Shown: positions 1-64,000 of the stretch, piece after piece
Position numbering within the stretch: the stretch's first letter is position 1
Layout: every line of letters begins with the position of its first letter
Source: Rhodoflexus caldus
Lineage (GTDB): Bacteria; Bacteroidota; Bacteroidia; Cytophagales; Thermoflexibacteraceae
Length of the DNA: 64,000 nucleotides
Reading direction: 5' to 3'
Assembly (NCBI RefSeq): GCF_021206925.1
Contig: NZ_JAJPRF010000003.1
Coordinates: 310,001 to 374,000, forward strand
Notes under the pieces: generated by a model
Told to the model about the DNA's origin: nothing
Seen by the model: only the letters and a program-made list of their open reading frames with translations
The model's database searches: none
Program-made: the position numbers and the translations under genes

Positions 1-193
1 GAGAACTTACAAAGTCGGCGTGTGGGTGGGTTTCAATAACGCCCACAATTTTAGCCCCGTGAGCTGCGGCAAAATCATAGTAAGGTTGAGGATTGCGAGC
101 CGGGTCAATCAATACTACTGCTTTGTCCGATTCGCTCAAAATGGCATACGCATAGTGCGCAAGTCCTTTGTCTTCAAACTGTTCTATTTTCAT
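1..193 (-). CDS. MBL-fold metallo-hydrolase, persulfide dioxygenase-like (5' part only)
   Basis: Only the first 64 codons are present; the gene runs off the left edge. The start is the ATG whose complement is at 191-193. The visible protein begins MKIEQFEDKGLAHYAYAI, continues with LIDPARNP, and reaches ETHPHADF, the start of the metal-binding HxHxD-type motif of metallo-beta-lactamase hydrolases. The ETHxHADF form is typical of the ETHE1/persulfide dioxygenase (often rhodanese-fused) branch, which oxidises glutathione or protein persulfide to sulfite. The rest of the protein cannot be seen, so the exact subfamily is inferred. A good Bacteroidota promoter lies just upstream. Confidence 0.8.
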   Translation of the reverse strand, partial: MKIEQFEDKGLAHYAYAILSESDKAVVLIDPARNPQPYYDFAAAHGAKIVGVIETHPHADFVSS

Positions 194-237
194 AACTTTA
201 AAAGTGATTGTGTGTGGTTTTCGTTTTTTTGATGATG

Positions 238-268
238 CAAAGGTAGAAAGTATTTTTTAATAAAACAA
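238..268 (-). promoter_or_regulatory. Bacteroidota-type promoter of the MBL-fold gene, with overlapping palindrome
   Basis: On the minus strand there is TTG (266-268), a 20-bp spacer and TACCTTTG (238-245), an exact match to the TAnnTTTG -7 element. A perfect 10-bp palindrome, AACATATGTT (267-276), abuts and overlaps the -33 element, and CATATG recurs at 293-298. The palindrome could be an operator; its regulator is unknown. Confidence 0.6.
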
Positions 269-622
269 CATATGTTCATATATATTTTTTTTCATATGTT
301 TTTCTGCCGATTTACGCTTGCTGCTGAGCCGCGATTGGCATACTCCCTGCGCGTTGAACGGTGGGCAAATACATTGGCATCAAACCAACCGAAGCGGGTT
401 TTCTATCGGTGCGATAGCTCATTCTCATATCCCGATATCAGACTTTTCAACGCAACACACGGCAAAAAACCGAGCATTAATTTACGAAATCCGCGAAAAA
501 TCCGTATCCGCATCATCGGGAATAATTTACGGGCTATTTAAGTTCATGCGTTTTTACCTATTTTTGCCCGTAGTGTCGGGCTTTTGATGACTGCCTGATT
601 TTCAACGGGAAACTTACGATTA
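269..622. other. Divergent intergenic region before pdhA
   Basis: About 350 bp between the divergently read MBL-fold gene and pdhA. It has an AT-rich stretch with two CATATG-centred palindromes (267-300). A -7-like TATTTTTG (559-566) sits 57 bp before pdhA but has no clear TTG partner. The short open frames here have no codon bias or recognisable motif, and I see no gene. Confidence 0.5.
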
Positions 623-1660
623 ATGAATATGGAACTTGTTTTGACCCCACCTACCAACGTGGTTGATGCCGAAGGAAACTTCACTAAGGATACGTATATG
701 TACTGGTACGAAAGCATGTATCTGATGCGGAAGTTTGAAGAAAAGGCAGGGCAACTCTACGGACAACAAAAAATCAGAGGCTTTTGCCACTTATATATCG
801 GTCAGGAGGCCTGTGCAGCCGGCGCTATTACCGCCCTGACCAAAAACGACAAATGGATTACGGCTTACCGCGACCATGCCCACCCGCTGGGATTAGGTAC
901 AAGTGCCCGAGCCGTCATGGCAGAACTCTACGGCAAGGCAACGGGCTGTTCCAAAGGCAAGGGCGGCTCTATGCACATGTTTGATAAAAACGTGAATTTC
1001 ATCGGTGGGCACGGCATTGTAGGTGCGCAAGTGCCTATGGGGGCAGGCATTGCCTTTGCCGAAAAGTACAACAAAACAGGTAACGTTTGCATTTGCTACA
1101 TGGGCGATGGTGCCGTGCGTCAGGGTGCATTCCACGAAGCCCTGAACATGGCGATGACTTGGAAACTGCCCGTCATTTTTGTGATTGAAAACAACGGCTA
1201 TGCTATGGGTACTTCCGTACAGCGCACTTCTAACGTTACCGATTTGTACATCTTGGGTGAGGCTTACGAAATGCCCTCTATGCCCGTAGACGGCATGGAC
1301 GTAGAAGCCGTGCATCATGCAGTAGCAAAAGCGGCAGAACGCGCCCGCGCCGGCGAAGGTCCCACGCTGTTGGAATTCCGCACCTATCGCTACCGCGGCC
1401 ACTCTATGTCTGACCCGCAGAAATATCGCACCAAAGAAGAGGTAGAAGAGTACAAAAAGTTAGACCCGGTAGAGCAAGTGCGCGCTACCATTTTGAGAAA
1501 AGGGCTGGCAACCGAAGAGGATTTGGCAGCTATTGATGCCCGTGTAAAAGCTATTGTGGAAGATTCGGTTCAGTTTGCCGAGGAGTCGCCCTTCCCTGAC
1601 CCTTCGGAGGCTTTTACCGATATATATTTGCAGCCGGACTATCCGTTTATCATGGACTAA
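623..1660 (+). CDS. pdhA: Pyruvate dehydrogenase E1 component, alpha subunit
   Basis: The 345-residue protein is full length for a bacterial E1 alpha subunit. It shows the thiamine diphosphate motif GDG...NN (MGDGAVRQGAFHEALN to VIENNGYAMG), the N-terminal substrate channel region (AYRDHAHPLGLG), KGKGGSMHMF, and the loop TYRYRGHSMSDP near residue 260. With E1 beta it decarboxylates pyruvate and passes the acetyl group to E2 lipoate in the cytosolic complex. No E1 beta or E2 gene follows; the gene is monocistronic and ends in a strong hairpin, so its partners are encoded elsewhere. The ATG at 623 is preferred because MELVL follows immediately; an internal ATG two codons later is also possible. 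Confidence 0.95.
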   Translation: MNMELVLTPPTNVVDAEGNFTKDTYMYWYESMYLMRKFEEKAGQLYGQQKIRGFCHLYIGQEACAAGAITALTKNDKWITAYRDHAHPLGLGTSARAVMAELYGKATGCSKGKGGSMHMFDKNVNFIGGHGIVGAQVPMGAGIAFAEKYNKTGNVCICYMGDGAVRQGAFHEALNMAMTWKLPVIFVIENNGYAMGTSVQRTSNVTDLYILGEAYEMPSMPVDGMDVEAVHHAVAKAAERARAGEGPTLLEFRTYRYRGHSMSDPQKYRTKEEVEEYKKLDPVEQVRATILRKGLATEEDLAAIDARVKAIVEDSVQFAEESPFPDPSEAFTDIYLQPDYPFIMD

Positions 1661-1680
1661 TCAATTATACCACAGAAAAC

Positions 1681-1713
1681 AATAAAGCCTTCGCACTTAC
1701 CGAAGGCTTTATT
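1681..1713. terminator. Bidirectional rho-independent terminator between pdhA and msrB
   Basis: A perfect 13-bp inverted repeat, AATAAAGCCTTCG (1681-1693) and its complement (1701-1713), with a 7-nt loop. T/A-rich flanks on both sides suit termination of the convergent pdhA and msrB transcripts. Confidence 0.9.
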
Positions 1714-1760
1714 TATTATCAAGACTTCATGCCGACAACCGTTTTGCTGCTTGTCGGCGA

Positions 1761-2294
1761 CTATTCCTCTTGCTTGCTTTTGGTATTATCTGCCTTTTTG
1801 AAATCAATGGAAACCGAATTTACGCAATAACGCAGCCCTGTCGGGTTAGGGCCGTCGTCAAAAACGTGCCCGAGGTGGCCATCGCAGCGGGCGCACATAA
1901 TTTCGGTGCGCACCATGCCGTGCGAAGTATCGGTTCTGTACTTGATTCTGCCCTTGCCTATTTCATCAAAAAAACTTGGCCATCCACAGCCCGAATCAAA
2001 CTTTTGGTCAGAACTGAACAGTTCGTAGCCACAAGCTGCGCAGGTGTAGATGCCCTTTTCTTTGTGCAGGTAAAATTTGCCAGAAAAAGGACGTTCTGTG
2101 CCTTTTTCCCGCAAGATGTAATACTGCTCAGGCGTGAGCGACTTGCGCCACTCTTCCTCTGTTTTGACTACTTTTTCTACGTTTGCCAAAGCCTTTTCAT
2201 CTGCTTTGAGCTTTTTTGAGGTCATGTCCATATTTTGTCCGTTTGTGCAGTTGGCAAAAAGCAATGCCAGAGATGCAATAATCCAATATTTCAT
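1761..2294 (-). CDS. msrB: Peptide-methionine (R)-S-oxide reductase, exported lipoprotein form
   Basis: The 177-residue protein has a lipoprotein-like signal ([16 protein letters not shown]) followed by a complete MsrB domain. Two zinc-binding CxxC pairs are visible (CAACGYELF and [10 protein letters not shown]), with the family signature [11 protein letters not shown] and the catalytic cysteine in [12 protein letters not shown] near the end. MsrB reduces methionine-R-sulfoxide in oxidised proteins using thioredoxin-type electron donors. The signal peptide places it outside the cytoplasm, probably on a membrane facing the periplasm. It is convergent with pdhA and stands alone. Confidence 0.93.
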
Positions 2295-2428
2295 GTGCCG
2301 TTTTTCTTGATGAAAACGTTTGCGCGTCGGCTTTTGTTTGTAAGAGAGGTGGCTTTAACATCCATTAATATAGGCCTGAATATAGCCAATTCTAACGAAA
2401 TTTGCCCCATAAATCCCAAATCACTCAT

Positions 2429-3010
2429 ATGTTGCACCTCAAACTGCCAACCGACCCGCGCTGGGCTGACATCGCCGAGAAAACGCTGGAAGACATTCTG
2501 ACCGACCACGCCTATTGCGAGCAAAAGGCTGCCTCTACCTGCATTTCCCTGATTGTGGAATACCCTGATTATGAGAAAATTGTGGAAACGCTTACGCCTG
2601 TTGTAACCGAAGAATGGCAACATTTTGAGCAGGTGCTGGCACAAATCAGGAAGCGCGGCTTTAAATTGGGCAAACAGCGCAAAGATGAATACGTAGTTGC
2701 CCTAAACCAACTCATCACCAAAGGCGGTTCGCGCGAACAGCGGTTGGTGGATAAGTTGCTCATTTGTGCATTGATTGAAGCCCGCAGTTGCGAGCGATTT
2801 AAGATGCTGTGGCAAAACATCGCCGACGAAGAACTTTCCCGGTTCTACTACGAACTCATGGCTTCCGAAGCAGGGCATTATGTCAATTTTATTGAACTTG
2901 CCCGCGAAATCATGCCGCGCCCTGTGGTAGATGCCCGCTGGCAGGAATTCCTCAAAGCTGAGGCCGAAATTATTGAAACCTTGGGCGTGCGAGAAGGGAA
3001 GATGCACTAA
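2429..3010 (+). CDS. miaE: tRNA-(ms2io6A)-hydroxylase, MiaE-like
   Basis: A 193-residue protein of the MiaE family, di-iron ferritin-like enzymes that hydroxylate the isopentenyl group of ms2i6A37 in tRNA. Visible features are the opening MLHLKLPTDPRW, DHAYCEQKAAS with the first carboxylate ligand, EEWQHFEQV (E...H), and the later EARSCERF and EAGHYVNF ligand helices. I start at the ATG at 2429, not an upstream TTG at 2402, because MLHLKLPTD is the usual N-terminus of this family. It lies 111 bp upstream of rarA on the same strand. Confidence 0.88.
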   Translation: MLHLKLPTDPRWADIAEKTLEDILTDHAYCEQKAASTCISLIVEYPDYEKIVETLTPVVTEEWQHFEQVLAQIRKRGFKLGKQRKDEYVVALNQLITKGGSREQRLVDKLLICALIEARSCERFKMLWQNIADEELSRFYYELMASEAGHYVNFIELAREIMPRPVVDARWQEFLKAEAEIIETLGVREGKMH

Positions 3011-3121
3011 GCCAGCGCACTAAACGCATACAGGAAAAAAAGCGCCAGCAAAACAACCGGAAGGGCAATTTTCTTTGCCCAAACTTTTACATTCGCACCA
3101 CTGACCCCAAGCCGCCCAATC

Positions 3122-4384
3122 ATGGAACGAACCGTGCCGCTGGCAGAAAGAATGCGCCCCAAGAGTCTGGAAGAATACGTCGGACAAGCCCACTTAACGG
3201 GCAAAGACGGCATTTTCAGCAAGATGATTCGCAACAAAAACATTCCTTCGTGTATTTTATGGGGACCGCCCGGGTCGGGAAAAACAACGCTGGCGCTGCT
3301 GTTGGCGCAAACCCTGCGTTTCCCGTTCTTTACCCTGAGCGCAATCAGTTCAGGTGTTAAAGAAATCAGAGACATTATTGACAAAGCAAAATTTCAGCCA
3401 AAAGCGATTTTGTTCATCGACGAAATTCATCGCTTCAACAAAGCACAGCAGGATGCCTTGTTAGGTGCGGTGGAAAACGGCACGCTGACGCTCATCGGTG
3501 CTACGACCGAAAACCCGTCGTTTGAGGTCAATGCCGCTTTACTTTCCCGCTGTCAGGTGTTTGTTTTAAAGCCTTTGAGCGAAGCGGATTTGCTCAATTT
3601 GCTGCAACGAGCCGTCGCCCGCGAAAGTGCCGATAAAAAAATCAACATCAGGCTTGCCCAGACCGATGCGCTGATTTCGCTAAGCGGCGGCGATGCCCGC
3701 AAAATGCTAAACCTGTTGGAAATGACCGTCAATAGCGCCGATGCCGATGCGGACGAAATTACGATTACCGACCGTGCCGTTGTGGAAGTTGCCCGACAGC
3801 GCACCGCCCGCTACGACAAAAGCGGCGAACAGCACTACGATATTATTTCGGCTTTCATCAAATCCATACGCGGCAGCGACCCCGACGCGGCGCTTTATTG
3901 GCTTGCCCGTATGCTTGCCGGCGGCGAAGACCCGCAGTTTATCGCCCGCCGTTTGCTCATTTTGGCTTCGGAAGACATCGGCAATGCCAACCCCAATGCG
4001 CTGTTGCTTGCCAACACCTGCTTTCAGGCAGTTTCTGCCGTAGGGATGCCCGAATCGGACTTGATTCTGTCGCAAACAACCATTTATCTGGCATGTTCGC
4101 CGAAGAGCAACAGCGCCTATAAAGCCATCCGCAAAGCACAGGAAGCCGTTGAAAAATTCGGCGATTTGCCCGTGCCGCTGCATTTGCGCAATGCTCCTAC
4201 GCAATTGATGAAAAAATTGGGCTACGGCGCAGACTACCTCTATCCGCACGACTACCCCGAAAACTTCACCGAACAGCAATACCTGCCCTATGAGTTAAAA
4301 GAGCAGGTATTCTATCAGCCCGCCGACAACGAACGCGAGCAGGAAATGGCAAAACGCCAGAAAAAGCGTTGGAAAAATAAATGA
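3122..4384 (+). CDS. rarA: Replication-associated recombination protein A (AAA+ ATPase)
   Basis: The 420-residue protein matches RarA/MgsA/WRNIP1 in length and layout. It has an N-terminal LAERMRPKSLEEYVGQ, Walker A GPPGSGKTT near residue 50, Walker B LFIDEIHRFNKAQQD, sensor ATTENPSFEVNAALLSRC, then the clamp-loader-like C-terminal part ALYWLARMLAGGEDPQFIARRL. RarA acts at stalled replication forks and binds single-strand DNA ends and SSB. The ORF ends in a lysine-rich tail. The start ATG overlaps, on the opposite strand, the start of a 38-codon hydrophobic ORF (see findings). Confidence 0.95.
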   Translation: MERTVPLAERMRPKSLEEYVGQAHLTGKDGIFSKMIRNKNIPSCILWGPPGSGKTTLALLLAQTLRFPFFTLSAISSGVKEIRDIIDKAKFQPKAILFIDEIHRFNKAQQDALLGAVENGTLTLIGATTENPSFEVNAALLSRCQVFVLKPLSEADLLNLLQRAVARESADKKINIRLAQTDALISLSGGDARKMLNLLEMTVNSADADADEITITDRAVVEVARQRTARYDKSGEQHYDIISAFIKSIRGSDPDAALYWLARMLAGGEDPQFIARRLLILASEDIGNANPNALLLANTCFQAVSAVGMPESDLILSQTTIYLACSPKSNSAYKAIRKAQEAVEKFGDLPVPLHLRNAPTQLMKKLGYGADYLYPHDYPENFTEQQYLPYELKEQVFYQPADNEREQEMAKRQKKRWKNK

Positions 4385-4399
4385 TGGATTGAATATGTT

Positions 4400-4437
4400 T
4401 TCCATAGCAAACGGTTTGTAAATCATTTGCTATGGAA
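4400..4437. terminator. Hairpin between convergent rarA and lipoprotein gene
   Basis: Perfect 12-bp inverted repeat TTCCATAGCAAA (4400-4411) with its complement (4426-4437), 14-nt loop. It sits between two convergent stop codons, so a bidirectional terminator is the simplest reading. The T-tract is poor on both strands. Confidence 0.7.
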
Positions 4438-4447
4438 CGACGGAAGA

Positions 4448-5011
4448 TTACTGCACCGTAACGGGGAAAGTTACGTCAATATCCGTTTCGCCGCCTGCTT
4501 GTTGGAAGTTGCTGCTGTTCAAGCCTGCAAATGCCTTGTTCAGGTCGTGGCGCAGTACAATGCGAAGCGAGCCGCTGCCTGCCGCCTGTGTTTCCATCAC
4601 ATTGCGCAAACCCAGCGGGCGATTGTTCTTATCCGCGTCGTCATAGCGATGCGTCATCAGCGTAGGGGGGGTGATGATGAAAAAGAACTGATGCTCATCG
4701 GCTTCGGTGCGGATTTCCGCCGTTTTGTCTTCGCGTTTGTTGCCTTCGTCTTTGGCAAGCGTCAGCGTTACGTTGTAGGCAGTGCGGGCGCGAAGCGGCG
4801 GCGCGGTAATGGTAGGCGGATTGCCGCCGTCACCGTCGGGGTCGCTGAACAGGAAAGTAACCGAAGCCCCGCCCGTAACGGGCGTAAACACCACTTCCAT
4901 GCGGTTGATGGACTCTTTTTCATTTTCGGGTTCAGGGTCTTTGCGATTGCAACCGCTCAAAACAACAACAGTAAACAGCAAGGCATACAAGCCTGTACGC
5001 AAATTGAACAT
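4448..5011 (-). CDS. Lipoprotein linked to the ZnuD-like TonB receptor, unknown function
   Basis: The 187-residue protein has a clear lipoprotein signal (MFNLRTGLYALLFTVVVLSGC, lipobox LSGC). The mature part is a soluble beta-rich domain containing a D/G-rich stretch (FSDPDGDGG) that could bind metal. It follows the TonB-dependent receptor gene by 29 bp on the same strand and ends in a hairpin, so the two form an operon. Such small lipoproteins beside outer-membrane receptors often act as surface or periplasmic helpers, but I do not recognise this family and infer the partnership only from context. Confidence 0.85.
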   Translation of the reverse strand: MFNLRTGLYALLFTVVVLSGCNRKDPEPENEKESINRMEVVFTPVTGGASVTFLFSDPDGDGGNPPTITAPPLRARTAYNVTLTLAKDEGNKREDKTAEIRTEADEHQFFFIITPPTLMTHRYDDADKNNRPLGLRNVMETQAAGSGSLRIVLRHDLNKAFAGLNSSNFQQAGGETDIDVTFPVTVQ

Positions 5012-5040
5012 GGTTAAAATGGGTTTTAAGTGAATAAAAT

Positions 5041-7341
5041 TTACAAACTGTATTTCAGGTAGAGTTGAAAATTTCGTCCCTGTTCGTCGGCGAAATAGCG
5101 GAATCGGTTCATATAGTCGCGGTAGGCAAGGTTGGCGAGGTTATGCACCGAAAAACCGATGTGCAACGCCTGCCTGCCGTGTTCGTAGCGGATGCCGCCG
5201 TCAAAGTTGAGCAGCGTATAACCTTTGGGTGGCGGGGCAAAGTCGCGTTCCGTTTCCGTGCGCCGTTGTTGCGCCGTTAAAAGGCAGCTAAGCGCGGCGT
5301 AAGCGCCCTTCCAGCAGCTTTCCGAAGGCATCGCAAGGTTGCGCCGCAGGGTTGCCGAGGCTTGGTCGGGCGGAATCCACGGCAGAAATGCGCCATTGGT
5401 CAGGTCGCGGGCGCGCACCATCGTGCCTTTCAGCAAGGTTTCCCACGCGGCGGAAGGCTGCCAGCGCAGGGTAAAATCCGCACCCGCAAGTTGTGCGTCG
5501 GTTTGTTCAAAATAAAAAACGGGAAATGCGCCGCGAATGGTCAGCCGCGTTTCGGCTTGCGGGGCAAGGTAGATGTAGTTGCCGATGTATTGGGCAAAGC
5601 CGCTGATTTCCAGACTGATGTTGTCGGTTTTTAGGCTTATGCCGTTTGTCCATTTCCACGATTGTTCCGATTTGAGGCTGTCGCTGCCAAACTCTAAGGC
5701 TGCCGCGCCGTGGTGCAGTCCTTCGCTGTAAAGTTCGTTGGGCGCGGGCGGTCGCCATGCAGAGGCTAATTGCGAGCGCAAGGTTAGTTTTTCGTTGATG
5801 TAATAAGCCGCGCCAATGGTTGCCGAAACGTTGTTGAACAGCCTTTCGGTGCGCTGCAAAACGTTATTGCGGTCAAATCGGCGCACTTCCATGTGGCGCA
5901 GGTCGTAGCGAATGCCTGCTTCGGCATCCCAACGGGCTGCCGAGTATTTCCAAATGGCAAAAGCACCTGCCGCCGTTACCCAATAGTTCGGCACTAAGGG
6001 GCGGATGCCCGTGCCGGGCGTGTTCAGGTTGCTTTGCAAAAGTCCGTTGAAACCGAATTTCCGATGCAAGGCAGTGCCTTTGCCTGATTCATAAACCGCG
6101 TCCAAAGTATGCGTGAACAAATTCAGGTCGAGGGCGGGGATGTTGTCGCGACCGCCGCGGCGGATGTCAAACTCTTGCCGTCGGTTGTGCTGAAAGCCGT
6201 ATTGCCACTGCCATTCGCCTTGCGTTTGTTTAAGATATCCGTTGATTTTCAGTAAATTATGTGCAACTGCCTGCCGCGGGTTGCTGATTTGATAGCTGAA
6301 ATCGGCACTGACGACGGGCCGCGGGCTGCTCATGGCAAATTGCAAATCGGTTAGGTTGCCGATGTGCGCACCTCTGAAAATACCCAAGTCGGTATTGAAA
6401 CGGCTGAAAAATACTTCCGCGCCGTAGCGTTCTTTTTGGTAGCCTGCTGCCAGCGAAAAGTTGATTTCGCTTGCGCCCGTGTTGGCAAGAAAATAATCGG
6501 GTGTGTGCACATTGCCGCTGCGTTTGCCCGTCAGTTGCGCCCGCCAACCGATGCCGCCATGGTAGCCGCTCACTTGCCCCGAGGCAATGCCCTGCCTGCC
6601 GTTGCTTGCCCCTTGCAAGTGCCATTCGCTGCGGATGCCTGCCTGCACAGGCAACTTCGGCGGATTGACCAGCACCACGCCGCCCATCGCTTCGGCGCCG
6701 TATTGTACGGCTGCCGCACCTTTTACTACGGTCAGTTGCGATGCCGTGAACGGGTCTATTTCGGGGGCATGGTCTAAGCCCCATTGCTGCCCTTCCTGTC
6801 GGATGCCGTTGTTCAAAATCAGGATGCGATTGCCGTGCAAACCCTGAATAACGGGCTTGGCGATGGTTGCGCCGTTGCGCAACACCTGCACCCCGCTGAT
6901 GTCGCCAAGGGCTTCGGCAAGTCCTTTGCCCTGCGTGCGTGCAAGTGCTTCATCGGAAACCGTGGCAAGCGTTGCTGTAGCCTTCCCGATGCCGATTTTT
7001 TCGTCTGTTACGGTAAGCGTTGCAAGTTCCAGCGTTTCGGGAATCAGCGGCAGCACTTTTTCCTCACCTGCGGGCAGCGTATAAACGGCATCTTTGAAAC
7101 CTTCCTTGCTGATAATGATTTGTACGAATCGCTCACACCCGTTAAAGGCAAACGTTCCGTCGGCATCGGTTGTCAGGGCTTTGCCGCCGTCGTTCATCCG
7201 TTGCACCGATGCGCCCGCTACGGGTTGTTGCGTGTAGCCGTTGATTACCCTGCCTGCAATACGCCCGCTGCAAGGCGACTGCTGCGCCTGCACATGTAGG
7301 ACAAGTATTTGTGTAAGTAGCAGGGAGAACAGTAAGCGCAT
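5041..7341 (-). CDS. TonB-dependent outer-membrane receptor, ZnuD-like (metal uptake suspected)
   Basis: The 766-residue protein has a signal peptide (ends VQAQ), a carboxypeptidase-regulatory-like domain (GRVINGYTQQPVAGASV), a plug domain and a 22-strand barrel ending FQLYLKYSL with a terminal aromatic-rich strand. The plug contains PVIQGLHGNRILILNNG and QWGLDHAPEIDPF. The DHAxxIDP arrangement resembles the zinc receptor ZnuD and its relatives. TonB receptors import scarce ligands across the outer membrane using energy from TonB-ExbBD. Immediately upstream a promoter is buried in two palindromes, which fits tight repression by a metal sensor. Zinc as substrate is an inference. Confidence 0.9.
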   Translation of the reverse strand: MRLLFSLLLTQILVLHVQAQQSPCSGRIAGRVINGYTQQPVAGASVQRMNDGGKALTTDADGTFAFNGCERFVQIIISKEGFKDAVYTLPAGEEKVLPLIPETLELATLTVTDEKIGIGKATATLATVSDEALARTQGKGLAEALGDISGVQVLRNGATIAKPVIQGLHGNRILILNNGIRQEGQQWGLDHAPEIDPFTASQLTVVKGAAAVQYGAEAMGGVVLVNPPKLPVQAGIRSEWHLQGASNGRQGIASGQVSGYHGGIGWRAQLTGKRSGNVHTPDYFLANTGASEINFSLAAGYQKERYGAEVFFSRFNTDLGIFRGAHIGNLTDLQFAMSSPRPVVSADFSYQISNPRQAVAHNLLKINGYLKQTQGEWQWQYGFQHNRRQEFDIRRGGRDNIPALDLNLFTHTLDAVYESGKGTALHRKFGFNGLLQSNLNTPGTGIRPLVPNYWVTAAGAFAIWKYSAARWDAEAGIRYDLRHMEVRRFDRNNVLQRTERLFNNVSATIGAAYYINEKLTLRSQLASAWRPPAPNELYSEGLHHGAAALEFGSDSLKSEQSWKWTNGISLKTDNISLEISGFAQYIGNYIYLAPQAETRLTIRGAFPVFYFEQTDAQLAGADFTLRWQPSAAWETLLKGTMVRARDLTNGAFLPWIPPDQASATLRRNLAMPSESCWKGAYAALSCLLTAQQRRTETERDFAPPPKGYTLLNFDGGIRYEHGRQALHIGFSVHNLANLAYRDYMNRFRYFADEQGRNFQLYLKYSL

Positions 7342-7347
7342 CTATTT

Positions 7348-7391
7348 TTGCAATTGAGTTGCAAAAATAAATAAATGCAACTCAATTGCAA
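7348..7391 (-). promoter_or_regulatory. Promoter of the TonB receptor embedded in a double palindromic operator (Zur/Fur-like)
   Basis: A perfect 16-bp inverted repeat: TTGCAATTGAGTTGCA (7348-7363) and its exact complement (7376-7391), separated by 12 A/T-rich bases. Each arm is itself a dyad of TTGCAA-type half sites. On the minus strand TTG (7389-7391), 19 bp, then TATTTTTG (7362-7369) form a textbook Bacteroidota promoter, so one palindrome covers -33 and the other -7/start. The receptor ATG lies only 6 bp further on. A repressor bound here would block transcription; Zur is suggested by the gene controlled. Confidence 0.75.
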
Positions 7392-7424
7392 ATAGCAATT
7401 AAAAATATCGGGTGAAGCCTTGCT

Positions 7425-7970
7425 TTACCATTTAACAATGTAGGTACATTCCATCGCACCGTTTTTTCGCGTAGGCTTATGATGGTCAAGCGATACGTTT
7501 ACAATGGAAAAAGCAGGTTTAAATTTTCGTGCCATTGCCGTAATAATACCGCGGTCAAATTCGCTTGGATAAGGGTTGCGACATTCCATAACGGCTGTTT
7601 TGCTTTTTTCATCAAAAGAAACCAGTTTGTAGTAGCCGATTTCGCCGTTGCGGTGATTCATGTGGTAGGCAACATCAATAGAAGCCAAGGCACTTTTTAA
7701 ATCGTTGATTTCGGGCGGGAAAGCAGCATTTTCAGGGATGGCTTTACCTACCGAAAACAGGGTGTTATCGCCAAAATTTTCGCCAATAGTGCGAAAGGCG
7801 TTCAACCAGTAAATCTGCGGATACCATCCATTTGGTTCAACATTGGGTAATTGATGCTGTGCCAAAATGGATAACATTGTGTCCCGATAAGCAGGAATCG
7901 CATTTACGAAGGCAAGAATTGTACGACCATTTACTTCTACAGCAGGGTCAAAAGGAATGTATTGAGCCAT
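7425..7970 (-). CDS. Conserved cytosolic protein of unknown function
   Basis: The 181-residue protein has no signal peptide or membrane segment. It contains WYPQIYWLNAFRTIGENFG, SIDVAYHMNHRNGEIGYY and CRNPYPSEFDRGI, which read like conserved family blocks of a compact alpha/beta sensor-like or ligand-binding domain, but I cannot name the family. It lies between the TonB receptor (downstream, with its own promoter) and a membrane zinc peptidase (upstream on the same strand, beyond a terminator). No function is proposed. Confidence 0.85.
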   Translation of the reverse strand: MAQYIPFDPAVEVNGRTILAFVNAIPAYRDTMLSILAQHQLPNVEPNGWYPQIYWLNAFRTIGENFGDNTLFSVGKAIPENAAFPPEINDLKSALASIDVAYHMNHRNGEIGYYKLVSFDEKSKTAVMECRNPYPSEFDRGIITAMARKFKPAFSIVNVSLDHHKPTRKNGAMECTYIVKW

Positions 7971-8042
7971 ACCTGATACAATAAGGCGGAAAACAAAAAA
8001 GAACCCATGCGAAGTGTTTGTCAGGTATGGTGTTAAATTTCT

Positions 8043-8083
8043 AAAAAAAAAGGCAAACAGCCAATAAGCCGTTCGCCTTTTTT
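8043..8083 (-). terminator. Terminator after the zinc metallopeptidase gene
   Basis: AAAAAAGGC and GCCTTTTTT arms around an imperfect inner stem (8043-8083). Reading on the minus strand, the hairpin begins 18 nt after the peptidase stop codon and ends in a run of T, as expected for rho-independent termination. Confidence 0.75.
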
Positions 8084-8100
8084 AGATATACTAAGTCTGA

Positions 8101-8778
8101 TTAGTCGTCGTTTCTGCCGCCGAAGAGCATCATTATGTAGTAAAGCAGTGTAGCTATGGAACCGATAGCGGCAACTACGTAGGTCATGGCTGCCCACCAA
8201 AGAGCATCCTTAGCCATTCCATACTCTTCTCTGTTGACAATGCGGGCATTGTTTAACCATTGCACGGCGCGATTGCTTGCGTCAAATTCTACGGGCAGCG
8301 TGATGACGCTGAACAAGGTAATCATGGCAAACAAGCCTACACCAATGTACAATGGCAGAGGTGTTACCTGCATCAGGAAGATGCCTGCCAGCAAAATCCA
8401 TGTTACCCAGTTGGAAGCAAAGCTTACCACGGGAACGAGCTTAGAGCGCATCTCGAGGAAACTGTATGCGGTTGCATGTTGCACGGCGTGCCCTGTTTCG
8501 TGAGCAGCTACGGCAGCGGCAGCAGCATTGCGGCCATAGAATACCTCCTCGCTCAGGTTGATGGTTTTATCGGCCGGATTATAGTGGTCGGTCAGTTGAC
8601 CGGGTACGCAAGTGATTTCTACATCATAAATGCGGTTGTCTATCAGCATTTTGTGCGCAATTTCAGCGCCGCTCATGCCGGAACTGAGCGGGGTCATGGC
8701 ATAGGTGCGGAATCTGTTTTTCAGCCTTGCCTGTACTGCCCAGCTAACCGCCATAATAATTAACGAAAGTATCAACAT
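8101..8778 (-). CDS. Membrane zinc metallopeptidase, YugP/Zn_peptidase_2 family
   Basis: The 225-residue integral membrane protein has the zinc-binding motif AAHETGHAVQHA (HExxH) near residue 105, an N-terminal anchor (MLILSLIIMAVSWAVQ) and three more hydrophobic segments at the C-terminus. The block LPVEFDASNRAVQWL is typical of the family. Substrates are unknown. The ATG at 8778 is chosen over an upstream frame opening at 8814 because AAGGAGAAA sits at a proper Shine-Dalgarno distance before it, rare in this window. Confidence 0.92.
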   Translation of the reverse strand: MLILSLIIMAVSWAVQARLKNRFRTYAMTPLSSGMSGAEIAHKMLIDNRIYDVEITCVPGQLTDHYNPADKTINLSEEVFYGRNAAAAAVAAHETGHAVQHATAYSFLEMRSKLVPVVSFASNWVTWILLAGIFLMQVTPLPLYIGVGLFAMITLFSVITLPVEFDASNRAVQWLNNARIVNREEYGMAKDALWWAAMTYVVAAIGSIATLLYYIMMLFGGRNDD

Positions 8779-8833
8779 AGCTTTTTCTCCTTGTTTAACT
8801 GTAATAATATACAACGCAAATCAAATGCGCAAG

Positions 8834-9853
8834 TTACGATGCTGCCATTTTGTCATTTTTTGCCGCTGGTTTGAAAAGCAGGCTTGCACCCAGTGCCAAC
8901 ACGCCAAAAACAATGTAAGACAGCAATTGTGAGCTGTGTGCCATAAAAGCAAACTCCTGCGCAGGGGGTTGTGCAATGCCATAAGCTGACAGTGTGGCAG
9001 TTACAAACAAATGGTAAACTCCGATGCCTCCCTGCACGGGTGCTACAATGCTAATGCCACTCATCATTAAAATGGCAAGTGCGCAGTGCCAGTCTAATTG
9101 CTCGGTGGCCGGCATGGCAAAAAACAGCACATACGAAGTCAGGTAATAACAAGCCCAGATAACGACTGTATGCAGCAAAAAGCCGATGCGTTGGGCTGTG
9201 GAAAGTTGCAGCACGGATAGTACGCCGTCTTTCAGCCCTTTGAGAAAACCAATGATTTTTTGTGCCCACATGAGTTGCATCCAGTAGGAGCGGGTAGCAT
9301 ATGCAACTGCAATACCGCCAAGGGCAACCAATGCCACACCTCCGAGCAAGAGGCCTTTGTTGAGTGCATTACCTTGTGCATTACCACCGAAAATTTGCGT
9401 GAGAAAATCGCTGAGGCGGTCAAATTCCAGCCATAACGCCCCGAGCGTAAACAGCACAAGCATAAATAAGTCAAAAACGCGCTCGGCAATGACCGCACCG
9501 AAAGATACTTGGAAGGGAATGCCTCTCATGCGTTGGAGTACGGCACTGCGGCTCACCTCGCCCATCCTCGGCACAACTAAGTTGGCCAGATAACCTATCA
9601 TCACGGCAATAAAGGCAGGCACGGCACCGGCGTTATAACCCAAAGGTTTGAGCATGATAGCCCAGCGAATGCCCCTGCTCAGGTGTGCAGTCAGCGACAA
9701 GATGATGGATACGGCAATCCACTCCCAGCGGGCTTGTGAGAGGTTGCGCCAAAGTTCGCCGAAGTCCTGATTGCGGTAAAGCATCCAGAACAACCCAATG
9801 GCTATGGCAAGTGTGAGAATATATTTAAGTGCCGAAATGGCTTTTTCTTTCAT
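8834..9853 (-). CDS. Lysylphosphatidylglycerol synthase TM-region / flippase-like membrane protein
   Basis: The 339-residue protein has about seven to eight hydrophobic segments and matches the UPF0104 / AglD-MprF N-terminal family. Diagnostic parts are LSRGIRWAIMLKPLG, VNLVVPR-like YLANLVVPRMGEVSRSAVLQR, and APVQGGIGVYHLFV. Members move or help move lipid-linked molecules across the inner membrane. There is no aminoacyl-transferase domain, so it is not a full MprF. It stands 55 bp upstream of the zinc peptidase on the same strand and may share its transcript. Confidence 0.9.
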   Translation of the reverse strand: MKEKAISALKYILTLAIAIGLFWMLYRNQDFGELWRNLSQARWEWIAVSIILSLTAHLSRGIRWAIMLKPLGYNAGAVPAFIAVMIGYLANLVVPRMGEVSRSAVLQRMRGIPFQVSFGAVIAERVFDLFMLVLFTLGALWLEFDRLSDFLTQIFGGNAQGNALNKGLLLGGVALVALGGIAVAYATRSYWMQLMWAQKIIGFLKGLKDGVLSVLQLSTAQRIGFLLHTVVIWACYYLTSYVLFFAMPATEQLDWHCALAILMMSGISIVAPVQGGIGVYHLFVTATLSAYGIAQPPAQEFAFMAHSSQLLSYIVFGVLALGASLLFKPAAKNDKMAAS

Positions 9854-10068
9854 AAAGCAAGCAGATGTGAAGCAGCAAAATTCGCGGATTTTATATCACT
9901 GCCCAAATCATGGCGGGTTATAAAAAAGTTGCGCAAAAATTAGCTTTTTTCGTTTTTTGTTTGTACTTTAATCACATGGGGCTGTTTTTCTGTTTGATTT
10001 GCCCGTAACTCATTTTTAGCCTTAACGCACTTGCCTGCTTTTTTCACTAAACAACCTTTAATTATACC

Positions 10069-10620
10069 ATGGAGTCATTGCTTTTTCCTTTTCCCTTTTT
10101 ATTGTGGATTGCGCTGGCAGCAATCTTCGGTGCAGTTTTAACCTATTTTTTTACGCAACAGCGTTTGGCAAAGTTGGAGAATGATTATGAACAATTGCAA
10201 ATGGAAGCCGATGAGTTGGAGGATGATGCCAATCGCAAAATTCGCGAATCATCGCAGCAGGTGTCTGTTATGAGCCGCAAATTGGAAGAGGCACAGCAGG
10301 AATTGCTGATGTACAAACTCAATGCGGAAAAAGAAAAGCAAAGTATGGCCAACGAAATCAGACAGTTGAATATTCAGTTGGATGCCGGTGAGAACGAAAT
10401 GGAAGTGATGCGTGTTTATTGGGCACGCAAAGAACAGGAGTGGAAATCGGTACAGGAGGGGCTAAATGCTCTTTTGTCCGAAAAAGACCAAATCATAGCA
10501 GATTTGCACGCATCTTTGGCACGGCTTGCCGCCGGTCAGGCACAGCAATCGCTGCAACGCAAAGAAGAAAAAGCCGTTATCGGGCAATCGGCCGAAGATA
10601 TTCAGTCTTCATTGTTGTAA
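10069..10620 (+). CDS. Membrane-anchored coiled-coil protein, unknown function
   Basis: The 183-residue protein has one N-terminal membrane helix (residues about 5-28, FPFLLWIALAAIFGAVLTYFF) followed by a long, highly charged coiled coil (about 30-160) and a short tail. This layout is like small inner-membrane structural or scaffold proteins facing the cytoplasm, but I recognise no family. Its 3' end overlaps the convergent peptidase-like gene by 12 bp. The 215-bp upstream gap is AT-rich without an exact TAnnTTTG promoter. Confidence 0.85.
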   Translation: MESLLFPFPFLLWIALAAIFGAVLTYFFTQQRLAKLENDYEQLQMEADELEDDANRKIRESSQQVSVMSRKLEEAQQELLMYKLNAEKEKQSMANEIRQLNIQLDAGENEMEVMRVYWARKEQEWKSVQEGLNALLSEKDQIIADLHASLARLAAGQAQQSLQRKEEKAVIGQSAEDIQSSLL

Positions 10621-11349
10621 ACCGTAACATTCCTCAAACGACAAGCCTTCATTGAGGCATTGGCAAAGCATTAGCAATCCTTGTTGCTGTTGTTTGGCAT
10701 ACCAGCTATTTACTTCGTGGCGTGCGGTCAGGTAATTCAGGTATACGTGGTGCGGGTTGCCGAAAAAATGGCGGTTACTGCTGATGGTATGCAGCGGCGG
10801 CGCGTATCGGCCGTTTTGGGTGAATGATTCCCACTCGGCTTCTGCTTCGGGAAAACGCTCGTCGAGCAACATAGCAAGCCCTTCATCAAACCAAGCGGGT
10901 ACTTCAAATGTGCGATTCCACCAGCCCACCCGTGCCATCAGTTCGGCGTGGCAAAGTTCGTGCGCCAGAACGTCCGTATTGATACCGTCCGGTTCTAACA
11001 CGATGTAAGCCCCCGTAACGGCTAAATGTGTAAGTCCGGTGCGTGCATTCACTGCGCCAAAGTAGCGGATGGCCTGCAAGTCATGCCCGGCAATGACCAC
11101 GGGCTGTGCTTGCTGCGAGCCAAAGAAATCGCTGATTCGCTTGCTTGCTTTTTGCAAATGCAGCAACAGCGTATCGCGCATTTCCATCGGCATCTGCGGC
11201 GTAACGTACACGTTGGGTGCAATCATTTCCACTTTTTCACGGCTGATATTCAGGCAGCGGAAATAGCCGGGTCTTAGCACAATGTAAATGCCTATTGCTG
11301 TCAGCAACAGCAGGAAAAGCAACAACAATATGCGAAAAAACCATTTCAA
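10609..11349 (-). CDS. Membrane-anchored gluzincin-type (MA clan) peptidase-like protein
   Basis: The 246-residue protein has an N-terminal membrane anchor (ILLLLFLLLLTAIGIYIVL) and the metallopeptidase pattern VLAHELCHAEL about residues 130-140, followed about 25 residues later by WFDEGLAMLL. HExxH plus a downstream glutamate in E-G-L-A is the classic gluzincin zinc site. It overlaps waaA by 4 bp (ATGA) and is therefore probably translated with it. Being the distal gene of a Kdo-transferase operon suggests an envelope role, but the substrate is unknown. Confidence 0.85.
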   Translation of the reverse strand: MKWFFRILLLLFLLLLTAIGIYIVLRPGYFRCLNISREKVEMIAPNVYVTPQMPMEMRDTLLLHLQKASKRISDFFGSQQAQPVVIAGHDLQAIRYFGAVNARTGLTHLAVTGAYIVLEPDGINTDVLAHELCHAELMARVGWWNRTFEVPAWFDEGLAMLLDERFPEAEAEWESFTQNGRYAPPLHTISSNRHFFGNPHHVYLNYLTARHEVNSWYAKQQQQGLLMLCQCLNEGLSFEECYGLQQ

Positions 11350-12614
11350 GGCTGTAATGAGTGATTCAGACAGGCTTGTATGCTTGCCATTACTTTCTGC
11401 GTAGCACCTGCATTTCGCTTGACATAAGCCTCACATGTCGCAGATGCTTTTTGGTAGGCATCTGCATCATTCAACCATTTGCTGATGATGGCGGCGAGCT
11501 CGCCTGTGCCGGCAATGGTGAAGGCGCCTCCTTGTGCCAGCAATTCATTGGCTTCGCGAAACTGTCGGTATTTGCGGTTGCCAAATACGACGGGTACACC
11601 AAAAGCAGCCGGTTCCAGAATATTGTGCAGGCCGTCTTTAAAGCCACCGCCAACATAGGCAACGGTGCCGTATATGTACAGGCGGTTCAGTAAACCTACG
11701 TTGTCAATCAACAAGGCGCGGGTGTGGTGCAGACCTTCTGCGCCTGTTTGCAACAAGGCCGAATAGCGGACAGCGCCTCCCTGCCCGAATACTTTTTCTA
11801 TGTCTTGCAGGAAACTTTCGCTGATTTCATGCGGTGCAATAATGAACTTACAACGGGTAATCAGTTGCTGCACGTCCTTGCTAATAACGTCCCAGTCATC
11901 AGGCCAGAGGCTGCCAATAACTACGACCTTGCTTTCATAGGCAAAGTGTGCGGCAATACTTACCGGTGCTGCTGCATCCGCAATTTGTGCCACGCGGTCT
12001 ATGCGCGTATCGCCCGATACCGTTACATGGTTGATGTGGATGGATTGCAGCAATTGCTGCGAAGTATCGTCCTGCACGTGTATTTCGCGGAAGAAATGCA
12101 GCATTTGCCTGTAAAATCCGCCATAGGGCTTAAAAAACAATTGTGAGGGGCGAAAGATGGCGGCAAAAAGCAATACAGGGACATTTTGGCGGCTCAATTC
12201 ACGCAGGTAGTAATACCAAAACTCGTATTTTACGAACAGCACCAACTCAGGGCGAACCAGATTGACCAATCGCCGTGCCTGTTGGGGAGAATCGAGCGGC
12301 AGGTAGAGCACCCAGTCTGCCTGTTCATAGTCTTTTCGTATGTGGTAGCCGCTTGGCGAAAAAAAAGTGAGCAGTACCTTGTGGTTCGGATATGCTTTGC
12401 GAAAAGCCTCAATAACAGGTCTGCCTTGTTCAAACTCTCCCAGCGATGCACAGTGAAACCATACAACCCGATGGGAGTGATTGGCAAAAATTTCTTCCCA
12501 TAGACAAGTCTGTTGTTTGCGGCCTTCCAAAAAATCCGATGCTTTTTGGTTAAACAGCGCAGCAATCCGCAAACCGATGCGATAAATAAGCAAAAACAAA
12601 TTGTAAAGCAGCAA
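11346..12614 (-). CDS. waaA: 3-deoxy-D-manno-octulosonic acid (Kdo) transferase
   Basis: The 422-residue GT30 enzyme transfers Kdo from CMP-Kdo to lipid A precursor at the inner membrane. Visible blocks are the N-terminal anchor (MLLYNLFLLIYRIGLRIAAL), WFHCASLGEFEQGRPVIEAFR (with the catalytic glutamate region), TFFSPSGY, FVKYEFWYYYL, IAPHEISE and the nucleotide-binding end LEPAAFGVPVVFGNRKYRQF. Length matches the family. It is the first gene of a two-gene unit with the overlapping peptidase-like gene and is divergent from the DUF1573 gene. Confidence 0.95.
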   Translation of the reverse strand: MLLYNLFLLIYRIGLRIAALFNQKASDFLEGRKQQTCLWEEIFANHSHRVVWFHCASLGEFEQGRPVIEAFRKAYPNHKVLLTFFSPSGYHIRKDYEQADWVLYLPLDSPQQARRLVNLVRPELVLFVKYEFWYYYLRELSRQNVPVLLFAAIFRPSQLFFKPYGGFYRQMLHFFREIHVQDDTSQQLLQSIHINHVTVSGDTRIDRVAQIADAAAPVSIAAHFAYESKVVVIGSLWPDDWDVISKDVQQLITRCKFIIAPHEISESFLQDIEKVFGQGGAVRYSALLQTGAEGLHHTRALLIDNVGLLNRLYIYGTVAYVGGGFKDGLHNILEPAAFGVPVVFGNRKYRQFREANELLAQGGAFTIAGTGELAAIISKWLNDADAYQKASATCEAYVKRNAGATQKVMASIQACLNHSLQP

Positions 12615-12631
12615 TGAGCAGGATAATTTTG
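12601..12631 (+). promoter_or_regulatory. Bacteroidota-type promoter of the DUF1573-pth unit
   Basis: TTG (12601-12603), 20-bp spacer, TAATTTTG (12624-12631), an exact TAnnTTTG. The predicted start is about 55 bp before the DUF1573 ATG. The -33 element lies within the first codons of divergent waaA. Confidence 0.65.
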
Positions 12632-12693
12632 TGAAGTGTACAAAATTAGCACAAGCTCAACAACTTGAAAATCGGATTAATCAATCATTGCAT

Positions 12694-13221
12694 ATGAAAA
12701 CTCAAGCAATTATCTGCCTGCTTGCCGGCGCAATTGCATTGGCACAAGCAGGCTGTTCGCCTAAGGCAGAAGAACAACAAAGCGAGGCCGCTGCTGCAAC
12801 GGAAGCATCGGTAGGCCAGCCGGTAGCCACCGAAACTACTGCGCCGGCAACTTCGGAGGCTGTCGCTCAGCCCGCTGAGTTTGCTCAGTTTCAGTTTGAA
12901 ACGCAGGAGTACAATTTCGGCACAATTGAGCAGGGTAAGAAAGTTCGCTATACCTATCAGTTCACCAACACAGGAAAAATTCCGTTGGTGATTTCGCAAG
13001 TGCAACCGCAATGCGGCTGTACGGCGGCAGATTATACCAAAGACCCTGTTCCTCCGGGCGGCAAAGGTCAAATTGTATTGGAATTTGACAGTAGCGGCAA
13101 AGAAGGGCAACAAAATAAAATTACCACCGTGTTTGCCAATGTGCAGGGTGGCAGCACTATTTTGGGTATGACAGGGGTCGTGCAACCGCTCGGCGATGGT
13201 CGCCCGTTGAGAAGAAACTAA
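12694..13221 (+). CDS. DUF1573 lipoprotein
   Basis: The 175-residue protein has a lipoprotein signal (MKTQAIICLLAGAIALAQAGC, lipobox AQAGC), an Ala/Glu/Thr-rich linker, and one DUF1573 immunoglobulin-like domain with EYNFGTIEQGKKVRYTY, FTNTGKIPLVIS and the conserved PQCGC. These domains are widespread in Bacteroidota envelope proteins; their molecular role is not settled. The ATG at 12694 is chosen since it opens the signal peptide; an upstream GTG frame would bury it. pth follows by 18 bp on the same strand. Confidence 0.92.
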   Translation: MKTQAIICLLAGAIALAQAGCSPKAEEQQSEAAAATEASVGQPVATETTAPATSEAVAQPAEFAQFQFETQEYNFGTIEQGKKVRYTYQFTNTGKIPLVISQVQPQCGCTAADYTKDPVPPGGKGQIVLEFDSSGKEGQQNKITTVFANVQGGSTILGMTGVVQPLGDGRPLRRN

Positions 13222-13239
13222 CCTCCGTTTTTTTTGGTC

Positions 13240-13800
13240 ATGAAATACCTGATAGCAGGTTTGGGCAACATTGGCCCTGAATATCATGAAACGCGCCACA
13301 ATATCGGCTTCATGGTGGTTGATGCGCTGGCTAAGTACCATGAAGCCTCTTTTTCCTTTGAAAAGTTGGCTTATACTTCCGAATTCAAACAAAAAGGGCG
13401 CGCCATTTACCTCATCAAGCCTACAACCTACATGAACCTAAGCGGCAAAGCCGTGAACTATTGGTTGCAGCAATACAAAGTGCCTGTGGAAAATCTGCTG
13501 GTGATTGTGGACGATTTGGCACTGCCTTTCGGCAAGATGCGTCTGCGGCCTTCGGGCAGCAGCGCCGGGCACAATGGGTTGAAGGATATAGAAGCCGTTT
13601 TAGGTACGCAACAGTATGCCCGCTTGCGATTCGGCATTGGCAACAACTACCCCAAAGGCCGTCAGGCCGACTATGTATTGAGTAAGTTCAATGCCGAAGA
13701 AATGGCAGAGATGCCGCTGCTGCTACAACGGGCGCAGGATATAGTATTGTCGTTCTGTACAGTAGGCATTACACCTACCATGAACCAATACAACCAGTAA
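13240..13800 (+). CDS. pth: Peptidyl-tRNA hydrolase
   Basis: The 186-residue cytosolic enzyme releases peptides from prematurely dropped peptidyl-tRNA. Family motifs are complete: [25 protein letters not shown] with the catalytic histidine, [43 protein letters not shown] and RLRFGIGN. The ATG at 13240 is used; a TTG two codons upstream is unlikely. It lies 18 bp after the DUF1573 gene, likely on the same transcript. Confidence 0.96.
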
Positions 13801-13823
13801 CGGTAGCGGTTTGATTGCCAAGA

Positions 13824-14351
13824 TTAAATCGCGAACTCCATATAAAACTCCAAATCCATGCGGTCATCAATCGGGACGAGCATAAATGAAGGCCGTTCTA
13901 CCCGATAATCCGTTAGTTGTATGGAGAAGTTGCCTTTTACTTGCAGGTTTTTGCCATTCCGCACAAGCGCCACAGGGAAACTGACCGAGCGGGTGATACC
14001 GTGGAAAGTCAGGCTGCCCTGCACCTCTGCCAGAGTGTCGGAACTGTACGTAATTGCATTGCTCACAAAAGTTACTTTGGGATATTTCAGGGCTTCCAAT
14101 ACTTCCAGTGCGTGGCTGTCGCGGTTAGAGTTGCCGCTGTCAAAATCGGCAATTTTGGCGGCAACCGCTACTTTCTCTATACGCCCGATGCCGTCGTTAT
14201 AGACGATGATACAATCAGCCTGCTTGTTTTTCCCTTCCCATGCGTGGAGCGCATGAACAGCTTTGTAGGAAATATAAGAACCGGCCTTGTCTGCCCTAAT
14301 GGTGCGATTGGTTGTGGCAAACAGCATCAGCCACACAGATAGCCAGAGCAT
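13824..14351 (-). CDS. YceI-family lipid-binding-fold protein
   Basis: The 175-residue protein has a short N-terminal signal (MLWLSVWLMLFATTNRTIRA) and a YceI beta-barrel domain, with KVTFVSNAITYSSDTLAEVQGSLTFHGITRSVSFPV as the recognisable core. YceI proteins bind isoprenoid or other lipophilic molecules in the periplasm. The gene begins 4 bp after the Rieske gene stop on the same strand, so the two are co-transcribed. Together with the neighbouring membrane protein and the di-haem peroxidase across the divergent gap it may belong to a periplasmic redox module. Confidence 0.92.
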   Translation of the reverse strand: MLWLSVWLMLFATTNRTIRADKAGSYISYKAVHALHAWEGKNKQADCIIVYNDGIGRIEKVAVAAKIADFDSGNSNRDSHALEVLEALKYPKVTFVSNAITYSSDTLAEVQGSLTFHGITRSVSFPVALVRNGKNLQVKGNFSIQLTDYRVERPSFMLVPIDDRMDLEFYMEFAI

Positions 14352-14355
14352 ACGC

Positions 14356-14796
14356 TTAGTTATTTCGGATGGTCAGTCGGTCGCCGGTGGCATTAATTTC
14401 AGTTCGGTAGGTGCGTAAACCACCCGAGCCAAATGAGTTCAGCCCTCTGCCGTTGGTGTCAAATTGGGCACCGTGTACATCGCAGAAGAAAATATTCTGT
14501 GTCGGGTTGAATGACACCCGTTCATTGCCCTCATGGCTGCAAATGCGCGTAACGGCAACATACGCACCTTGATTGGTGCGTGCCACTACTATTTTTTGTG
14601 CTTGCAGAATAACAAAGCCTCCGTTGTTTCGCAAAACATTGTAGGAGGCAGTGGTCAGGTCAAGTGTAAGTCCGTCTGCCGGCAACGATGTAGGCTCAGG
14701 GGCATTCTTGTTACTGCTGCAACTGCCAAGGCATACGGTTGCCAACAGGGCAGCGCCGCTCAATCCCAGCGATTTGAGAAATTCGGTTCTGTTCAT
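14356..14796 (-). CDS. Rieske [2Fe-2S] lipoprotein
   Basis: The 146-residue protein has a signal peptide ending in a lipobox (LGSC) and a Rieske domain with both cluster-binding boxes: RICSHEGNERV (CxH) and FFCDVHGAQFD (CxxH), giving two cysteines and two histidines. It is therefore a membrane-tethered, periplasm-facing electron carrier. It is far smaller than cytochrome bc1 Rieske subunits and no cytochrome b gene of that type is adjacent. It sits between the YceI gene and a His-rich membrane protein gene on one strand. Confidence 0.93.
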   Translation of the reverse strand: MNRTEFLKSLGLSGAALLATVCLGSCSSNKNAPEPTSLPADGLTLDLTTASYNVLRNNGGFVILQAQKIVVARTNQGAYVAVTRICSHEGNERVSFNPTQNIFFCDVHGAQFDTNGRGLNSFGSGGLRTYRTEINATGDRLTIRNN

Positions 14797-14824
14797 AGTA
14801 GTGGTGTGTTTAAAGAAACAGGTA

Positions 14825-15448
14825 TTAAAATTTCATGATAACCATAGACACCGCCAATCCGCCAAAAGCAGTAAAAGCAGCAGCGCGATGATAGGGTTTA
14901 TACTCAGGAAGTGAGGCTTTTTCGGCGAGCGCCAGCGTGGCAATCATGCCTGCCATATGCAAAAACGCCAACCGTTTATGCCATTGGGTCGTGCTGTTGC
15001 GGTCTTTTTTTCGGTTAATCATTGGCGGCGGTGCAAGCAAGGAAAGCGCCGCAGTAGAAAAATATGTTACCGTAATGCCCGTGGCAAGTCCTTCGTGTGC
15101 ATTGCGCAGTTCTCTGCTGTAATTGTTGTATAGTCGCTGCCCTACAATACCCTGCGCAACCATGCCGCCCAGCGTAGCATACCCCAGCGCTTGATGTAAA
15201 ACAAGCATGGTGCGACGTGCTTTCAGTTCGCGGGTGCGTGCGGCTTCTGTCAATGGAGCAATACCGGAAATGCGCAACAATCCCTTTTTACCCCAAAGCA
15301 GCCCTTGCGTCAGCATCATTCGTTCGGGCAGCAAAACTGTGGCTGTATCTTCTTGTTCCAGCAGATTTAACAGCGAATCGGTTTGGGCATGGGCAGCGGG
15401 CAGCCCCCAACACAGCAACCAGACAACAATCAGGCAAAATTGTTTCAT
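14825..15448 (-). CDS. Four-helix membrane protein with cytochrome b561-like histidines
   Basis: The 207-residue protein has a cleavable-looking signal (ending AHAQ) and about four hydrophobic segments. Each carries or borders a histidine: LHQALGYATLGG, AHEGLATGITV, WHKRLAFLHMAGM and YHRAAAFTAFGG. Such spacing recalls cytochrome b561-type haem ligation, so an electron-transfer role with the co-oriented Rieske protein is plausible, but I do not recognise the family firmly. The ATG at 15448 is preferred over a GTG three codons upstream. Confidence 0.85.
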   Translation of the reverse strand: MKQFCLIVVWLLCWGLPAAHAQTDSLLNLLEQEDTATVLLPERMMLTQGLLWGKKGLLRISGIAPLTEAARTRELKARRTMLVLHQALGYATLGGMVAQGIVGQRLYNNYSRELRNAHEGLATGITVTYFSTAALSLLAPPPMINRKKDRNSTTQWHKRLAFLHMAGMIATLALAEKASLPEYKPYHRAAAFTAFGGLAVSMVIMKF

Positions 15449-15616
15449 AAAATGCACCCCTAAACATGTAACTTAAAGTCTGCAATGCATGTTTTATTAA
15501 GAGAACAAGCCGATTATCCGGTTTAGATATTAAGCCGTTACATCTTCCCGGCGTATAATAACCTAAGTACGCTGTTAAATATTTGTTGGTTGCATGGCCT
15601 TTTTAATTTTGAAGCA

Positions 15617-16756
15617 ATGAAACACGGTCGTTTTCTGATTTTTTTTGTAGGCATCATTGCCATGTCTTGTAGCAAAGGCAATTTGCAAGAAGACCCGCAG
15701 GCTGACTTAAATGCCCCCCTTCGTCCGTACAATCTGCAAATTCCGGACTATTTCAGCCGTAATTTTCAGATGCCGGCCGACAATCCTCTCACCGAACAGG
15801 GGGTAGAACTTGGCCGCATGTTGTTTTATGACACCCGTCTTTCATCCGACAATCGCGTTTCCTGTGCTTCTTGTCATCAGCAAAGCGCTGCTTTTTCCGA
15901 CAATAACCGTTTCAGCCGTGGCGTACAAGGGCGCATAGGCGTGCGCAACAGCATGTCGCTGGCCAACCTGATGTGGGTCAATCGCCTGTTTTGGGACGGG
16001 CGCGCAACCTCGCTGGAGCAGCAGGCACTTGTTCCCATCGGCCATCCCGATGAGATGAATTTGCCACCCGACCAAGCCGCAGCTAAGTTACAGACGATTC
16101 CCGAATATCCGCCGAGGTTCAAGCAGGTTTTTGGCTCTGAACAAATTACTCCGATGAATATTGCCAAAGCACTGGCACAGTTCCAGCGTACACTTATCAG
16201 CGCTAACTCGCGCTACGACCGCTATCTGCGCGGCGAATATCGCCCTACCTCATTAGAGTTGCAAGGTATTCAACTGTTTTTCACTCACCCGATTCCTGAA
16301 ATCGGGCTGCGTGGCGGCAACTGCGGCGATTGCCACGTGGGGCCGCTTGTGCAGGGCGACCCGGCGGCTTTCAGAGGGTTTCACAACAACGGGTTAGATA
16401 CCGATGCTACGCTGTCTCCGGGTTTGCAGGCTGTAACCAATAACCCTAACGACCGCGGTAAATTTCGCGCCGTATCGCTGCGCAATATTGCCTTGACAGC
16501 GCCTTACATGCACGACGGCAGATTTCGCACACTTGAAGAGGTATTGGAACATTATGACCAACACGTGCAAATGAGCCGAACCTTAGACCCGCTGATTATT
16601 GAAGCAAGCAATGAAATTCGGACAGATGACAATGCGCCCGTGAAACTGCATTTGACCGCACAGGAAAAACGCGCCATTCTGGCGTTCCTCCACATGCTCA
16701 CCGACAGCACCTTTATTCAAGACAGACGTTTCAGTAATCCTTTTGTAGGCAGGTAA
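15617..16756 (+). CDS. Di-haem cytochrome c peroxidase / MauG-family lipoprotein
   Basis: The 379-residue protein has a lipobox (FFVGIIAMSC) and two haem c sites, CASCHQQ near residue 85 and CGDCHVG near residue 237. LGRMLFYDTRLS, NAMSLANL-like NSMSLANLMW, and APYMHDGRFRTLEEVLEHYD are classic of the CCP/MauG family. CCPs reduce peroxide in the periplasm using cytochrome electrons; MauG-like members oxidise proteins. A TAATTTTG -7-like element ends 6 bp before the ATG, which would give an almost leaderless message if used. It is divergent from the Rieske group. Confidence 0.93.
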   Translation: MKHGRFLIFFVGIIAMSCSKGNLQEDPQADLNAPLRPYNLQIPDYFSRNFQMPADNPLTEQGVELGRMLFYDTRLSSDNRVSCASCHQQSAAFSDNNRFSRGVQGRIGVRNSMSLANLMWVNRLFWDGRATSLEQQALVPIGHPDEMNLPPDQAAAKLQTIPEYPPRFKQVFGSEQITPMNIAKALAQFQRTLISANSRYDRYLRGEYRPTSLELQGIQLFFTHPIPEIGLRGGNCGDCHVGPLVQGDPAAFRGFHNNGLDTDATLSPGLQAVTNNPNDRGKFRAVSLRNIALTAPYMHDGRFRTLEEVLEHYDQHVQMSRTLDPLIIEASNEIRTDDNAPVKLHLTAQEKRAILAFLHMLTDSTFIQDRRFSNPFVGR

Positions 16757-16822
16757 GCATTGCAATAGGTGTTTCGGAAGCCCGATTTGCAACTTCAGAA
16801 TTAAACAAACAAGGCGATATGT

Positions 16823-16870
16823 GGCGCGTGCAACGGCGCGTGCAACGGCGCGTGCAACGGCGCGTGCAAC
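16823..16870 (+). repeat. Tandem repeat, 12-bp unit GGCGCGTGCAAC, four perfect copies
   Basis: Four exact head-to-tail copies of a 12-bp GC-rich unit in the gap between the peroxidase gene and a small Cys-rich gene. The internal CGTGCAACG is present in reverse complement (20496-20504) inside the dispersed repeat after leuD, where a different 12-bp unit is also repeated four times. Confidence 0.9.
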
Positions 16871-16933
16871 CTTCTGAACGAAAGAATAGAAAATTTACAC
16901 GGCTGCTTATTTAGATTAAGTCTTAATTGATAC

Positions 16934-16941
16934 TATCTTTG
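16934..16941 (+). promoter_or_regulatory. -7 element of the small Cys-rich gene
   Basis: TATCTTTG is an exact TAnnTTTG match 22 bp before the ATG at 16964. No exact TTG is found at the usual distance upstream, so the -33 part is weak. Confidence 0.5.
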
Positions 16942-16963
16942 CGCCGCAATTTTTTTACAAACC

Positions 16964-17113
16964 ATGTTAAAGCCTCAGCAAGTTTCTCCTCAGGTAATCC
17001 CTGCCGACATATTTTGCCCGTTCAGTTGTCATGAAAGCATTTGTCAGGGTAAAGACAAGTGTTGCAAAAAATACAAAAAAGGCAAGCGCTGCAAAAAGTG
17101 CCCTGATGCATAG
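16964..17113 (+). CDS. Small cysteine- and lysine-rich protein (49 residues)
   Basis: A 49-codon ORF too short for routine calling. The product has seven cysteines (positions 18, 22, 27, 33, 34, 43, 46) and a strongly basic C-terminal part, KCCKKYKKGKRCKKCPDA. Cys-rich short proteins ending in KKCP-like motifs occur across Bacteroidota genomes as I recall, but have no assigned function; metal or nucleic-acid binding is only a guess. Support for the gene: a -7 element at the right distance, the dense Cys/Lys pattern, and a CCTGAT/ATCAGG hairpin followed by TTTT at the stop codon (about 17102-17128). The antisense hydrophobic frame is judged a shadow. Confidence 0.7.
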   Translation: MLKPQQVSPQVIPADIFCPFSCHESICQGKDKCCKKYKKGKRCKKCPDA

Positions 17114-17214
17114 CCCTATCAGGCTCTTTTGAAACTCATTGTACGCTTTTGAATTATCTTTCAAAAGTTTGTAATTTTTTTGCCTTGTTTTTACTACATT
17201 GCGAAAATCACTGC

Positions 17215-17262
17215 ATGAATGTTGTCATTCTTACAGAAAATAGTTAATGAGGTTAACTATTT
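17215..17262 (+). promoter_or_regulatory. Possible leuC leader: 10-codon peptide MNVVILTENS plus stem-loop
   Basis: A short frame (17215-17247) encodes MNVVILTENS with Val-Val-Ile-Leu in a row. Its stop codon lies inside a perfect 10-bp inverted repeat, AAATAGTTAA (17238-17247), loop TGAGG, and the complement (17253-17262). No T-tract follows, so it is not a simple terminator. The first arm and loop are part of a 20-bp sequence also found before ilvB. It could be a translational leader or an operator. Confidence 0.45.
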
Positions 17263-17301
17263 GTCGCACTCAGACGTTTTCGCCTGTTGTAAAAACTGAT
17301 T

Positions 17302-18705
17302 ATGAAGCCGCGTACTTTATTTGACAAAATTTGGGACAGTCACGTTGTTGCAAGCCGCCTCGGGCATCCCGACGTACTGTATATTGACAAGCACTTTATC
17401 CACGAAGTAACCAGCCCGCAGGCATTTGCAGGCTTGCGCAAGCGCGGGCTGCCTGTATTCCGAACCGACCGCACGGTAGCCACTGCCGACCACAACGTAC
17501 CCACCAAAGACCAGCATCTGCCCATCAAAGATGCACTCTCACGGATGCAGGTAGAAACCCTGACAAAAAATTGCGCCGATTTCGGGGTAGAACTGTACGG
17601 GCTTGGGCATCCCTATCAGGGCATTGTGCATGTTATCGGCCCCGAATTGGGCATTACGCAGCCCGGCATGACCATCGTTTGCGGCGACAGCCACACCAGC
17701 ACGCACGGAGCTTTTGGTACTATTGCCTTCGGCATCGGTACAAGCGAAGTGGAACAGGTGCTGGCCACGCAGTGCATCCTGCAATACAAGCCCAAACGCA
17801 TGAAAATAGAGGTCAATGGCACGTTGGGCAAAGGCGTAACAGCAAAAGATATCATCCTCTATATCATATCCAAAATTTCGGCAAGTGGCGGCACAGGCTA
17901 CTTCGTGGAATATGCCGGCAGTACCATCCGTTCGCTGAGCATGGAAGCCCGCATGACCATTTGCAACATGAGCATTGAAATGGGCGCACGCGGCGGACTG
18001 ATTGCCCCCGACCAAACCACGTTTGACTATATCAAAGGCAGAGAATTTGCCCCCAAAGGTGAGGAATGGGATAAGGCACTTGCCTACTGGCAAACCCTCT
18101 ACACCGACGAAGGCGCAGAATTTGACCGCGTGCTGACTTTTGATGCCGCCGACATAGAACCCATGATTACCTATGGCACCAACCCCGGCATGGGCATCAA
18201 AGTAACCGACCGCATCCCGACGGCGGAGGAACTGGCAGATATTTCCGAAGTACCTTCTTTCCGCAAATCATTGGAATACATGGGTTTGCGCGAAGGCAGC
18301 CCCATGCAGGGGCAACCCGTGGACTATGTGTTCATCGGCTCTTGCACCAATTCGCGCATAGAAGATTTGCGGCAGGTTGCCTCTTTCGTGAAGGGCAAGA
18401 AAAAAGCCCCTAATGTAGAAGTATGGGTCATTCCCGGTTCGCAGCAGGTGAGCAGACAGGCACAAGCCGAAGGATTAGACAAGATTTTTGCCGAAGCAGG
18501 CTTTGAAATGCGTGGTGCGGGCTGTTCTGCCTGTCTGGGCATGAACGAAGACAAAATTCCTGCGGGCAAATATTGCATCTCTACCTCTAACCGCAATTTT
18601 GAAGGCAGGCAAGGCCCCGGCGCAAGAACCTTCTTGGCAAGTCCGCTTTCTGCCGCCGCCGCCGCCATCACAGGCAGCGTAACCGATGTGCGCGAAATGT
18701 TGTAA
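17302..18705 (+). CDS. leuC: 3-isopropylmalate dehydratase, large subunit
   Basis: The 467-residue aconitase-family protein catalyses, with LeuD, the isomerisation of 2- to 3-isopropylmalate in leucine synthesis. The [4Fe-4S] ligands are visible in [13 protein letters not shown] and [11 protein letters not shown], along with [14 protein letters not shown] and the N-terminal KIWDSHVV. Length is typical. It opens the branched-chain amino acid cluster, preceded by a putative leader. Unusually two unrelated genes separate it from leuD. Confidence 0.97.
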
Positions 18706-18737
18706 ATTGTAGGATAAACATCAGTAAGGACAGAACC

Positions 18738-19319
18738 ATGACAGAGGCTATCACATTGTCGTTCAAATCAATAGGCGGGCTTTCGCAAGAGGAGTTCATG
18801 CAGTTCTGTCTGGAAAATCCCGACCTGAAATTTGAACGCACATCCGAAGGACAAATCATCATTACGCCAAATACGGGAGGACGAACGGGAGATTTAAATT
18901 CCGAAATCAACATGCAATTGCGCCTTTGGAATAAGGCGACTAATCTTGGAAAAGTATTTGACTCATCTACCTCTTTTCGTCTGGCAAGCGGTGCGGTGCG
19001 TTCACCCGATGCCGCGTGGATAGCCAAAGAGCGGTGGGAGCAATTGTCGGAACAGGAGAAAGAGGAGCATCCACCGCTTTGTTCTGACTTCATTGTTGAG
19101 TTACGTGGGGAGACGGAAACTATCGGCGAGCTAACGGAACGCATACAAGAATTTATTACCAACGGCTGCCGTTTGGCATGGTTGATTGATGCCGATGCAC
19201 AAACGGTTTACGTGTATCGTCCCGATGCTGTACCGGAAACGGTGCAGGGTTTCAATCAACGCCTTAGCGGCGGAGATGTACTGCCCGGCTTTGAGTTAGA
19301 CCTTTCGCAGTTGCAATGA
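18738..19319 (+). CDS. Uma2-family (DUF820) putative endonuclease
   Basis: The 193-residue protein shows the PD-(D/E)xK-like layout of Uma2 proteins: GQIIITPNTGGRTGDLNSEI, SSTSFRLASGAVRSPDAAWI with the conserved SPDAAW, DFIVELRGETETI, and WLIDADAQTVYVYRPD near the end. These proteins are abundant in cyanobacteria and some Bacteroidota and frequently sit near mobile DNA; their targets are unknown. It interrupts the usual leuC-leuD pair, 32 bp after leuC, and overlaps the next ORF by 4 bp. Confidence 0.92.
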   Translation: MTEAITLSFKSIGGLSQEEFMQFCLENPDLKFERTSEGQIIITPNTGGRTGDLNSEINMQLRLWNKATNLGKVFDSSTSFRLASGAVRSPDAAWIAKERWEQLSEQEKEEHPPLCSDFIVELRGETETIGELTERIQEFITNGCRLAWLIDADAQTVYVYRPDAVPETVQGFNQRLSGGDVLPGFELDLSQLQ

Positions 19320-19795
19320 AACAACTATTGCGGACATATCAACTTGTACATACCGACCTAACGGTTGCGCGCATAAACTTGACGGGTCTTCAAGCCCCGT
19401 CAGGTTTGGGTAGCTACTTCTATATATGCTTGCTCGTACTTGCCTTTACAACTGCAAGTTGTACACCGCAAGGCGAAACGCTGCGCGGACGGCTGATGCC
19501 TAAGTCATGGAGCAAAACCATCCAAAGCTACTGCGCGGGTGGCAGCGGCTATTGGGTGCTGCAAAAATCTGACAGCAGCGAAGTAATCCTGTTCATTGCT
19601 GAAACGGGCACGCTGACAACGCAGGCAGAAAAGCTGACAGGGCAAGCGGTAGAACTGCGCGGACAAATGCAGCAGTACACCGTAGTGTCTTCCCCCAACC
19701 CAATGGAACAAAAGCCCATCGGCATGGACGGCAAACCCGCTGCCGTTTCATGCGAACGATTTGAAGTAACAGCCATTCAACCTTTGGAAAACTGA
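19316..19795 (+). CDS. Hypothetical lipoprotein-like protein with uncertain start
   Basis: The 159-codon frame starts in an ATGA overlap with the uma2 stop. A lipoprotein signal ([14 protein letters not shown]) is not at the N-terminus but begins about residue 35. The preceding codons cover a hairpin (TGACGGG at 19380-19386 with CCCGTCA at 19396-19402) resembling part of the dispersed repeat family. Either translation starts at an in-frame TTG (about 19406) to give a normal lipoprotein, or a repeat insertion has lengthened the N-terminus. The mature domain is small, soluble and unrecognised. leuD starts 2 bp after its stop. Confidence 0.65.
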
Positions 19796-19797
19796 TT

Positions 19798-20388
19798 ATG
19801 CAAAAATTCACCACACTCATAAGCACTGCCGTGCCTTTGGCAGTGGAAAACATAGACACCGACCAGATTATTCCGGCGCGATTTCTTAAAGCGACTACGC
19901 GCGAAGGCTTCGGCGAGAACCTGTTCCGCGATTGGCGATATAATCCCGACGGCAGCCCCAAACCCGACTTTGTGCTGAACAATCCGCAGTACAAGGGCGA
20001 AATATTGGTGGCAGGCAAAAACTTTGGTTGCGGCAGCAGTCGCGAACATGCCGCATGGGCAATTGCCGACTACGGTTTCCGCGTGGTAGTATCCAGCTTT
20101 TTTGCCGATATTTTCAAAAATAACGCCCTGAACAACGGCATTTTGCCCGTAGTCGTTTCGGATGCTTTCCTGAAAAAACTCTTTGCCGCCGTTGAAGCCC
20201 ATCCGCAAACGCAAATTGAGGTCAATCTGGAACGGCAAACCATTACGCTCTTAGAGGACGGTTCGCAGGAATCGTTTGACATCAACCCCTACAAAAAAAC
20301 ATGCCTGATAAACGGCTACGACGACATAGACTATTTGCTGTCGCTCAAAGCAGAAATTGAAGCCTTTGAAAATCAAAGAGCAGTTTAA
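19798..20388 (+). CDS. leuD: 3-isopropylmalate dehydratase, small subunit
   Basis: The 196-residue protein supplies the swivel domain of isopropylmalate isomerase. Motifs: [19 protein letters not shown] near the N-terminus, [15 protein letters not shown] at about 80, and [18 protein letters not shown]. Length is typical of bacterial LeuD. It follows the lipoprotein-like ORF by 2 bp and is followed by a repeat-rich gap before leuB. Confidence 0.97.
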
Positions 20389-20398
20389 ATCAACTTTC

Positions 20399-20530
20399 AA
20401 ATCCTCTGACAGGGCTTGCAGCCGCGCTTGCAGCCGCGCTTGCAGCCGCGCTTGCAGCCGCTGTCAGGGATTTCAAAAAGCCTGTTAGCCACCCGCGTTG
20501 CACGTCGCAGACGCTAACAGCGCTTTTAAC
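20399..20530. repeat. Dispersed intergenic repeat, copy A (expanded form)
   Basis: Copy A of a family also found at 48711-48775 and 52621-52703. Shared parts are AATCC, a CAGGGAT block, and a hairpin made of AAAGCCTGTTAGCC and GACGCTAACAGCGCTTTTAAC (stem AAAGC/CTGTTAGC with GCTAACAG/GCTTT, one-base bulge). It begins about 10 bp after the leuD stop. This copy carries a fourfold 12-bp expansion and an extra CGTTGCACG segment. Confidence 0.8.
20414..20461 (+). repeat. Tandem repeat, 12-bp unit GCTTGCAGCCGC, four perfect copies
   Basis: Four exact head-to-tail units inside dispersed repeat copy A, flanked by CTGACAGG and CTGTCAGG which are mutually inverted. The corresponding position in copy C holds a single degenerate unit (GCTTTCAGCCGC), so this is a local expansion. 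Confidence 0.9.
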
Positions 20531-20635
20531 AACCAAGGACAAATATTGGCACTCAAAACACACACAACACCATTAAACACACATAGCTCACCTTCACTTT
20601 TTCCGATGTATTCAAAATGAGGTACACCTGATTTC

Positions 20636-21739
20636 ATGTCTCAACAGAAGATTCTGATTATCCCCGGCGACGGCATCGGGGCGGAAGTAACCGAATGGGG
20701 CAAGCAAGCGTTGCAAGCCATCGGCGAAATTTTTGGTCATCGCTTCACCTTTGACTATGCCCTGCTGGGTCATGCGGCGATAGAGGCAACGGGTTCGCCC
20801 CTGCCCGAGGAAACCCTTGCCAAAGCCCGAGAGTCGGCAGCGATTTTGTTCGGTGCTATCGGGCATCCCAAATACGACAATGACCCTTCTGCCAAAGTGC
20901 GCCCCGAACAGGGCTTGCTTGGCTTGCGCAAAGCCTTGGGGCTGTACTGCAACATCCGCCCAATTCAGTTGTTTGATGAACTCATCGGCGCGTCCAGTCT
21001 GAAACCCGAAGTGTTGCGCGGTGCGGACATCCTCTTTTTCCGCGAACTGACGGGCGATGTGTATTTCGGGCAACCCCGCGGGCGCACCGAAGACGGCTTG
21101 ACTGCCTACGACACCATGATTTACAGCAAGTACGAAGTGGAACGCATTGCCTGCAAAGCCTTTGAAGCCGCCCGCTTGCGTCGCAAAAAAGTCCATTCGG
21201 TGGACAAAGCCAACGTGTTGGACAGCAGCCGCCTGTGGCGCGAAACAGTCAATGAAGTTGCCAAAGACTATCCCGACGTAGCCCTGCACCACATGTTTAT
21301 TGATACTGCCGCCATGGCACTCATCAAAGACCCGCGACAGTTTGACGTAGTACTCACGGGCAACCTTTTCGGCGACATTCTCACCGATGAGGCTTCGCAA
21401 ATTGCAGGCTCTATGGGGATGTTGGCTTCGGCTTCCATTGGCGACAGCACAGGCTTCTACGAACCCATTCACGGTTCCGCACCTGACATTGCAGGCAAGG
21501 GCATCGCCAACCCCATGGCAAGCATTCTTTCCGCGGGCATGTTGCTTTCCTACGCCTTCGGGCTGCACGCAGAGGCAGCAGCCATTCAGAAAGCCGTGGC
21601 ACTCACGCTCAAACAAGGTTGGCGCACGGGCGACATCGCCGACGGCAACACCCCCGCCGACCGCATTTTAGGCACTGCCGAAATCGGCAAAAAAATCGTT
21701 GAGAACATCATTCAGGTAACACAGGCGGTAGCTGCATAG
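20636..21739 (+). CDS. leuB: 3-isopropylmalate dehydrogenase
   Basis: The 367-residue NAD-dependent decarboxylating dehydrogenase performs the third step of leucine synthesis. Visible motifs: IPGDGIGAEVTEWG, FGAIGHPKYD, the substrate arginines in RPEQGLLGLRKALGLYCNIRP, DKANVLDSSRLWR, LTGNLFGDILTDEASQIAGS, and the NAD-binding PIHGSAPDIAGKGIANP. Length and start are normal; a GAGGT 14 bp before the ATG could act as a weak ribosome site. leuA follows by 48 bp. Confidence 0.97.
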   Translation: MSQQKILIIPGDGIGAEVTEWGKQALQAIGEIFGHRFTFDYALLGHAAIEATGSPLPEETLAKARESAAILFGAIGHPKYDNDPSAKVRPEQGLLGLRKALGLYCNIRPIQLFDELIGASSLKPEVLRGADILFFRELTGDVYFGQPRGRTEDGLTAYDTMIYSKYEVERIACKAFEAARLRRKKVHSVDKANVLDSSRLWRETVNEVAKDYPDVALHHMFIDTAAMALIKDPRQFDVVLTGNLFGDILTDEASQIAGSMGMLASASIGDSTGFYEPIHGSAPDIAGKGIANPMASILSAGMLLSYAFGLHAEAAAIQKAVALTLKQGWRTGDIADGNTPADRILGTAEIGKKIVENIIQVTQAVAA

Positions 21740-21787
21740 CACATCGCCACTCAAATTTGGTCATCTATCCATCTAAAAAATAAGCAA

Positions 21788-22951
21788 ATGAGTAACCGAG
21801 TCTATGTGTTTGACACCACGCTGCGCGACGGCGAACAGGTGCCGGGATGTCAGTTGAACACACAGGAAAAAATCATGGTCGCCCGCGAGTTGGAAGCCTT
21901 GGGCGTGGATATTATTGAAGCAGGTTTCCCGATTTCCAGCCCAGAAGACTTCCGTTCGGTACAGGAAATTTCCAAAGCCGTCAGTGAACCCGTGATTTGC
22001 GGGTTGAGCCGTGCCGTAGAAAAGGACATCAAAACCGCAGCCGAAGCCTTGCAGTATGCTAAGCGCAAGCGCATACATACGGGATTGGGTGCTTCGGATT
22101 TCCACATTGAGCACAAATTCCGTTCTACCCGCGAGGAAATGTTGGAACGCGCCGTTCGCGCCGTTAAATACGCCAAATCGTTTGTGGAAGATGTGGAATT
22201 TTTTGCCGAAGATGCCGGACGCGCCGACCCTGTCTATCTGGCGCAGATGATTGAATTAGTTATTGCCGCAGGTGCAACCGTGGTCAATATTCCCGATACG
22301 ACGGGCTACTGCCTGCCGCATGAATACGGAGCCAAAATCAAGTATTTGGTGGAAAACGTAAAAGGCATAGAAAAAGCCACCATTTCGGTACACTGCCACA
22401 ACGACTTGGGGCTGGCTACGGCAAATTCCCTGTACGGGCTGATTAACGGTGCGCGGCAGGTAGAATGTACCATGAACGGCATCGGCGAACGTGCCGGCAA
22501 TACTTCACTGGAAGAGGTGGTAATGATTCTGAAAACCCACAAATACCTCGGATTGGAAACCAATATCAAAACCCAACAACTTGGGCCGTTGAGCAAACTC
22601 GTTTCGCGCCTGATGCGGATGCCCGTGCAGCCCAATAAAGCGATTGTGGGAGCAAATGCATTTGCACACTCATCAGGTATCCATCAGGACGGCGTATTGA
22701 AGCACCGCGAGAACTACGAAATTATTGACCCTGCCGATGTGGGCGCAGGCAGCAGCAGCATTGTACTCACTGCCCGCAGCGGACGTGCCGCACTGAACTA
22801 TCGCTTGGAAAACATCGGCTTCAAGTTAGACCGTGCCGAGCTGGACATGGCCTATGAGCAATTCCTCATCTTGGCAGACCAATATAAAAACATCAACGAC
22901 GACCATTTGCAACAGCTCATGGCAAAAATGCAGCTTAAAGCCGAAGTTTAA
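21788..22951 (+). CDS. leuA: 2-isopropylmalate synthase, short form without regulatory domain
   Basis: The 387-residue protein has the TIM-barrel catalytic domain: [17 protein letters not shown], the metal-binding [25 protein letters not shown], and the helical subdomain [18 protein letters not shown]. It condenses acetyl-CoA with 2-oxoisovalerate. It ends about 120-130 residues earlier than classical LeuA, lacking the C-terminal leucine-binding domain that gives feedback inhibition. Short LeuA proteins exist in Bacteroidota as far as I know, so this need not be a truncation. Control may rest more on transcription, and an attenuator follows directly. Confidence 0.93.
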
Positions 22952-22978
22952 AAATTTTCAAAGAAACATGGCCAACCC

Positions 22979-23010
22979 TTTGGACTTTTCAATGCGGATG
23001 CGTAATTTTG
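22979..23010 (+). promoter_or_regulatory. Promoter of the ilv operon, upstream of the attenuator
   Basis: TTTG (22979-22982), 20-bp spacer, TAATTTTG (23003-23010) is a full match to the Bacteroidota promoter. Transcription would begin about 23017, roughly 12 nt before the leader peptide ATG at 23029. Confidence 0.75.
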
Positions 23011-23028
23011 AGAAAATCGTTAAAACTG

Positions 23029-23082
23029 ATGTTGTTCAATATTGTTGTGCTGGTCATTATTCTTCTGCCGATTGTCGGATGA
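23029..23082 (+). CDS. ilv leader peptide (17 residues, branched-chain-rich)
   Basis: The frame encodes MLFNIVVLVIILLPIVG followed by TGA. Twelve of 17 residues are Ile, Leu or Val, the three end products of the downstream genes ilvE-ilvD-ilvB-ilvN. It lies between a strong promoter and a rho-independent terminator. Ribosome stalling at these codons when charged tRNA is scarce would favour the antiterminator (23074-23081 with 23119-23126). The frame has no other apparent use, and its composition and position are those of a ribosome-mediated attenuator leader like those of enterobacterial ilv operons. Confidence 0.85.
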   Translation: MLFNIVVLVIILLPIVG

Positions 23083-23146
23083 GAAGTGGCCTGTTGCACA
23101 CATAAATAGAAGCCTTTCCATCCGACCTGATGGAAAGGCTTTTTTA
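23074..23146 (+). terminator. ilv attenuator: antiterminator segment and rho-independent terminator
   Basis: Terminator: AAGCCTTTCCATC (23110-23122), loop CGACCT, complement (23129-23141), running into six T. Antiterminator: GTCGGATG (23074-23081, over the leader stop) is the exact complement of CATCCGAC (23119-23126), which includes the end of the terminator's left arm. A third, competing pair CCGA (23068-23071) with TCGG (23075-23078) lies in the leader codons. These are the 1:2, 2:3 and 3:4 pairings of a classical attenuator. Confidence 0.88.
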
Positions 23147-23184
23147 TAAGTATTCTTCGGCAACCTTATCAAAACCATACAACC

Positions 23185-24075
23185 ATGTATTACAACGACA
23201 AGACCGTTTCATTTTTTGACGGCAAATTTTTGAAAAGTAAAGACACAGGCATTAGTCCCTATTCACAAAGCCTCCACTATGGACTGGGGGTTTTTGAAGG
23301 ACTGAAAGCCTATCAGACACAGCACGGCGTGCGCATCTTCAAGCCAATGGAACATTTTGCCCGCATGAAAAAAACCGCGGAAGCCTTGCACATGAAGTTT
23401 GACTACGACACAGCCGAACTGGAAAAGATTGCTTATGAATTATTGGAACGCAACAAACTGAAAAATGCCTATATACGCCCCATACTCATTGCAGCCGACA
23501 ATATGGGGCTTATGGCAGGAGGCGATGCCAAGTTGTTTATGGCTGCTTGGAAGTGGCCGCGCTACCTTGGCGACCGACTGCTCAATACTTGTATCAGCCC
23601 ATATGTGCGCATTAGCCCCAAGGCAATGCCTGTGATGGGTAAAATTACCGGCAGCTATGTACCCAACATTATGGCAAGTACCGAAGCCAAACAACGCGGC
23701 TTTGACGAAGCTATTATGCTGGATGAAACCGGCTGTGTGGCACAAGCGCCGGGTTCTAATATTTTCATAGAAAAAGACGGCATACTCATCACCCCTCCTT
23801 TGGGATATATCATGCCCGGCATTACCCGCGCAACAGTAATGGATTTGGCAAAATCCCTGAAAATAGAAGTCCGCGAACGCATCATTACAGTAGAAGAACT
23901 TTTGGAAGCCGATGCTGCCATATTTACCGGAACGGCAACCGAAGTGGCAGGTATTGCCTCTGTGGATGGCAATTTACTGAAACTGCCTTTTAACAAATCG
24001 CAATGTGCCCGTATCGCAGAGGCTTACAATGAATTGGTACATTCTGTTCACGAACCGGCCTATACAATCATCTGA
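23185..24075 (+). CDS. ilvE: Branched-chain amino acid aminotransferase
   Basis: The 296-residue fold-type IV PLP enzyme makes Leu, Ile and Val from their 2-oxo acids. Visible: [29 protein letters not shown], the PLP lysine in [13 protein letters not shown] (about K153), [15 protein letters not shown] and [16 protein letters not shown]. It is the first structural gene after the attenuator. Its last base is the first base of the ilvD start (a one-base overlap of TGA and ATG), which points to translational coupling. Confidence 0.95.
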
Positions 24076-25766
24076 TGGAACTCAATAAATTCAGTCGCAC
24101 TTTTACTCAGGACGAAAGTCTGCCTGCTGCCAAAGCCATGCTCTACGGCGTGGGGCTTACCGATGAGGACATGAATAAAGCCCAAATCGGGATTGCCAGC
24201 ACAGGCTACGAGGGCAATACCTGCAACATGCACCTCAATGCACTTGCCACACGCGTTAAGGCAAGTTTGAATGCAACCAATAAACTCATCGGCTTAACTT
24301 TTAATACGATTGGTGTTTCGGATGGCATGACCAATGGCACGGATTGGATGCGCTACTCGCTGCCCAGCCGCGATGTGATTGCCGATTCCATAGAAACCAT
24401 TGTCGGCGGGCAATGCTACGACGGCGTGGTTGCCCTCGTCGGCTGCGACAAAAACATGCCCGGTGCCATGATTGCCATCGGCAGATTGAACCGCCCCGCC
24501 ATTGTCGTTTACGGCGGTACCATCAACTCGGGACGCTACGACTACGGGCAATACAAAGGCAAAAAATTGGACATCATCTCGGTTTTTGAGGCTTACGGAA
24601 AAAAAGTTGCCGGAACTATTACCGACGAAGAATACAAAGGCGTTATCAAAAACGCTATTCCGGGTGCAGGTGCTTGCGGCGGCATGTACACCGCCAACAC
24701 AATGGCAACAGCCATTGAAGCCTTGGGCATGAGTTTGCCCAACAGCAGTTCGTTTCCTGCCATCAGCCCGATGAAGCACGCCGAATGCGACCAGATTGGT
24801 GAGGCGATGTTCCGGGCCCTGCAACTGGATTTGAAGCCTCGCGACATCATGACTTTTGAAGCCTTTGAAAACGCCATTACGATGGTTATGGCGTTGGGAG
24901 GCTCTACCAATGCCGTGCTGCACCTGTTGGCAATGGCAAAAACCGTAGGCGTAAAACTCACCCTTGCCGATTTTCAGCGCATCAGCGACCGCACGCCCTA
25001 CATTGCCGATTTGAAACCGAGCGGCAAGTATTTCATGGAAGACCTTTGCAACATTGGCGGCGTACAGGCAGTGATGAAAATGCTCCATGCCGAAGGACTC
25101 ATCCATGGCGATTGCATGACCATTACAGGCAAAACCATTGCCGAAAACCTTGCTGCTTCGTCAGGTTTGCAAGAAGGGCAGGATATCATCCGCCCGCTCA
25201 GTCACCCGATTAAAGCCACCGGTCATATCCAAATTTTGCAAGGCAACCTTGCTCCCGAAGGGGCGGTAGCCAAAATTACAGGCAAAGAAGGCGAACGCTT
25301 TGAAGGCAAAGCCCGTGTATACGATTCGGAACAGGCATTGAACGAAGGCATCGCCCGTCAGGAAATTCAGCCCGGCGATGTGGTTGTTATCCGCTATTGC
25401 GGACCCAAAGGCGCGCCCGGCATGCCCGAAATGCTCAAACCGACTTCGGCTATCATGGGCTCGGGCTTGGGCGATAAAGTGGCACTCATCACCGACGGGC
25501 GTTTTTCAGGTGGAACGCACGGCTTCGTAGTCGGACACATTACGCCCGAGGCACAAGTCGGCGGCCCTATTGCCCTCATCCGCAATGGCGACACCATCAT
25601 TATTGATGCGGTCAATCGCCGATTGGAGGTGCTGGTGAGCGACGAGGAACTTGCCCAACGCCGCCGCGAGTGGCAGATGCCACCCTACAAAGTCCAAAGC
25701 GGGGCACTTTGGAAATACATCAAAAATGTAAGTTCTGCTTCCGAAGGCTGCGTTACCGATGCATAA
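24075..25766 (+). CDS. ilvD: Dihydroxy-acid dehydratase
   Basis: The 563-residue Fe-S enzyme dehydrates dihydroxyisovalerate and its isoleucine counterpart. Cluster-linked cysteines are in [22 protein letters not shown] and [14 protein letters not shown]; further family blocks are [32 protein letters not shown] and [15 protein letters not shown]. Length is typical. It overlaps ilvE by one base, so the attenuator before ilvE also governs it. Confidence 0.97.
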
Positions 25767-25771
25767 AAAAG

Positions 25772-25836
25772 CATAACGGAAGCCGTTATGAGGTTTACCA
25801 ACGAAAATCTATCAACAAAATAGTTAATGAGGTTAA
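25772..25836 (+). promoter_or_regulatory. ilvB upstream elements: hairpin and 20-bp sequence shared with leuC
   Basis: A perfect 8-bp hairpin, CATAACGG (25772-25779), loop AAG, complement (25783-25790), starts just after the ilvD stop. Then AAAATAGTTAATGAGGTTAA (25817-25836) is identical to 17237-17256 before leuC. The gap to the ilvB ATG is 93 bp and holds no exact TAnnTTTG promoter and no terminator. Confidence 0.55.
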
Positions 25837-25929
25837 TCAATTTTAGGCAATTTTATGGGAATGCTTTTGCAGGAAGAGGCTGATTTGTCCACAGCCATCC
25901 ATTCACAAACCGTATTAGGGGAGTGCATC

Positions 25930-27624
25930 ATGGAGAAAAAAGGAATCAGCGGGGCGGAAGCGGTGGTGCTGTCGCTGCTGGCTGAGGGAGTTGAGTGTGT
26001 ATTTGGCTATCCGGGCGGTGCCATTATGCCGGTTTATGATGCGCTGTATGACTACCGCGACCGATTGCAGCACTTTTTGGTGCGACATGAACAAGGCGCA
26101 GCTCATGCCGCGCAGGGTTACGCAAGGGTGCAACGCCGTGCAGGCGTTTGCATGGCAACTTCCGGGCCGGGGGCTACTAACCTCATCACCGGTATTGCCG
26201 ATGCGATGATTGATTCTACCCCGATTGTCTGCATTACGGGGCAGGTCGGCAAGCATTTGCTCGGCACGGATGCCTTTCAGGAAACCGACGTAATTGGTAT
26301 TTCTATGCCTATTACCAAATGGAACTATCAGGTTACGCGTGCCGAGGAGATTCCCGAAGCAATTGCAAAAGCATTCTACATTGCCCAAAGCGGTCGCCCG
26401 GGGCCTGTGCTGATTGACATTACCAAAAATGCCCAAACCGAATTTTTTGATTTTCAGTACCGCAAGTGCACCAAAATCCGCAGCTATTTCCCCAAGCGAA
26501 AAGTGGATTTGAGCTCCGTAGAACGCGCCGCTGACCTGATTAACAACGCCGAGCGTCCTTTTATGCTCATCGGGCAGGGGGTAGTGCTGTCGGGTGCGCA
26601 GGCCGAAGTAAAAGAAATGGCCGAAAAAGCGGGCATCCCTGTGGCAAGCACCTTGCTGGGGCTTTCTGCCATGAGCGTACACCACCCGCAATACGTAGGA
26701 TATTTGGGTATGCACGGCAACTACGGCCCCAATGTGCTTACCAACGAATGCGATGTACTCATTGCAGTCGGTATGCGATTTGATGACCGCGTTACAGGTC
26801 GTTTGGACGGCTACGCCAAGCAGGCAAAAGTGATTCACATAGAAATTGACCCTGCCGAAATTGATAAAAACGTAAAGACCGAAGTTGCCGTTGTGGCAGA
26901 TGCCAAAGAAGCATTACAGGCACTGTTGCCACTGTTGGAAGTAAAGCGCTACCCCGAATGGATGGCCAAGTTTAAGGAATGTGATGCAACCGAGCGGGAA
27001 AAAGTTATTTTGAAAGACTTTGCACCCACTACATCGCTGCCAAAAATGGCGGAAGTCATCCATATGCTTTCCCAACTGACACAAGGCAAAGCTATCATAG
27101 CTACCGACGTAGGGCAGCATCAGATGATGGCCACGCGCTACTATGAATTTGACGAGCCGTACAGCAATATCACTTCCGGCGGTTTGGGAACAATGGGCTT
27201 TTGCTTGCCGGCAGCCATTGGTGCAAAGGTAGGCCGCCCCGACAGGCAGGTAGTGGCAGTTGTTGGCGATGGCGGCTTCCAAATGACTTTACAGGAACTG
27301 GGCGTTATCATGCAGTACAATATCCCCGTGAAAATACTTGTGCTGAACAACAACTTCTTGGGTATGGTGCGCCAGTGGCAACAGTTGTTTTTTGACCGGC
27401 GCTATTCCAGCGTGGATATTCAGAACCCCGATTTTGTGAAGTTGGCAGAGTCGTACTATATCCCTGCGCGCCGCGTAGACAACCGCGAAGAACTGGGCGA
27501 AGCATTAGAAGAAATGCTCAACAGCCAATCCGCCTATTTTCTGGAAGTAATGGTAGAAAAAGAAGATAACGTATTCCCGATGGTGCCTGCGGGGGCTTCG
27601 GTTGCCGAAATTCGGCTGGAATAG
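25930..27624 (+). CDS. ilvB: Acetolactate synthase, large (catalytic) subunit
   Basis: The 564-residue thiamine diphosphate enzyme catalyses the first common step to Val, Leu and Ile. Motifs: VECVFGYPGGAIMPVYDAL, the catalytic glutamate in VRHEQGAAHAAQGYAR, TSGPGATNLITGIADA, FAD-region GYLGMHGNYGPNVL, and the ThDP motif GDGGFQMTLQELG to LVLNNNFLGMVRQWQ. I start at MEKKGISGAEAV (25930), the usual N-terminus, rather than an in-frame ATG 25 codons earlier. ilvN follows. Confidence 0.96.
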   Translation: MEKKGISGAEAVVLSLLAEGVECVFGYPGGAIMPVYDALYDYRDRLQHFLVRHEQGAAHAAQGYARVQRRAGVCMATSGPGATNLITGIADAMIDSTPIVCITGQVGKHLLGTDAFQETDVIGISMPITKWNYQVTRAEEIPEAIAKAFYIAQSGRPGPVLIDITKNAQTEFFDFQYRKCTKIRSYFPKRKVDLSSVERAADLINNAERPFMLIGQGVVLSGAQAEVKEMAEKAGIPVASTLLGLSAMSVHHPQYVGYLGMHGNYGPNVLTNECDVLIAVGMRFDDRVTGRLDGYAKQAKVIHIEIDPAEIDKNVKTEVAVVADAKEALQALLPLLEVKRYPEWMAKFKECDATEREKVILKDFAPTTSLPKMAEVIHMLSQLTQGKAIIATDVGQHQMMATRYYEFDEPYSNITSGGLGTMGFCLPAAIGAKVGRPDRQVVAVVGDGGFQMTLQELGVIMQYNIPVKILVLNNNFLGMVRQWQQLFFDRRYSSVDIQNPDFVKLAESYYIPARRVDNREELGEALEEMLNSQSAYFLEVMVEKEDNVFPMVPAGASVAEIRLE

Positions 27625-27716
27625 TTGTCAGGGTGCGCCGTAGAGACAACAGGTATGCCCTCTCCCTCCATCAATAACAATATTAGTATCACGGCAACAA
27701 CATCAACACCTGATTT

Positions 27717-28268
27717 ATGCAAGCCTTAGAAGAAAATCAGCAGCGATATACTGTATCTATTTTCACAGAAGACAAAGTCGGCCTTTTAAGTCGCATCACG
27801 GCCATTTTTACGCGCCGTAAGATTAATGTGGACAGTTTGACCGTTTCCGAAACGGAAAACAAAGGCATCAGCCGATTTACGGTAGTTATCCGCACCGCTC
27901 CCGACCGCATCGGCGTGATTGTGCGACAGATTGAAAAACAAGTGGAGGTATTGAAAGCCTTTTATTACAACGACGAGCAGATTGTTTATCAGGAATTGGC
28001 ATTGTACAAAATGCCGACGGAAGCATTTGCAGGCAGCCAAGTAGTAGAAAAAATCATCCGCGATAACTACGCCCGCGTCATTACGATTGAGCCGGAGTTT
28101 ATAGTGATTGAGAAAACAGGCCATGAAGAGGAAACCATGAAACTGTTTAATGAACTTAAACCCTATGGCGTACTGAGTTTTGTCCGCTCCGGCAGAATTG
28201 CCATAGCCAAGCCGATGAAACTGTTAAAGGTGCATTTGGAGGAATTGGAAAATATCTCGGCGTTTTAG
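27717..28268 (+). CDS. ilvN: Acetolactate synthase, small (regulatory) subunit
   Basis: The 183-residue protein starts with an ACT domain (YTVSIFTEDKVGLLSRITAIFTRRKINVDSLTVSETE) and a C-terminal ALS small-subunit domain. It activates the catalytic subunit and senses valine. It lies 92 bp after ilvB on the same strand and is the last gene of the cluster; ilvC and ilvA are not in this window. Its 3' end overlaps the convergent esterase gene by 4 bp. Confidence 0.95.
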   Translation: MQALEENQQRYTVSIFTEDKVGLLSRITAIFTRRKINVDSLTVSETENKGISRFTVVIRTAPDRIGVIVRQIEKQVEVLKAFYYNDEQIVYQELALYKMPTEAFAGSQVVEKIIRDNYARVITIEPEFIVIEKTGHEEETMKLFNELKPYGVLSFVRSGRIAIAKPMKLLKVHLEELENISAF

Positions 28269-29017
28269 TAGCGCGCTGCCTCGTGCCAGTGCATGAGTAA
28301 ACGCCTGAATTCTCTTCCCCAGAAACTTTCATTATGGCGGCCTCTGTCCCGCACGGCAACATACAGCCGACTGTCGGGGCGGTGGCCGCTTTTCAGTGCC
28401 TCATAGATGCGGTGCAATGCGGCTGCCATATAGCGGCTTTCGGTGCGACTGCCGACAACATACCACCGCGTTGGATGCTTTTCATGCAATGCCAGCAATT
28501 CTGCCACCTGTGGATTGAACCAGAGCGAGGGCGACAGGGCAGCTATGTTGCCAAAAGTTTCCGCAAAAGCAGCACCTGCATAGAGTGCCAGTAAACCTCC
28601 CATTGAGCTGCCACACATGGCCGTATGCTCCCGATGGGGGAGTGTGCGGTAATTGCTGTCTATAAAAGGTTTGATAAACACCTGAATATCGTGCAGGAAC
28701 GGATGCGCCAAACCGCCGCCCATTCCTTTCCGCTCGAAGGGTGCGTATTCATTGAGCCGCTCGCCGCCGCCGTTTTCTATACCGACCAATATCCATCCGT
28801 GCTTGGTTCGGTTGCTGTGGTGGTTCATAATGCGGTCTGCGTGCCAAGCCTTGGCATATGCTTTTGCCTCGTCAAAGAGATTTTGGCCGTCGTGCATATA
28901 CATGACCGGATAATGGCGAACAGAGGTACGGTAGTCCGGCGGCAAGCAGATGTGTATCGTGCGCTTGCGCCCGAGGCTCGGCAGGTAAAAATCGGGCAGT
29001 GTGATGATTGGGTTCAT
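28265..29017 (-). CDS. Alpha/beta-hydrolase, putative esterase (esterase D/Fes-like family)
   Basis: The 250-residue cytosolic protein has KRTIHICLPPDYRTS, the P-V-M-Y-M-H-D-G-Q-N-L-F-D block (HYPVMYMHDGQNLFDE), the nucleophile elbow MCGSSMGGLLALY (serine in GxSxG) near residue 137, ALSPSLWFN and a C-terminal histidine in RGRHNESFWGREF. This is the putative esterase family PF00756. It starts 1 bp after the stop of the upstream flavoenzyme gene, so both are likely co-transcribed. Confidence 0.9.
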   Translation of the reverse strand: MNPIITLPDFYLPSLGRKRTIHICLPPDYRTSVRHYPVMYMHDGQNLFDEAKAYAKAWHADRIMNHHSNRTKHGWILVGIENGGGERLNEYAPFERKGMGGGLAHPFLHDIQVFIKPFIDSNYRTLPHREHTAMCGSSMGGLLALYAGAAFAETFGNIAALSPSLWFNPQVAELLALHEKHPTRWYVVGSRTESRYMAAALHRIYEALKSGHRPDSRLYVAVRDRGRHNESFWGREFRRLLMHWHEAARY

Positions 29018-29018
29018 G

Positions 29019-30299
29019 CTAAACTTTCCGCAACGTACTTTGCCTGATTTCTTCTACATTTTTGCAGCCTGCCAGCCCCATATTGAGCTCAAAGTCGGCC
29101 AGAAAATGTTGAAGCACTTCGCGGACTCCTGCCTCTCCACCGACAGCCAACCCAAAGGCATAAGGTCGGCCAATGCCGACGGCCGTTGCGCCCAAGGCAA
29201 TTGCCTTGAAAGCGTCTGCACCGGAGCGTATGCCGCTGTCCATAAAAACAGGGATTTGACCGCCTACTGCCTGTACTACGTCGGGCAGGGCATCAATAGC
29301 GCCCACGGCACCGTCCACTTGCCTGCCGCCGTGGTTAGAAACCATGATGCCGTTGATGCCTTCGTCCACTGCCCGTCGTGCGTCGTCGGGGTGCAAAATG
29401 CCTTTTAATACAATCGGCAGTCGGGTATGTTCGCGCAGGAATCGCAGGTTGTCCCATGTGAGCGAAGGCCGCGAATAGATATTGACGAACAGCCGAACGG
29501 CAGCACGCGGCAAAGGCGAAAATAAATTGGCCAAAGGATTGCCCGGGAAAGCGCTTGCCATTTTCCAAAGCCCCGCAATAGCCTGCAAAGTAGGTTTGGG
29601 TTTGGTTTCCAAAGCCTGTGGCTGATGGAGTTGCTCCTGCACCAATCGCATGAAAACCGGGTCGGAGGTATATTGAGCAATGCCTTTGCCTTCCATGAAC
29701 GGCAGATAGCCCAAGTTCAGGTCGCGGGGTCGCCAGCCAAGCATGGTGGTGTCCAATGTTACGGCGATGGCATCGCAGCCGCTTTTTTCGGCACGTTGTA
29801 CAAGGCTTGTCACCAACTCATCGGATTTGCTCCAATAAAGTTGAAACCAGCGGGGGCTGCTGCCCATTGCGGCGGCGGCTTGCTCCATGGGTACGGATGC
29901 CTGATTGGAAAAAATGAAAGGAATGTTGAAAGCTGCTGCTGCTCGCGCCACTGCCAAATCAGCTTGGCTATGTACCATTTCAAGCACGCCTATCGGGCTG
30001 AGCAAGAAGGGGGAAGGCAGTTTTCTGCCAAAAACGGTGATGCTTGTATCGCGTTGCTCAACATTGCGCAGCATGTGCGGTACAATCTGCCAACGGTCAA
30101 ATCCGCGGCGGTTGGCTTCCATCGTTTTTTCCAGCCCTGCCCCTCCGGCGATGTAGGCAAATGCTTTTTCCGACATGGCTTCTTTGCCTGCCCGGTATAG
30201 TTCGTTCCAATGTGCAGGAATCATCGGTGATTGTCCTGCAAAACCGTTTACATAAATGGTTCGCTGCCAGTTGAGAGCTGAAAAAAGAGACTGAGCCAT
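29019..30299 (-). CDS. FMN-dependent alpha-hydroxy-acid oxidase, lactate 2-monooxygenase-like
   Basis: The 426-residue protein is longer than lactate oxidases and has an N-terminal extension like lactate 2-monooxygenase. FMN/substrate blocks are visible: FLLSPIGVLEMVH, WFQLYWSKSDELV, AIAVTLDTTMLGWRPRDLNLGY, LPIVLKGILHPDDA, the catalytic histidine in MVSNHGGRQVDGA, VFMDSGIRSGADAFKAIALGA and VGIGRPYAFGLA. It oxidises a 2-hydroxy acid such as L-lactate; monooxygenase versus oxidase activity cannot be decided from the sequence. Confidence 0.9.
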   Translation of the reverse strand: MAQSLFSALNWQRTIYVNGFAGQSPMIPAHWNELYRAGKEAMSEKAFAYIAGGAGLEKTMEANRRGFDRWQIVPHMLRNVEQRDTSITVFGRKLPSPFLLSPIGVLEMVHSQADLAVARAAAAFNIPFIFSNQASVPMEQAAAAMGSSPRWFQLYWSKSDELVTSLVQRAEKSGCDAIAVTLDTTMLGWRPRDLNLGYLPFMEGKGIAQYTSDPVFMRLVQEQLHQPQALETKPKPTLQAIAGLWKMASAFPGNPLANLFSPLPRAAVRLFVNIYSRPSLTWDNLRFLREHTRLPIVLKGILHPDDARRAVDEGINGIMVSNHGGRQVDGAVGAIDALPDVVQAVGGQIPVFMDSGIRSGADAFKAIALGATAVGIGRPYAFGLAVGGEAGVREVLQHFLADFELNMGLAGCKNVEEIRQSTLRKV

Positions 30300-30391
30300 A
30301 AGTAAAAGTCAATATTTGGGCAGTCAAATTATGGAAAGTGTGGCAACTCTGCAACCTCGCGGCCGAATCGGCACAGGGAATGCGTATTTTC

Positions 30392-30423
30392 TTGCAAATC
30401 AGTACACTGTTCCCTTATCTTTG
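30392..30423 (+). promoter_or_regulatory. Bacteroidota-type promoter of the membrane pyrophosphatase gene
   Basis: TTG (30392-30394), 21-bp spacer, TATCTTTG (30416-30423), an exact TAnnTTTG. It lies 51 bp before the ATG at 30474. Confidence 0.7.
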
Positions 30424-30473
30424 CGAACTTTCAAGATTACCAAACCTGATTTACATAACGAAACCTAATCTAC

Positions 30474-32672
30474 ATGGAAAATTTGATTTACGCATTACCG
30501 GCGTTAGGGGCAGTAGGTCTCCTATACGTATTTATCCGCTCGGCGTGGGTAAATAAACAGGATGTCGGTTCACCAAAAATGGAGGGAATTGCAGCCCGCA
30601 TTGCCGAAGGTGCAATGGCATTCCTGAAAGCCGAATACAAAATATTGGCAGTTTTTGTGGTAGCCGTGGCTATTTTGCTGGGTGTTTCTGCCAATGACCA
30701 AAACTCTTCACCGTTGGTGGCTGTTTCTTTCATCCTCGGTGCATTTTCTTCTGCATTGGCCGGCTTTATCGGTATGCGTGTGGCTACCAAAGCTAACGTG
30801 CGCACCACTGCCGCTGCCCGCACCAGCCTTGGCAAAGCCTTGGAAGTTGCTTTCGCAGGTGGTTCGGTAATGGGCATGGGCGTAGTTGGTCTGGGGGTGA
30901 TTGGCCTGAGCATCCTGTTCATTGTGTACAGCAACATGTTCGGTGCTGACTCTGCCGAAAATGTAACCCGTGTAATTACCGTAATGACGGGCTTCTCTTT
31001 CGGTGCTTCTTCCATCGCGCTGTTTGCACGCGTAGGCGGTGGTATCTACACCAAAGCAGCGGACGTAGGTGCTGACTTGGTAGGTAAAGTAGAAGCCGGT
31101 ATCCCCGAAGACCACCCGCTGAACCCTGCTACCATTGCCGATAACGTAGGTGATAACGTAGGCGACGTAGCCGGTATGGGCGCAGACCTTTTTGAGAGCT
31201 ATGTAGGCTCTATCATCGGTACAATGGTGTTGGGCGCAGCCTTTATGAACGCCGAGTTCATCGGTTTAGACCAAAACTTTAAAGGACTTTCTGCCGTATT
31301 GCTGCCTTTGATGCTGGCTGGTGTAGGTATTTTGGTGTCTATCATCGGCACTTTCTTCGTGAAAGTAAAAGAAGGCGGCGACCCTCAAAAAGCGCTGAAT
31401 ATTGGCGAATTTGGTTCTTCCGGTATCATGGTAGTGCTTTCTTACTTCATCATTACAGGCATGCTGCCTGAAAAATGGGTGTTTAACGATGCCCTCTATG
31501 GCGTACAGCGCGAAATGACTGCCATGGGTATTTTCATTGCTACCGTGGTGGGTCTGATTGGCGGTGTTTTGGTAGGTATCATCACTGAGTACTATACCGG
31601 TATGGGCAAAAGACCTGTATTGTCTATCGTTCGCCAGTCTTCAACAGGTGCGGCTACCAACATTATTGCAGGTTTGGGTGTGGGTATGATGAGTACTGCA
31701 CTGCCTGTATTGATTATTGCTGTTTCTATCATTTTGGCTTTCAACTTTGGCGGCCTGTACGGCATCGCAATTGCTGCGGTAGGTATGCTTTCTAACCTCG
31801 GTATCCAGTTGGCGGTAGATGCTTACGGTCCTATTTCCGATAACGCGGGCGGTATTGCCGAAATGAGCGAATTGCCTAAGGAAGTTCGTACACGTACCGA
31901 TAAGTTGGATGCCGTAGGTAACACGACTGCCGCTATCGGTAAAGGTTTTGCCATTGCTTCGGCAGCCTTGACTGCTCTTGCGCTGTTTGGTGCCTATATG
32001 ACTTCTGCCAAACTGCCTTCTATTGATATTTCTAAGGCTAACGTAATGGCCGGTCTGCTGATTGGCGGTATGTTGCCCTTCGTATTCTCAGCCTTGGCAA
32101 TGGGTGCAGTAGGTCGTGCGGCAATGTCTATGATTCAGGAAGTTCGTCGCCAATTCAATGAAATTCCTCAACTGAAACGCGCCCTGGAAGTAATGCGTCG
32201 CAATGGCGATAAAGACCAGAAAGACTGGAGCGATGCCGACGTGAAGACATTCCAAGAAGCAGACGGCAAAGCCGAATACGGCAAGTGTGTGGCAATTTCT
32301 ACACAAGCTGCCATCCGCGAAATGGTACTGCCCGGCTTATTGGCAGTGGCTGTTCCTGTTGTTATCGGTCTGATGCCCGGCATGGGCAAAGAAGCCCTCG
32401 GCGGTCTGCTGGCAGGTGTAACCGTTTCAGGCGTACTGATGGCTATCTTCCAGTCTAATGCAGGTGGCGCATGGGACAACGCGAAGAAGAGCTTTGAAGA
32501 GGGTGTAGAAATCAACGGTCAGATTTACTACAAAAAATCAGACCCGCACAAGGCAGCCGTAGTAGGCGACACCGTAGGCGACCCATTCAAAGATACTTCC
32601 GGCCCTTCGTTGAACATCCTGCTGAAACTGATTTCTATCGTAGCATTAGTACTTGCTCCGTTTATTGTGTAA
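30474..32672 (+). CDS. hppA: Membrane-bound ion-translocating pyrophosphatase (K+-dependent type)
   Basis: The 732-residue protein has about 16 membrane helices and the complete PPi-binding signatures: [55 protein letters not shown], and [28 protein letters not shown]. It couples pyrophosphate hydrolysis to ion export across the inner membrane. Alanine in [13 protein letters not shown], where potassium-independent enzymes have lysine, marks it as K+-dependent. Whether it pumps H+ or Na+ cannot be decided by eye. It is monocistronic, with its own promoter and terminator. Confidence 0.95.
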
Positions 32673-32701
32673 TTAATCAACAGGCATAAATCCGATTGCT
32701 G

Positions 32702-32741
32702 CAAGAGCCATCCTGAACCATTCGGGGTGGCTCTTGTTTTT
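32702..32741 (+). terminator. Rho-independent terminator after hppA
   Basis: CAAGAGCCA (32702-32710) pairs with TGGCTCTTG (32728-32736), with CC/GG extending the stem inward, followed by five T. It starts 30 bp after the stop codon. Confidence 0.9.
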
Positions 32742-33079
32742 CGTCCAAAAATTTTCAAGCGATATTTGCAGTGGTAAATCAACCGAAAAAACGACGAATC
32801 AAACACATTTTGCCTATTTGCTGTTATAAATAGGGTTAGCATTTCGGGATTCGGATTTTAAGCAGGTGAGCAGATTAACGCGTTCTTTTTCACCGTGGAG
32901 TGCGCAAAGGTTTAACCGCAGTGTACACAAAGAAAAAATTCATCATAAAAACACTCAGCGGCTCTTCGCGTAATACTCAGCAGACTTTGCGGTAAATTTG
33001 AAAGGTCGTTTTAAATTACTCACTTACTTATCGGGAAACAAACTGAACCCGAAAGGTTCGGAATTACATACATCAACAC
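32742..33079 (+). other. Gene-free gap between hppA and the carotenoid hydroxylase
   Basis: About 340 bp with no convincing coding frame. The only signal I see is TAAATTTG (32993-33000), a -7-type element 79 bp before the hydroxylase ATG, without a clear TTG at 17-23 bp. The rest is low-complexity, AT-leaning sequence. Confidence 0.4.
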
Positions 33080-33547
33080 ATGGAAAACAACTGGTTAATC
33101 AATACGCTTGCTCTGCTGGGCAGCTTTTTGGCGATGGAAGGCGTTGCATGGGCGCTGCACAAATATGTCATGCACGGCTTTTTATGGATACTGCACAAGT
33201 CGCACCACCAGAAAGACCACAGCCATTTTTTTGAGTGGAACGATTTGTTCTTTCTCTTTTTTGCCGTTCCGGGGGCTTATTTTATCTATCAGGGTATTGC
33301 GCAGTCCGATTTTCAGCTCTACATCGGCTTAGGTATTGCACTTTACGGGCTTGTTTACTTCATCGTGCATGATGTATTCATTCATCAGCGCTACCCGCCT
33401 TTGTTGCGGTACAGCAACAACCGCTATTTCAGGGCACTGCGCCGCGCACACCATGCGCATCACAAGCACATAGAAAAAGAAGACGGCGAGGCGTTTGGCT
33501 TATTGTGGGTAAGCCGCATGTATTTTGAAAAAGAAAGCCGCCAATAG
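33080..33547 (+). CDS. crtZ: Beta-carotene hydroxylase (CrtZ-type fatty acid hydroxylase superfamily)
   Basis: The 155-residue membrane protein carries the four histidine boxes of CrtZ di-iron hydroxylases: LHKYVMHGF, LHKSHHQKDHSHFFEWND, VHDVFIHQRYP and RRAHHAHHKHIEKEDGEAFGLLW. The length and box spacing match CrtZ, which adds hydroxyl groups to beta-ionone rings to make zeaxanthin-type carotenoids. No other carotenoid gene is adjacent. It ends 20 bp before a bidirectional hairpin. Confidence 0.88.
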   Translation: MENNWLINTLALLGSFLAMEGVAWALHKYVMHGFLWILHKSHHQKDHSHFFEWNDLFFLFFAVPGAYFIYQGIAQSDFQLYIGLGIALYGLVYFIVHDVFIHQRYPPLLRYSNNRYFRALRRAHHAHHKHIEKEDGEAFGLLWVSRMYFEKESRQ

Positions 33548-33566
33548 TCAGTAAAATTTGCGCAAA

Positions 33567-33602
33567 TAATTCCTGTCGGAGTTTCAAACCTGACAGGAAT
33601 TA
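33567..33602. terminator. Bidirectional hairpin between crtZ and mazG
   Basis: Perfect 11-bp inverted repeat TAATTCCTGTC (33567-33577) with its complement (33592-33602) and a 14-nt loop, between convergent stop codons. Confidence 0.8.
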
Positions 33603-33604
33603 CT

Positions 33605-34417
33605 TTATAAGCCCAGTTCCTTTGCACGATTCCAGTAAACATCCATCTCGGCCAGTGTCATCTCGGCCAGTGATTTCCCGTCTTTGCGGCTTTCGCTTTC
33701 CAGAAAATTGAAGCGGCGCGTGAATTTGAGGTTGGTTTTTTCCAATGCCGTTTCGGGGTTAATGTTGATAAACCGCGCATAGTTCACCAAAGCAAACAGC
33801 AGGTCGCCAAACTCACTTTCTATCTCCTGCTGATTGACGGTAGTTCCACTCTGCAATTCGCTTTTCAGCTCGTTCATTTCTTCCTCTACTTTTGCCCATA
33901 CGTCGGCAGGTTTGTCCCAATCAAAGCCGACGGCGCGCGCCTTTTCCTGAATACGGATGGCTTTTACCAATGCAGGCAGCGACTGCGGAACACCGCTCAA
34001 AACTGAGGCTTTTTCTCCGGCAGCTGCTTTTTCGGCCATTTTCAGTTGTTCCCAATTGCGTTTGACCTCGTGTTCATCGGCGGCCTGCACGTTGCCGTAA
34101 ATATGCGGGTGGCGCCGAATCAGCTTCTCGCACACCTGATGGATAACATCGGCAATATCAAAAGCAGATTGTTCGGCAGCTATGCGAGAGTAAAATACGA
34201 TGTGCAGCAACAGGTCGCCCAGTTCTTTTTTGACTTCTTCCAAGTTATTGTTCAGGATGGCGTCGGAGAGTTCGTATGTTTCCTCGATGGTCAGGTAGCG
34301 CAGCGATTCCATCGTTTGTTTTTTGTCCCAAGGGCATTGTTCCCGCAGGTCGTTCATGATGCCCAGCAAACGGGCAAAGGCTTCTGCATACTTGGGGTGA
34401 TGAGGTTCTACGGGCAT
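33605..34417 (-). CDS. mazG: Nucleoside triphosphate pyrophosphohydrolase
   Basis: The 270-residue protein has two MazG domains as in the E. coli enzyme. The first holds CPWDKKQTMESLRYLTIEETYELSDAI and ELGDLLLHIVFYSRIA (ExxE...ExxD metal site); the second holds ALVKAIRIQEKARAVGFDWDKP and ESEFGDLLFALVNYARF. MazG hydrolyses non-canonical or excess NTPs to NMP and PPi. Start at 34417 is supported by MPVEPHHPKYAEAFARLLGIM. It is convergent with crtZ and divergent from the next gene. Confidence 0.94.
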   Translation of the reverse strand: MPVEPHHPKYAEAFARLLGIMNDLREQCPWDKKQTMESLRYLTIEETYELSDAILNNNLEEVKKELGDLLLHIVFYSRIAAEQSAFDIADVIHQVCEKLIRRHPHIYGNVQAADEHEVKRNWEQLKMAEKAAAGEKASVLSGVPQSLPALVKAIRIQEKARAVGFDWDKPADVWAKVEEEMNELKSELQSGTTVNQQEIESEFGDLLFALVNYARFININPETALEKTNLKFTRRFNFLESESRKDGKSLAEMTLAEMDVYWNRAKELGL

Positions 34418-34534
34418 GGATGTGTGAAATATGGTGAGATGAGAGGCAAAATTACGTTCAATCGGTATAAAATTGCAGCAAGTTTAAACAAGGCTTGTGC
34501 ATACATAGTTAATTACCAAAATCAAATCAACAGC

Positions 34535-35173
34535 ATGTGCCCCAAACAGGCGGAAGCCTATACATTCGTAGCATTAGAACCTTATCTGCGCGAGCAGGCA
34601 TTTGTGCTCATGCCCGAACTGAAGCAGTTTCGGAAAACAACCGATGTCGGTTTTCAAAACCTGATTCTGTCGTTTTCCGGGCGCAATGAAACTTTTCTGG
34701 AAGTAAACATTGGCGTGCGTCACCATGCGGTTGAAGAATTGGCGCAGCAGTTTTTGGACAACTTGCCCGAATTCAGAAAAGAGGCTAACACACTGGTGGT
34801 TTCTATCGGCAAACTGTCCGATACCAAATATTTCCGCTACAAAATCAGTTGTCAGGACGATATTCACAACAGCGCACAGCAAATCATGGACTTTATGAAT
34901 GAACGCGGCTTTCGCTTCTTGAATGAGTCCTGTTCGCTTGCCAGCCTGAATAAGATATTCAACGATAAACCGCACCTGCCCGTTAAGTACCTGTACAACC
35001 AAATCCACCGCTGTTTCAAGGCGATTATAGTAGCCCGCATGTGCCACCACCCGCAATTTATGGATTTGGTAGAATGTTACTTCGGAACGCTGCAAAAGTT
35101 GGGTGCTCCCGAACGCTCTCTGATGGAATACGACAGGCTTGCTAATTATCTGTTGCACTATTGCCCGAACTAA
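34535..35173 (+). CDS. Hypothetical cytosolic protein (212 residues)
   Basis: The protein has no signal peptide or membrane helix. It has a mixed alpha/beta N-terminal half (RQF-like MPELKQFRKTTDVGFQNLILSFS) and a C-terminal helical part rich in Cys/His (MNERGFRFLNESCSLASLNK, RMCHHPQFMDLVECYFG). I do not recognise the family. The open frame extends upstream to 34046 but that part overlaps mazG antisense; MCPKQAEAYTF at 34535 is the sensible start. The 3' end is 3 bp from the convergent lipoprotein gene. Confidence 0.85.
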   Translation: MCPKQAEAYTFVALEPYLREQAFVLMPELKQFRKTTDVGFQNLILSFSGRNETFLEVNIGVRHHAVEELAQQFLDNLPEFRKEANTLVVSIGKLSDTKYFRYKISCQDDIHNSAQQIMDFMNERGFRFLNESCSLASLNKIFNDKPHLPVKYLYNQIHRCFKAIIVARMCHHPQFMDLVECYFGTLQKLGAPERSLMEYDRLANYLLHYCPN

Positions 35174-35175
35174 TC

Positions 35176-35910
35176 TTACCGCGGCAATCGGAAGGCAATT
35201 ACGTTAGATGCCAGAGGATTTAAACCCGTGAAAATCTCTACGCCGTTTTGATTGATGTAGCTTTCTCCGACTCTAGAGGAGCCGTAGCCGACTGCATAAA
35301 CCATTTCTCCGCGCGCAAAACCGCGGCGAATAAAATCGCCAACCAGCAAATTCAACAAAAAAGCATCACTTTGAATGTTGATGGCCGAAACAGAGGCTTG
35401 ATAATTGGTAGGCGATACGTTGGGTGTTTTGCCGAAAAACAAGCGCACTTCGCGACGCTGCAAAAAAGTACCTGCCGGCCTGATAGTTCCCGTAAAAGTT
35501 ACAATTTCAAACTCTTCGGCAGGAGGAAAAAACATGTCTATTTCGGAGGCGATGGTAGTGGAAGGCTGCACCATGCGGATGGTACTCATGTCGGTTGTAT
35601 TGTTGGACAGCACTCTGATGCCAAATTTGCGATACATGCTTAGGTTGGGGTGAGTGGCCTGCAACCAATAAGTGCCGGGCGGAACACCCTGAATATCAAA
35701 ACGCCCCTCCGCATCTGTTCTTCCGGTAAAGTTTTCAATACCGTTCAGTTCAATATCTACCGAGGACTTGAAAGGCACTTCGCGCCCGAATTCATCAAAA
35801 CTCGTGATAATGCCTTTTACTCCTCCGGGCGGCACAGGGATATTGTCATTGCGTGTGCAGGAAAAAAACAGCAGCACAGATGCCGATAATACGATTCGCA
35901 GGATATACAT
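35176..35910 (-). CDS. Lipoprotein with carboxypeptidase-regulatory-like domain
   Basis: The 244-residue protein has a lipobox (VLLFFSC), then a carboxypeptidase-regulatory-like beta sandwich (VKGIITSFDEFGREVPF, GRTDAEGRFDIQGVPPGTYWLQATH) and a second domain without recognisable motifs. Such domains are common in Bacteroidota surface lipoproteins. No partner gene is adjacent. The 200-bp upstream gap to the secDF terminator holds no clear TAnnTTTG promoter. Confidence 0.88.
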   Translation of the reverse strand: MYILRIVLSASVLLFFSCTRNDNIPVPPGGVKGIITSFDEFGREVPFKSSVDIELNGIENFTGRTDAEGRFDIQGVPPGTYWLQATHPNLSMYRKFGIRVLSNNTTDMSTIRMVQPSTTIASEIDMFFPPAEEFEIVTFTGTIRPAGTFLQRREVRLFFGKTPNVSPTNYQASVSAINIQSDAFLLNLLVGDFIRRGFARGEMVYAVGYGSSRVGESYINQNGVEIFTGLNPLASNVIAFRLPR

Positions 35911-36060
35911 ACTGCCTCCTTGTTTTCAGTTTTCGGAATTGACCTGTTGGCACTAATGGCAGCATGTTCTTTTGAGCCTGTCAATCGGTTCTAAGAAAGG
36001 ACGCTGCACATGCAACTTTACCTAAGTTAGCAAACAATGCGTAGGCTTCAAATGTTGCGA

Positions 36061-36094
36061 AAAAAAAACAGCCGGACAAAATTGCCCGGCTGTT
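36061..36094 (-). terminator. Rho-independent terminator after secDF
   Basis: On the minus strand AACAGCCGG and its complement (36086-36094 and 36067-36075) form a GC-rich stem, followed by eight T. It is 22 bp after the secDF stop codon. Confidence 0.93.
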
Positions 36095-36115
36095 CGTATA
36101 GTTAATGGTTGGGTA

Positions 36116-39100
36116 TTATGCTTTGGCACGTGCCACTTTTACAGGCGTTTTACCGGTTGTTGCAGCGCTTTGTTGCGGTGCGGCAGACGGCTCAATGCTG
36201 TCCATTGTATCGGTAACGATAGAGCTTGCTATGAAGATAGAAGAGTAAGTACCGAAAATAACACCCAGTAACATGGCAAACGAGAAGCCGCGCAGAACTT
36301 CACCACCGGCTATGAAGAGTACGAATACTACAAGGAAAGTGGTAAGCGCTGTGATAATCGTACGGCTGAAAGTATCGTTTACGGCCTTGTTCATGCCTGC
36401 AATCAGCTCGCCTTTGTTGGCAGCACCTCCCGACAACGACTCGCGAACGCGGTCAAATACAACCACCGTATCGTTGATGGAGTAACCGATAATTGTCAGA
36501 ATTGCAGCGATGAATACCTGGTCTATTTCTACGCTGAAACCGAATACGCGGGCAATTGCCACACATGACAGTACGATGAGTACGTCGTGGAACAACGCCA
36601 ATACGGCACCCAGACCAAACTGCCACTTGCGGAAACGCAGGAAGATATAGGCAAAAATGGCCAGCAGCGATGCAATGATGGATTCCAATGCAGAGTCGCG
36701 AATATCGCTGGCAATGGTTGCACCTACTTTAGATGAACTCAAAATCTGAGGGTTCAGGTTGCTGTAATTTTTCAAACCTTCGTTCAAGGCAGCCAGTACT
36801 TTTTCATCTGCCGCATCCGAATCATCGTCAATCAGGTAAGTGGTTGTAACTTTCACCTTGTTGTCGGTGTCGTAAGTTTTTACTTCGGTGCCTTGTCCGC
36901 CAAACGAAGCAGTCAGTTTAGAGCGAACATCGGAGGCAACCACATTTTCCTTAAATTCAACCACATAGGTTCGGCCACCTTTGAAGTCCACACCCAAATT
37001 CAGCCCCTGTGTCAGCATCAGCACAAGACCGATGGCAATCACAACACCGGAGAAAGCATAGGCAATTTTGCGCTTGCCGATGAAATCAACACCTTCAATG
37101 CGGAAAGCATTCAGCGTGAACGGCGTAGCAAATGAAAGTTTGCTTTCCGCGCCCTTGCGATGAGTCAGCATGTACACAATCACACGCGATACGTACACAG
37201 CGGTAAAGAATGAGCAGAAAATACCGATAATCAAGGTGATAGCAAAGCCTTTAATCGGTCCCGTACCGAGCGTGTAGAGGAAAAACGCGGTGAGCAAAGT
37301 GGTCAGGTTGGAGTCAAAAATAGACCAGAAAGCACGCTCATAGCCTAACTCGATGGCTTCCAAGAGCGGTTTTTGGTTGCGGATTTCTTCGCGGATGCGT
37401 TCAAATACAAGCACGTTTGCGTCCACCGCCATACCGATGGTCAGCACGATACCTGCAATGCCGGGCAGTGTCAGGGCTGCTTCAAAGTTGGCAAGAATAC
37501 CCACAATGAAGAAAATGTTGAACAACAGTGCGCCGTTAGCAACCAAGCCCGAACCTGCGTAGTAAATCGCCATGAACAGTACGACAGCCAAGAAACCAAC
37601 CACAATTGAAATCAAACCCTGCTGAATGGCTTCGCGACCCAATGAAGGCCCTACAACGGCTTCTTCCACAATGCGCGTAGGAGCAGGCAGTTTACCTACT
37701 TTGAGGATGTTGGCAAGGTCTTGTGCTTCCTCTATGGTGAAGTTACCCGAAATGGAAGAGTTACCGCCTGCAATTTCAGACTGCACTACGGGGGCAGAGT
37801 ACACGTTGTTGTCCAACACAATGGCGATGCGGCGGTTTACGTTAGCGCCTGTGAGTTTTTTCCAGATTTTGCTGCCTTCGGCATTCATCACCATTTGCAC
37901 ATCGGGTCTGCCGCGGTCGTCGAAGCCTTGCCGTGCGTCTTTGATAGCTTCGCCGTCCAAAGGTGCTTGGTTGCCGCGCGATTTTTTAATCACATACAAC
38001 GTGTAATATTGCTTGCCCTGCTCTTCAAAAGTAGGCTTCACGCCCCACAAGAACTTAACGGTCGGCGGGATTGCCGGCGCCATTGCAGGGTCAAAAATGA
38101 TGTCGTTTACCGCAGCGGTATCTTGTGCTTCATAAATGAGTTCAAAGTAGTTCGGATTGACGCGCACCAACTTGGTAAACAACGCTGATGCATTCTGACT
38201 CATGGCATTGTTCAATGAATCAATCATGCGTTTGGCAATGGCGGCAGAGTCTTCCGCAGGGGCAGGTTTAGCAGCCACTTTTGCGCTGTCGCCCGCAGCT
38301 TTGAGCGTATCGGCGCCGTCGGTGAGCGATGCCAGCGCATTATCGGTGGCAGGCGTAGCAGATGAAGCGGCTGCACTTGTTTTTTTCTTGCTTACGGCAA
38401 AATCGTTGATTTTTTGCAGGAATTCGCCGTATTCGTTGGGTTCGTATACTTCCCAGAATTCCAATTTGGCAACGCCTTGCAAAAGTTTACGCACGCGTTC
38501 GGGGTTATCAACGCCCGGCAATTCTACCTGAATGCGACCCGTTCCGGGGATGCGCTGTACGTTCGGGTTGGTTACACCGAATTTGTCAATACGAGACTTC
38601 ACGATGCGGTAAGAACGCTCAATAGCGCCTTCAACTTCGGTAGTAATAATGCGCTTGATTTCCGGTTCAGGTGTTTTGAAATCAATAACGCCTTGGTTAG
38701 CAGAGTTTGCAAAAATTTTGCTCAGCTGATTAGGCCCTGCCAATTTTTCGTACTCATCAAAGAAAATTTCGGTGAAAGTACGCTGACTGCCGACTGCCAA
38801 CTTTTGCGTATTGGCAAGTGCCTGTAAAAAGTTAGGGTCTTTGCTGTCGCCCGACATGGCTTTGATAACGTCCACAGGCGAAACTTCCAGCACTACGTGC
38901 ATACCACCTTGCAAGTCAAGCCCTAAGTGCAGTTCAAAATCTTTTACTTCTTTGAGCGTAAACTTGGCAAAGCCTAAGTTGTACACGGGCAAATTCCACA
39001 ACGAATCGTAATAACGTTGGCGCTTGTTGTAATTGATGTTGCCTTTGCTGTCCATGGCGTAGGCGTTGGCATCTTTCTGAATGTTGTACGATACCAGCGA

Positions 39101-39172
39101 AAACGACAGATAGAACAAACAAAGCAGCGTTATAATCACGGTAAGCGTGATGATAAAACCTCTGTTTCTCAT
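36116..39172 (-). CDS. secDF: Protein translocase subunit SecDF (fused)
   Basis: The 1018-residue protein fuses SecD and SecF, with about twelve membrane helices. SecD signatures: LHLGLDLQGGMHVVLEV near the N-terminus and GNFTIEEAQDLANILKVGKLPAPTRIVEEAVVGPSLG, then the RND helices with GMAVDANVLVFERIREEI. SecF: GLNLGVDFKGGRTYVVEF and YSINDTVVVFDRVRES. The large periplasmic part includes an Ala/Ser-rich insert about residues 270-310. SecDF uses the proton gradient to pull exported proteins after SecA-driven entry. It is monocistronic. Confidence 0.96.
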   Translation of the reverse strand: MRNRGFIITLTVIITLLCLFYLSFSLVSYNIQKDANAYAMDSKGNINYNKRQRYYDSLWNLPVYNLGFAKFTLKEVKDFELHLGLDLQGGMHVVLEVSPVDVIKAMSGDSKDPNFLQALANTQKLAVGSQRTFTEIFFDEYEKLAGPNQLSKIFANSANQGVIDFKTPEPEIKRIITTEVEGAIERSYRIVKSRIDKFGVTNPNVQRIPGTGRIQVELPGVDNPERVRKLLQGVAKLEFWEVYEPNEYGEFLQKINDFAVSKKKTSAAASSATPATDNALASLTDGADTLKAAGDSAKVAAKPAPAEDSAAIAKRMIDSLNNAMSQNASALFTKLVRVNPNYFELIYEAQDTAAVNDIIFDPAMAPAIPPTVKFLWGVKPTFEEQGKQYYTLYVIKKSRGNQAPLDGEAIKDARQGFDDRGRPDVQMVMNAEGSKIWKKLTGANVNRRIAIVLDNNVYSAPVVQSEIAGGNSSISGNFTIEEAQDLANILKVGKLPAPTRIVEEAVVGPSLGREAIQQGLISIVVGFLAVVLFMAIYYAGSGLVANGALLFNIFFIVGILANFEAALTLPGIAGIVLTIGMAVDANVLVFERIREEIRNQKPLLEAIELGYERAFWSIFDSNLTTLLTAFFLYTLGTGPIKGFAITLIIGIFCSFFTAVYVSRVIVYMLTHRKGAESKLSFATPFTLNAFRIEGVDFIGKRKIAYAFSGVVIAIGLVLMLTQGLNLGVDFKGGRTYVVEFKENVVASDVRSKLTASFGGQGTEVKTYDTDNKVKVTTTYLIDDDSDAADEKVLAALNEGLKNYSNLNPQILSSSKVGATIASDIRDSALESIIASLLAIFAYIFLRFRKWQFGLGAVLALFHDVLIVLSCVAIARVFGFSVEIDQVFIAAILTIIGYSINDTVVVFDRVRESLSGGAANKGELIAGMNKAVNDTFSRTIITALTTFLVVFVLFIAGGEVLRGFSFAMLLGVIFGTYSSIFIASSIVTDTMDSIEPSAAPQQSAATTGKTPVKVARAKA

Positions 39173-39310
39173 GGTTTGAAAGTTGGAAATAAAATTTGGT
39201 AAACGGATTTACAAAGTTGAAAATAAGTTTGCCTGAAAGGCTTCGGGTTAAAAATGCGGAATACAGTCGGCAGAATTTACTGCCGAAGGCTGAATCGGTT
39301 GGCTCACCTG

Positions 39311-39712
39311 CTACGGTGCATTGGGAAGAATCAGCGTTTCAAACAACGCTTCTACATATACGGGAAGCGCAATCTGATGCAAGGGCTTTGGGGCGGGCAG
39401 TTCGCATACCGCCGACAAGAGGAAGAACAAAGGCACTTGCAAATGCCACTTGGGAATGGCACATTGTACACCGCTGCTAATAACTGCCTCTAAATCAGAG
39501 GCTTCGCTGACAATCGTGCGCTTGCCGCTCTCTTCGGGCGAATCGTTTGCGGCAGCCTCATCGCTTGCCTGCGCCGCTGCAACGGCATCTTTCTTCTTAA
39601 CGGGCTGTACCTGATGAACCTGCAACAACGATAGCGGATACACCGCCAGCGTGTAAAATACCAGCAGCAGCATCCCGATGCTTCGTCCTATCGCCAATTT
39701 CGTCTGTTGCAT
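39311..39712 (-). CDS. Hypothetical single-pass membrane protein
   Basis: The 133-residue protein has an N-terminal hydrophobic stretch (SIGMLLLVFYTLAVYPLSLLQV), then a charged Ala/Glu/Asp-rich segment and a C-terminus rich in hydrophobics and prolines. I recognise no family. The start at 39712 (MQQTKLAIGRSIG) is chosen because the longer frame to 39889 runs antisense-out-of-frame into the methyltransferase gene. Coding status is likely but not certain. Confidence 0.6.
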   Translation of the reverse strand: MQQTKLAIGRSIGMLLLVFYTLAVYPLSLLQVHQVQPVKKKDAVAAAQASDEAAANDSPEESGKRTIVSEASDLEAVISSGVQCAIPKWHLQVPLFFLLSAVCELPAPKPLHQIALPVYVEALFETLILPNAP

Positions 39713-39786
39713 GTTTCGGAAAGGTCGGCAAATGTAGGTTTTTTCCGACATTTCGCAAACGGTACAGCGTTTTTGACTCTCAACTC

Positions 39787-40515
39787 TCAAAAATGCAGGT
39801 AATAATCGGCAAGCAGTTGGCGCATGGCGGCCGAATAGCTGCCGTCGGGCAAGTGGATATAATGATGGACTTCTACGCTGTTTACACACGGCATTTTACC
39901 GAATTTGAGCAATGCAATGTGTGGCGGCTGCCCTTCGCGCGCTGCCCAATGCTGCGATTCGTGCAACAGCAAGCCGCTGCGGGCTGCCTGCAAAACAAAC
40001 CCGTCGGCAGCAGCGGCAGGCAGCAACACAAAAAAACAGCCGTTCGGATGCAGGTGGGCGGCTGCTATGCTTGCCAATTCTTCATGCAGCAAAGTAACGG
40101 TATGCCGTGCCGCGTTGCGCTGTTCCTGCGGCGAGTGCAGGCTGCGATGAAAAAACGGCGGATTGCTGAAAATAGCATCGTAGGGGCTTGTTGCGTTTGG
40201 CAAAAAGTCTTGCACCGATTGGGCAAATACGCAGATTTGTGCGCCGAAAGGCGATTCGGCAACGTTTTCCCGTGCTTGTTCGGCGGCGGCGCTGTCTAAC
40301 TCTACGGCATGAATCAGCAGGCGGGGGGCTTGTTGCGCCACCATCAGCGAGAGCAGCCCCGTACCCGTACCGATGTCTAACGCCGTGCCGATTGCGCCTT
40401 GCAACCGTTCAGCCACCCACGCCCCGAAAATGCAGCCATCGGTACTGACTTTCATGGCGCAGCGGTCTTGCGCTATGCGAAACTGTTTGAATGCAAAAAA
40501 CGGATTTTTAGGCAT
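39787..40515 (-). CDS. trmN6: tRNA1(Val) (adenine(37)-N6)-methyltransferase (TrmN6/YfiC-like)
   Basis: The 242-residue SAM-dependent methyltransferase opens with FAFKQFRIAQDRCAMKVSTDGCIFGAW, typical of YfiC. It has the SAM loop ALDIGTGTGLLSLMVAQ, the acidic ribose contact HAVELDSAAAEQA and the catalytic NPPF of N6-adenine methylases (IFSNPPFFHRSL). It methylates A37 of tRNA-Val1. It stands alone on the minus strand between secDF and the sulfur module. Confidence 0.92.
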   Translation of the reverse strand: MPKNPFFAFKQFRIAQDRCAMKVSTDGCIFGAWVAERLQGAIGTALDIGTGTGLLSLMVAQQAPRLLIHAVELDSAAAEQARENVAESPFGAQICVFAQSVQDFLPNATSPYDAIFSNPPFFHRSLHSPQEQRNAARHTVTLLHEELASIAAAHLHPNGCFFVLLPAAAADGFVLQAARSGLLLHESQHWAAREGQPPHIALLKFGKMPCVNSVEVHHYIHLPDGSYSAAMRQLLADYYLHF

Positions 40516-40543
40516 TGTCCAAAGTTAAGCAACAGAGTAGATT

Positions 40544-40624
40544 AAACCCGACAAGTCGGGAAAAACCTGTCGGGTTTGTGCATAAATACAAATCTCTGCC
40601 AAGGTTAGCCCCCGACAGAGATTT
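40544..40624 (-). terminator. Two tandem hairpins between the sulfur module and trmN6
   Basis: Hairpin 1: AAACCCGACA (40544-40553) with its complement (40568-40577). Hairpin 2: AAATCTCTG (40590-40598) with its complement (40616-40624). Both lie downstream, on the minus strand, of the last YeeE/YedE gene (stop at 40653), so they probably terminate that operon. Confidence 0.65.
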
Positions 40625-40652
40625 TGAACGGAGAATCTTACGTAAATAGCAA

Positions 40653-41180
40653 TTAATGCGGCAGTTTTTCGCGGAAGAAACCGTAAACCCATGTGCCCGC
40701 AATGGCGCTGAGTAAGGTTACGATGATGGCAGTAGCACCTGTGCCGATTTGGGCAAACAGCGGACCCGGACATGCGCCGGTAATGCCCCAGCCCAAACCA
40801 AACAGCAAACCGCCAATGATTTGTCCTTTGTTGAAGGTTTTCGGATGGAACGTAATTTCCTCGCCCTCAATGGTTTTAATTTTGAATTTCTTAATCAGCC
40901 AAATACTGATGACACCGACCATTACCGCACTGCCAATCACGCCGTACATGTGGAATGATTGCAGTTTGAACATTTCCTGAATGCGGAACCAGCTTACGAT
41001 TTCGGCTTTGACGAACACAATGCCAAACATGATGCCTACTACCATGTATTTCAGGTTATCGTACCATTTGTGCTCAATATGGCTTTCATTGACGCACATG
41101 GCATCCAGCGAACGCACTTCAAAGTCGGTATTTTCCGCTACTTGTTGTTCTGTTGTTGTATCTGTGGGTTGTTGCAACAT
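40653..41180 (-). CDS. YeeE/YedE-type sulfur transporter half (DUF6691-like)
   Basis: The 175-residue protein has four to five hydrophobic segments and the hallmark GWGITGACPGPLFAQIGTG; a conserved cysteine in GACPGP relates to thiosulfate/sulfur-species passage in YeeE-family channels. About 35 N-terminal residues are polar. It follows the other YeeE half by 21 bp. Two short halves replacing one long YeeE protein is a common Bacteroidota arrangement. Confidence 0.9.
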   Translation of the reverse strand: MLQQPTDTTTEQQVAENTDFEVRSLDAMCVNESHIEHKWYDNLKYMVVGIMFGIVFVKAEIVSWFRIQEMFKLQSFHMYGVIGSAVMVGVISIWLIKKFKIKTIEGEEITFHPKTFNKGQIIGGLLFGLGWGITGACPGPLFAQIGTGATAIIVTLLSAIAGTWVYGFFREKLPH

Positions 41181-41201
41181 AATCTTTCAGTTTTTAAACG
41201 A

Positions 41202-41771
41202 TTAGAGAGAAAGGATATAAGGCAGAATCACGTTTACCATTGTAAAGCCGCCAATCATGAAGCAAATGGTTGCCACCAATGAAGGCCATTGCAAAGTGGA
41301 AAGACCCATAATAGCGTGTCCGCTTGTACAGCCGCCTGCATAGCGCGTGCCGAAACCTACCAAAAAGCCGCCCACTACCATCATCACAAAGCCGCGCGGG
41401 GTAGTCAGTGCTTCCCAATTCATGAGTTGCATGGGCACTAAGTTGCTGTAATCGGTGATGCCGTATTTGGCAAGGTCTGCCACCAAATCGGGGTGTACAA
41501 CCATAGGTTCAGGATTCGCCAAGAAATGCGCCGCAATGAAGCCGCCTACTAAAATACCTGCCACAAAAAATAAGTTCCACAATTCCTTTTTCCAATCATA
41601 CTTAAAAAATGGGATGTTGGCAGGCATACAGGCAGCACATACGTGCCGCAACGAAGACGATATACCGAAAGATTTGTTACCTAAAATCAATAAAGCCGGA
41701 ACAGTCAGTCCAATCAATGGCCCTGCTACGTACCAAGGCCATGGTTGTTTAATCAGTTCAATCAAATTCAT
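41202..41771 (-). CDS. YeeE/YedE-type sulfur transporter half
   Basis: The 189-residue membrane protein contains GPLIGLTVPALLILGNKSFGISSSLRHVCAACMP, with the conserved CxxC near residue 42, and GGFLVGFGTRYAGGCTSGHAIMGLS, the second YeeE signature with a conserved cysteine. Four to five helices are seen. It presumably pairs with the adjacent half to form a channel for reduced sulfur compounds. It is the third gene of a rhodanese-thioredoxin-yeeE-yeeE operon. Confidence 0.92.
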   Translation of the reverse strand: MNLIELIKQPWPWYVAGPLIGLTVPALLILGNKSFGISSSLRHVCAACMPANIPFFKYDWKKELWNLFFVAGILVGGFIAAHFLANPEPMVVHPDLVADLAKYGITDYSNLVPMQLMNWEALTTPRGFVMMVVGGFLVGFGTRYAGGCTSGHAIMGLSTLQWPSLVATICFMIGGFTMVNVILPYILSL

Positions 41772-41794
41772 GCAGTACAGTTTTTTTAGATTAA

Positions 41795-42088
41795 TTAAGC
41801 AAATTGTTTGATGATGCGTGTCAGTTCGTGTTTAGGCACTACGCCGCTTTGTCGCCACAGCACTTTGCCGTTTTTAAAAAGCATCAGCGTAGGAACACCT
41901 CTGATTTGATAAGCCTGCGCCGCATGCGGATTTCTGTCCACGTCAATTTTGATGATGCTTGCCGCGTCGCCTACTTCGCTTTTCACTTGGTCAAGAATCG
42001 GCGCCATCATTTTGCATGGGCCGCACCAAGTGGCAAAGAAATCTACCAGCACAGGCTTGTCGCTGTTAATCAGTTCATTAAATTTCAT
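41795..42088 (-). CDS. trxA: Thioredoxin
   Basis: The 97-residue protein is a minimal thioredoxin with the active site [12 protein letters not shown] near residue 20, [31 protein letters not shown] (including the cis-proline in GVPT), and a normal C-terminal helix. No signal peptide, so cytosolic. Set between rhodanese and YeeE genes, it likely handles persulfide or reduces sulfane sulfur carriers. Confidence 0.95.
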
Positions 42089-42106
42089 AACGGATAAGAA
42101 GTTAGT

Positions 42107-42475
42107 TTATTGGACTAACGCATTGACGTTCTGCCAAGTTCCCCCGTTGATAACATTTGTAAATCCGTTTTGCTCCAAGATGGCTTTGGCTTGGCTGCTG
42201 CGGTTGCCGCTGCGGCAGAACACCACAATGTGCTTTTTACCTTTGAAAGAAGCTAATTTTTTCTGCACTTGGTCTAACGGAATATTGACTGCGCCTTTGG
42301 CTGTTCCTTGCGCAAATTCGGCAGGGGTGCGCACATCTACCAAGAATGCGCCTTCTTTGATAGCAGCGGCTAATGCGCCGTCATCGGTCTGAGCAAACAG
42401 GTTTTTAAACAAGTTGAACATAAGTATGAGTGTTATGGTGATTACGATTCCGAAAATAAATTTGCGATTTTGCAT
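42107..42475 (-). CDS. Rhodanese-domain protein with N-terminal membrane anchor
   Basis: The 122-residue protein has an N-terminal hydrophobic segment (KFIFGIVITITLILMFNLF) and one rhodanese domain: FLVDVRTPAEFAQGTAKGAVNIPLDQV and the active-site loop VVFCRSGNRSSQAKAIL with the sulfur-accepting cysteine. It transfers sulfane sulfur, likely in the periplasm. It is the first gene of the operon, behind a promoter with a Crp/Fnr-type site. Confidence 0.94.
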   Translation of the reverse strand: MQNRKFIFGIVITITLILMFNLFKNLFAQTDDGALAAAIKEGAFLVDVRTPAEFAQGTAKGAVNIPLDQVQKKLASFKGKKHIVVFCRSGNRSSQAKAILEQNGFTNVINGGTWQNVNALVQ

Positions 42476-42485
42476 AATTCTGACA

Positions 42486-42530
42486 CAAAATTAGAGGGTT
42501 GAAAAAATTCGGTCAGCTACTTTGGTTACA
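42486..42530 (-). promoter_or_regulatory. Promoter of the rhodanese-trx-yeeE operon with Crp/Fnr-type site
   Basis: Minus-strand -7 element TAATTTTG (42486-42493), no TTG at -33, and instead TACTTTGGTTACA (42518-42530, plus-strand reading). The same 13 bases stand at the same distance from the -7 element before the TauE gene. The site centre falls near -41 to -44, the class II activator position. Confidence 0.7.
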
Positions 42531-42541
42531 CAGCAGCTGAC

Positions 42542-43342
42542 TTAGGCAAAAACCGTTTCTTTGATGATGATGTAGATGCCCATTACCAGCACAAACCAGC
42601 CGAATGCAGGCTTGAGTTTTGCGCCGTCAATGCGTTTAGAAAGTGCAGTGCCTACGAAAATACCGCCAATGGCAAAGGCGGAAACTAATGCCAAAAAGCC
42701 CCAGTGAATCACCGTTTCGCTGCTTTCACCGAAAAACCCGATGAGCGACTTGGCAGCAATGATGACAAGCGAAGTGCCTACTGCCTCTTTCATGGGCAGT
42801 TTGCTCAGCACGACCAATGCAGGAATAATCAAAAAGCCGCCGCCTGCACCAACCAGCCCCGTAAGCGCACCCACAACCAAGCCTTCAATCAGAATCAGCG
42901 GGTAGTTGAATTGCTGTTCGCCGTTGGTTTCTGTGGCAGCAGGCTTATTGTCTTTTTTAATCATGCTGTATGAGGCAGCAATCATCAGCACGGCGAATAA
43001 AACCATCAGCAACAGGCTTTTGGTAACGGTAAATTCACCGATGGAAAAAATTTCTTTGGGAATGGCGGGCACAATGTAAGCGCGGGTCAGGAACACTGCC
43101 ACAATAGAGGGGATACCGAACACAATCGCAGTGCGGATGTTTACCAACCCTTTGCGGAAGTAATCAAAAGAACCGACAGCACTTGTCAGCCCGACGATAA
43201 AAAGTGAGTAGGCAGTGGCAGTAACTGCGTCCACTGCAAAAAGATAAACCAAAACGGGCACGGTCAGGATGCTGCCGCCGCCGCCAATCAAACCAAGCGA
43301 AATACCAATGAGGATTGAAGCCAGATAGCCGATATATTCCAT
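42542..43342 (-). CDS. TauE/SafE-family sulfite/anion exporter
   Basis: The 266-residue protein has about eight membrane helices and the two family repeats: GISLGLIGGGGSILTVPVLVY and ALTGLVGAGGGFLIIPALVVLSKLPMKEAVGTSLVIIAAKSL. Members export sulfite or related anions. The ATG at 43342 (MEYIGYLASILIGIS) is preferred over the frame opening at 43384. Sulfite is the product of persulfide dioxygenases, which fits the sulfur setting. Confidence 0.93.
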   Translation of the reverse strand: MEYIGYLASILIGISLGLIGGGGSILTVPVLVYLFAVDAVTATAYSLFIVGLTSAVGSFDYFRKGLVNIRTAIVFGIPSIVAVFLTRAYIVPAIPKEIFSIGEFTVTKSLLLMVLFAVLMIAASYSMIKKDNKPAATETNGEQQFNYPLILIEGLVVGALTGLVGAGGGFLIIPALVVLSKLPMKEAVGTSLVIIAAKSLIGFFGESSETVIHWGFLALVSAFAIGGIFVGTALSKRIDGAKLKPAFGWFVLVMGIYIIIKETVFA

Positions 43343-43362
43343 ATTTGTCGTTTTTTCTGCCG

Positions 43363-43407
43363 CAAAGTTCGGCAATATCGGCACGGCGAACGGTTACTTT
43401 GGTTACA
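43363..43407 (-). promoter_or_regulatory. Promoter of the TauE/SafE gene with Crp/Fnr-type site
   Basis: Minus-strand -7-like GAACTTTG (43363-43370, one mismatch to TAnnTTTG), no -33 TTG, and TACTTTGGTTACA (43395-43407) overlapping the crp stop codon. The TTTG of the site begins 28 bp from the -7 element, exactly as in the rhodanese promoter. Confidence 0.65.
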
Positions 43408-44026
43408 GAACCGTGATTTTGTTCCGCCCCAGCTGTACGGTGCCGTTTTCTTCCAACTTTTTCAGCAGCCGCGAAACCACCACGCGGGCAGTACCCAACT
43501 CATTGGCTAATTGCTCATGAGAAACGTTCAGCGTTTTGCTGCCTGTGAGCGCTACCTTGCGGTTGAGCAACGACAGCAGGCGCTCGTCTACCTTGTGGAA
43601 AGCAATTTCGTTGATAATTTCCAGCAGTTCCTCAAAGCGCTTGTGATAGAGTCGGAAAATGTAGTCTAACCACTGCGGAAACTCTTTCATGAGCGACATG
43701 ACCTTATCCAACGGCAGAAAAAGGATTTCTGCATCTTCTTCCACTTCGGCGCGCACCTTGCTTTTTTCGTTGTGGATGCCGCCCAAAAACGACATGATGC
43801 AACTTTCGCCCGCTTTGATGTAGTACAGCAGGATTTCGCGCCCGTCTTCTTCGGTGCGAATCACGCGGATGCTGCCCTCTGCCACAATCGGGATGGCTTT
43901 GATGTAAGAATTTTCACTCAAAATTACGTCGCCCGCCTTGTAGTGCTTGATTTTGCTGTACTCATAGAGCTTGGCAGTCAGTGCGGGGGACGATTTAAAA
44001 GCGGAAACACTGTCGGAATCGTACAT
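43403..44026 (-). CDS. Crp/Fnr-family transcriptional regulator
   Basis: The 207-residue protein has an N-terminal cNMP-binding-like beta barrel (YKAGDVILSENSYIKAIPIVAEGSIRVI, ILLYYIKAGESCIMSFLGGI), a long dimer helix and a C-terminal winged helix with LNVSHEQLANELGTARVVVSRLLKKLEENG as the DNA-reading part. No N-terminal Fe-S cysteine set is seen; a cysteine is present in GESCIMSF. It is upstream of the TauE gene and most likely regulates the sulfur genes, inferred from the paired sites. Confidence 0.92.
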   Translation of the reverse strand: MYDSDSVSAFKSSPALTAKLYEYSKIKHYKAGDVILSENSYIKAIPIVAEGSIRVIRTEEDGREILLYYIKAGESCIMSFLGGIHNEKSKVRAEVEEDAEILFLPLDKVMSLMKEFPQWLDYIFRLYHKRFEELLEIINEIAFHKVDERLLSLLNRKVALTGSKTLNVSHEQLANELGTARVVVSRLLKKLEENGTVQLGRNKITVL

Positions 44027-44053
44027 GGCGGTTATATAGACGGGAATAATTGA

Positions 44054-45058
44054 TTAAATATGATGCAATTCAAACGCAAATTCGTAGCTGATGACGCTTT
44101 TTTCCTTCTGATTTTTCTTCCAAGCCTCTTCCGAATGACTTAGCTTGATAATATCGGCGGTGCTTGTTTCTTTGAAAATTGCAGCAACTTTTTCCAAAGT
44201 TTCCAACTCTTTTGCCGTAAACAGCGATGCATTAAACGGACGGTCTTTTCTTGCAACAAATTGTTCGCCTGTGTATCCCTGCGGAAATTCGGTCATCAGA
44301 ATATCAACTTCGTTCCGATTGGCTAAGTATTCAAACAAGCCTTGAAAATTGTTGGGAACAGGTCCCATGCTGATGGCTTTGTAACGCATGCCGCTGATGG
44401 AAAAGCAACTTTCCCGAAACATTAAGAAATCTGCATAAAACAGCAGTTTGTTCATTTTTGTTTTAAACGGCGAAATTTTTTCGGCAAAAAAGACAACCAT
44501 TTCCGTAAATTTTTCAAAGCACGGATTTCTGTATCCTGAGTAAATATCTGCCGCATGACCGCCCGAAAGATACTCTTTCAGGCTTCGGTCAAGAAGGGTG
44601 CGTTGGCGCTCTTCTGCCAACTCTTGCGCTTTGCGGATATATTTTGCTTTGGTTTTATCGTCTAAAGTGGTGCATAATTCCGTCATCTCAATAAAAACCT
44701 TCGGGTCGCTTACCATTTGAATCAGTTTTGCATTTGCCGTGCTTGGTATTTCGCCCGCCTCATATTGGCGATAGGTATTGATGCCTAACCCCAAAATTTC
44801 GGACATTTTAGCCGCCGACAGTCCGTACATTTTTCTGATGCCGATAATTTCATCGGGAAAAGGGATGTTATGCTTTGCACGGTATTGGTTGTAAACCTGA
44901 TTGGTATTGATTTCGTCTAATGCGGTGGTAGTAAATTGTTCCCCGCTGTCTTCACATTTGTAACAGTGGAAAACAATTTCAAATGATTCCTTTCTGAAAT
45001 CTACTGACCTGCGCTCTTTGGTCAATATCATTTCCTTACCTGTAATTGGGCTTTTCAT
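44054..45058 (-). CDS. Antitoxin with zinc-ribbon, HTH and Panacea (SocA/DUF4065) domains
   Basis: The 334-residue protein has an N-terminal MqsA-like part (MKSPITGKEM, FHCYKCEDSGEQFTTT), a helix-turn-helix about residues 70-110 (IGIRKMYGLSAAKMSEILGLGINTYRQYEAGE), and a C-terminal Panacea/SocA domain about 180-300 (MNKLLFYADFLMFRE, SGMRYKAISMGPVPNNFQGLFEYL). Panacea domains neutralise diverse toxins. It starts 6 bp after the small toxin gene on the same strand. The HTH is expected to repress the pair through the ACTTTAAAGT palindromes upstream. Confidence 0.88.
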   Translation of the reverse strand: MKSPITGKEMILTKERRSVDFRKESFEIVFHCYKCEDSGEQFTTTALDEINTNQVYNQYRAKHNIPFPDEIIGIRKMYGLSAAKMSEILGLGINTYRQYEAGEIPSTANAKLIQMVSDPKVFIEMTELCTTLDDKTKAKYIRKAQELAEERQRTLLDRSLKEYLSGGHAADIYSGYRNPCFEKFTEMVVFFAEKISPFKTKMNKLLFYADFLMFRESCFSISGMRYKAISMGPVPNNFQGLFEYLANRNEVDILMTEFPQGYTGEQFVARKDRPFNASLFTAKELETLEKVAAIFKETSTADIIKLSHSEEAWKKNQKEKSVISYEFAFELHHI

Positions 45059-45064
45059 GGTTGG

Positions 45065-45412
45065 TTACTTTAACGGGTAATTCATTTTGCGCTCTGCCGG
45101 ATGAAAGGAAATACAGATAACACTGCTGCCCGGAATACCCATCGTAATTTTAATGTACACTTCCTTTTTCTTTATCTTTTTGCCAAATACCCACATTTCA
45201 GCACCTTTGTATAGTTTGTCTTCCAGTGGTCCTTCGCTGTAATCTTTGGGTTGCAAGGCTTCAAGAACGGCTTTGCGGTCGTTGGGGCGAAGTTCCAAAT
45301 CAATGAGAGCCTGTATGTTTTTCCCGCGTTCATCGCGAAAAACCACATCCCAAATTTTCATTTTTTCTTTGAAGTCTTTCAGAAAGGCAGCAACCTCTGC
45401 TTCCGTGCGCAT
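45065..45412 (-). CDS. Type II toxin, MqsR-like
   Basis: The 115-residue protein is small and basic, with LKDFKEKMKIWDVVFRDERGK, LQPKDYSEGPLEDKLYKGAEMWVFGKKIKKKEVYIKI and VICISFHPAERKM. The order of a DY...GP motif, WVFGK, VYIKI and a C-terminal ISFH strand resembles the RelE-like fold of MqsR-type mRNA interferases; ribonuclease activity is inferred. It is first in the toxin-antitoxin operon, as in mqsRA, 6 bp before the antitoxin. Confidence 0.8.
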   Translation of the reverse strand: MRTEAEVAAFLKDFKEKMKIWDVVFRDERGKNIQALIDLELRPNDRKAVLEALQPKDYSEGPLEDKLYKGAEMWVFGKKIKKKEVYIKITMGIPGSSVICISFHPAERKMNYPLK

Positions 45413-45425
45413 AAATCAGGCTCTA

Positions 45426-45505
45426 CAAATATATGAAACGATTTCATTAATCCAACTTTAAAGTGATTAAAGGCGTATGAAAACAGTTTTTTGCAACTTT
45501 AAAGT
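45426..45505 (-). promoter_or_regulatory. Toxin-antitoxin promoter with two ACTTTAAAGT operators
   Basis: Minus-strand TTG (45453-45455), 19 bp, TATATTTG (45426-45433) is a perfect Bacteroidota promoter. The 10-bp palindrome ACTTTAAAGT occurs twice, at 45455-45464 (touching -33) and 45496-45505, 41 bp apart, both preceded by CA. GAAACGATTTC (45435-45445) is a further dyad within the spacer. This fits autorepression by the HTH antitoxin. Confidence 0.75.
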
Positions 45506-45634
45506 AATTTTAGCGGTGCTTGTACGATTCCCTGCCCACCGTAAAATAACCCCAAAAACCGCATTCTCAAATACCGTTTGTTCCTAACAAAACCTGCTGC
45601 CGTTAGTTTTGTGGTAAACAAGTGAAGATTCCCT

Positions 45635-46417
45635 ATGAACCCTTATATCAGCCGATTGCAGGCTACCATAGAACCTGTGCGCCAACAGGTAATTCATCAC
45701 CCGACCTATGCAGCCATCCGCGATGCGGAAAGTTTGCAAAAATTTATGCAATATCATGTGTTTGCCGTGTGGGATTTTATGTCGCTTTTGAAAGCGCTGC
45801 AAAATAACCTGACTTGCACGCGCACGCCTTGGTTTCCCGAAGGCAATGCCGATACGCGCTTTCTGATTAACGAAATCGTAGTGGGCGAAGAGTCGGACGT
45901 GGACTTTTACGGCAATCGCAAGAGCCACTTTGAAATGTATCTGGATGCGATGCAGCAATGCGGTGCGGATATTTCAGCCATTGAAATGTTTACCGCCACG
46001 CTGCGCCAAACGGGCGATATGGAAAAAGCCTTTGAAGTGGCACGCGTTCCCGAAGCTGCCCGCCAATTTGTGCGCTATACCTTTGAGGTGATTAACGGCA
46101 ATGAGCCGCACGTACAGGCTGCCGTGTTTACCTTCGGACGCGAAGACCTCATCCCGCAAATGTTCCTTTCCATTATCAACGAAATTTTTCAGGATACCCC
46201 CGAAAAAATCAGCCTGTTCAAATACTACTTGGAACGCCATATTGAAGTGGACGGCGACCACCACAGCCATTTGGCGCTGGAAATGACCGCCCACCTCTGC
46301 GGCGATGATGCCTTGCGCTGGCAACAAGCCACCGAAGCGGCACAAAAAGCCTTGCAAATGCGCGTCGCCCTCTGGGACGGCGTACTGGCAGAAATTGAGC
46401 AGACAATGGAAGTGTAA
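45635..46417 (+). CDS. DUF3050 family protein (haem-oxygenase-like fold)
   Basis: The 260-residue, mostly helical cytosolic protein shows the family blocks LQKFMQYHVFAVWDFMSLLKALQ, CTRTPWFPEGNADTRFLINEIVVGEESD, FTFGREDLIPQMF and YYLERHIEVDGDHHSHLALEM. The spaced Glu/His pairs (EE, ERHIEVDGDHH) are compatible with a di-iron site as in haem-oxygenase-like oxygenases; substrate unknown. It is monocistronic, followed by a terminator. Confidence 0.9.
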   Translation: MNPYISRLQATIEPVRQQVIHHPTYAAIRDAESLQKFMQYHVFAVWDFMSLLKALQNNLTCTRTPWFPEGNADTRFLINEIVVGEESDVDFYGNRKSHFEMYLDAMQQCGADISAIEMFTATLRQTGDMEKAFEVARVPEAARQFVRYTFEVINGNEPHVQAAVFTFGREDLIPQMFLSIINEIFQDTPEKISLFKYYLERHIEVDGDHHSHLALEMTAHLCGDDALRWQQATEAAQKALQMRVALWDGVLAEIEQTMEV

Positions 46418-46438
46418 AAGAATTAGGATTATCGGATG

Positions 46439-46472
46439 GCGGATTGTCGGATTAGGCGGCAATCCGCTTTTT
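46439..46472 (+). terminator. Rho-independent terminator after the DUF3050 gene
   Basis: GCGGATTG (46439-46446) pairs with CAATCCGC (46460-46467), followed by TTTTT. It begins 22 bp after the stop codon. Confidence 0.85.
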
Positions 46473-46538
46473 GTTTAGTGTGGGGCAAACTTTATTTATT
46501 TCGTCTTTTATTCGTAGACAAAAAGTTTGTCAATTAAG

Positions 46539-46790
46539 ATGACGGCAATCGCTCAATCCGACCGAATGGTACGCACAACTGTGCGGATTGCACTTGTCGT
46601 CATTGTTTTTGTAGCAGCGCTGTTGCCGTTTTCTAAAAGCCGCAACCGCATCAGGTCTGATGAGTTCATTAATTGGACAGACCAAGAAATTCTACACGCT
46701 TACGATACAACCACCAATTCGGTATTGAAGGAAAAACTTAGAAAGGAACAAAAAGCACGCGGATTGCGTAATCAAAGAAAGCAAAGATGA
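46539..46790 (+). CDS. Small single-pass membrane protein, unknown
   Basis: The 83-residue protein has one hydrophobic segment (VRIALVVIVFVAALLPF, residues about 14-30) and a charged, basic C-terminus. The ATG at 46539 is chosen over a TTG four codons upstream. It overlaps the following gene by 4 bp (ATGA), indicating coupled translation. I recognise no family. Confidence 0.7.
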   Translation: MTAIAQSDRMVRTTVRIALVVIVFVAALLPFSKSRNRIRSDEFINWTDQEILHAYDTTTNSVLKEKLRKEQKARGLRNQRKQR

Positions 46791-47410
46791 TGCACGATTT
46801 GGCATTCATAGAAACACAACTGCAAAGCCCTTCGTTGAAGCGGCGCACGGATTTTATTGCAACCTATGATTTTCCCGAACAATACAATGCTTTCTATCGT
46901 GATTACATTCGCCGAAACCTGCAAAATCCGCCCCGCGACAGTTGGTTTTTGATTGCATTGATTGAACTTGCGGAAGATATTCATTTTTTTGAGCCTGATA
47001 TTCCAACTCTGCTGTGGCAACTGTACGACAGTCGGCGCACGGCAGTGTATTTAAAATTAACCGTTTTGGATTATTTTCTTGCCTATCCCGTTGTATCGGG
47101 CGAATCGGCGGAATGGGAAAAAAACTATCGCAAGCGACTGCAAAAGGCGACAAATGAGCTTATCAAATGCCAATTGTTGGTGAATTTATTGAAAATCAAT
47201 CTCTTAAAAGAGCCGTATTGGCATAAGTTGCTAACCGTTGTCGGCAGAACAAGCGATTACCGCGTAATTATTCGCACGCTAAACAGCCTGCAAAAATTAC
47301 CCGACCTCTTGCCTATTCATCGCAAAAACCTCACGGCAGTTGTTCGGGAAAATCCCTTGTCGCAATTCCGCGCAGTTACCGATGCGCTGCTTAAATTTGA
47401 GGCATATTAA
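46787..47410 (+). CDS. Hypothetical helical cytosolic protein (207 residues)
   Basis: The protein is entirely helical by eye, with repeated Leu/Tyr-rich segments (FLIALIELAEDIHFFEPDIPTLLWQLYD, VYLKLTVLDYFLAYPV, LVNLLKINLLKEPYWHKLL) that suggest a HEAT-like or superhelical fold. No catalytic motif is seen. It overlaps the small membrane protein gene by 4 bp and is followed after 9 bp by the UbiA-type gene, so the three appear to be an operon. Function unknown. Confidence 0.8.
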   Translation: MMHDLAFIETQLQSPSLKRRTDFIATYDFPEQYNAFYRDYIRRNLQNPPRDSWFLIALIELAEDIHFFEPDIPTLLWQLYDSRRTAVYLKLTVLDYFLAYPVVSGESAEWEKNYRKRLQKATNELIKCQLLVNLLKINLLKEPYWHKLLTVVGRTSDYRVIIRTLNSLQKLPDLLPIHRKNLTAVVRENPLSQFRAVTDALLKFEAY

Positions 47411-47419
47411 GCCCTCATC

Positions 47420-48322
47420 ATGAAGCCGTACTTGCAACTGATGCGTCCGCCCAATTTGCCGACTGCCATGTCCGACGTGGCGGCGGGGGCTGCCGTTGCT
47501 GCTTTTTTTGTCAGCGAACAACTGCCCGACTGGGCACTGTTGGAAGAACTTTCGTGGGGGCATTTGTCGTTGCTGCTCTTTGCTACGGTCTGCCTCTATG
47601 CGGGCGGCGTGGTGATGAATGATGTATTTGACGCCGATATAGACGCGGTAGAACGTCCCGAACGCCCGATTCCTTCGGGGCGCGTGCCATTGGAAAATGC
47701 CCGAACCATGGGGCTGACGCTGCTGCTGGCGGGCGTGCTGGCATCTTTCACCGTGAATGCACTTTGCGGCGGGGTTGCACTTACGGTTGCACTGCTGGCA
47801 CTTGTTTACGACCGCTACGCCAAACATCATGCTTTCTGGGGACCGTTTACCATGGGGCTGTGCCGTGCAGGAAATCTGCTGTTGGGCATGAGCTGGACGG
47901 GGCAATGGCAACCGATTTACATGCTGATTGTGACCGCGCCACTGGCATACATCGCTTCCATTACCTACGTCAGCCGTTTTGAGGTGCGCGGCGGCAATGC
48001 CCAAAAACTTGGCAGAACTTTTATGTGGGAATTATGGGCAATCACTGCACCGAATATATTAGGCAACAGCGTTGCAAACAACCTGTGGCAACCCATACCT
48101 TTTGTCATACTGCTGATGGTGCTCATTACCCCGCCGCTTGCCAAAGCGCAAAAAGAACCTACCCCCGAAAACATCAAAAAAGCGGTCAAATCGCGCGTGA
48201 TAGGGCTTATTGCGCTCAATGCTGCATGGGCTGCGGCTTTCGGCGGCTGGCAATGGGGCTTGGCGGTGCTGATGTTGATGCCCATTTCGCGCCTGCTGGC
48301 AAAAACTTTTGCCGTTACTTAG
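47420..48322 (+). CDS. UbiA-family prenyltransferase (EboC-like)
   Basis: The 300-residue protein has about eight membrane helices and the two Asp-rich motifs of UbiA enzymes: NDVFDADIDAVERPERPIPSGRV near residue 70 and, less exactly, the region around LVYDRYAKHH. The opening YLQLMRPPNLPTAMSDVAAG resembles EboC, the UbiA-like member of the ebo metabolite-traffic cluster, but no other ebo gene is recognisable nearby. It would prenylate a small aromatic or lipid acceptor in the inner membrane; the substrate is unknown. Confidence 0.88.
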   Translation: MKPYLQLMRPPNLPTAMSDVAAGAAVAAFFVSEQLPDWALLEELSWGHLSLLLFATVCLYAGGVVMNDVFDADIDAVERPERPIPSGRVPLENARTMGLTLLLAGVLASFTVNALCGGVALTVALLALVYDRYAKHHAFWGPFTMGLCRAGNLLLGMSWTGQWQPIYMLIVTAPLAYIASITYVSRFEVRGGNAQKLGRTFMWELWAITAPNILGNSVANNLWQPIPFVILLMVLITPPLAKAQKEPTPENIKKAVKSRVIGLIALNAAWAAAFGGWQWGLAVLMLMPISRLLAKTFAVT

Positions 48323-48344
48323 TCATTGTTTCTCTCATATTCTT

Positions 48345-48680
48345 ATGCGCTTCACAGTCGTTATCCTGCTGTTGATTTCCAACTGCTTCATGACCTACGC
48401 GTGGTATGGTCATTTGAAAGATTTCAAAGACAAACCTTTGTTCTACGTCATCCTGATTTCGTGGGGCATTGCATTTTTTGAATACATGGTGCAAGTGCCC
48501 GCCAATCGCTGGGGCAGCACGATTTACAACCCCGTAGAGTTGAAAACCATTCAGGAAGTCGTCAGCCTGCTGATTTTCATGCTGTTTTCGGTTTTTTATC
48601 TCAAACAGCCTTTTCAGTGGCAGTATTTGGCAGGCTTCACGCTGATTTGCGCGGGTGCCTACCTGATTTTTGCAAGGTGA
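48345..48680 (+). CDS. DMT-family (DUF486) small membrane protein
   Basis: The 111-residue protein has four hydrophobic helices and family blocks LISNCFMTYAWYGHLKD, ISWGIAFFEYMVQVPANR and SVFYLKQPFQWQYLAGFTLICAGAYLIF. DUF486 belongs to the drug/metabolite transporter superfamily; substrates are unknown. The ATG at 48345 is preferred over a frame opening at 48309 that overlaps the UbiA gene. Confidence 0.9.
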   Translation: MRFTVVILLLISNCFMTYAWYGHLKDFKDKPLFYVILISWGIAFFEYMVQVPANRWGSTIYNPVELKTIQEVVSLLIFMLFSVFYLKQPFQWQYLAGFTLICAGAYLIFAR

Positions 48681-48710
48681 GAAAGTGAACGGTTTCAACC
48701 GAATTTATTC

Positions 48711-48775
48711 AAATCCGCCGGCAGGGATTCCATAAAAGCCTGTTAACCGTCAGAGACGCTAACAGCGCTTTCAAC
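48711..48775. repeat. Dispersed intergenic repeat, copy B (short form)
   Basis: Copy B lacks the central GC-rich part of the other copies. It keeps AAATCCGCCGGCAGGGAT, AAAGCCTGTTAACCG and GACGCTAACAGCGCTTTCAAC, so the AAAGC/CTGTTA hairpin is retained. It lies 30 bp after the DMT gene, between convergent genes. Confidence 0.8.
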
Positions 48776-48804
48776 AAAAACGACGTTTGAAATTGTTCAA
48801 GTCC

Positions 48805-50235
48805 TTACTTCATCCATTTGCTGTTTTTGACCATCGGGAAGGGGTAATTGCTGCCTAAGCGGATGCCGTAGCGCTGCAATTCATCGCGGCTCAAATCGCC
48901 GACCACGTGGACGGTTGCCGCAGGAACGGGTTTGAGCACGGGCAGCCAATGTTTAACAAATTCGCCGTTGGGGTCGTATTGCTTTGCCTGTTTCAAAATG
49001 TTGAAATAGCGGTCTTCGCGCGGGTCGTTGCCGATGCCCGCTACGTAGTTCCAATTCCCCCAATTGCTGCAAACGTCGTAATCCAGCAGGGCATGTTCAA
49101 AGTACATAGCCCCCCATCGCCAATCAATTTTCAGGTCTTTGACCAAAAAACTTGCTACGTTCTGCCTGCCGCGGTTGCTCATAAAGCCCGTAGCGGCTAA
49201 TTCCTGCATATTGGCATCAATGAACGGAATGCCTGTTTTGCCTTCCATCCACTTTTGGAAAAGGCTTTCGTTTTGTATCCACTGTTGCGCCTTTATGTCT
49301 TGCTTGATTCCGCCTTTTTTGAACAAGCGCGTGCCGTATTTGAGGGCTACAAAGCGGAAATAATCGCGCCAAATAAGCTCAAAAATCAGCCAGTAGGTGC
49401 TGTCGTTTTTGACGCGTTTGGCTTCGTATTGCCGCACTTGGTCAAAAACATAGCGCGGCGAAAGGCAGCCCAAAGCCAGCCAAGGCGAAAATTTGGACGA
49501 AAAATCAGCCCCCAGCAGCCCGTTGCGGGTTTCTTTATAGACTTTGAGCAGGTCTTGTTTCCAGAAATATTGTTGCAGCCGTTCCAATGCAGCCGTTTCG
49601 CCGCCTTTGAAAGTTACCAGCGTGCGGCTGTCTTGTTCGGGTGTTAGTAATCCCAAGTCTTCAAGGGTAGGAATGTTGCCGATTTCCACCGTAACGGGGT
49701 TGGGTTTGGCAGGTACGGGGAAAATATCGCGCACACGGGCGGCTTTTTCGGTCTGTTTGCGAAATTCCGTGAACACGTCGGGCAGCAACCCGATATTGCG
49801 GAACGGGATGTCGTCCACGTGGTAAAGCGTGCTTTGCCAAAAGGTGAACATGCGCGCCCCGCGCTGTTGCAAAACACTTTCAACGGCTTGCTCATCAGCT
49901 AATTCTTCGGAAGTAACTTCCTGCGAAGTATAGAGCAAGGTTGCGCCCGTAGCACTTTGCAGTTCGGCGACCACGTCGGCGGGCTGCCCTATGCGCACCA
50001 CCAAGTTGCTGCCGATGCTTTGCAGCCTTTGGCGCAAGTCGGCAACGGATTCTAACAGAAACTGCGCCCTTCGCGCCCCCGTTTTGGTGAATCCCAAAGG
50101 GGTAGAGGCAAATTGGCGCGGGTCTATGCAAACAAAAGGAACAACGTTTTTTGTGCGAACGGCGGCTTTGTAGAGTGCTTCGTTATCGTGCAGGCGCAAA
50201 TCGTTGCGCAGCCAAACCAATACAGTATTTTCCAT
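48805..50235 (-). CDS. Cryptochrome/photolyase, DASH family
   Basis: The 476-residue flavoprotein has an N-terminal antenna domain (VLVWLRNDLRLHDNEALYKA), the CRY-DASH segment TFWQSTLYHVDDIPFRNIGLLPDVFTEFRKQ, and a C-terminal FAD-binding domain with WRDYFRFVALKYG, PFIDANMQELAATGFMSNRGRQNVASFLVKDLKIDWRWGA and NWGNWNYVAGIGNDPREDR. CRY-DASH proteins bind FAD and a folate antenna and repair pyrimidine dimers, chiefly in single-stranded DNA. It has its own unit, divergent from no gene and convergent with the DMT gene. Confidence 0.95.
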   Translation of the reverse strand: MENTVLVWLRNDLRLHDNEALYKAAVRTKNVVPFVCIDPRQFASTPLGFTKTGARRAQFLLESVADLRQRLQSIGSNLVVRIGQPADVVAELQSATGATLLYTSQEVTSEELADEQAVESVLQQRGARMFTFWQSTLYHVDDIPFRNIGLLPDVFTEFRKQTEKAARVRDIFPVPAKPNPVTVEIGNIPTLEDLGLLTPEQDSRTLVTFKGGETAALERLQQYFWKQDLLKVYKETRNGLLGADFSSKFSPWLALGCLSPRYVFDQVRQYEAKRVKNDSTYWLIFELIWRDYFRFVALKYGTRLFKKGGIKQDIKAQQWIQNESLFQKWMEGKTGIPFIDANMQELAATGFMSNRGRQNVASFLVKDLKIDWRWGAMYFEHALLDYDVCSNWGNWNYVAGIGNDPREDRYFNILKQAKQYDPNGEFVKHWLPVLKPVPAATVHVVGDLSRDELQRYGIRLGSNYPFPMVKNSKWMK

Positions 50236-50283
50236 CAGGGGTAATAACCAATGTGGAGGGGAATTGTTAAATCATTTGAACCC

Positions 50284-50751
50284 TCACCTCCACCTGTGAA
50301 ATACGATATCTCCCACAATCTCCGGTTGGCGGTAGGTCATTTGACCAAACTCATCGGGATGCAGGCGACTGACGGCACGGGCGCTCAACGGATTGTCCGC
50401 ATCTAAACGCGCGCCAAGCAGTTCGGCAGGCAGTACAGTAAAAATGGGCGTAAAAAAGCCTTTTAATTCAGGAATATCTGCATATTGCCCGTTCAAAACA
50501 AAGCCAATGTAAGGATGGAACAGATTGCACAAAACAATCAGTTCATCATTGGGTTGCATGAGAAAAACGGCCGCATCGTGGTTGCCGCCATAGCCCTGCG
50601 AAGCCCTGACAAAGCCTTGCAGTACAAAGCGACTGTCTGCATGGGCAAGCGTTTCGCAAATATCCGCAAATGCCAGCGATGTTTCTGCCGTACCTGTCCG
50701 TCCATTTGCAGGCGCGTATCCCGTAATCCCCAAAGGGAAAATGATTTCCAT
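50284..50751 (-). CDS. Hypothetical protein (155 residues)
   Basis: A cytosolic, beta-rich protein without a signal peptide or known motif. Notable runs are SRFVLQGFVRASQGYGGNHDAAVF and LIVLCNLFHPYIGFVLNGQYADIPELKGFF. It lies 48 bp upstream of the CRY-DASH gene on the same strand and may share its transcript. I do not recognise the family; coding is supported by an even, Bacteroidota-like codon use and the lack of competing frames. Confidence 0.7.
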   Translation of the reverse strand: MEIIFPLGITGYAPANGRTGTAETSLAFADICETLAHADSRFVLQGFVRASQGYGGNHDAAVFLMQPNDELIVLCNLFHPYIGFVLNGQYADIPELKGFFTPIFTVLPAELLGARLDADNPLSARAVSRLHPDEFGQMTYRQPEIVGDIVFHRWR

Positions 50752-50905
50752 GCTTTTTGTTAAGTCGCTTTTTCGGAATTGTTAAAAATTGGTTGCTTTC
50801 TTTGCCAAACGGTGCAATAAGGTCAAATTCGGAATAATTTTTTCGCAAAACAAGCAAAAGTAGTTAAACATCCGACAGCTTTCTACGTTAATACTTAAAA
50901 TCAAA

Positions 50906-52606
50906 ATGCTCGTCATGCATACTTTTTCTGTGGCGCAACGCGCTGACCTGTTGCACGTTGTTTCGGAACAAAATTTTGAACTTATCATTATCGGCGGCGG
51001 CATTACAGGCGCGGGCATTGCGCTGGATGCAGCAGCAAGAGGCATTAAGACCCTATTAGTAGAAAAAGGCGACTTTGCAGGCGGAACAAGCAGCCGCTCT
51101 ACTAAGCTCATTCACGGCGGATTGCGCTATTTGAAGCAGATGGAAGTCGGGTTGGTGATGGAAACGGGCAGAGAGCGCGAAGTACTGCACCGCAACGCCC
51201 CGCATTTGGTTGTGCCTGAAAAAATGCTTTTGCCGCTCATTAAAAACGGCACTTACGGACCGCTGGCAACTTCTTTCGGTTTGTGGGTGTACGACAAGTT
51301 GGCGGGCGTAAAAGACAATGAGCAGCGTGTCATGTTAGACAAAGCGCAAACCGAACAGCAAGAGCCGCTATTGCGCACTGACATATTGGAAGGCGGCGGA
51401 CTTTATATTGAATACCGCACCGACGATGCCCGACTGACCATAGAAGTTATCAAACAAGCCGTTGCGCACGGGGCAATTTGTCTCAACTATTTGCAGGCAA
51501 ACGGCTTTACTTACAACGAACAAGGAAAAATCAACGGCGTAGTGCTGGCTGACCAACTCGGCGGCAAAACCCTGACTGCCTACGCCGATGTGGTTGTCAA
51601 TGCCGCAGGGCCTTGGGTAGATAAGGTGCGCGCCAAAGACACCACTAAGCCCAATACCAACAAACACCTGCACCTGACCAAGGGCGTGCATGTGGTTGTG
51701 CCTTACTACCGCATTCCGCTGCGGCAGTCGGTGTATTTTGATGTTCCCGGCGGACGTATGATGTTTGCCATTCCACGCGGGCACGTGGTGTACCTCGGCA
51801 CAACAGATACTTCTTACTATGACTCTCCCGACCAACCGCAGGCGACGCAAGAAGACGTGGACTATATCCTCTCATCAGTGAACAGTATGTTCCCTACGGT
51901 ACAACTCTCGGTAAAAGACGTGATGTCGTCGTGGGCAGGTTTGCGCCCGCTGATTCATGAAGAGGGCAAATCGCCGTCGGAACTGTCGCGCAAAGACGAA
52001 ATTTTTGTTTCCGAAGGCGGGTTGATTTCCATTGCAGGCGGCAAACTGACGGGCTATCGCAAAATGGCTGCCCGCGTTTGCGACCGCGTAGCCAAGTGGT
52101 TGCAGGCGCACCGAGGCAAGACAACACATCCCGCCGCTACCGACCAAATCAGCCTGTGCAACAATGCCTTTGCCGATAGGCAAGCCGTAGAACAATACAC
52201 GGCACAAATTGCGGCACGAATCGTGCCCGATGGCTTGGATAAATCCTATGCGCAGTTTTTGGTGTTCAACTTCGGTGCGGCAACCGATGCCATTTTGGCA
52301 ACTTTTGACCGCATCAAATCGCAATATGACGATGTACGGGTAGCAGTTGCCATTGCCGAATTAGACTACTGCTACCGCCACGAAATGGTTGCCACCGTTA
52401 GCGATTTTCTGATTCGCCGCACAGGGCGTTTGTACTTCCATCGCCGCACGGTTGAGCCGCTCGTTCGCCCGTTGGCTTTGCAGTTGGCTGCATGGCAAAA
52501 TCTGCCCGCTGCCGTCGCCGAAACTTGGGAAGCCGATTTTCTGAAAACCTATCGGGCAGCCGTTGAGTTTTTACCTGCGGAAGCCGACTCGGCAATGGTG
52601 GCGTAA
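50906..52606 (+). CDS. glpD: Glycerol-3-phosphate dehydrogenase, FAD-dependent
   Basis: The 566-residue protein has the FAD Rossmann motif ELIIIGGGITGAGIALDAAARGI, the family block GGTSSRSTKLIHGGLRYLKQMEVGLV, GRMMFAIPRGHVVYLGTTDT, GLRPLIHEEGKSPSELSRKDEI and the C-terminal helical domain. It oxidises glycerol-3-phosphate to DHAP and feeds electrons to quinone at the membrane. No glpK or glpF is adjacent. The ATG at 50906 or one three codons later are both possible. Confidence 0.95.
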   Translation: MLVMHTFSVAQRADLLHVVSEQNFELIIIGGGITGAGIALDAAARGIKTLLVEKGDFAGGTSSRSTKLIHGGLRYLKQMEVGLVMETGREREVLHRNAPHLVVPEKMLLPLIKNGTYGPLATSFGLWVYDKLAGVKDNEQRVMLDKAQTEQQEPLLRTDILEGGGLYIEYRTDDARLTIEVIKQAVAHGAICLNYLQANGFTYNEQGKINGVVLADQLGGKTLTAYADVVVNAAGPWVDKVRAKDTTKPNTNKHLHLTKGVHVVVPYYRIPLRQSVYFDVPGGRMMFAIPRGHVVYLGTTDTSYYDSPDQPQATQEDVDYILSSVNSMFPTVQLSVKDVMSSWAGLRPLIHEEGKSPSELSRKDEIFVSEGGLISIAGGKLTGYRKMAARVCDRVAKWLQAHRGKTTHPAATDQISLCNNAFADRQAVEQYTAQIAARIVPDGLDKSYAQFLVFNFGAATDAILATFDRIKSQYDDVRVAVAIAELDYCYRHEMVATVSDFLIRRTGRLYFHRRTVEPLVRPLALQLAAWQNLPAAVAETWEADFLKTYRAAVEFLPAEADSAMVA

Positions 52607-52620
52607 GCAATCAAGGTCTC

Positions 52621-52703
52621 AATCCGCTGACGGGGCTTTCAGCCGCCGACAGGGATGCTGCGAAAGCCTGTTAGCCGTTGCAGACGCTAACAGTGCTTTT
52701 AAC
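52621..52703. repeat. Dispersed intergenic repeat, copy C
   Basis: Contains AATCCGCTGACGGGGCTT, CAGCCGCCGACAGGGAT, AAAGCCTGTTAGCCG and CAGACGCTAACAGTGCTTTTAAC. It starts 14 bp after the glpD stop. It matches copy A with a single GCTTTCAGCCGC unit instead of four. Confidence 0.8.
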
Positions 52704-52758
52704 GCGAAATATTTGCTAATCAAAATGAAACATTAGCGCAAAAATGCACACCTTTAAA

Positions 52759-52786
52759 TTGTATTTTTCCGATGCGGGTAAATTTG
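52759..52786 (+). promoter_or_regulatory. Bacteroidota-type promoter before the alcohol dehydrogenase gene
   Basis: TTG (52759-52761), 17-bp spacer, TAAATTTG (52779-52786), an exact TAnnTTTG, 116 bp before the ATG at 52903. It also lies within a short 42-codon frame (52744-52872) that I do not call. Confidence 0.5.
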
Positions 52787-52902
52787 TAGAGCCAACGCAT
52801 GAGTTGTCCCTAGACGTACTACACAAAACAGTATCAAACTTTTCCAAGACGATATCGCGAAACTCGCGTTAAAAATGTAACCCCAAAAAAACCAATTCAC
52901 AC

Positions 52903-54069
52903 ATGGATAAATTCACATTTTACAACCCCACAAAAATTGTTTTTGGCGTTGATACAATTGCAACGCTGCCGGAGCATTTGCCCGCGGGTGCAAATATTAT
53001 GTTGCTTTACGGCGGGGGCAGCATCAAGCAAAACGGTATTTATGAGCAGGTTAAACAAGTACTTGCCAACTTTACACACACCGAATTTTCGGGCGTAGAA
53101 CCCAACCCGAAATATGAAACCCTGATGCGTGCCGTAGAACTTGGGCGTGCGGAAAAAATCAATTTTATTTTGGCAGTAGGCGGCGGCTCGGTGCTGGATG
53201 CGGCAAAGTTTATTGCCATGGCAATACCTTACCAAAAAGGCGACCCTTGGGAAGTTTTGGTGAAGCGCATCGGCAGCACCATTAAAGAGGCTGTACCCAT
53301 CGGCACCATTCTGACGCTGCCCGCAACAGGCTCGGAGATGAACCCCAACTCGGTTATCAGCCGCGAATCTACCCGCGAGAAGTTGTCGTTTGCTTCGCCT
53401 GCCTGCTATCCCGTGTTTTCTATTTTAGACCCTGCGGTTGTGCGCAGCATCCCGCAGCGGCAGATTGCCAACGGTATTGTGGATGCTTTTACGCACGTGA
53501 TGGAGCAATACCTGACCTACCCTGCCGATGCGCCGCTGCAAGACCGCTTTGCGGAAAGCATCCTGCAAACGCTGATTGAAGAAGGGCCTAAGGTACTTGC
53601 CAATTCTAACGATGCGGTGGCAGCGGGGAACTTCATGTGGTGCACCACCATGGCACTGAACGGCTTGATTGGCAAGGGAGTACCTAACGACTGGGCAACG
53701 CACATGATTGGCCACGAACTGACAGCTCTGTTCAACATTGACCACGCCCGCACGCTGGCGATTATTGCGCCGAACCTCTACCGCGTACTGTTTGCGTTCA
53801 AGAAGGAAAAGCTGGTACAATACGCCGCCCGCGTGTGGAACATCACCGAAGGCAGCGAAGAGGAGCGCGCTCAAGCCGCCATTAGCCGCACGGTGGAGTT
53901 TTTTCACAGCCTCGGTATTCAAACCCGCCTTTCGGATTATACATCGGACTATGCGGGCACTGCCGAAGAAATTGTCAGCCGATTTACGCGCCGCAACTGG
54001 CTCAAATTGGGTGAAAACGGCAACGTTACCATTGAGCGGGTAAAAGAAATTGTGGAAATGAGCTATTGA
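52903..54069 (+). CDS. Iron-containing alcohol dehydrogenase (BdhA/YqhD-like)
   Basis: The 388-residue group III alcohol dehydrogenase opens with FYNPTKIVFGVDTIATLPEHL. The NAD(P)-binding block is LLYGGGSIKQNGIYEQV, then AVGGGSVLDAAKFIA, the metal-binding ANGIVDAFTHVMEQYLTY (D..H) and IGHELTALFNIDHARTLAIIAPN (H...H). The GGGSIK motif is typical of the NADPH-preferring YqhD branch, which reduces aldehydes. It overlaps the convergent histidine kinase gene by 7 bp. Confidence 0.94.
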   Translation: MDKFTFYNPTKIVFGVDTIATLPEHLPAGANIMLLYGGGSIKQNGIYEQVKQVLANFTHTEFSGVEPNPKYETLMRAVELGRAEKINFILAVGGGSVLDAAKFIAMAIPYQKGDPWEVLVKRIGSTIKEAVPIGTILTLPATGSEMNPNSVISRESTREKLSFASPACYPVFSILDPAVVRSIPQRQIANGIVDAFTHVMEQYLTYPADAPLQDRFAESILQTLIEEGPKVLANSNDAVAAGNFMWCTTMALNGLIGKGVPNDWATHMIGHELTALFNIDHARTLAIIAPNLYRVLFAFKKEKLVQYAARVWNITEGSEEERAQAAISRTVEFFHSLGIQTRLSDYTSDYAGTAEEIVSRFTRRNWLKLGENGNVTIERVKEIVEMSY

Positions 54070-55991
54070 TTATCCAAAGGCAGCGTGAAACAAAACATGC
54101 TGCCTTTGCCTTCTATACTCTCAGCGCGGATGCTGCCGCCATTTTTTTTAACCATATTTTTCACCATTGCCAAGCCCAACCCTGTGCCTTTTTCTCCTGC
54201 TGTTCCGCGTGAACTGAGGCGTTCACCGTTGAAAAGCCGTATCAGGCGCTCGGCACTGATGCCTACACCGGTGTCTCTGACAATAATTTCGGCCATCTGA
54301 TTTTTTGCGGTAGCCTGTATGGTTACAACGCCGCCCGACAAGGTGAATTTGATAGCATTGGCAATCAGGTTGCGAATAATTGCCGACAGGTGGTTGGTAT
54401 CTGCCCGAACTTTTATATCGGGCGGCACTTCGTTGCGCACGCTGATGTTTTTGGCTTGTGCCACGTTACCCAAAAATTCGGTGATTTGCCGAACGGCATC
54501 TTGCAGATTGATACCTATGGGGTGCAATACCTCGCCTTCCATTTGGCTTTGCGTCCATGCCAGCAGTTCCTGCAAGGTTTCGTCGGTGGCGTTAAACTGC
54601 CGTTGCAATTCTTTGCGAATCATTTCCAATTCCTCGCCCTTCAAAATATCGGGGTTGAGAACGTCTATGGTAGTTTTCAGGGCTGCCATCGGGCTGCGCA
54701 AGTCGTGGGCAATCATCAGGAAAAGCCTGTTTTTGAAGTCGTTCAGTTCTGCCAGTTTTTGCGATTGGCGCTCTATTTCGGCACTTTTTTGGATTAAATC
54801 GCGGCTTAATCGGCGTTTTTCCAACATACTGCGCGTCATCAATACGGCAAAAATCAGGATGATGACAATTGTAGCAAGGAGCGCGTAGTTATAGCGTTTT
54901 TCTTCCTGAACAGCCTTGTCTGCCAACTCTTTTTCCTTGGTCAGCAGAGCTATTTGTGTTTGTTTGAGTTCATTCTGAAATTGTGCATCCAGAAAAGCGA
55001 TAGTTTCTTCGTTCTTTTCGGCGAAAATGGAGTCCTTTAATGAGGTGTATTGCTTGTAGTAGTGAAGCGCTTCGGCAAACTGTCGTTGTTTTTCGTAGGT
55101 GTTTGCCAAGCCGATATAAGCGCGCTGTACTTCCAATCTGATACCTGTACGTTTGGCAATTGCGAGTGCATCTTCAAAAACAACCTGCGCGCTTGCCGGA
55201 ATGTTGGTTGCCAAATAAGCCTCTGCAAGGCTGTTGAGTGCTTCGGCAAGCCCATATTGATTATTGATTTCGCGGTGCAAACGGGTTGCCTCTTGGAGGG
55301 TTCGGATGCCGATAGGGACTTCTCCTCTGCGCGTGTAGAGTTCTCCCAAATACAGATAGACATAGCCCAAAATGCGTTTGTCGTTAATTTCTTTGGCCAA
55401 AGCCTCTGCTTGGTTCAGATAAATCAGTGCGCTGTCGTAGTTTTTTTGCCGCAGGTAAATCATACCCATGTTGCGGAAACTGGTGGCAATCCCTTCCTTG
55501 TCGTTGAGTTTTTGCTTAATGGCGAGCGATTTCTGATTATAAAGCATTGCCTTTGCCCAATCACCTTTGTCTAAGTACACATTGGCAAGGTCGTTATACC
55601 GAAAGGCAATAAGTTGGCGGTCGTTAATGCTGTCCGCTATGTCCAGCGACTGCAAATGATAGGTAATGGCAAAATCGTATTTTCCCTGTCGGTATGCCAT
55701 CATGCCTTGGTAGCCGATGGCACGTGCCAATCCTCTGGCATATCCTATTTTTTCGGCAAGTTCGCGTGCTTGACGGGCATAAGAGGCAGCCCGCACTACT
55801 TCAATATTTCTCAGTGCAAAGGCCAAATTGTTGAGCACCTGCACCCGCGAGGAGTCGGTAAGGGTATAAGTTGGCGATGATTGCAGCAATATTTTTTCTA
55901 AACTGTCGGCATAGCGCTTTTGTGCCTGCATAACTCCTATTTGCAGACATAGGAAGATTACAATTGCGTACCGCACCGAAGGAATCATCAA
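54063..55991 (-). CDS. Sensor histidine kinase with periplasmic TPR domain
   Basis: The 642-residue protein has a signal peptide, about six TPR units (residues about 40-330), one membrane helix (YALLATIVIILIFAVLMT, about 365-385), a coiled coil, a HisKA domain with the phospho-acceptor histidine in IAHDLRSPMAALK (about H428), and a HATPase domain with NLIANAIKF (N box), VRDTGVGIS (G1) and GEKGTGLGLAMVKNM (G2). Such TPR kinases are common in Bacteroidota. No response regulator gene is adjacent, so it is an orphan here. Confidence 0.94.
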   Translation of the reverse strand: MMIPSVRYAIVIFLCLQIGVMQAQKRYADSLEKILLQSSPTYTLTDSSRVQVLNNLAFALRNIEVVRAASYARQARELAEKIGYARGLARAIGYQGMMAYRQGKYDFAITYHLQSLDIADSINDRQLIAFRYNDLANVYLDKGDWAKAMLYNQKSLAIKQKLNDKEGIATSFRNMGMIYLRQKNYDSALIYLNQAEALAKEINDKRILGYVYLYLGELYTRRGEVPIGIRTLQEATRLHREINNQYGLAEALNSLAEAYLATNIPASAQVVFEDALAIAKRTGIRLEVQRAYIGLANTYEKQRQFAEALHYYKQYTSLKDSIFAEKNEETIAFLDAQFQNELKQTQIALLTKEKELADKAVQEEKRYNYALLATIVIILIFAVLMTRSMLEKRRLSRDLIQKSAEIERQSQKLAELNDFKNRLFLMIAHDLRSPMAALKTTIDVLNPDILKGEELEMIRKELQRQFNATDETLQELLAWTQSQMEGEVLHPIGINLQDAVRQITEFLGNVAQAKNISVRNEVPPDIKVRADTNHLSAIIRNLIANAIKFTLSGGVVTIQATAKNQMAEIIVRDTGVGISAERLIRLFNGERLSSRGTAGEKGTGLGLAMVKNMVKKNGGSIRAESIEGKGSMFCFTLPLDNQ

Positions 55992-56103
55992 TGCTAAGTT
56001 AGTGCAAAAATGCCAAACGCTTGCTTTGGTTTTACCTTCAAGTTTGTGGCACGGAAAGACAGTTTAAACGCTGTAATTCCCAAATCCGTAATTCCCAGCC
56101 CTT

Positions 56104-58548
56104 TTACCGCAGCAGTTGTGAGGCTTTGTAGCGGGTCATCAGCGTAGCAAAAGCTACTACCGAAACAGAACTCAGCGGCATGAGAATAGCGGCAATTACG
56201 GGCGAGAGGTCGCCGCGCACGGCAAAACTCAACCCGACGGCGTTGTAGCACAGCGAAAGGGCAAAGCATGCCTTCACTACCCAAACTGCCTGTTTGGAAA
56301 AATGTAGAAACTGAGGCAGTTTCGGGAAAGCACGAGCATCCAGAATGCCGTCGGAGGCGGGAGAAAATGCCAGCACGTCTTCTGCCAGCGCGATGCCCAC
56401 ATCGGCTTGTCGCAATGCTCCGGCGTCGTTCAGCCCATCGCCGAGCATCACCGGATGATTGCCTGCCTCTTGCAAAGATTTCAGAAAAGCCAGTTTGTCG
56501 TGCGGGCTTTGGTGGAACAACATCGGTATTTCCCGTTGCTGCTGTTTTTGTACTTGTGCAAAGAGTTTTTCCAAACGCGGGCGCTCTTGTTCGCCATCGC
56601 CGGAAAGTACTGCTACTTTGTAATGGGGGACTACCTGCGCCAGCATGTCGGCCAAATCTTCGCGGAATCGGTTTTGAACAATGAATTTACCGCGAAGGGT
56701 TTCATTGAACGCGACATGCACTCCCGAACGCGTATCGGAACTTTCGGCTGCTGCGCCCGCAAATGCCGCCGAACCGATTCGCAACAAACGGTTGCCAACA
56801 TAGCCTTTTATGCCCTTGCCTGCATACTCCTGCACGGATTGTAAAGCAATGGGCTGTTGGTTGCCCAAAAATCGGGCGATGGCCTTGCTCAACGGGTGTG
56901 TGGATTGGGCAGCCAATGCGGCTATTTGCGCCTGTTCATCCTCCGAAAGCGGAGAACCTTCCCACGTTACCTCTGCTTCCTGCGTATTGGTCAGTGTGCC
57001 TGTTTTGTCAAATACGAGCGTATCGGCGGCGGCTAATTGCTCTATCACCTGCGTATTTTTCAGGTAGAACTGATGCCTGCCAAAGTAGCGCAAGGCCGTT
57101 CCCAGCGCATAGGGTGCTGCCAGCGCAATGGCACAGGGGCAAGCGATAATCAAGACGGAGGTAAATGCACGCAAAGCGGTGGTAGTATCCTGCGGCAGCC
57201 AGTACAAGGCAGCAGCAAAGGCAACCACTAACACGTTGGTAGTGAAAGTTTTGCTGAATCGGTCAGTTACTTGCTGGATGCGTGTATGGCGGTTTTTGGA
57301 GAAAATTTCGTTGTTCCAGAGTTGCGTCAGGTAGCTTTGCGAAAAATCTTTGACTACTTCCAATTCAATGGCTCCGCCAACTTGCCTGCCGCCTGCATAA
57401 ATGAGTTCGTTTTCCTTTTTGACAACGGGCTCGGCTTCACCCGTTACAAAGCTGTAATCAATCAGTCCTTCGCCGCTGCGCAAAATGGCATCGGCAGGTA
57501 TCAACTCTTGATGACGTACCACAATGCGGTCGCCTTTTTTCAGTTCGCTGACCTGCACAAACCGCTCTACGCCGTCTTTTTTCAGGGTAATGGAAATGGG
57601 GAAGTAAGATTTGTAGTCGCGTTCAAACGACAGCGCCTGATAGGTTTTTTGCTGAAAAAGTCGTCCTGTGAGCAAGAAAAACAGCAGCCCGCCCAGCGAA
57701 TCCATGTAGCCCGCGCCCGTACCGCTCAGGATTTCCCAAGTGCTGACACCAAACAGGCAGACAATGCCCAGCGTAATGGGTACGTCTATGTTCATTTGTC
57801 GCTGACGGAAGGCGTGCCATGAAGAAATAAAATAATCCTGCGAACAGTATAGCAGCACGGGCAGCGCCAGCAGAATGTTTAAATAGCCGAAAAACTGCCG
57901 GAAATTTTGCTCAACATAGTCGCCAAAGGTGAGGTACTCGGGCAGGCTGATGAGCATCATATTGCCGAAGCAAAAAAACGCAACTCCTGCCTTGTAAATC
58001 AGGCTGCGGTCAGTCGTTGGTTTTTGCTGTTTGTCCGAATCTTCCAACGTAATCAGCGGCGGATAGTTCAGTGAGGCCAGCAGTTCGGTAACTTGTCGCA
58101 GCGAGGTTTGTTCGCGGTTAAAGGTTATGGAAACCTCGCGTTTCATAAAATTCACGCGCGATTGCAGCACGCCCGCATCCAATCGTTGCAGGTTTTCCAA
58201 CAACCATATGCAGGATGCGCAGTGAATTGCCGGTACAAAAAAACGCACCTTGGCGGTTGTTCCTTCGGCAAAGTCCAATAGTTGTGCCGCTACTTTTTCA
58301 TCGTCCAGAAACTGATAAGTCTGTTTATTGCGCTGCCTGCCGTTGGCACCGGGCTTGTTGGCGATGTCGTAGTACTGACACATTTCGTTATCGCGCAGCA
58401 GTTCGTATACCGTTGCGCAGCCTTGGCAGCAAAAAGGATGTTCATCTACAACAATAGGGGCTGCTTCGCAAGTCTCTCCGCAGTGGTAGCAGGATTCCTT
58501 TCCGTCGGTTGCCGTTGTTTTTTTAGATTCAAGTGAAAGAGGTTCCAT
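56104..58548 (-). CDS. ccoI: Copper-transporting P1B ATPase, CcoI/FixI type
   Basis: The 814-residue protein begins with a Cys-rich zinc-ribbon-like region (CYHCGETC, PFCCQGCATVYELL), then a heavy-metal domain with AIHCASCIWLLENLQRL, and the P-type core: SFVTGEAEPV, the ion site IIACPCAIALAAPYALG, the phosphorylation motif VFDKTGTLTN and MLGDGLNDAGALRQADVGIAL. The N-terminal arrangement is that of CcoI/FixI, which supplies copper for cbb3 oxidase assembly. No cco genes follow in this window. An ATGA-TTTAGG-TCAT dyad lies upstream. Confidence 0.93.
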   Translation of the reverse strand: MEPLSLESKKTTATDGKESCYHCGETCEAAPIVVDEHPFCCQGCATVYELLRDNEMCQYYDIANKPGANGRQRNKQTYQFLDDEKVAAQLLDFAEGTTAKVRFFVPAIHCASCIWLLENLQRLDAGVLQSRVNFMKREVSITFNREQTSLRQVTELLASLNYPPLITLEDSDKQQKPTTDRSLIYKAGVAFFCFGNMMLISLPEYLTFGDYVEQNFRQFFGYLNILLALPVLLYCSQDYFISSWHAFRQRQMNIDVPITLGIVCLFGVSTWEILSGTGAGYMDSLGGLLFFLLTGRLFQQKTYQALSFERDYKSYFPISITLKKDGVERFVQVSELKKGDRIVVRHQELIPADAILRSGEGLIDYSFVTGEAEPVVKKENELIYAGGRQVGGAIELEVVKDFSQSYLTQLWNNEIFSKNRHTRIQQVTDRFSKTFTTNVLVVAFAAALYWLPQDTTTALRAFTSVLIIACPCAIALAAPYALGTALRYFGRHQFYLKNTQVIEQLAAADTLVFDKTGTLTNTQEAEVTWEGSPLSEDEQAQIAALAAQSTHPLSKAIARFLGNQQPIALQSVQEYAGKGIKGYVGNRLLRIGSAAFAGAAAESSDTRSGVHVAFNETLRGKFIVQNRFREDLADMLAQVVPHYKVAVLSGDGEQERPRLEKLFAQVQKQQQREIPMLFHQSPHDKLAFLKSLQEAGNHPVMLGDGLNDAGALRQADVGIALAEDVLAFSPASDGILDARAFPKLPQFLHFSKQAVWVVKACFALSLCYNAVGLSFAVRGDLSPVIAAILMPLSSVSVVAFATLMTRYKASQLLR

Positions 58549-58812
58549 AGCAGTAGTCTTCCGGGCTGATTCGCAATGAAGGAGAAAAGTTTGTTTGTCG
58601 GTTTATGGGCGCAATTTCTAACAATGTGCTACCCCAAACAATGATTTAGGTCATCATTCGGGGAATGGAACAGGCATTTATCCATCGCACATCATCCGCC
58701 GCATATGGTTTGCAAACTATGGATAGGATGAGGCACGTTCGCTCAAATCCGTGTTGCCGATATTTTGGCAGCATCGGAAAAAATTTACCATATTCGCTGA
58801 AAATCTCCTGTT

Positions 58813-60492
58813 ATGATTCATACGCTGCCTGAAATTGCTCAATATAGCCACTGGCGACATCCGTACACCCCCGACCCGAAATACAACCAAAGAGTAGCTT
58901 ATTTTTCCATGGAGTTTGCCATTGACCAATGCCTGAAAACCTATGCGGGGGGGCTGGGTTTTTTGGCAGGTTCGCACATGCGCAGTGCCTACGATTTGAG
59001 GCAAAACATGGTCGGCATCGGCATCCTTTGGAAGCGCGGCTACTATGACCAAACCCGTCAGGAAAACGGACACATGAACGTGTTGTTTCAGGAGAAGCAT
59101 TACAGCTTTCTGGAAGATACAGGCATCAAAGTAGGTTTGAAGATTACCCATGCACACGTGTATGTGAAAGCCTATTGCCTGCGCCCTGAAACTTTCGGTA
59201 CGGTGCCGATTTATTTTCTGACAACCGATATTCCCGAAAATGATTACCTCTCGCGCACCATTACCGAGCGGCTTTACGACGACAACGAACTGACCCGCGT
59301 GGCACAAAGCATGGTTTTGGGCATTGCGGGGGCAAAAGTGCTGGAAGCGCTTGGCGGTGTGGACGTGTACCACATGAACGAAGGGCACGCCCTGCCCTTG
59401 GCCTACTACCTCTACAAGCAGCACCACCGCAATATTGAAGAGGTGCGTAAACGTTTGGTTTTCACTACACATACGCCTGAAAAAGCGGGCAACGAAACCC
59501 ACGAAACGCACCTGATGCAGGTAATGAATTTTTTTTACGGCATTGATACGGATGAAGCCATGCGCATCAGTGGGCAAGAAGGAAGCCCTGTGCTGGACTA
59601 TACGCTGGCGGCACTGCACCTGTCGCGAAAGGCTAATGCCGTTTCTAAACTGCACGGCATTGTGAGCAACCAAATGTGGGGGCACGACGATGACATTTGC
59701 CCGATTATTTCCATTACCAACGCACAGAACAAGCACTATTGGGCAGATACCGAATTACAAAAGGCATTGGAAAATGACGATGACCGCGCATTGATTGCCC
59801 GAAAAAAGCAGATGAAAGCCGAACTCTTCCGTTTTGTTGCCAATCAAACGGGTAATTTGTTTTCTCCCGATATCTTGACAATTGTATGGGCGCGTCGGTT
59901 TGCGGGCTACAAACGGGCAGACCTAATTCTGCGCGATTTAGGCTACTTTGAGCGTATCCTCCGCGACCGCAACCGCCCGATTCAAATGATTTGGGCGGGC
60001 AAGCCCTACCCGGGCGATTCCAATGCGGTTAATACTTTCAATTATTTGGTGGATTTGTCGCGCACGCTGCCCAATTGTGCCGTGCTAACGGGCTATGAGC
60101 TGCATCTTTCGCGCCTGTTGAAAAACGGAGCGGATGTTTGGCTGAATACGCCGCGCCGCACCCGCGAAGCCTCCGGCACCAGCGGCATGACCGCCGCCAT
60201 GAACGGAGCCATCAATTTTTCCATTTCCGACGGGTGGATTCCCGAATTTGCCATAGATGGTGTGAATGCATTCATTATTCCGCCCGCTGACCTGCGCTGC
60301 ACCAACCCCGAGCAGGATATGATTGACCACGACAACTTGATGGAAATTCTGACGCGGCAGATTATCCCGACTTACTACAACTACCCCGAACAATGGCTGA
60401 AAATAATGAAGCAAAGCATGAGGGACGTTACGCCGCGTTTTGATTCTGACCGCATGGCAGATGAGTATTACCGTTTGATGTATCAGCAGTAA
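58813..60492 (+). CDS. Alpha-glucan phosphorylase homologue lacking the PLP lysine
   Basis: The 559-residue protein belongs to the short GT35 phosphorylase family: AYFSMEFAIDQCLKTYAGGLGFLAGSHMRSAYD, YHMNEGHALPLAYY, TTHTPEKAGNETH, IVWARRFAGYKRADLILRD, WAGKPYPGDSNA. In the family signature EASGTxGMK the pyridoxal-phosphate lysine is replaced by threonine (EASGTSGMTAAMNG, T460, codon ACC). It may therefore not be a classic phosphorolytic enzyme. It stands alone, divergent from ccoI and convergent with a TonB receptor. Confidence 0.88.
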   Translation: MIHTLPEIAQYSHWRHPYTPDPKYNQRVAYFSMEFAIDQCLKTYAGGLGFLAGSHMRSAYDLRQNMVGIGILWKRGYYDQTRQENGHMNVLFQEKHYSFLEDTGIKVGLKITHAHVYVKAYCLRPETFGTVPIYFLTTDIPENDYLSRTITERLYDDNELTRVAQSMVLGIAGAKVLEALGGVDVYHMNEGHALPLAYYLYKQHHRNIEEVRKRLVFTTHTPEKAGNETHETHLMQVMNFFYGIDTDEAMRISGQEGSPVLDYTLAALHLSRKANAVSKLHGIVSNQMWGHDDDICPIISITNAQNKHYWADTELQKALENDDDRALIARKKQMKAELFRFVANQTGNLFSPDILTIVWARRFAGYKRADLILRDLGYFERILRDRNRPIQMIWAGKPYPGDSNAVNTFNYLVDLSRTLPNCAVLTGYELHLSRLLKNGADVWLNTPRRTREASGTSGMTAAMNGAINFSISDGWIPEFAIDGVNAFIIPPADLRCTNPEQDMIDHDNLMEILTRQIIPTYYNYPEQWLKIMKQSMRDVTPRFDSDRMADEYYRLMYQQ

Positions 60493-60548
60493 ATGACACA
60501 AAACAGTGTTTAAACCATAATCGGCATTATCCGTGTGCTTAAAATCAA

Positions 60549-60584
60549 AAGGACACAAGGCTTTTGTTGTGCACTTGTGTCCTT
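60549..60584 (-). terminator. Terminator of the TonB receptor gene
   Basis: Perfect 11-bp inverted repeat AAGGACACAAG (60549-60559) with its complement (60574-60584). Reading on the minus strand the stem is followed by a T-rich TTTTGATTTT, so it serves mainly the receptor gene. Confidence 0.8.
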
Positions 60585-60630
60585 GGATGAATCAACTTTT
60601 GGCTATGTTTCAAATTTGCCAACCGACTTT

Positions 60631-63201
60631 CTATTTTTTGCCGATGCGCACGTTCAGGCGTGCATAATAAAATGCACCGTTGTTGCCCATTTGCACAGGG
60701 TCCCAAGCGCCGCCCGATTCGGTCAGGCTGGGCAGCGAACGGTCAGGATAGACGTTGAAAATGTTGTTTGCACCAACGGCAAGCGCTACCTGCGAGTTGA
60801 ACGTATAGCGCAACCCTAAGTCGGTAGTTACTTTGGGCGAATACACGTCAAGTGCGTTTTCGTCATAGTCCCAGTTGGCAAGCACCACTTCGCCGAAGCG
60901 GACAAAACGCAGCAAGGCGCTGAATTTTTCTACCGTATAGTCAAAAGTCAGGTTGATTTTTGACACGGGGGCAGCGGCTTTGGCAAAATAGCGTTCGCGC
61001 AGGTCAAAGTAAATGTCTTCTTTGCCTGCCAAGCGCGGGCTTGTTTTCACTTCGTCAATGGTCAGGTTATTGAAGTTCATGGCAAGTGTGGAAATCAGTT
61101 TGCCTTTGCCGATGTTGGCGTTGTGAGTAGCCACCACGTCTAAGCCGCGCGTTGTAGTGCTGATGGCATTGGTAAAGAATTGTGCTTTGCCTACGCGCAG
61201 ACGTTGCAGTTCTTGCCCGATGTCGGGGTCATCGTCGCTGAACTGACCTGTCAATACTACGCGGTTGTCAATTTTCACGTAATAGCCGTCCACCGTAAAG
61301 GTCAGGTTGTTCAGCGGGGTAAAGGTCAGCCCCAAGCTGCCGTTGAGCGAAGTTTCCTGTTTCAGCGGCGGAATGCCCAGCGCCTGCGTTACGGGGCTGT
61401 TGTTGCGGGCAATCAGCACCTCAACGGGTTGCGCATTGACAAAGTTGGTAACGGTAGAGTTGAAATAAATCTGCGGCAGCGAAGGCGCACGGAAGCCCGT
61501 ACTCAACGTTCCGCGAATGGCGGCTTTTTCGCCCAAAGCAAGGCGCGAGGCAATTTTCCCGTTCAGCGTGCTGCCGAAATCACTGTAATTTTCAAAGCGC
61601 AAAGCAGCGCCAATCATGAACGAGCGGGTAATATCGGCTTCCGCATCGGCAAACAAACCGATGTTGGTGCGGCTTGCCCGAATTTCATCCGAAGGTCGGA
61701 AACCGGGGAAGCCCTGCGAGCCGCCCGGGAAACGGGGGTCGTAGTTGTCCCACGATTCGCGCTGCCCTGCAACAATGTTGTAGTTTTCGGCGCGGAATTC
61801 CGAACCAAAGGCTACGTTCAAACCTTTGAAGGTATTTTTGAAATAGCGGTTGAATTTTACGCCGCTGTTCAGTTGCCCCAGCCCAAAGCCGCCCGCGTCA
61901 AAGTTGCGGGGCGTAGCCGTTCCCATAGAGCGGTTCAGCGTATTGCTGACCGAATACATAAATCGGTTGTGTCCGTAGGTGGCAAACAGGTCAATGTCCC
62001 ATTCTTTGGCAAGGGTGCGGAAGCCCAACGTGTAGCCGTGGTCGGTAATGTCCGCCCCGATGATGGGGTCAAAACCGTTGGGATAAATGGAAGGAATGTT
62101 GCGTTCGCTGTCGGCAAAGCGCGTCCATGCGTAGGCTTCGCCCTTGCGCAGGTTCGTTCCGCCGAAGGCATACAAGTAGCTTTTCGCGCTGACGGGCAGG
62201 CGTGCGTTCAGGTAAAGGGACGCATTGCGCACGCGCGGGTCGCCGTATTCGCGGCGTGCCAAGTCGTCGGGGTCGGTGTTGGCGCGGTTCGTATGGTCGC
62301 GGAAATTAAAATCGCCTGTCAGGTTCACAAAACCTTTCTGCCCGACGGTAAAGCCGTAGTTGGCGTTGATATTATAGTTTAATCCGTCAAAATTTTTGTC
62401 ATCAAACCGATATTTTGCCTGATACATCCCCGCGTTGGCATTAACGGTGAGTTCGTTGGTGGACTGTTTCAGTACGATATTGATAACCCCTGCAATGGCA
62501 TCCGAGCCGTATTGCGCCGCTGCACCGTCGCGCAGAATTTCAATGCGTTCAATAGCAGCGGCAGGGATGGCGTTTAAATCCGTGCCTGTGTTGCCGCGCC
62601 CGCGTGTGCCGTAGATGTTCACCAAAGAGGACTGATGTCGGCGCTTGCCGTTGATGAGCACCAGCGTTTGGTCGGGTCCGAGTCCGCGCAGCGAGGCAGG
62701 GTCAACGTGGTCGGTGCCGTCCGAACCTGTTTGGCGGTTAGAGTTGAACGAAGGGGCTACAAATTGCAGCAGTTGGTTGATGTCCAGTTGTCCGGTTTTG
62801 GCGGTAATGGCGCTGATGTCAATCACATCCACGGGGGCGGGGGTTTCCGTAACGGTGCGGTTCAGGCTGCGCGTACCTACAATTTCCAATTCGGCGAGCT
62901 TGGTTACGTCTTCTTCCATCGTAACATCCAGTGTTGCACCTTCCTGCCCGACACTTACTTCGCGAATTTGCACGGCATAGCCTACAAAACTAAACCGCAC
63001 GCGATAGTTGCCCGGTTTGAGCGTCAGGCTGTAAACGCCTTCCGAATTGGTAACGGTGTTTTTGTTGGCATCCAACACACTGACGTAAACACCCGGCAGC
63101 GGCTCATTGCCCGTTCCGACGACTTTCCCTTTGAGTTCCTGCGCATAGGCTTGCATCAAACAGCCTATTACGCAACCGACGATGAGTAAAAGTTTGCGCA
63201 T
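60631..63201 (-). CDS. TonB-dependent outer-membrane receptor
   Basis: The 856-residue receptor has a signal peptide (MRKLLLIVGCVIGCLMQAYAQ), a carboxypeptidase-regulatory domain (LKGKVVGTGNEPLPGVYVSV), a plug (RGLGPDQTLVLINGKRRHQSSLVNI, IEILRDGAAAQYGSDAIAGVINIVLK) and a beta barrel ending YYARLNVRIGKK. The ligand is unknown; no SusD or chaperone gene is adjacent. The ATG at 63201 is preferred since it opens the signal peptide, rather than the frame start at 63228 inside a terminator hairpin. Confidence 0.93.
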   Translation of the reverse strand: MRKLLLIVGCVIGCLMQAYAQELKGKVVGTGNEPLPGVYVSVLDANKNTVTNSEGVYSLTLKPGNYRVRFSFVGYAVQIREVSVGQEGATLDVTMEEDVTKLAELEIVGTRSLNRTVTETPAPVDVIDISAITAKTGQLDINQLLQFVAPSFNSNRQTGSDGTDHVDPASLRGLGPDQTLVLINGKRRHQSSLVNIYGTRGRGNTGTDLNAIPAAAIERIEILRDGAAAQYGSDAIAGVINIVLKQSTNELTVNANAGMYQAKYRFDDKNFDGLNYNINANYGFTVGQKGFVNLTGDFNFRDHTNRANTDPDDLARREYGDPRVRNASLYLNARLPVSAKSYLYAFGGTNLRKGEAYAWTRFADSERNIPSIYPNGFDPIIGADITDHGYTLGFRTLAKEWDIDLFATYGHNRFMYSVSNTLNRSMGTATPRNFDAGGFGLGQLNSGVKFNRYFKNTFKGLNVAFGSEFRAENYNIVAGQRESWDNYDPRFPGGSQGFPGFRPSDEIRASRTNIGLFADAEADITRSFMIGAALRFENYSDFGSTLNGKIASRLALGEKAAIRGTLSTGFRAPSLPQIYFNSTVTNFVNAQPVEVLIARNNSPVTQALGIPPLKQETSLNGSLGLTFTPLNNLTFTVDGYYVKIDNRVVLTGQFSDDDPDIGQELQRLRVGKAQFFTNAISTTTRGLDVVATHNANIGKGKLISTLAMNFNNLTIDEVKTSPRLAGKEDIYFDLRERYFAKAAAPVSKINLTFDYTVEKFSALLRFVRFGEVVLANWDYDENALDVYSPKVTTDLGLRYTFNSQVALAVGANNIFNVYPDRSLPSLTESGGAWDPVQMGNNGAFYYARLNVRIGKK

Positions 63202-63226
63202 AAAAGTTGGGGGTTGAGATGTGTAC

Positions 63227-63256
63227 AAAAAAAGCCGATTGAAAAACTCAATCGGC
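63227..63256 (-). terminator. Rho-independent terminator between the RDD gene and the TonB receptor
   Basis: GCCGATTGA (63234-63242) and its complement (63248-63256) with a 5-nt loop; on the minus strand the stem runs into TTTTTTT. It ends only 26 bp before the receptor ATG, so the receptor promoter must overlap or lie upstream of it. Confidence 0.88.
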
Positions 63257-63316
63257 AGCTAATCTACGCAAATTATCAGGATGTCAAAATATGCAGACAA
63301 CTTGCATCAATTTTTT

Positions 63317-63700
63317 TTACTCTTGCACGACTACGGTTTTTGCCCACTTGTCGCCAAAGCGGCGGCGGTCACCTGAAAATACCATGAGTGCATCTATGAT
63401 GTTAAAAAACGGAATCAACAGAGAAACATAGCGAATGATGCTTGTTCCCCAGTCGCCGGTAATCATTTCGCCCGTATCTTCTTTTACGACCTTAATTTTC
63501 ATGGCTTTTTTGCCGATGCTTTGCCCGCCAAGTTGCGGGATGGCATCCTTGGTGAGTTGATAACCAAGCCCCAGCAGGTTTACTACTGTGCCTAAGCTTG
63601 AATTGATAGCACTTGCCGCCAGTACGGCAACAGTAACAACAAGTCCATCAATCAGGGCTGCCAGAAAGCGCTGCCCGGGAGTAGCTAATTGGAATTCCAT
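63317..63700 (-). CDS. RDD-family membrane protein
   Basis: The 127-residue protein has the RDD domain start LATPGQRFLAALIDGLVVTVAVLAASAI, with the conserved R..A..ID pattern, a middle loop AIPQLGGQSIGKKAMKIKVV and a C-terminal IRYVSLLIPFFNIIDAL segment, about three hydrophobic helices. RDD proteins are small membrane proteins of unclear role, some linked to Na+/H+ exchange. A terminator follows. Confidence 0.92.
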   Translation of the reverse strand: MEFQLATPGQRFLAALIDGLVVTVAVLAASAINSSLGTVVNLLGLGYQLTKDAIPQLGGQSIGKKAMKIKVVKEDTGEMITGDWGTSIIRYVSLLIPFFNIIDALMVFSGDRRRFGDKWAKTVVVQE

Positions 63701-64000
63701 AATTTGTTTGATATGTGGTGGAATTTGAAGTTGAAGAAAAACGCAATGAAAAACAAATTATCGTCGGTGAAATTTCAAGCGGCAAATGTTGTTCAATAAC
63801 GGACAAGCGATGTGCTGATTGTGGACAATAAAAGGCAAGCAGGAAAATGTGTCCTGAAAATAAAATACTGCAAATCAGTTGGTTGTGAGTATCGGCATTG
63901 TGCTTGCCAATTATTGGCCTGAGACGTTAATAAATCGCTTCATCGTCAAGTTAGTTTATAAAAGCAGGGCTTTGCTCTGCTTTTGTATTTTTGTGGCTGT
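63701..64000. other. Right-edge gap with a hairpin and a possible promoter
   Basis: No convincing coding frame in the last 300 bp. AAAAGCAG (63960-63967) pairs with CTGCTTTT (63977-63984) and is followed by TATTTTTG (63986-63993). This may be a terminator or, since TATTTTTG fits TAnnTTTG, part of a promoter for a gene beyond the window. Confidence 0.4.

Follow-up and report, generated by a model that had tools for sequence, protein, structure and literature searches.

How is branched-chain amino acid synthesis controlled in a bacterium whose ilv genes are preceded by a short open reading frame (ORF) rich in Ile, Leu, and Val codons and by a strong hairpin? The region between leuA and ilvE of Rhodoflexus caldus raises this question. 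It was analyzed within the window, a stretch of 64,000 nucleotides of contig NZ_JAJPRF010000003.1, and all coordinates below are window positions. The genes leuC, leuD, leuB, and leuA are located upstream of the region, and ilvE, ilvD, ilvB, and ilvN are located downstream. The best names for the leu and ilv genes are those of NCBIfam, with the IlvE score falling under the curated cut-off. The downstream genes are as follows.

23185–24075, forward strand: ilvE, branched-chain aminotransferase (best match PRK06606.1, 262.8 bits, under the cut-off of 279)
24075–25766, forward strand: ilvD, dihydroxy-acid dehydratase (TIGR00110, 726 bits, above the cut-off)
25855–27624, forward strand: ilvB, acetolactate synthase large subunit (TIGR00118, 735 bits, above the cut-off)
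27717–28268, forward strand: ilvN, acetolactate synthase small subunit (TIGR00119, 107 bits, above the cut-off)

The TIGR00118 match of ilvB starts at residue 32, and the true start codon of this gene may be located further inside the ORF. These matches place the four genes in the Ile/Leu/Val pathway, in agreement with an earlier note on this DNA. The same note gave the leuA–ilvE gap as 170 bp, a value that is corrected here to 233 bp (22952–23184, from the leuA end at 22951 to the ilvE start at 23185). Elsewhere in the window, a 193-amino acid ORF lies between leuC and leuD (18738–19319) with no NCBIfam match at an E value of 1e-10, and a tandem repeat of short gcgcgtgcaacg-like units was spotted by eye at about 16826–16870.

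We propose that the gap holds a ribosome-mediated transcription attenuator of the ilvEDBN operon, with a probability of about 0.9 judged from sequence comparison and modeling. This reading, already put forward in the earlier note, is supported by conservation in the genus, recurrence in the phylum, matching of the pairing partners, and codon placement. Its parts are arranged in the following order.

22979–22982, forward strand: TTTG, predicted −33 element of a Bacteroidota-type promoter
23003–23010, forward strand: TAATTTTG, predicted −7 element; the transcript would start near 23017
23029–23082, forward strand: leader ORF encoding MLFNIVVLVIILLPIVG (ATG at 23029, TGA at 23080–23082), with no Shine–Dalgarno sequence
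23041–23067, forward strand: putative control codons I5-V6-V7-L8-V9-I10-I11-L12-L13, assigned from a footprint model and from codon placement in 89 units
23043–23102, forward strand: predicted 1:2 (protector) hairpin, with arms at 23043–23069 and 23074–23102 and a slightly shorter form in a second fold
23074–23081, forward strand: antiterminator strand 2, GTCGGATG, read directly and overlapping the last leader codons and the stop codon
23119–23126, forward strand: antiterminator strand 3, CATCCGAC, read directly within the 5′ arm and loop of the terminator
23110–23145, forward strand: intrinsic terminator, a 13-bp stem (23110–23141) with a T run to 23145

The housekeeping promoter of Bacteroidota consists of TTTG, a spacer of about 20 nt, and TAnnTTTG. 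In the window, TTTG and TAATTTTG are spaced by exactly 20 nt and fit this motif without deviation, so that the full TTTG-N20-TAATTTTG site previously claimed at 22979–23010 can be read directly; through the motif, we take it to be a promoter of the Bacteroidota type, as a predicted site. Among the 67 positive loci (see below) having 90 nt upstream, the strict form TTTG-N18–22-TANNTTTG is present in three (L001–L003), and TANNTTTG within 90 nt upstream of the leader is present in 11, as compared with 6% of the shuffles. A scan with the promoter consensus alone was not above chance (12 sites versus 13.8 expected), and neither was one with the terminator consensus alone (22 versus 19.3), which listed the stem only on the minus strand. 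The argument for the attenuator is built on the occurrence of all the parts in the expected order and on their conservation.

The leader has 17 codons, of which 12 are Ile, Leu, or Val, as had been noted before, and it stands upstream of an operon for the same three amino acids. The 8-bp antiterminator is also exact: GTCGGATG at 23074–23081 is complementary to CATCCGAC at 23119–23126, and the pairing can be extended further (−22.8 kcal/mol for the fold of 23072–23127). The terminator, located between the leader and ilvE, has a stem formed by AAGCCTTTCCATC (23110–23122) and GATGGAAAGGCTT (23129–23141), with 13 bp and −19.8 kcal/mol; the six T residues of the earlier description are found at 23140–23145, two of them inside the stem. 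The CCGA/TCGG pairing proposed as the 1:2 element is present (23068–23071/23075–23078), but the predicted hairpin is far larger (23043–23102). The region 23017–23150 folds at −42.8 kcal/mol (z = −4.5), and none of 200 shuffles folded as well. Before strand 3 is transcribed, the RNA can already fold into the 1:2 hairpin (−16.8 kcal/mol for 23017–23098, a small extra hairpin included). In the equilibrium fold without a ribosome, the antiterminator is favored at 23130; the state without translation thus depends on the order of folding.

From these parts, we infer transcription of the leader, stalling, termination, and a response to Ile, Leu, and Val as follows. RNA polymerase would start near 23017, and a ribosome would enter the leader at 23029 without a Shine–Dalgarno sequence. 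When charged Ile, Val, and Leu tRNAs are plentiful, the ribosome would reach the stop codon at 23080 and cover strand 2 (23074–23081), strand 3 would pair with strand 4, and transcription would end near 23145. A shortage of any one of these tRNAs would stall the ribosome in the Ile/Val/Leu run, at about codons 5–11, with strand 2 left free; the 2:3 antiterminator would then form first, and the polymerase would read into ilvE. If the leader is not translated, the 1:2 hairpin (23043–23102) could hold strand 2 and favor termination. Read-through transcripts from leuA would face the same gate.

The position of the codons was evaluated by a simple footprint model, in which the RNA is taken as blocked as far as 14 nt beyond the codon in the A site, the reach being assumed. 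Modeled stalls with codons up to I11 in the A site leave all eight antiterminator pairs available, and stalls at L12 and L13 leave five and two, respectively. From P14 on, no pairs are left, and I15 and V16 would therefore not act as control codons. Masking of strand 2 at the leader stop in this model and the fit of each strand to its own partner (see below) point to an antiterminator and a terminator that are mutually exclusive. A corresponding bias is found in 89 units, where the frequency of Ile, Leu, and Val is 0.60–0.94 at codons 6–13 before the stop and 0.15–0.38 at codons 1–5. The longest Ile/Leu/Val run ends at a median of 9 nt before strand 2 (interquartile range, 7–11), strand 2 having been looked for only from 27 nt before to 6 nt after the leader end. 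The terminator starts at a median of 25 nt past the leader stop (range, 19–40). The scan that collected the units required an Ile/Leu/Val run and a distance of 10–45 nt, and these criteria in part preset the richness and the approximate distance; they did not fix where the run lies with respect to the stop. The codon placement supports, within the model, a stalled ribosome that frees the antiterminator. None of the 74 leaders with a first ATG has AGGAG, GGAGG, or GAGGT at −20 to −4. Bacteroidota mostly initiate translation without a Shine–Dalgarno sequence, and the leaders are in keeping with this mode of initiation.

The earlier note had suggested comparing the leuA–ilvE gap of relatives, and all three sister genomes searched retain the leader, the antiterminator, and the terminator. 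Their leaders (MLFNIAVLVITLLPIVG, MLLYAFIIVLVIILTPLVG, and MFFRNVIMVLVILLTPLG, in L002–L004) include one with a Val-to-Ala and an Ile-to-Thr change. The terminator alignment of the four genus genomes has one unpaired cell of 52. As to the compensatory stem changes sought, two are present in sister genome G001: the outer antiterminator pair is changed from G–C to C–G, and one terminator pair from C–G to U–A. However, with four sequences, 132 of 500 shuffles reach the same count of one antiterminator pair changed on both sides, and 252 of 500 reach the value observed for the terminator; the compensatory changes within the genus are suggestive. A covariance model built from the four genus sequences gave scores of 120–140 bits for the four ilv sites and at most 42 bits for the other listed sites, including the reverse complement of an ilv site itself (41.6 bits). 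Among the 90 candidates scored out of 1193 from a first look, the R. caldus genome showed no other clear copy. A match of 39.9 bits in genome G015 turned out to be its own ilvE leader (L009). At this locus, one Ile/Leu/Val leader is followed by two in-line terminator hairpins (about −262 to −44 before ilvE), the second with no obvious Ile/Leu/Val leader of its own.

Recurrence beyond the genus was analyzed in two samples. The first comprised the 450 bases before ilvE at 95 loci, 15 from relatives and 80 from named contigs picked by IlvE similarity, and is therefore not a random sample. A locus was positive if it had a leader ORF of 8–45 codons with a run of at least four Ile, Leu, or Val codons and a terminator hairpin within 10–45 nt. 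This combination was found at 81 of the 95 loci (79 of 91 after removal of four duplicates), as compared with 1/95 on the reverse strand, 1/950 in dinucleotide shuffles, and 1/240 in other windows, where the one hit proved to be the genuine leader of L041. Among the positive loci are those of Chryseolinea, Roseivirga, Ohtaekwangia, Pedobacter, Tenacibaculum, Paenimyroides, and a Fluviicola metagenome-assembled genome. Twelve of the 91 distinct loci failed the strict scan (L005, L007, L010, L012, L013, L015, L035, L077, L079, L085, L088, and L091); at L079, the terminator is 81 nt away. L006, counted as positive, was scored on the wrong leader frame, and a plausible frame is visible. The second sample started from ilvD and covered 40 of 89 matching phylum genomes (20 from the same order or class, 20 from the phylum at large), with 3 kb scanned for a terminator 10–50 nt past the leader stop. 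Candidates were found in 13 of 40 (shuffles, 6/200; reverse strands, 2/40). Two of the 13 (L182 and L190) look doubtful, and three loci missed by the scan (L201, L208, and L218) have an Ile/Leu/Val leader visible by eye. In the wider phylum outside the class, the scan found 2 of 20, and the distribution of such putative units there is patchy.

The antiterminator strands themselves differ by lineage. Strands 2 and 3 are GTCGGATG/CATCCGAC in the window, CGGGGTGGT/ACCGCCCCG in a Cyclobacteriaceae-like group, GGCGCT/AGCGCC in Pedobacter, and GATACAG/CTGTGTC in Tenacibaculum. When each leader end was paired with its own terminator, the sum was −1005 for 65 units (clusters at 90% identity), as compared with −697 (SD, 25) for permuted partners, and −327 versus −237 (SD, 14) for 24 units (70% clusters); none of 20,000 permutations was as low in either case. 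With seven units (60% clusters), 6 of 20,000 permutations were as low. A set of 18 representatives had been hand-picked after the pairing energies were seen; the test was repeated with automatic clustering, and both gave the same answer. The leader ends thus appear, as judged from predicted pairing, to be matched more closely to their own terminators than to terminators taken from other units. Antiterminator pairing was stronger than with shuffled leader ends at p ≤ 0.05 for 56 of the 89 units and at p ≤ 0.01 for 21 of them, with a mean z of −2.3; the other 33 had p values above 0.05. When close relatives were kept in the set, 11 of 89 units had their own partner ranked first, and 34 of 89 had it within the top five. 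Pair counts showed no covariation of the antiterminator inside the Cyclobacteriaceae-like group or inside Tenacibaculum.

Several lineages have two units in line. All nine Tenacibaculum loci of the first sample carry two complete Ile/Val leader–terminator units before ilvE.

About 150–430 nt before ilvE: double units of Tenacibaculum (L063, L073, L081, L089, L093, L100, L102, L103, and L105)

The first terminator and the second ATG are separated by 14–24 nt, and TANNTTTG is absent between them. L084, L192, L193, and L213 likewise carry two units. L213 belongs to a genome outside the class, and its double Ile/Val unit is located directly before an ilvE-like gene, 1215–1003 nt before ilvD; shared ancestry and transfer are candidate readings.

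These data bear on a simpler reading of the window, in which the hairpin merely terminates the upstream leu genes and the leader ORF is incidental. The stem is about 158 nt past the leuA stop and would also serve as the end signal of leuCDBA. As a full explanation, this reading is quite unlikely: it accounts neither for the leader and its codon composition nor for the antiterminator match, all of which persist across lineages, and Tenacibaculum has the unit twice. Moreover, among the positive named loci for which 1500 nt or more of upstream sequence is available (duplicates removed), all 66 carry the unit and none has a LeuA-like sequence upstream; the sole LeuA match is at L031, a genus member left out as a duplicate. 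Another reading places the main effect of the leader in translation, through re-initiation or exposure of the ilvE start region, rather than in transcription termination. In Bacteroidetes, leader genes near the start of a structural gene are frequent, with a spacing peak at 11–14 bp (PMC4833913), but in the window the leader stop and the ilvE ATG are 102 nt apart and a strong terminator with its T run lies in the interval, and we regard this reading as very unlikely. A further reading is that the same terminator is controlled by an RNA leader that binds a ligand or tRNA (a riboswitch, a T-box, or a ppGpp riboswitch). Such control would use the terminator/antiterminator logic common to riboswitch and T-box classes, and ppGpp riboswitches stand at the ilvB genes of some bacteria (PMC10272879), but it is highly improbable, as no Rfam family, aptamers and T-boxes included, reached its gathering threshold either in the window or at any of ten related loci, and the covariance model has strong matches in the genus only, while leader codons and geometry recur widely. 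Existing Rfam models thus detect nothing at these loci; for the amino-acid leader families, there were no matches at gathering in the window and none above threshold in a relaxed search, where the best was Phe_leader (RF01859; 18.8 bits versus a gathering score of 55, E = 0.73).

Ribosome-mediated attenuation, the preferred reading for ilvEDBN, appears from sequence scans to be used in this order for further amino acids. Trp leaders (WW or WWW) with strong terminators precede trpE at 4 of 15 loci (L111, L113, L116, and L119; 0/750 shuffles) and are likely trp attenuators of Cytophagales relatives. A His leader (HHHHH) precedes hisG at 1 of 15 loci (0/750 shuffles): L131, from a same-family genome, has the leader MTSLFTTLHHHHHTCPRGRLLAYVL with a terminator 27 nt past its stop and is likely a his attenuator. 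No leader unit was found before trpE or hisG of R. caldus itself. A scan of 16 pheA loci gave one weak candidate with a Phe run, which resembles the start of a membrane protein and was rejected. A short ORF with VVIL before leuC (17215–17247) was also rejected as an attenuator; the three sister genomes lack it, and no terminator follows.

A palindrome, TAGTTAATGAGGTTAACTA (TAGTTAAT-N4-TTAACTA-like), was found at 17241–17259, where the leu genes of this cluster begin after it, and is present before leuC in all four genus genomes, with a partial copy of two mismatches between ilvD and ilvB (25821–25839). It has three matches in the window, as compared with 0.03 expected, and 14 strand-wise matches genome-wide with at most one mismatch; the reversed pattern has none. 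It looks like a candidate leu/ilv repressor or activator site, which may act beside the attenuator.

Attenuation has reportedly been surveyed in bacteria by Lopatovskaya in 2010, judging by the title of that work. Leader-peptide attenuation is a known device and was suggested in the phylum earlier, for Flavobacterium psychrophilum. A 2010 survey stated that, as far as its authors knew, such systems had been demonstrated in Proteobacteria and Actinobacteria alone, and it extended the list to Firmicutes (PMC2965389). A map of Bacteroides thetaiotaomicron describes short ORFs in long 5′ regions that are reminiscent of attenuation leaders (PMC7366714). No report on ilv attenuation in Bacteroidota was found among the matches listed, most subscription papers being outside the search. 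The less ordinary features are the breadth with which the units occur in the phylum without Shine–Dalgarno sequences at their leaders and the double in-line units. We lean toward the view that Bacteroidota at large use leader-peptide attenuation without Shine–Dalgarno sequences for branched-chain synthesis and that several lineages have two in-line Ile/Val attenuators. If so, a pioneer ribosome would track RNA polymerase closely in Bacteroidota, double gating of one signal would be recurrent, and a textbook control device would be extended to a phylum in which searchable papers mention attenuation only in passing. Attenuation needs translation that keeps pace with transcription, and the phylum is mostly non-Shine–Dalgarno; these leaders would therefore be ready-made reporters of coupling. 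Their consistent geometry should make them easy to annotate.

The attenuators of Escherichia coli ilvGMEDA, ilvBN, and leu are of the leader-peptide type. The window element resembles them in the Ile/Leu/Val-rich leader, the overlapping 1:2, 2:3, and 3:4 pairings (predicted here), the intrinsic terminator, and the branched-chain operon downstream. It differs in lacking a Shine–Dalgarno sequence, in its Bacteroidota promoter type, and in having no Rfam leader match at threshold. The ilvB-II upstream ORF of Corynebacterium ilvBNC is also similar; it usually has an Ile/Leu/Val leader of 15–17 codons and a terminator stem, and a reporter was high there in minimal medium and low in rich medium (PMC10272879). 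That system belongs to another phylum and another operon and is reporter-tested, whereas the present one is known from its sequence. In the same phylum, the 2021 transcriptome of F. psychrophilum, with 5′ transcribed regions mapped by RNA-seq, gave "strong clues" for leader-peptide attenuation before amino-acid operons (PMC9723704). These candidates likewise stand upstream of amino-acid biosynthesis operons, but in another family, and ilv is unnamed in the main text ("ilv" 0 times). Tandem attenuators are reported for Salmonella mgtCBR (PMC3641672); compared with these, the Bacteroidota tandem units consist of two putative leaders of the same Ile/Val type, and the window has one such unit.
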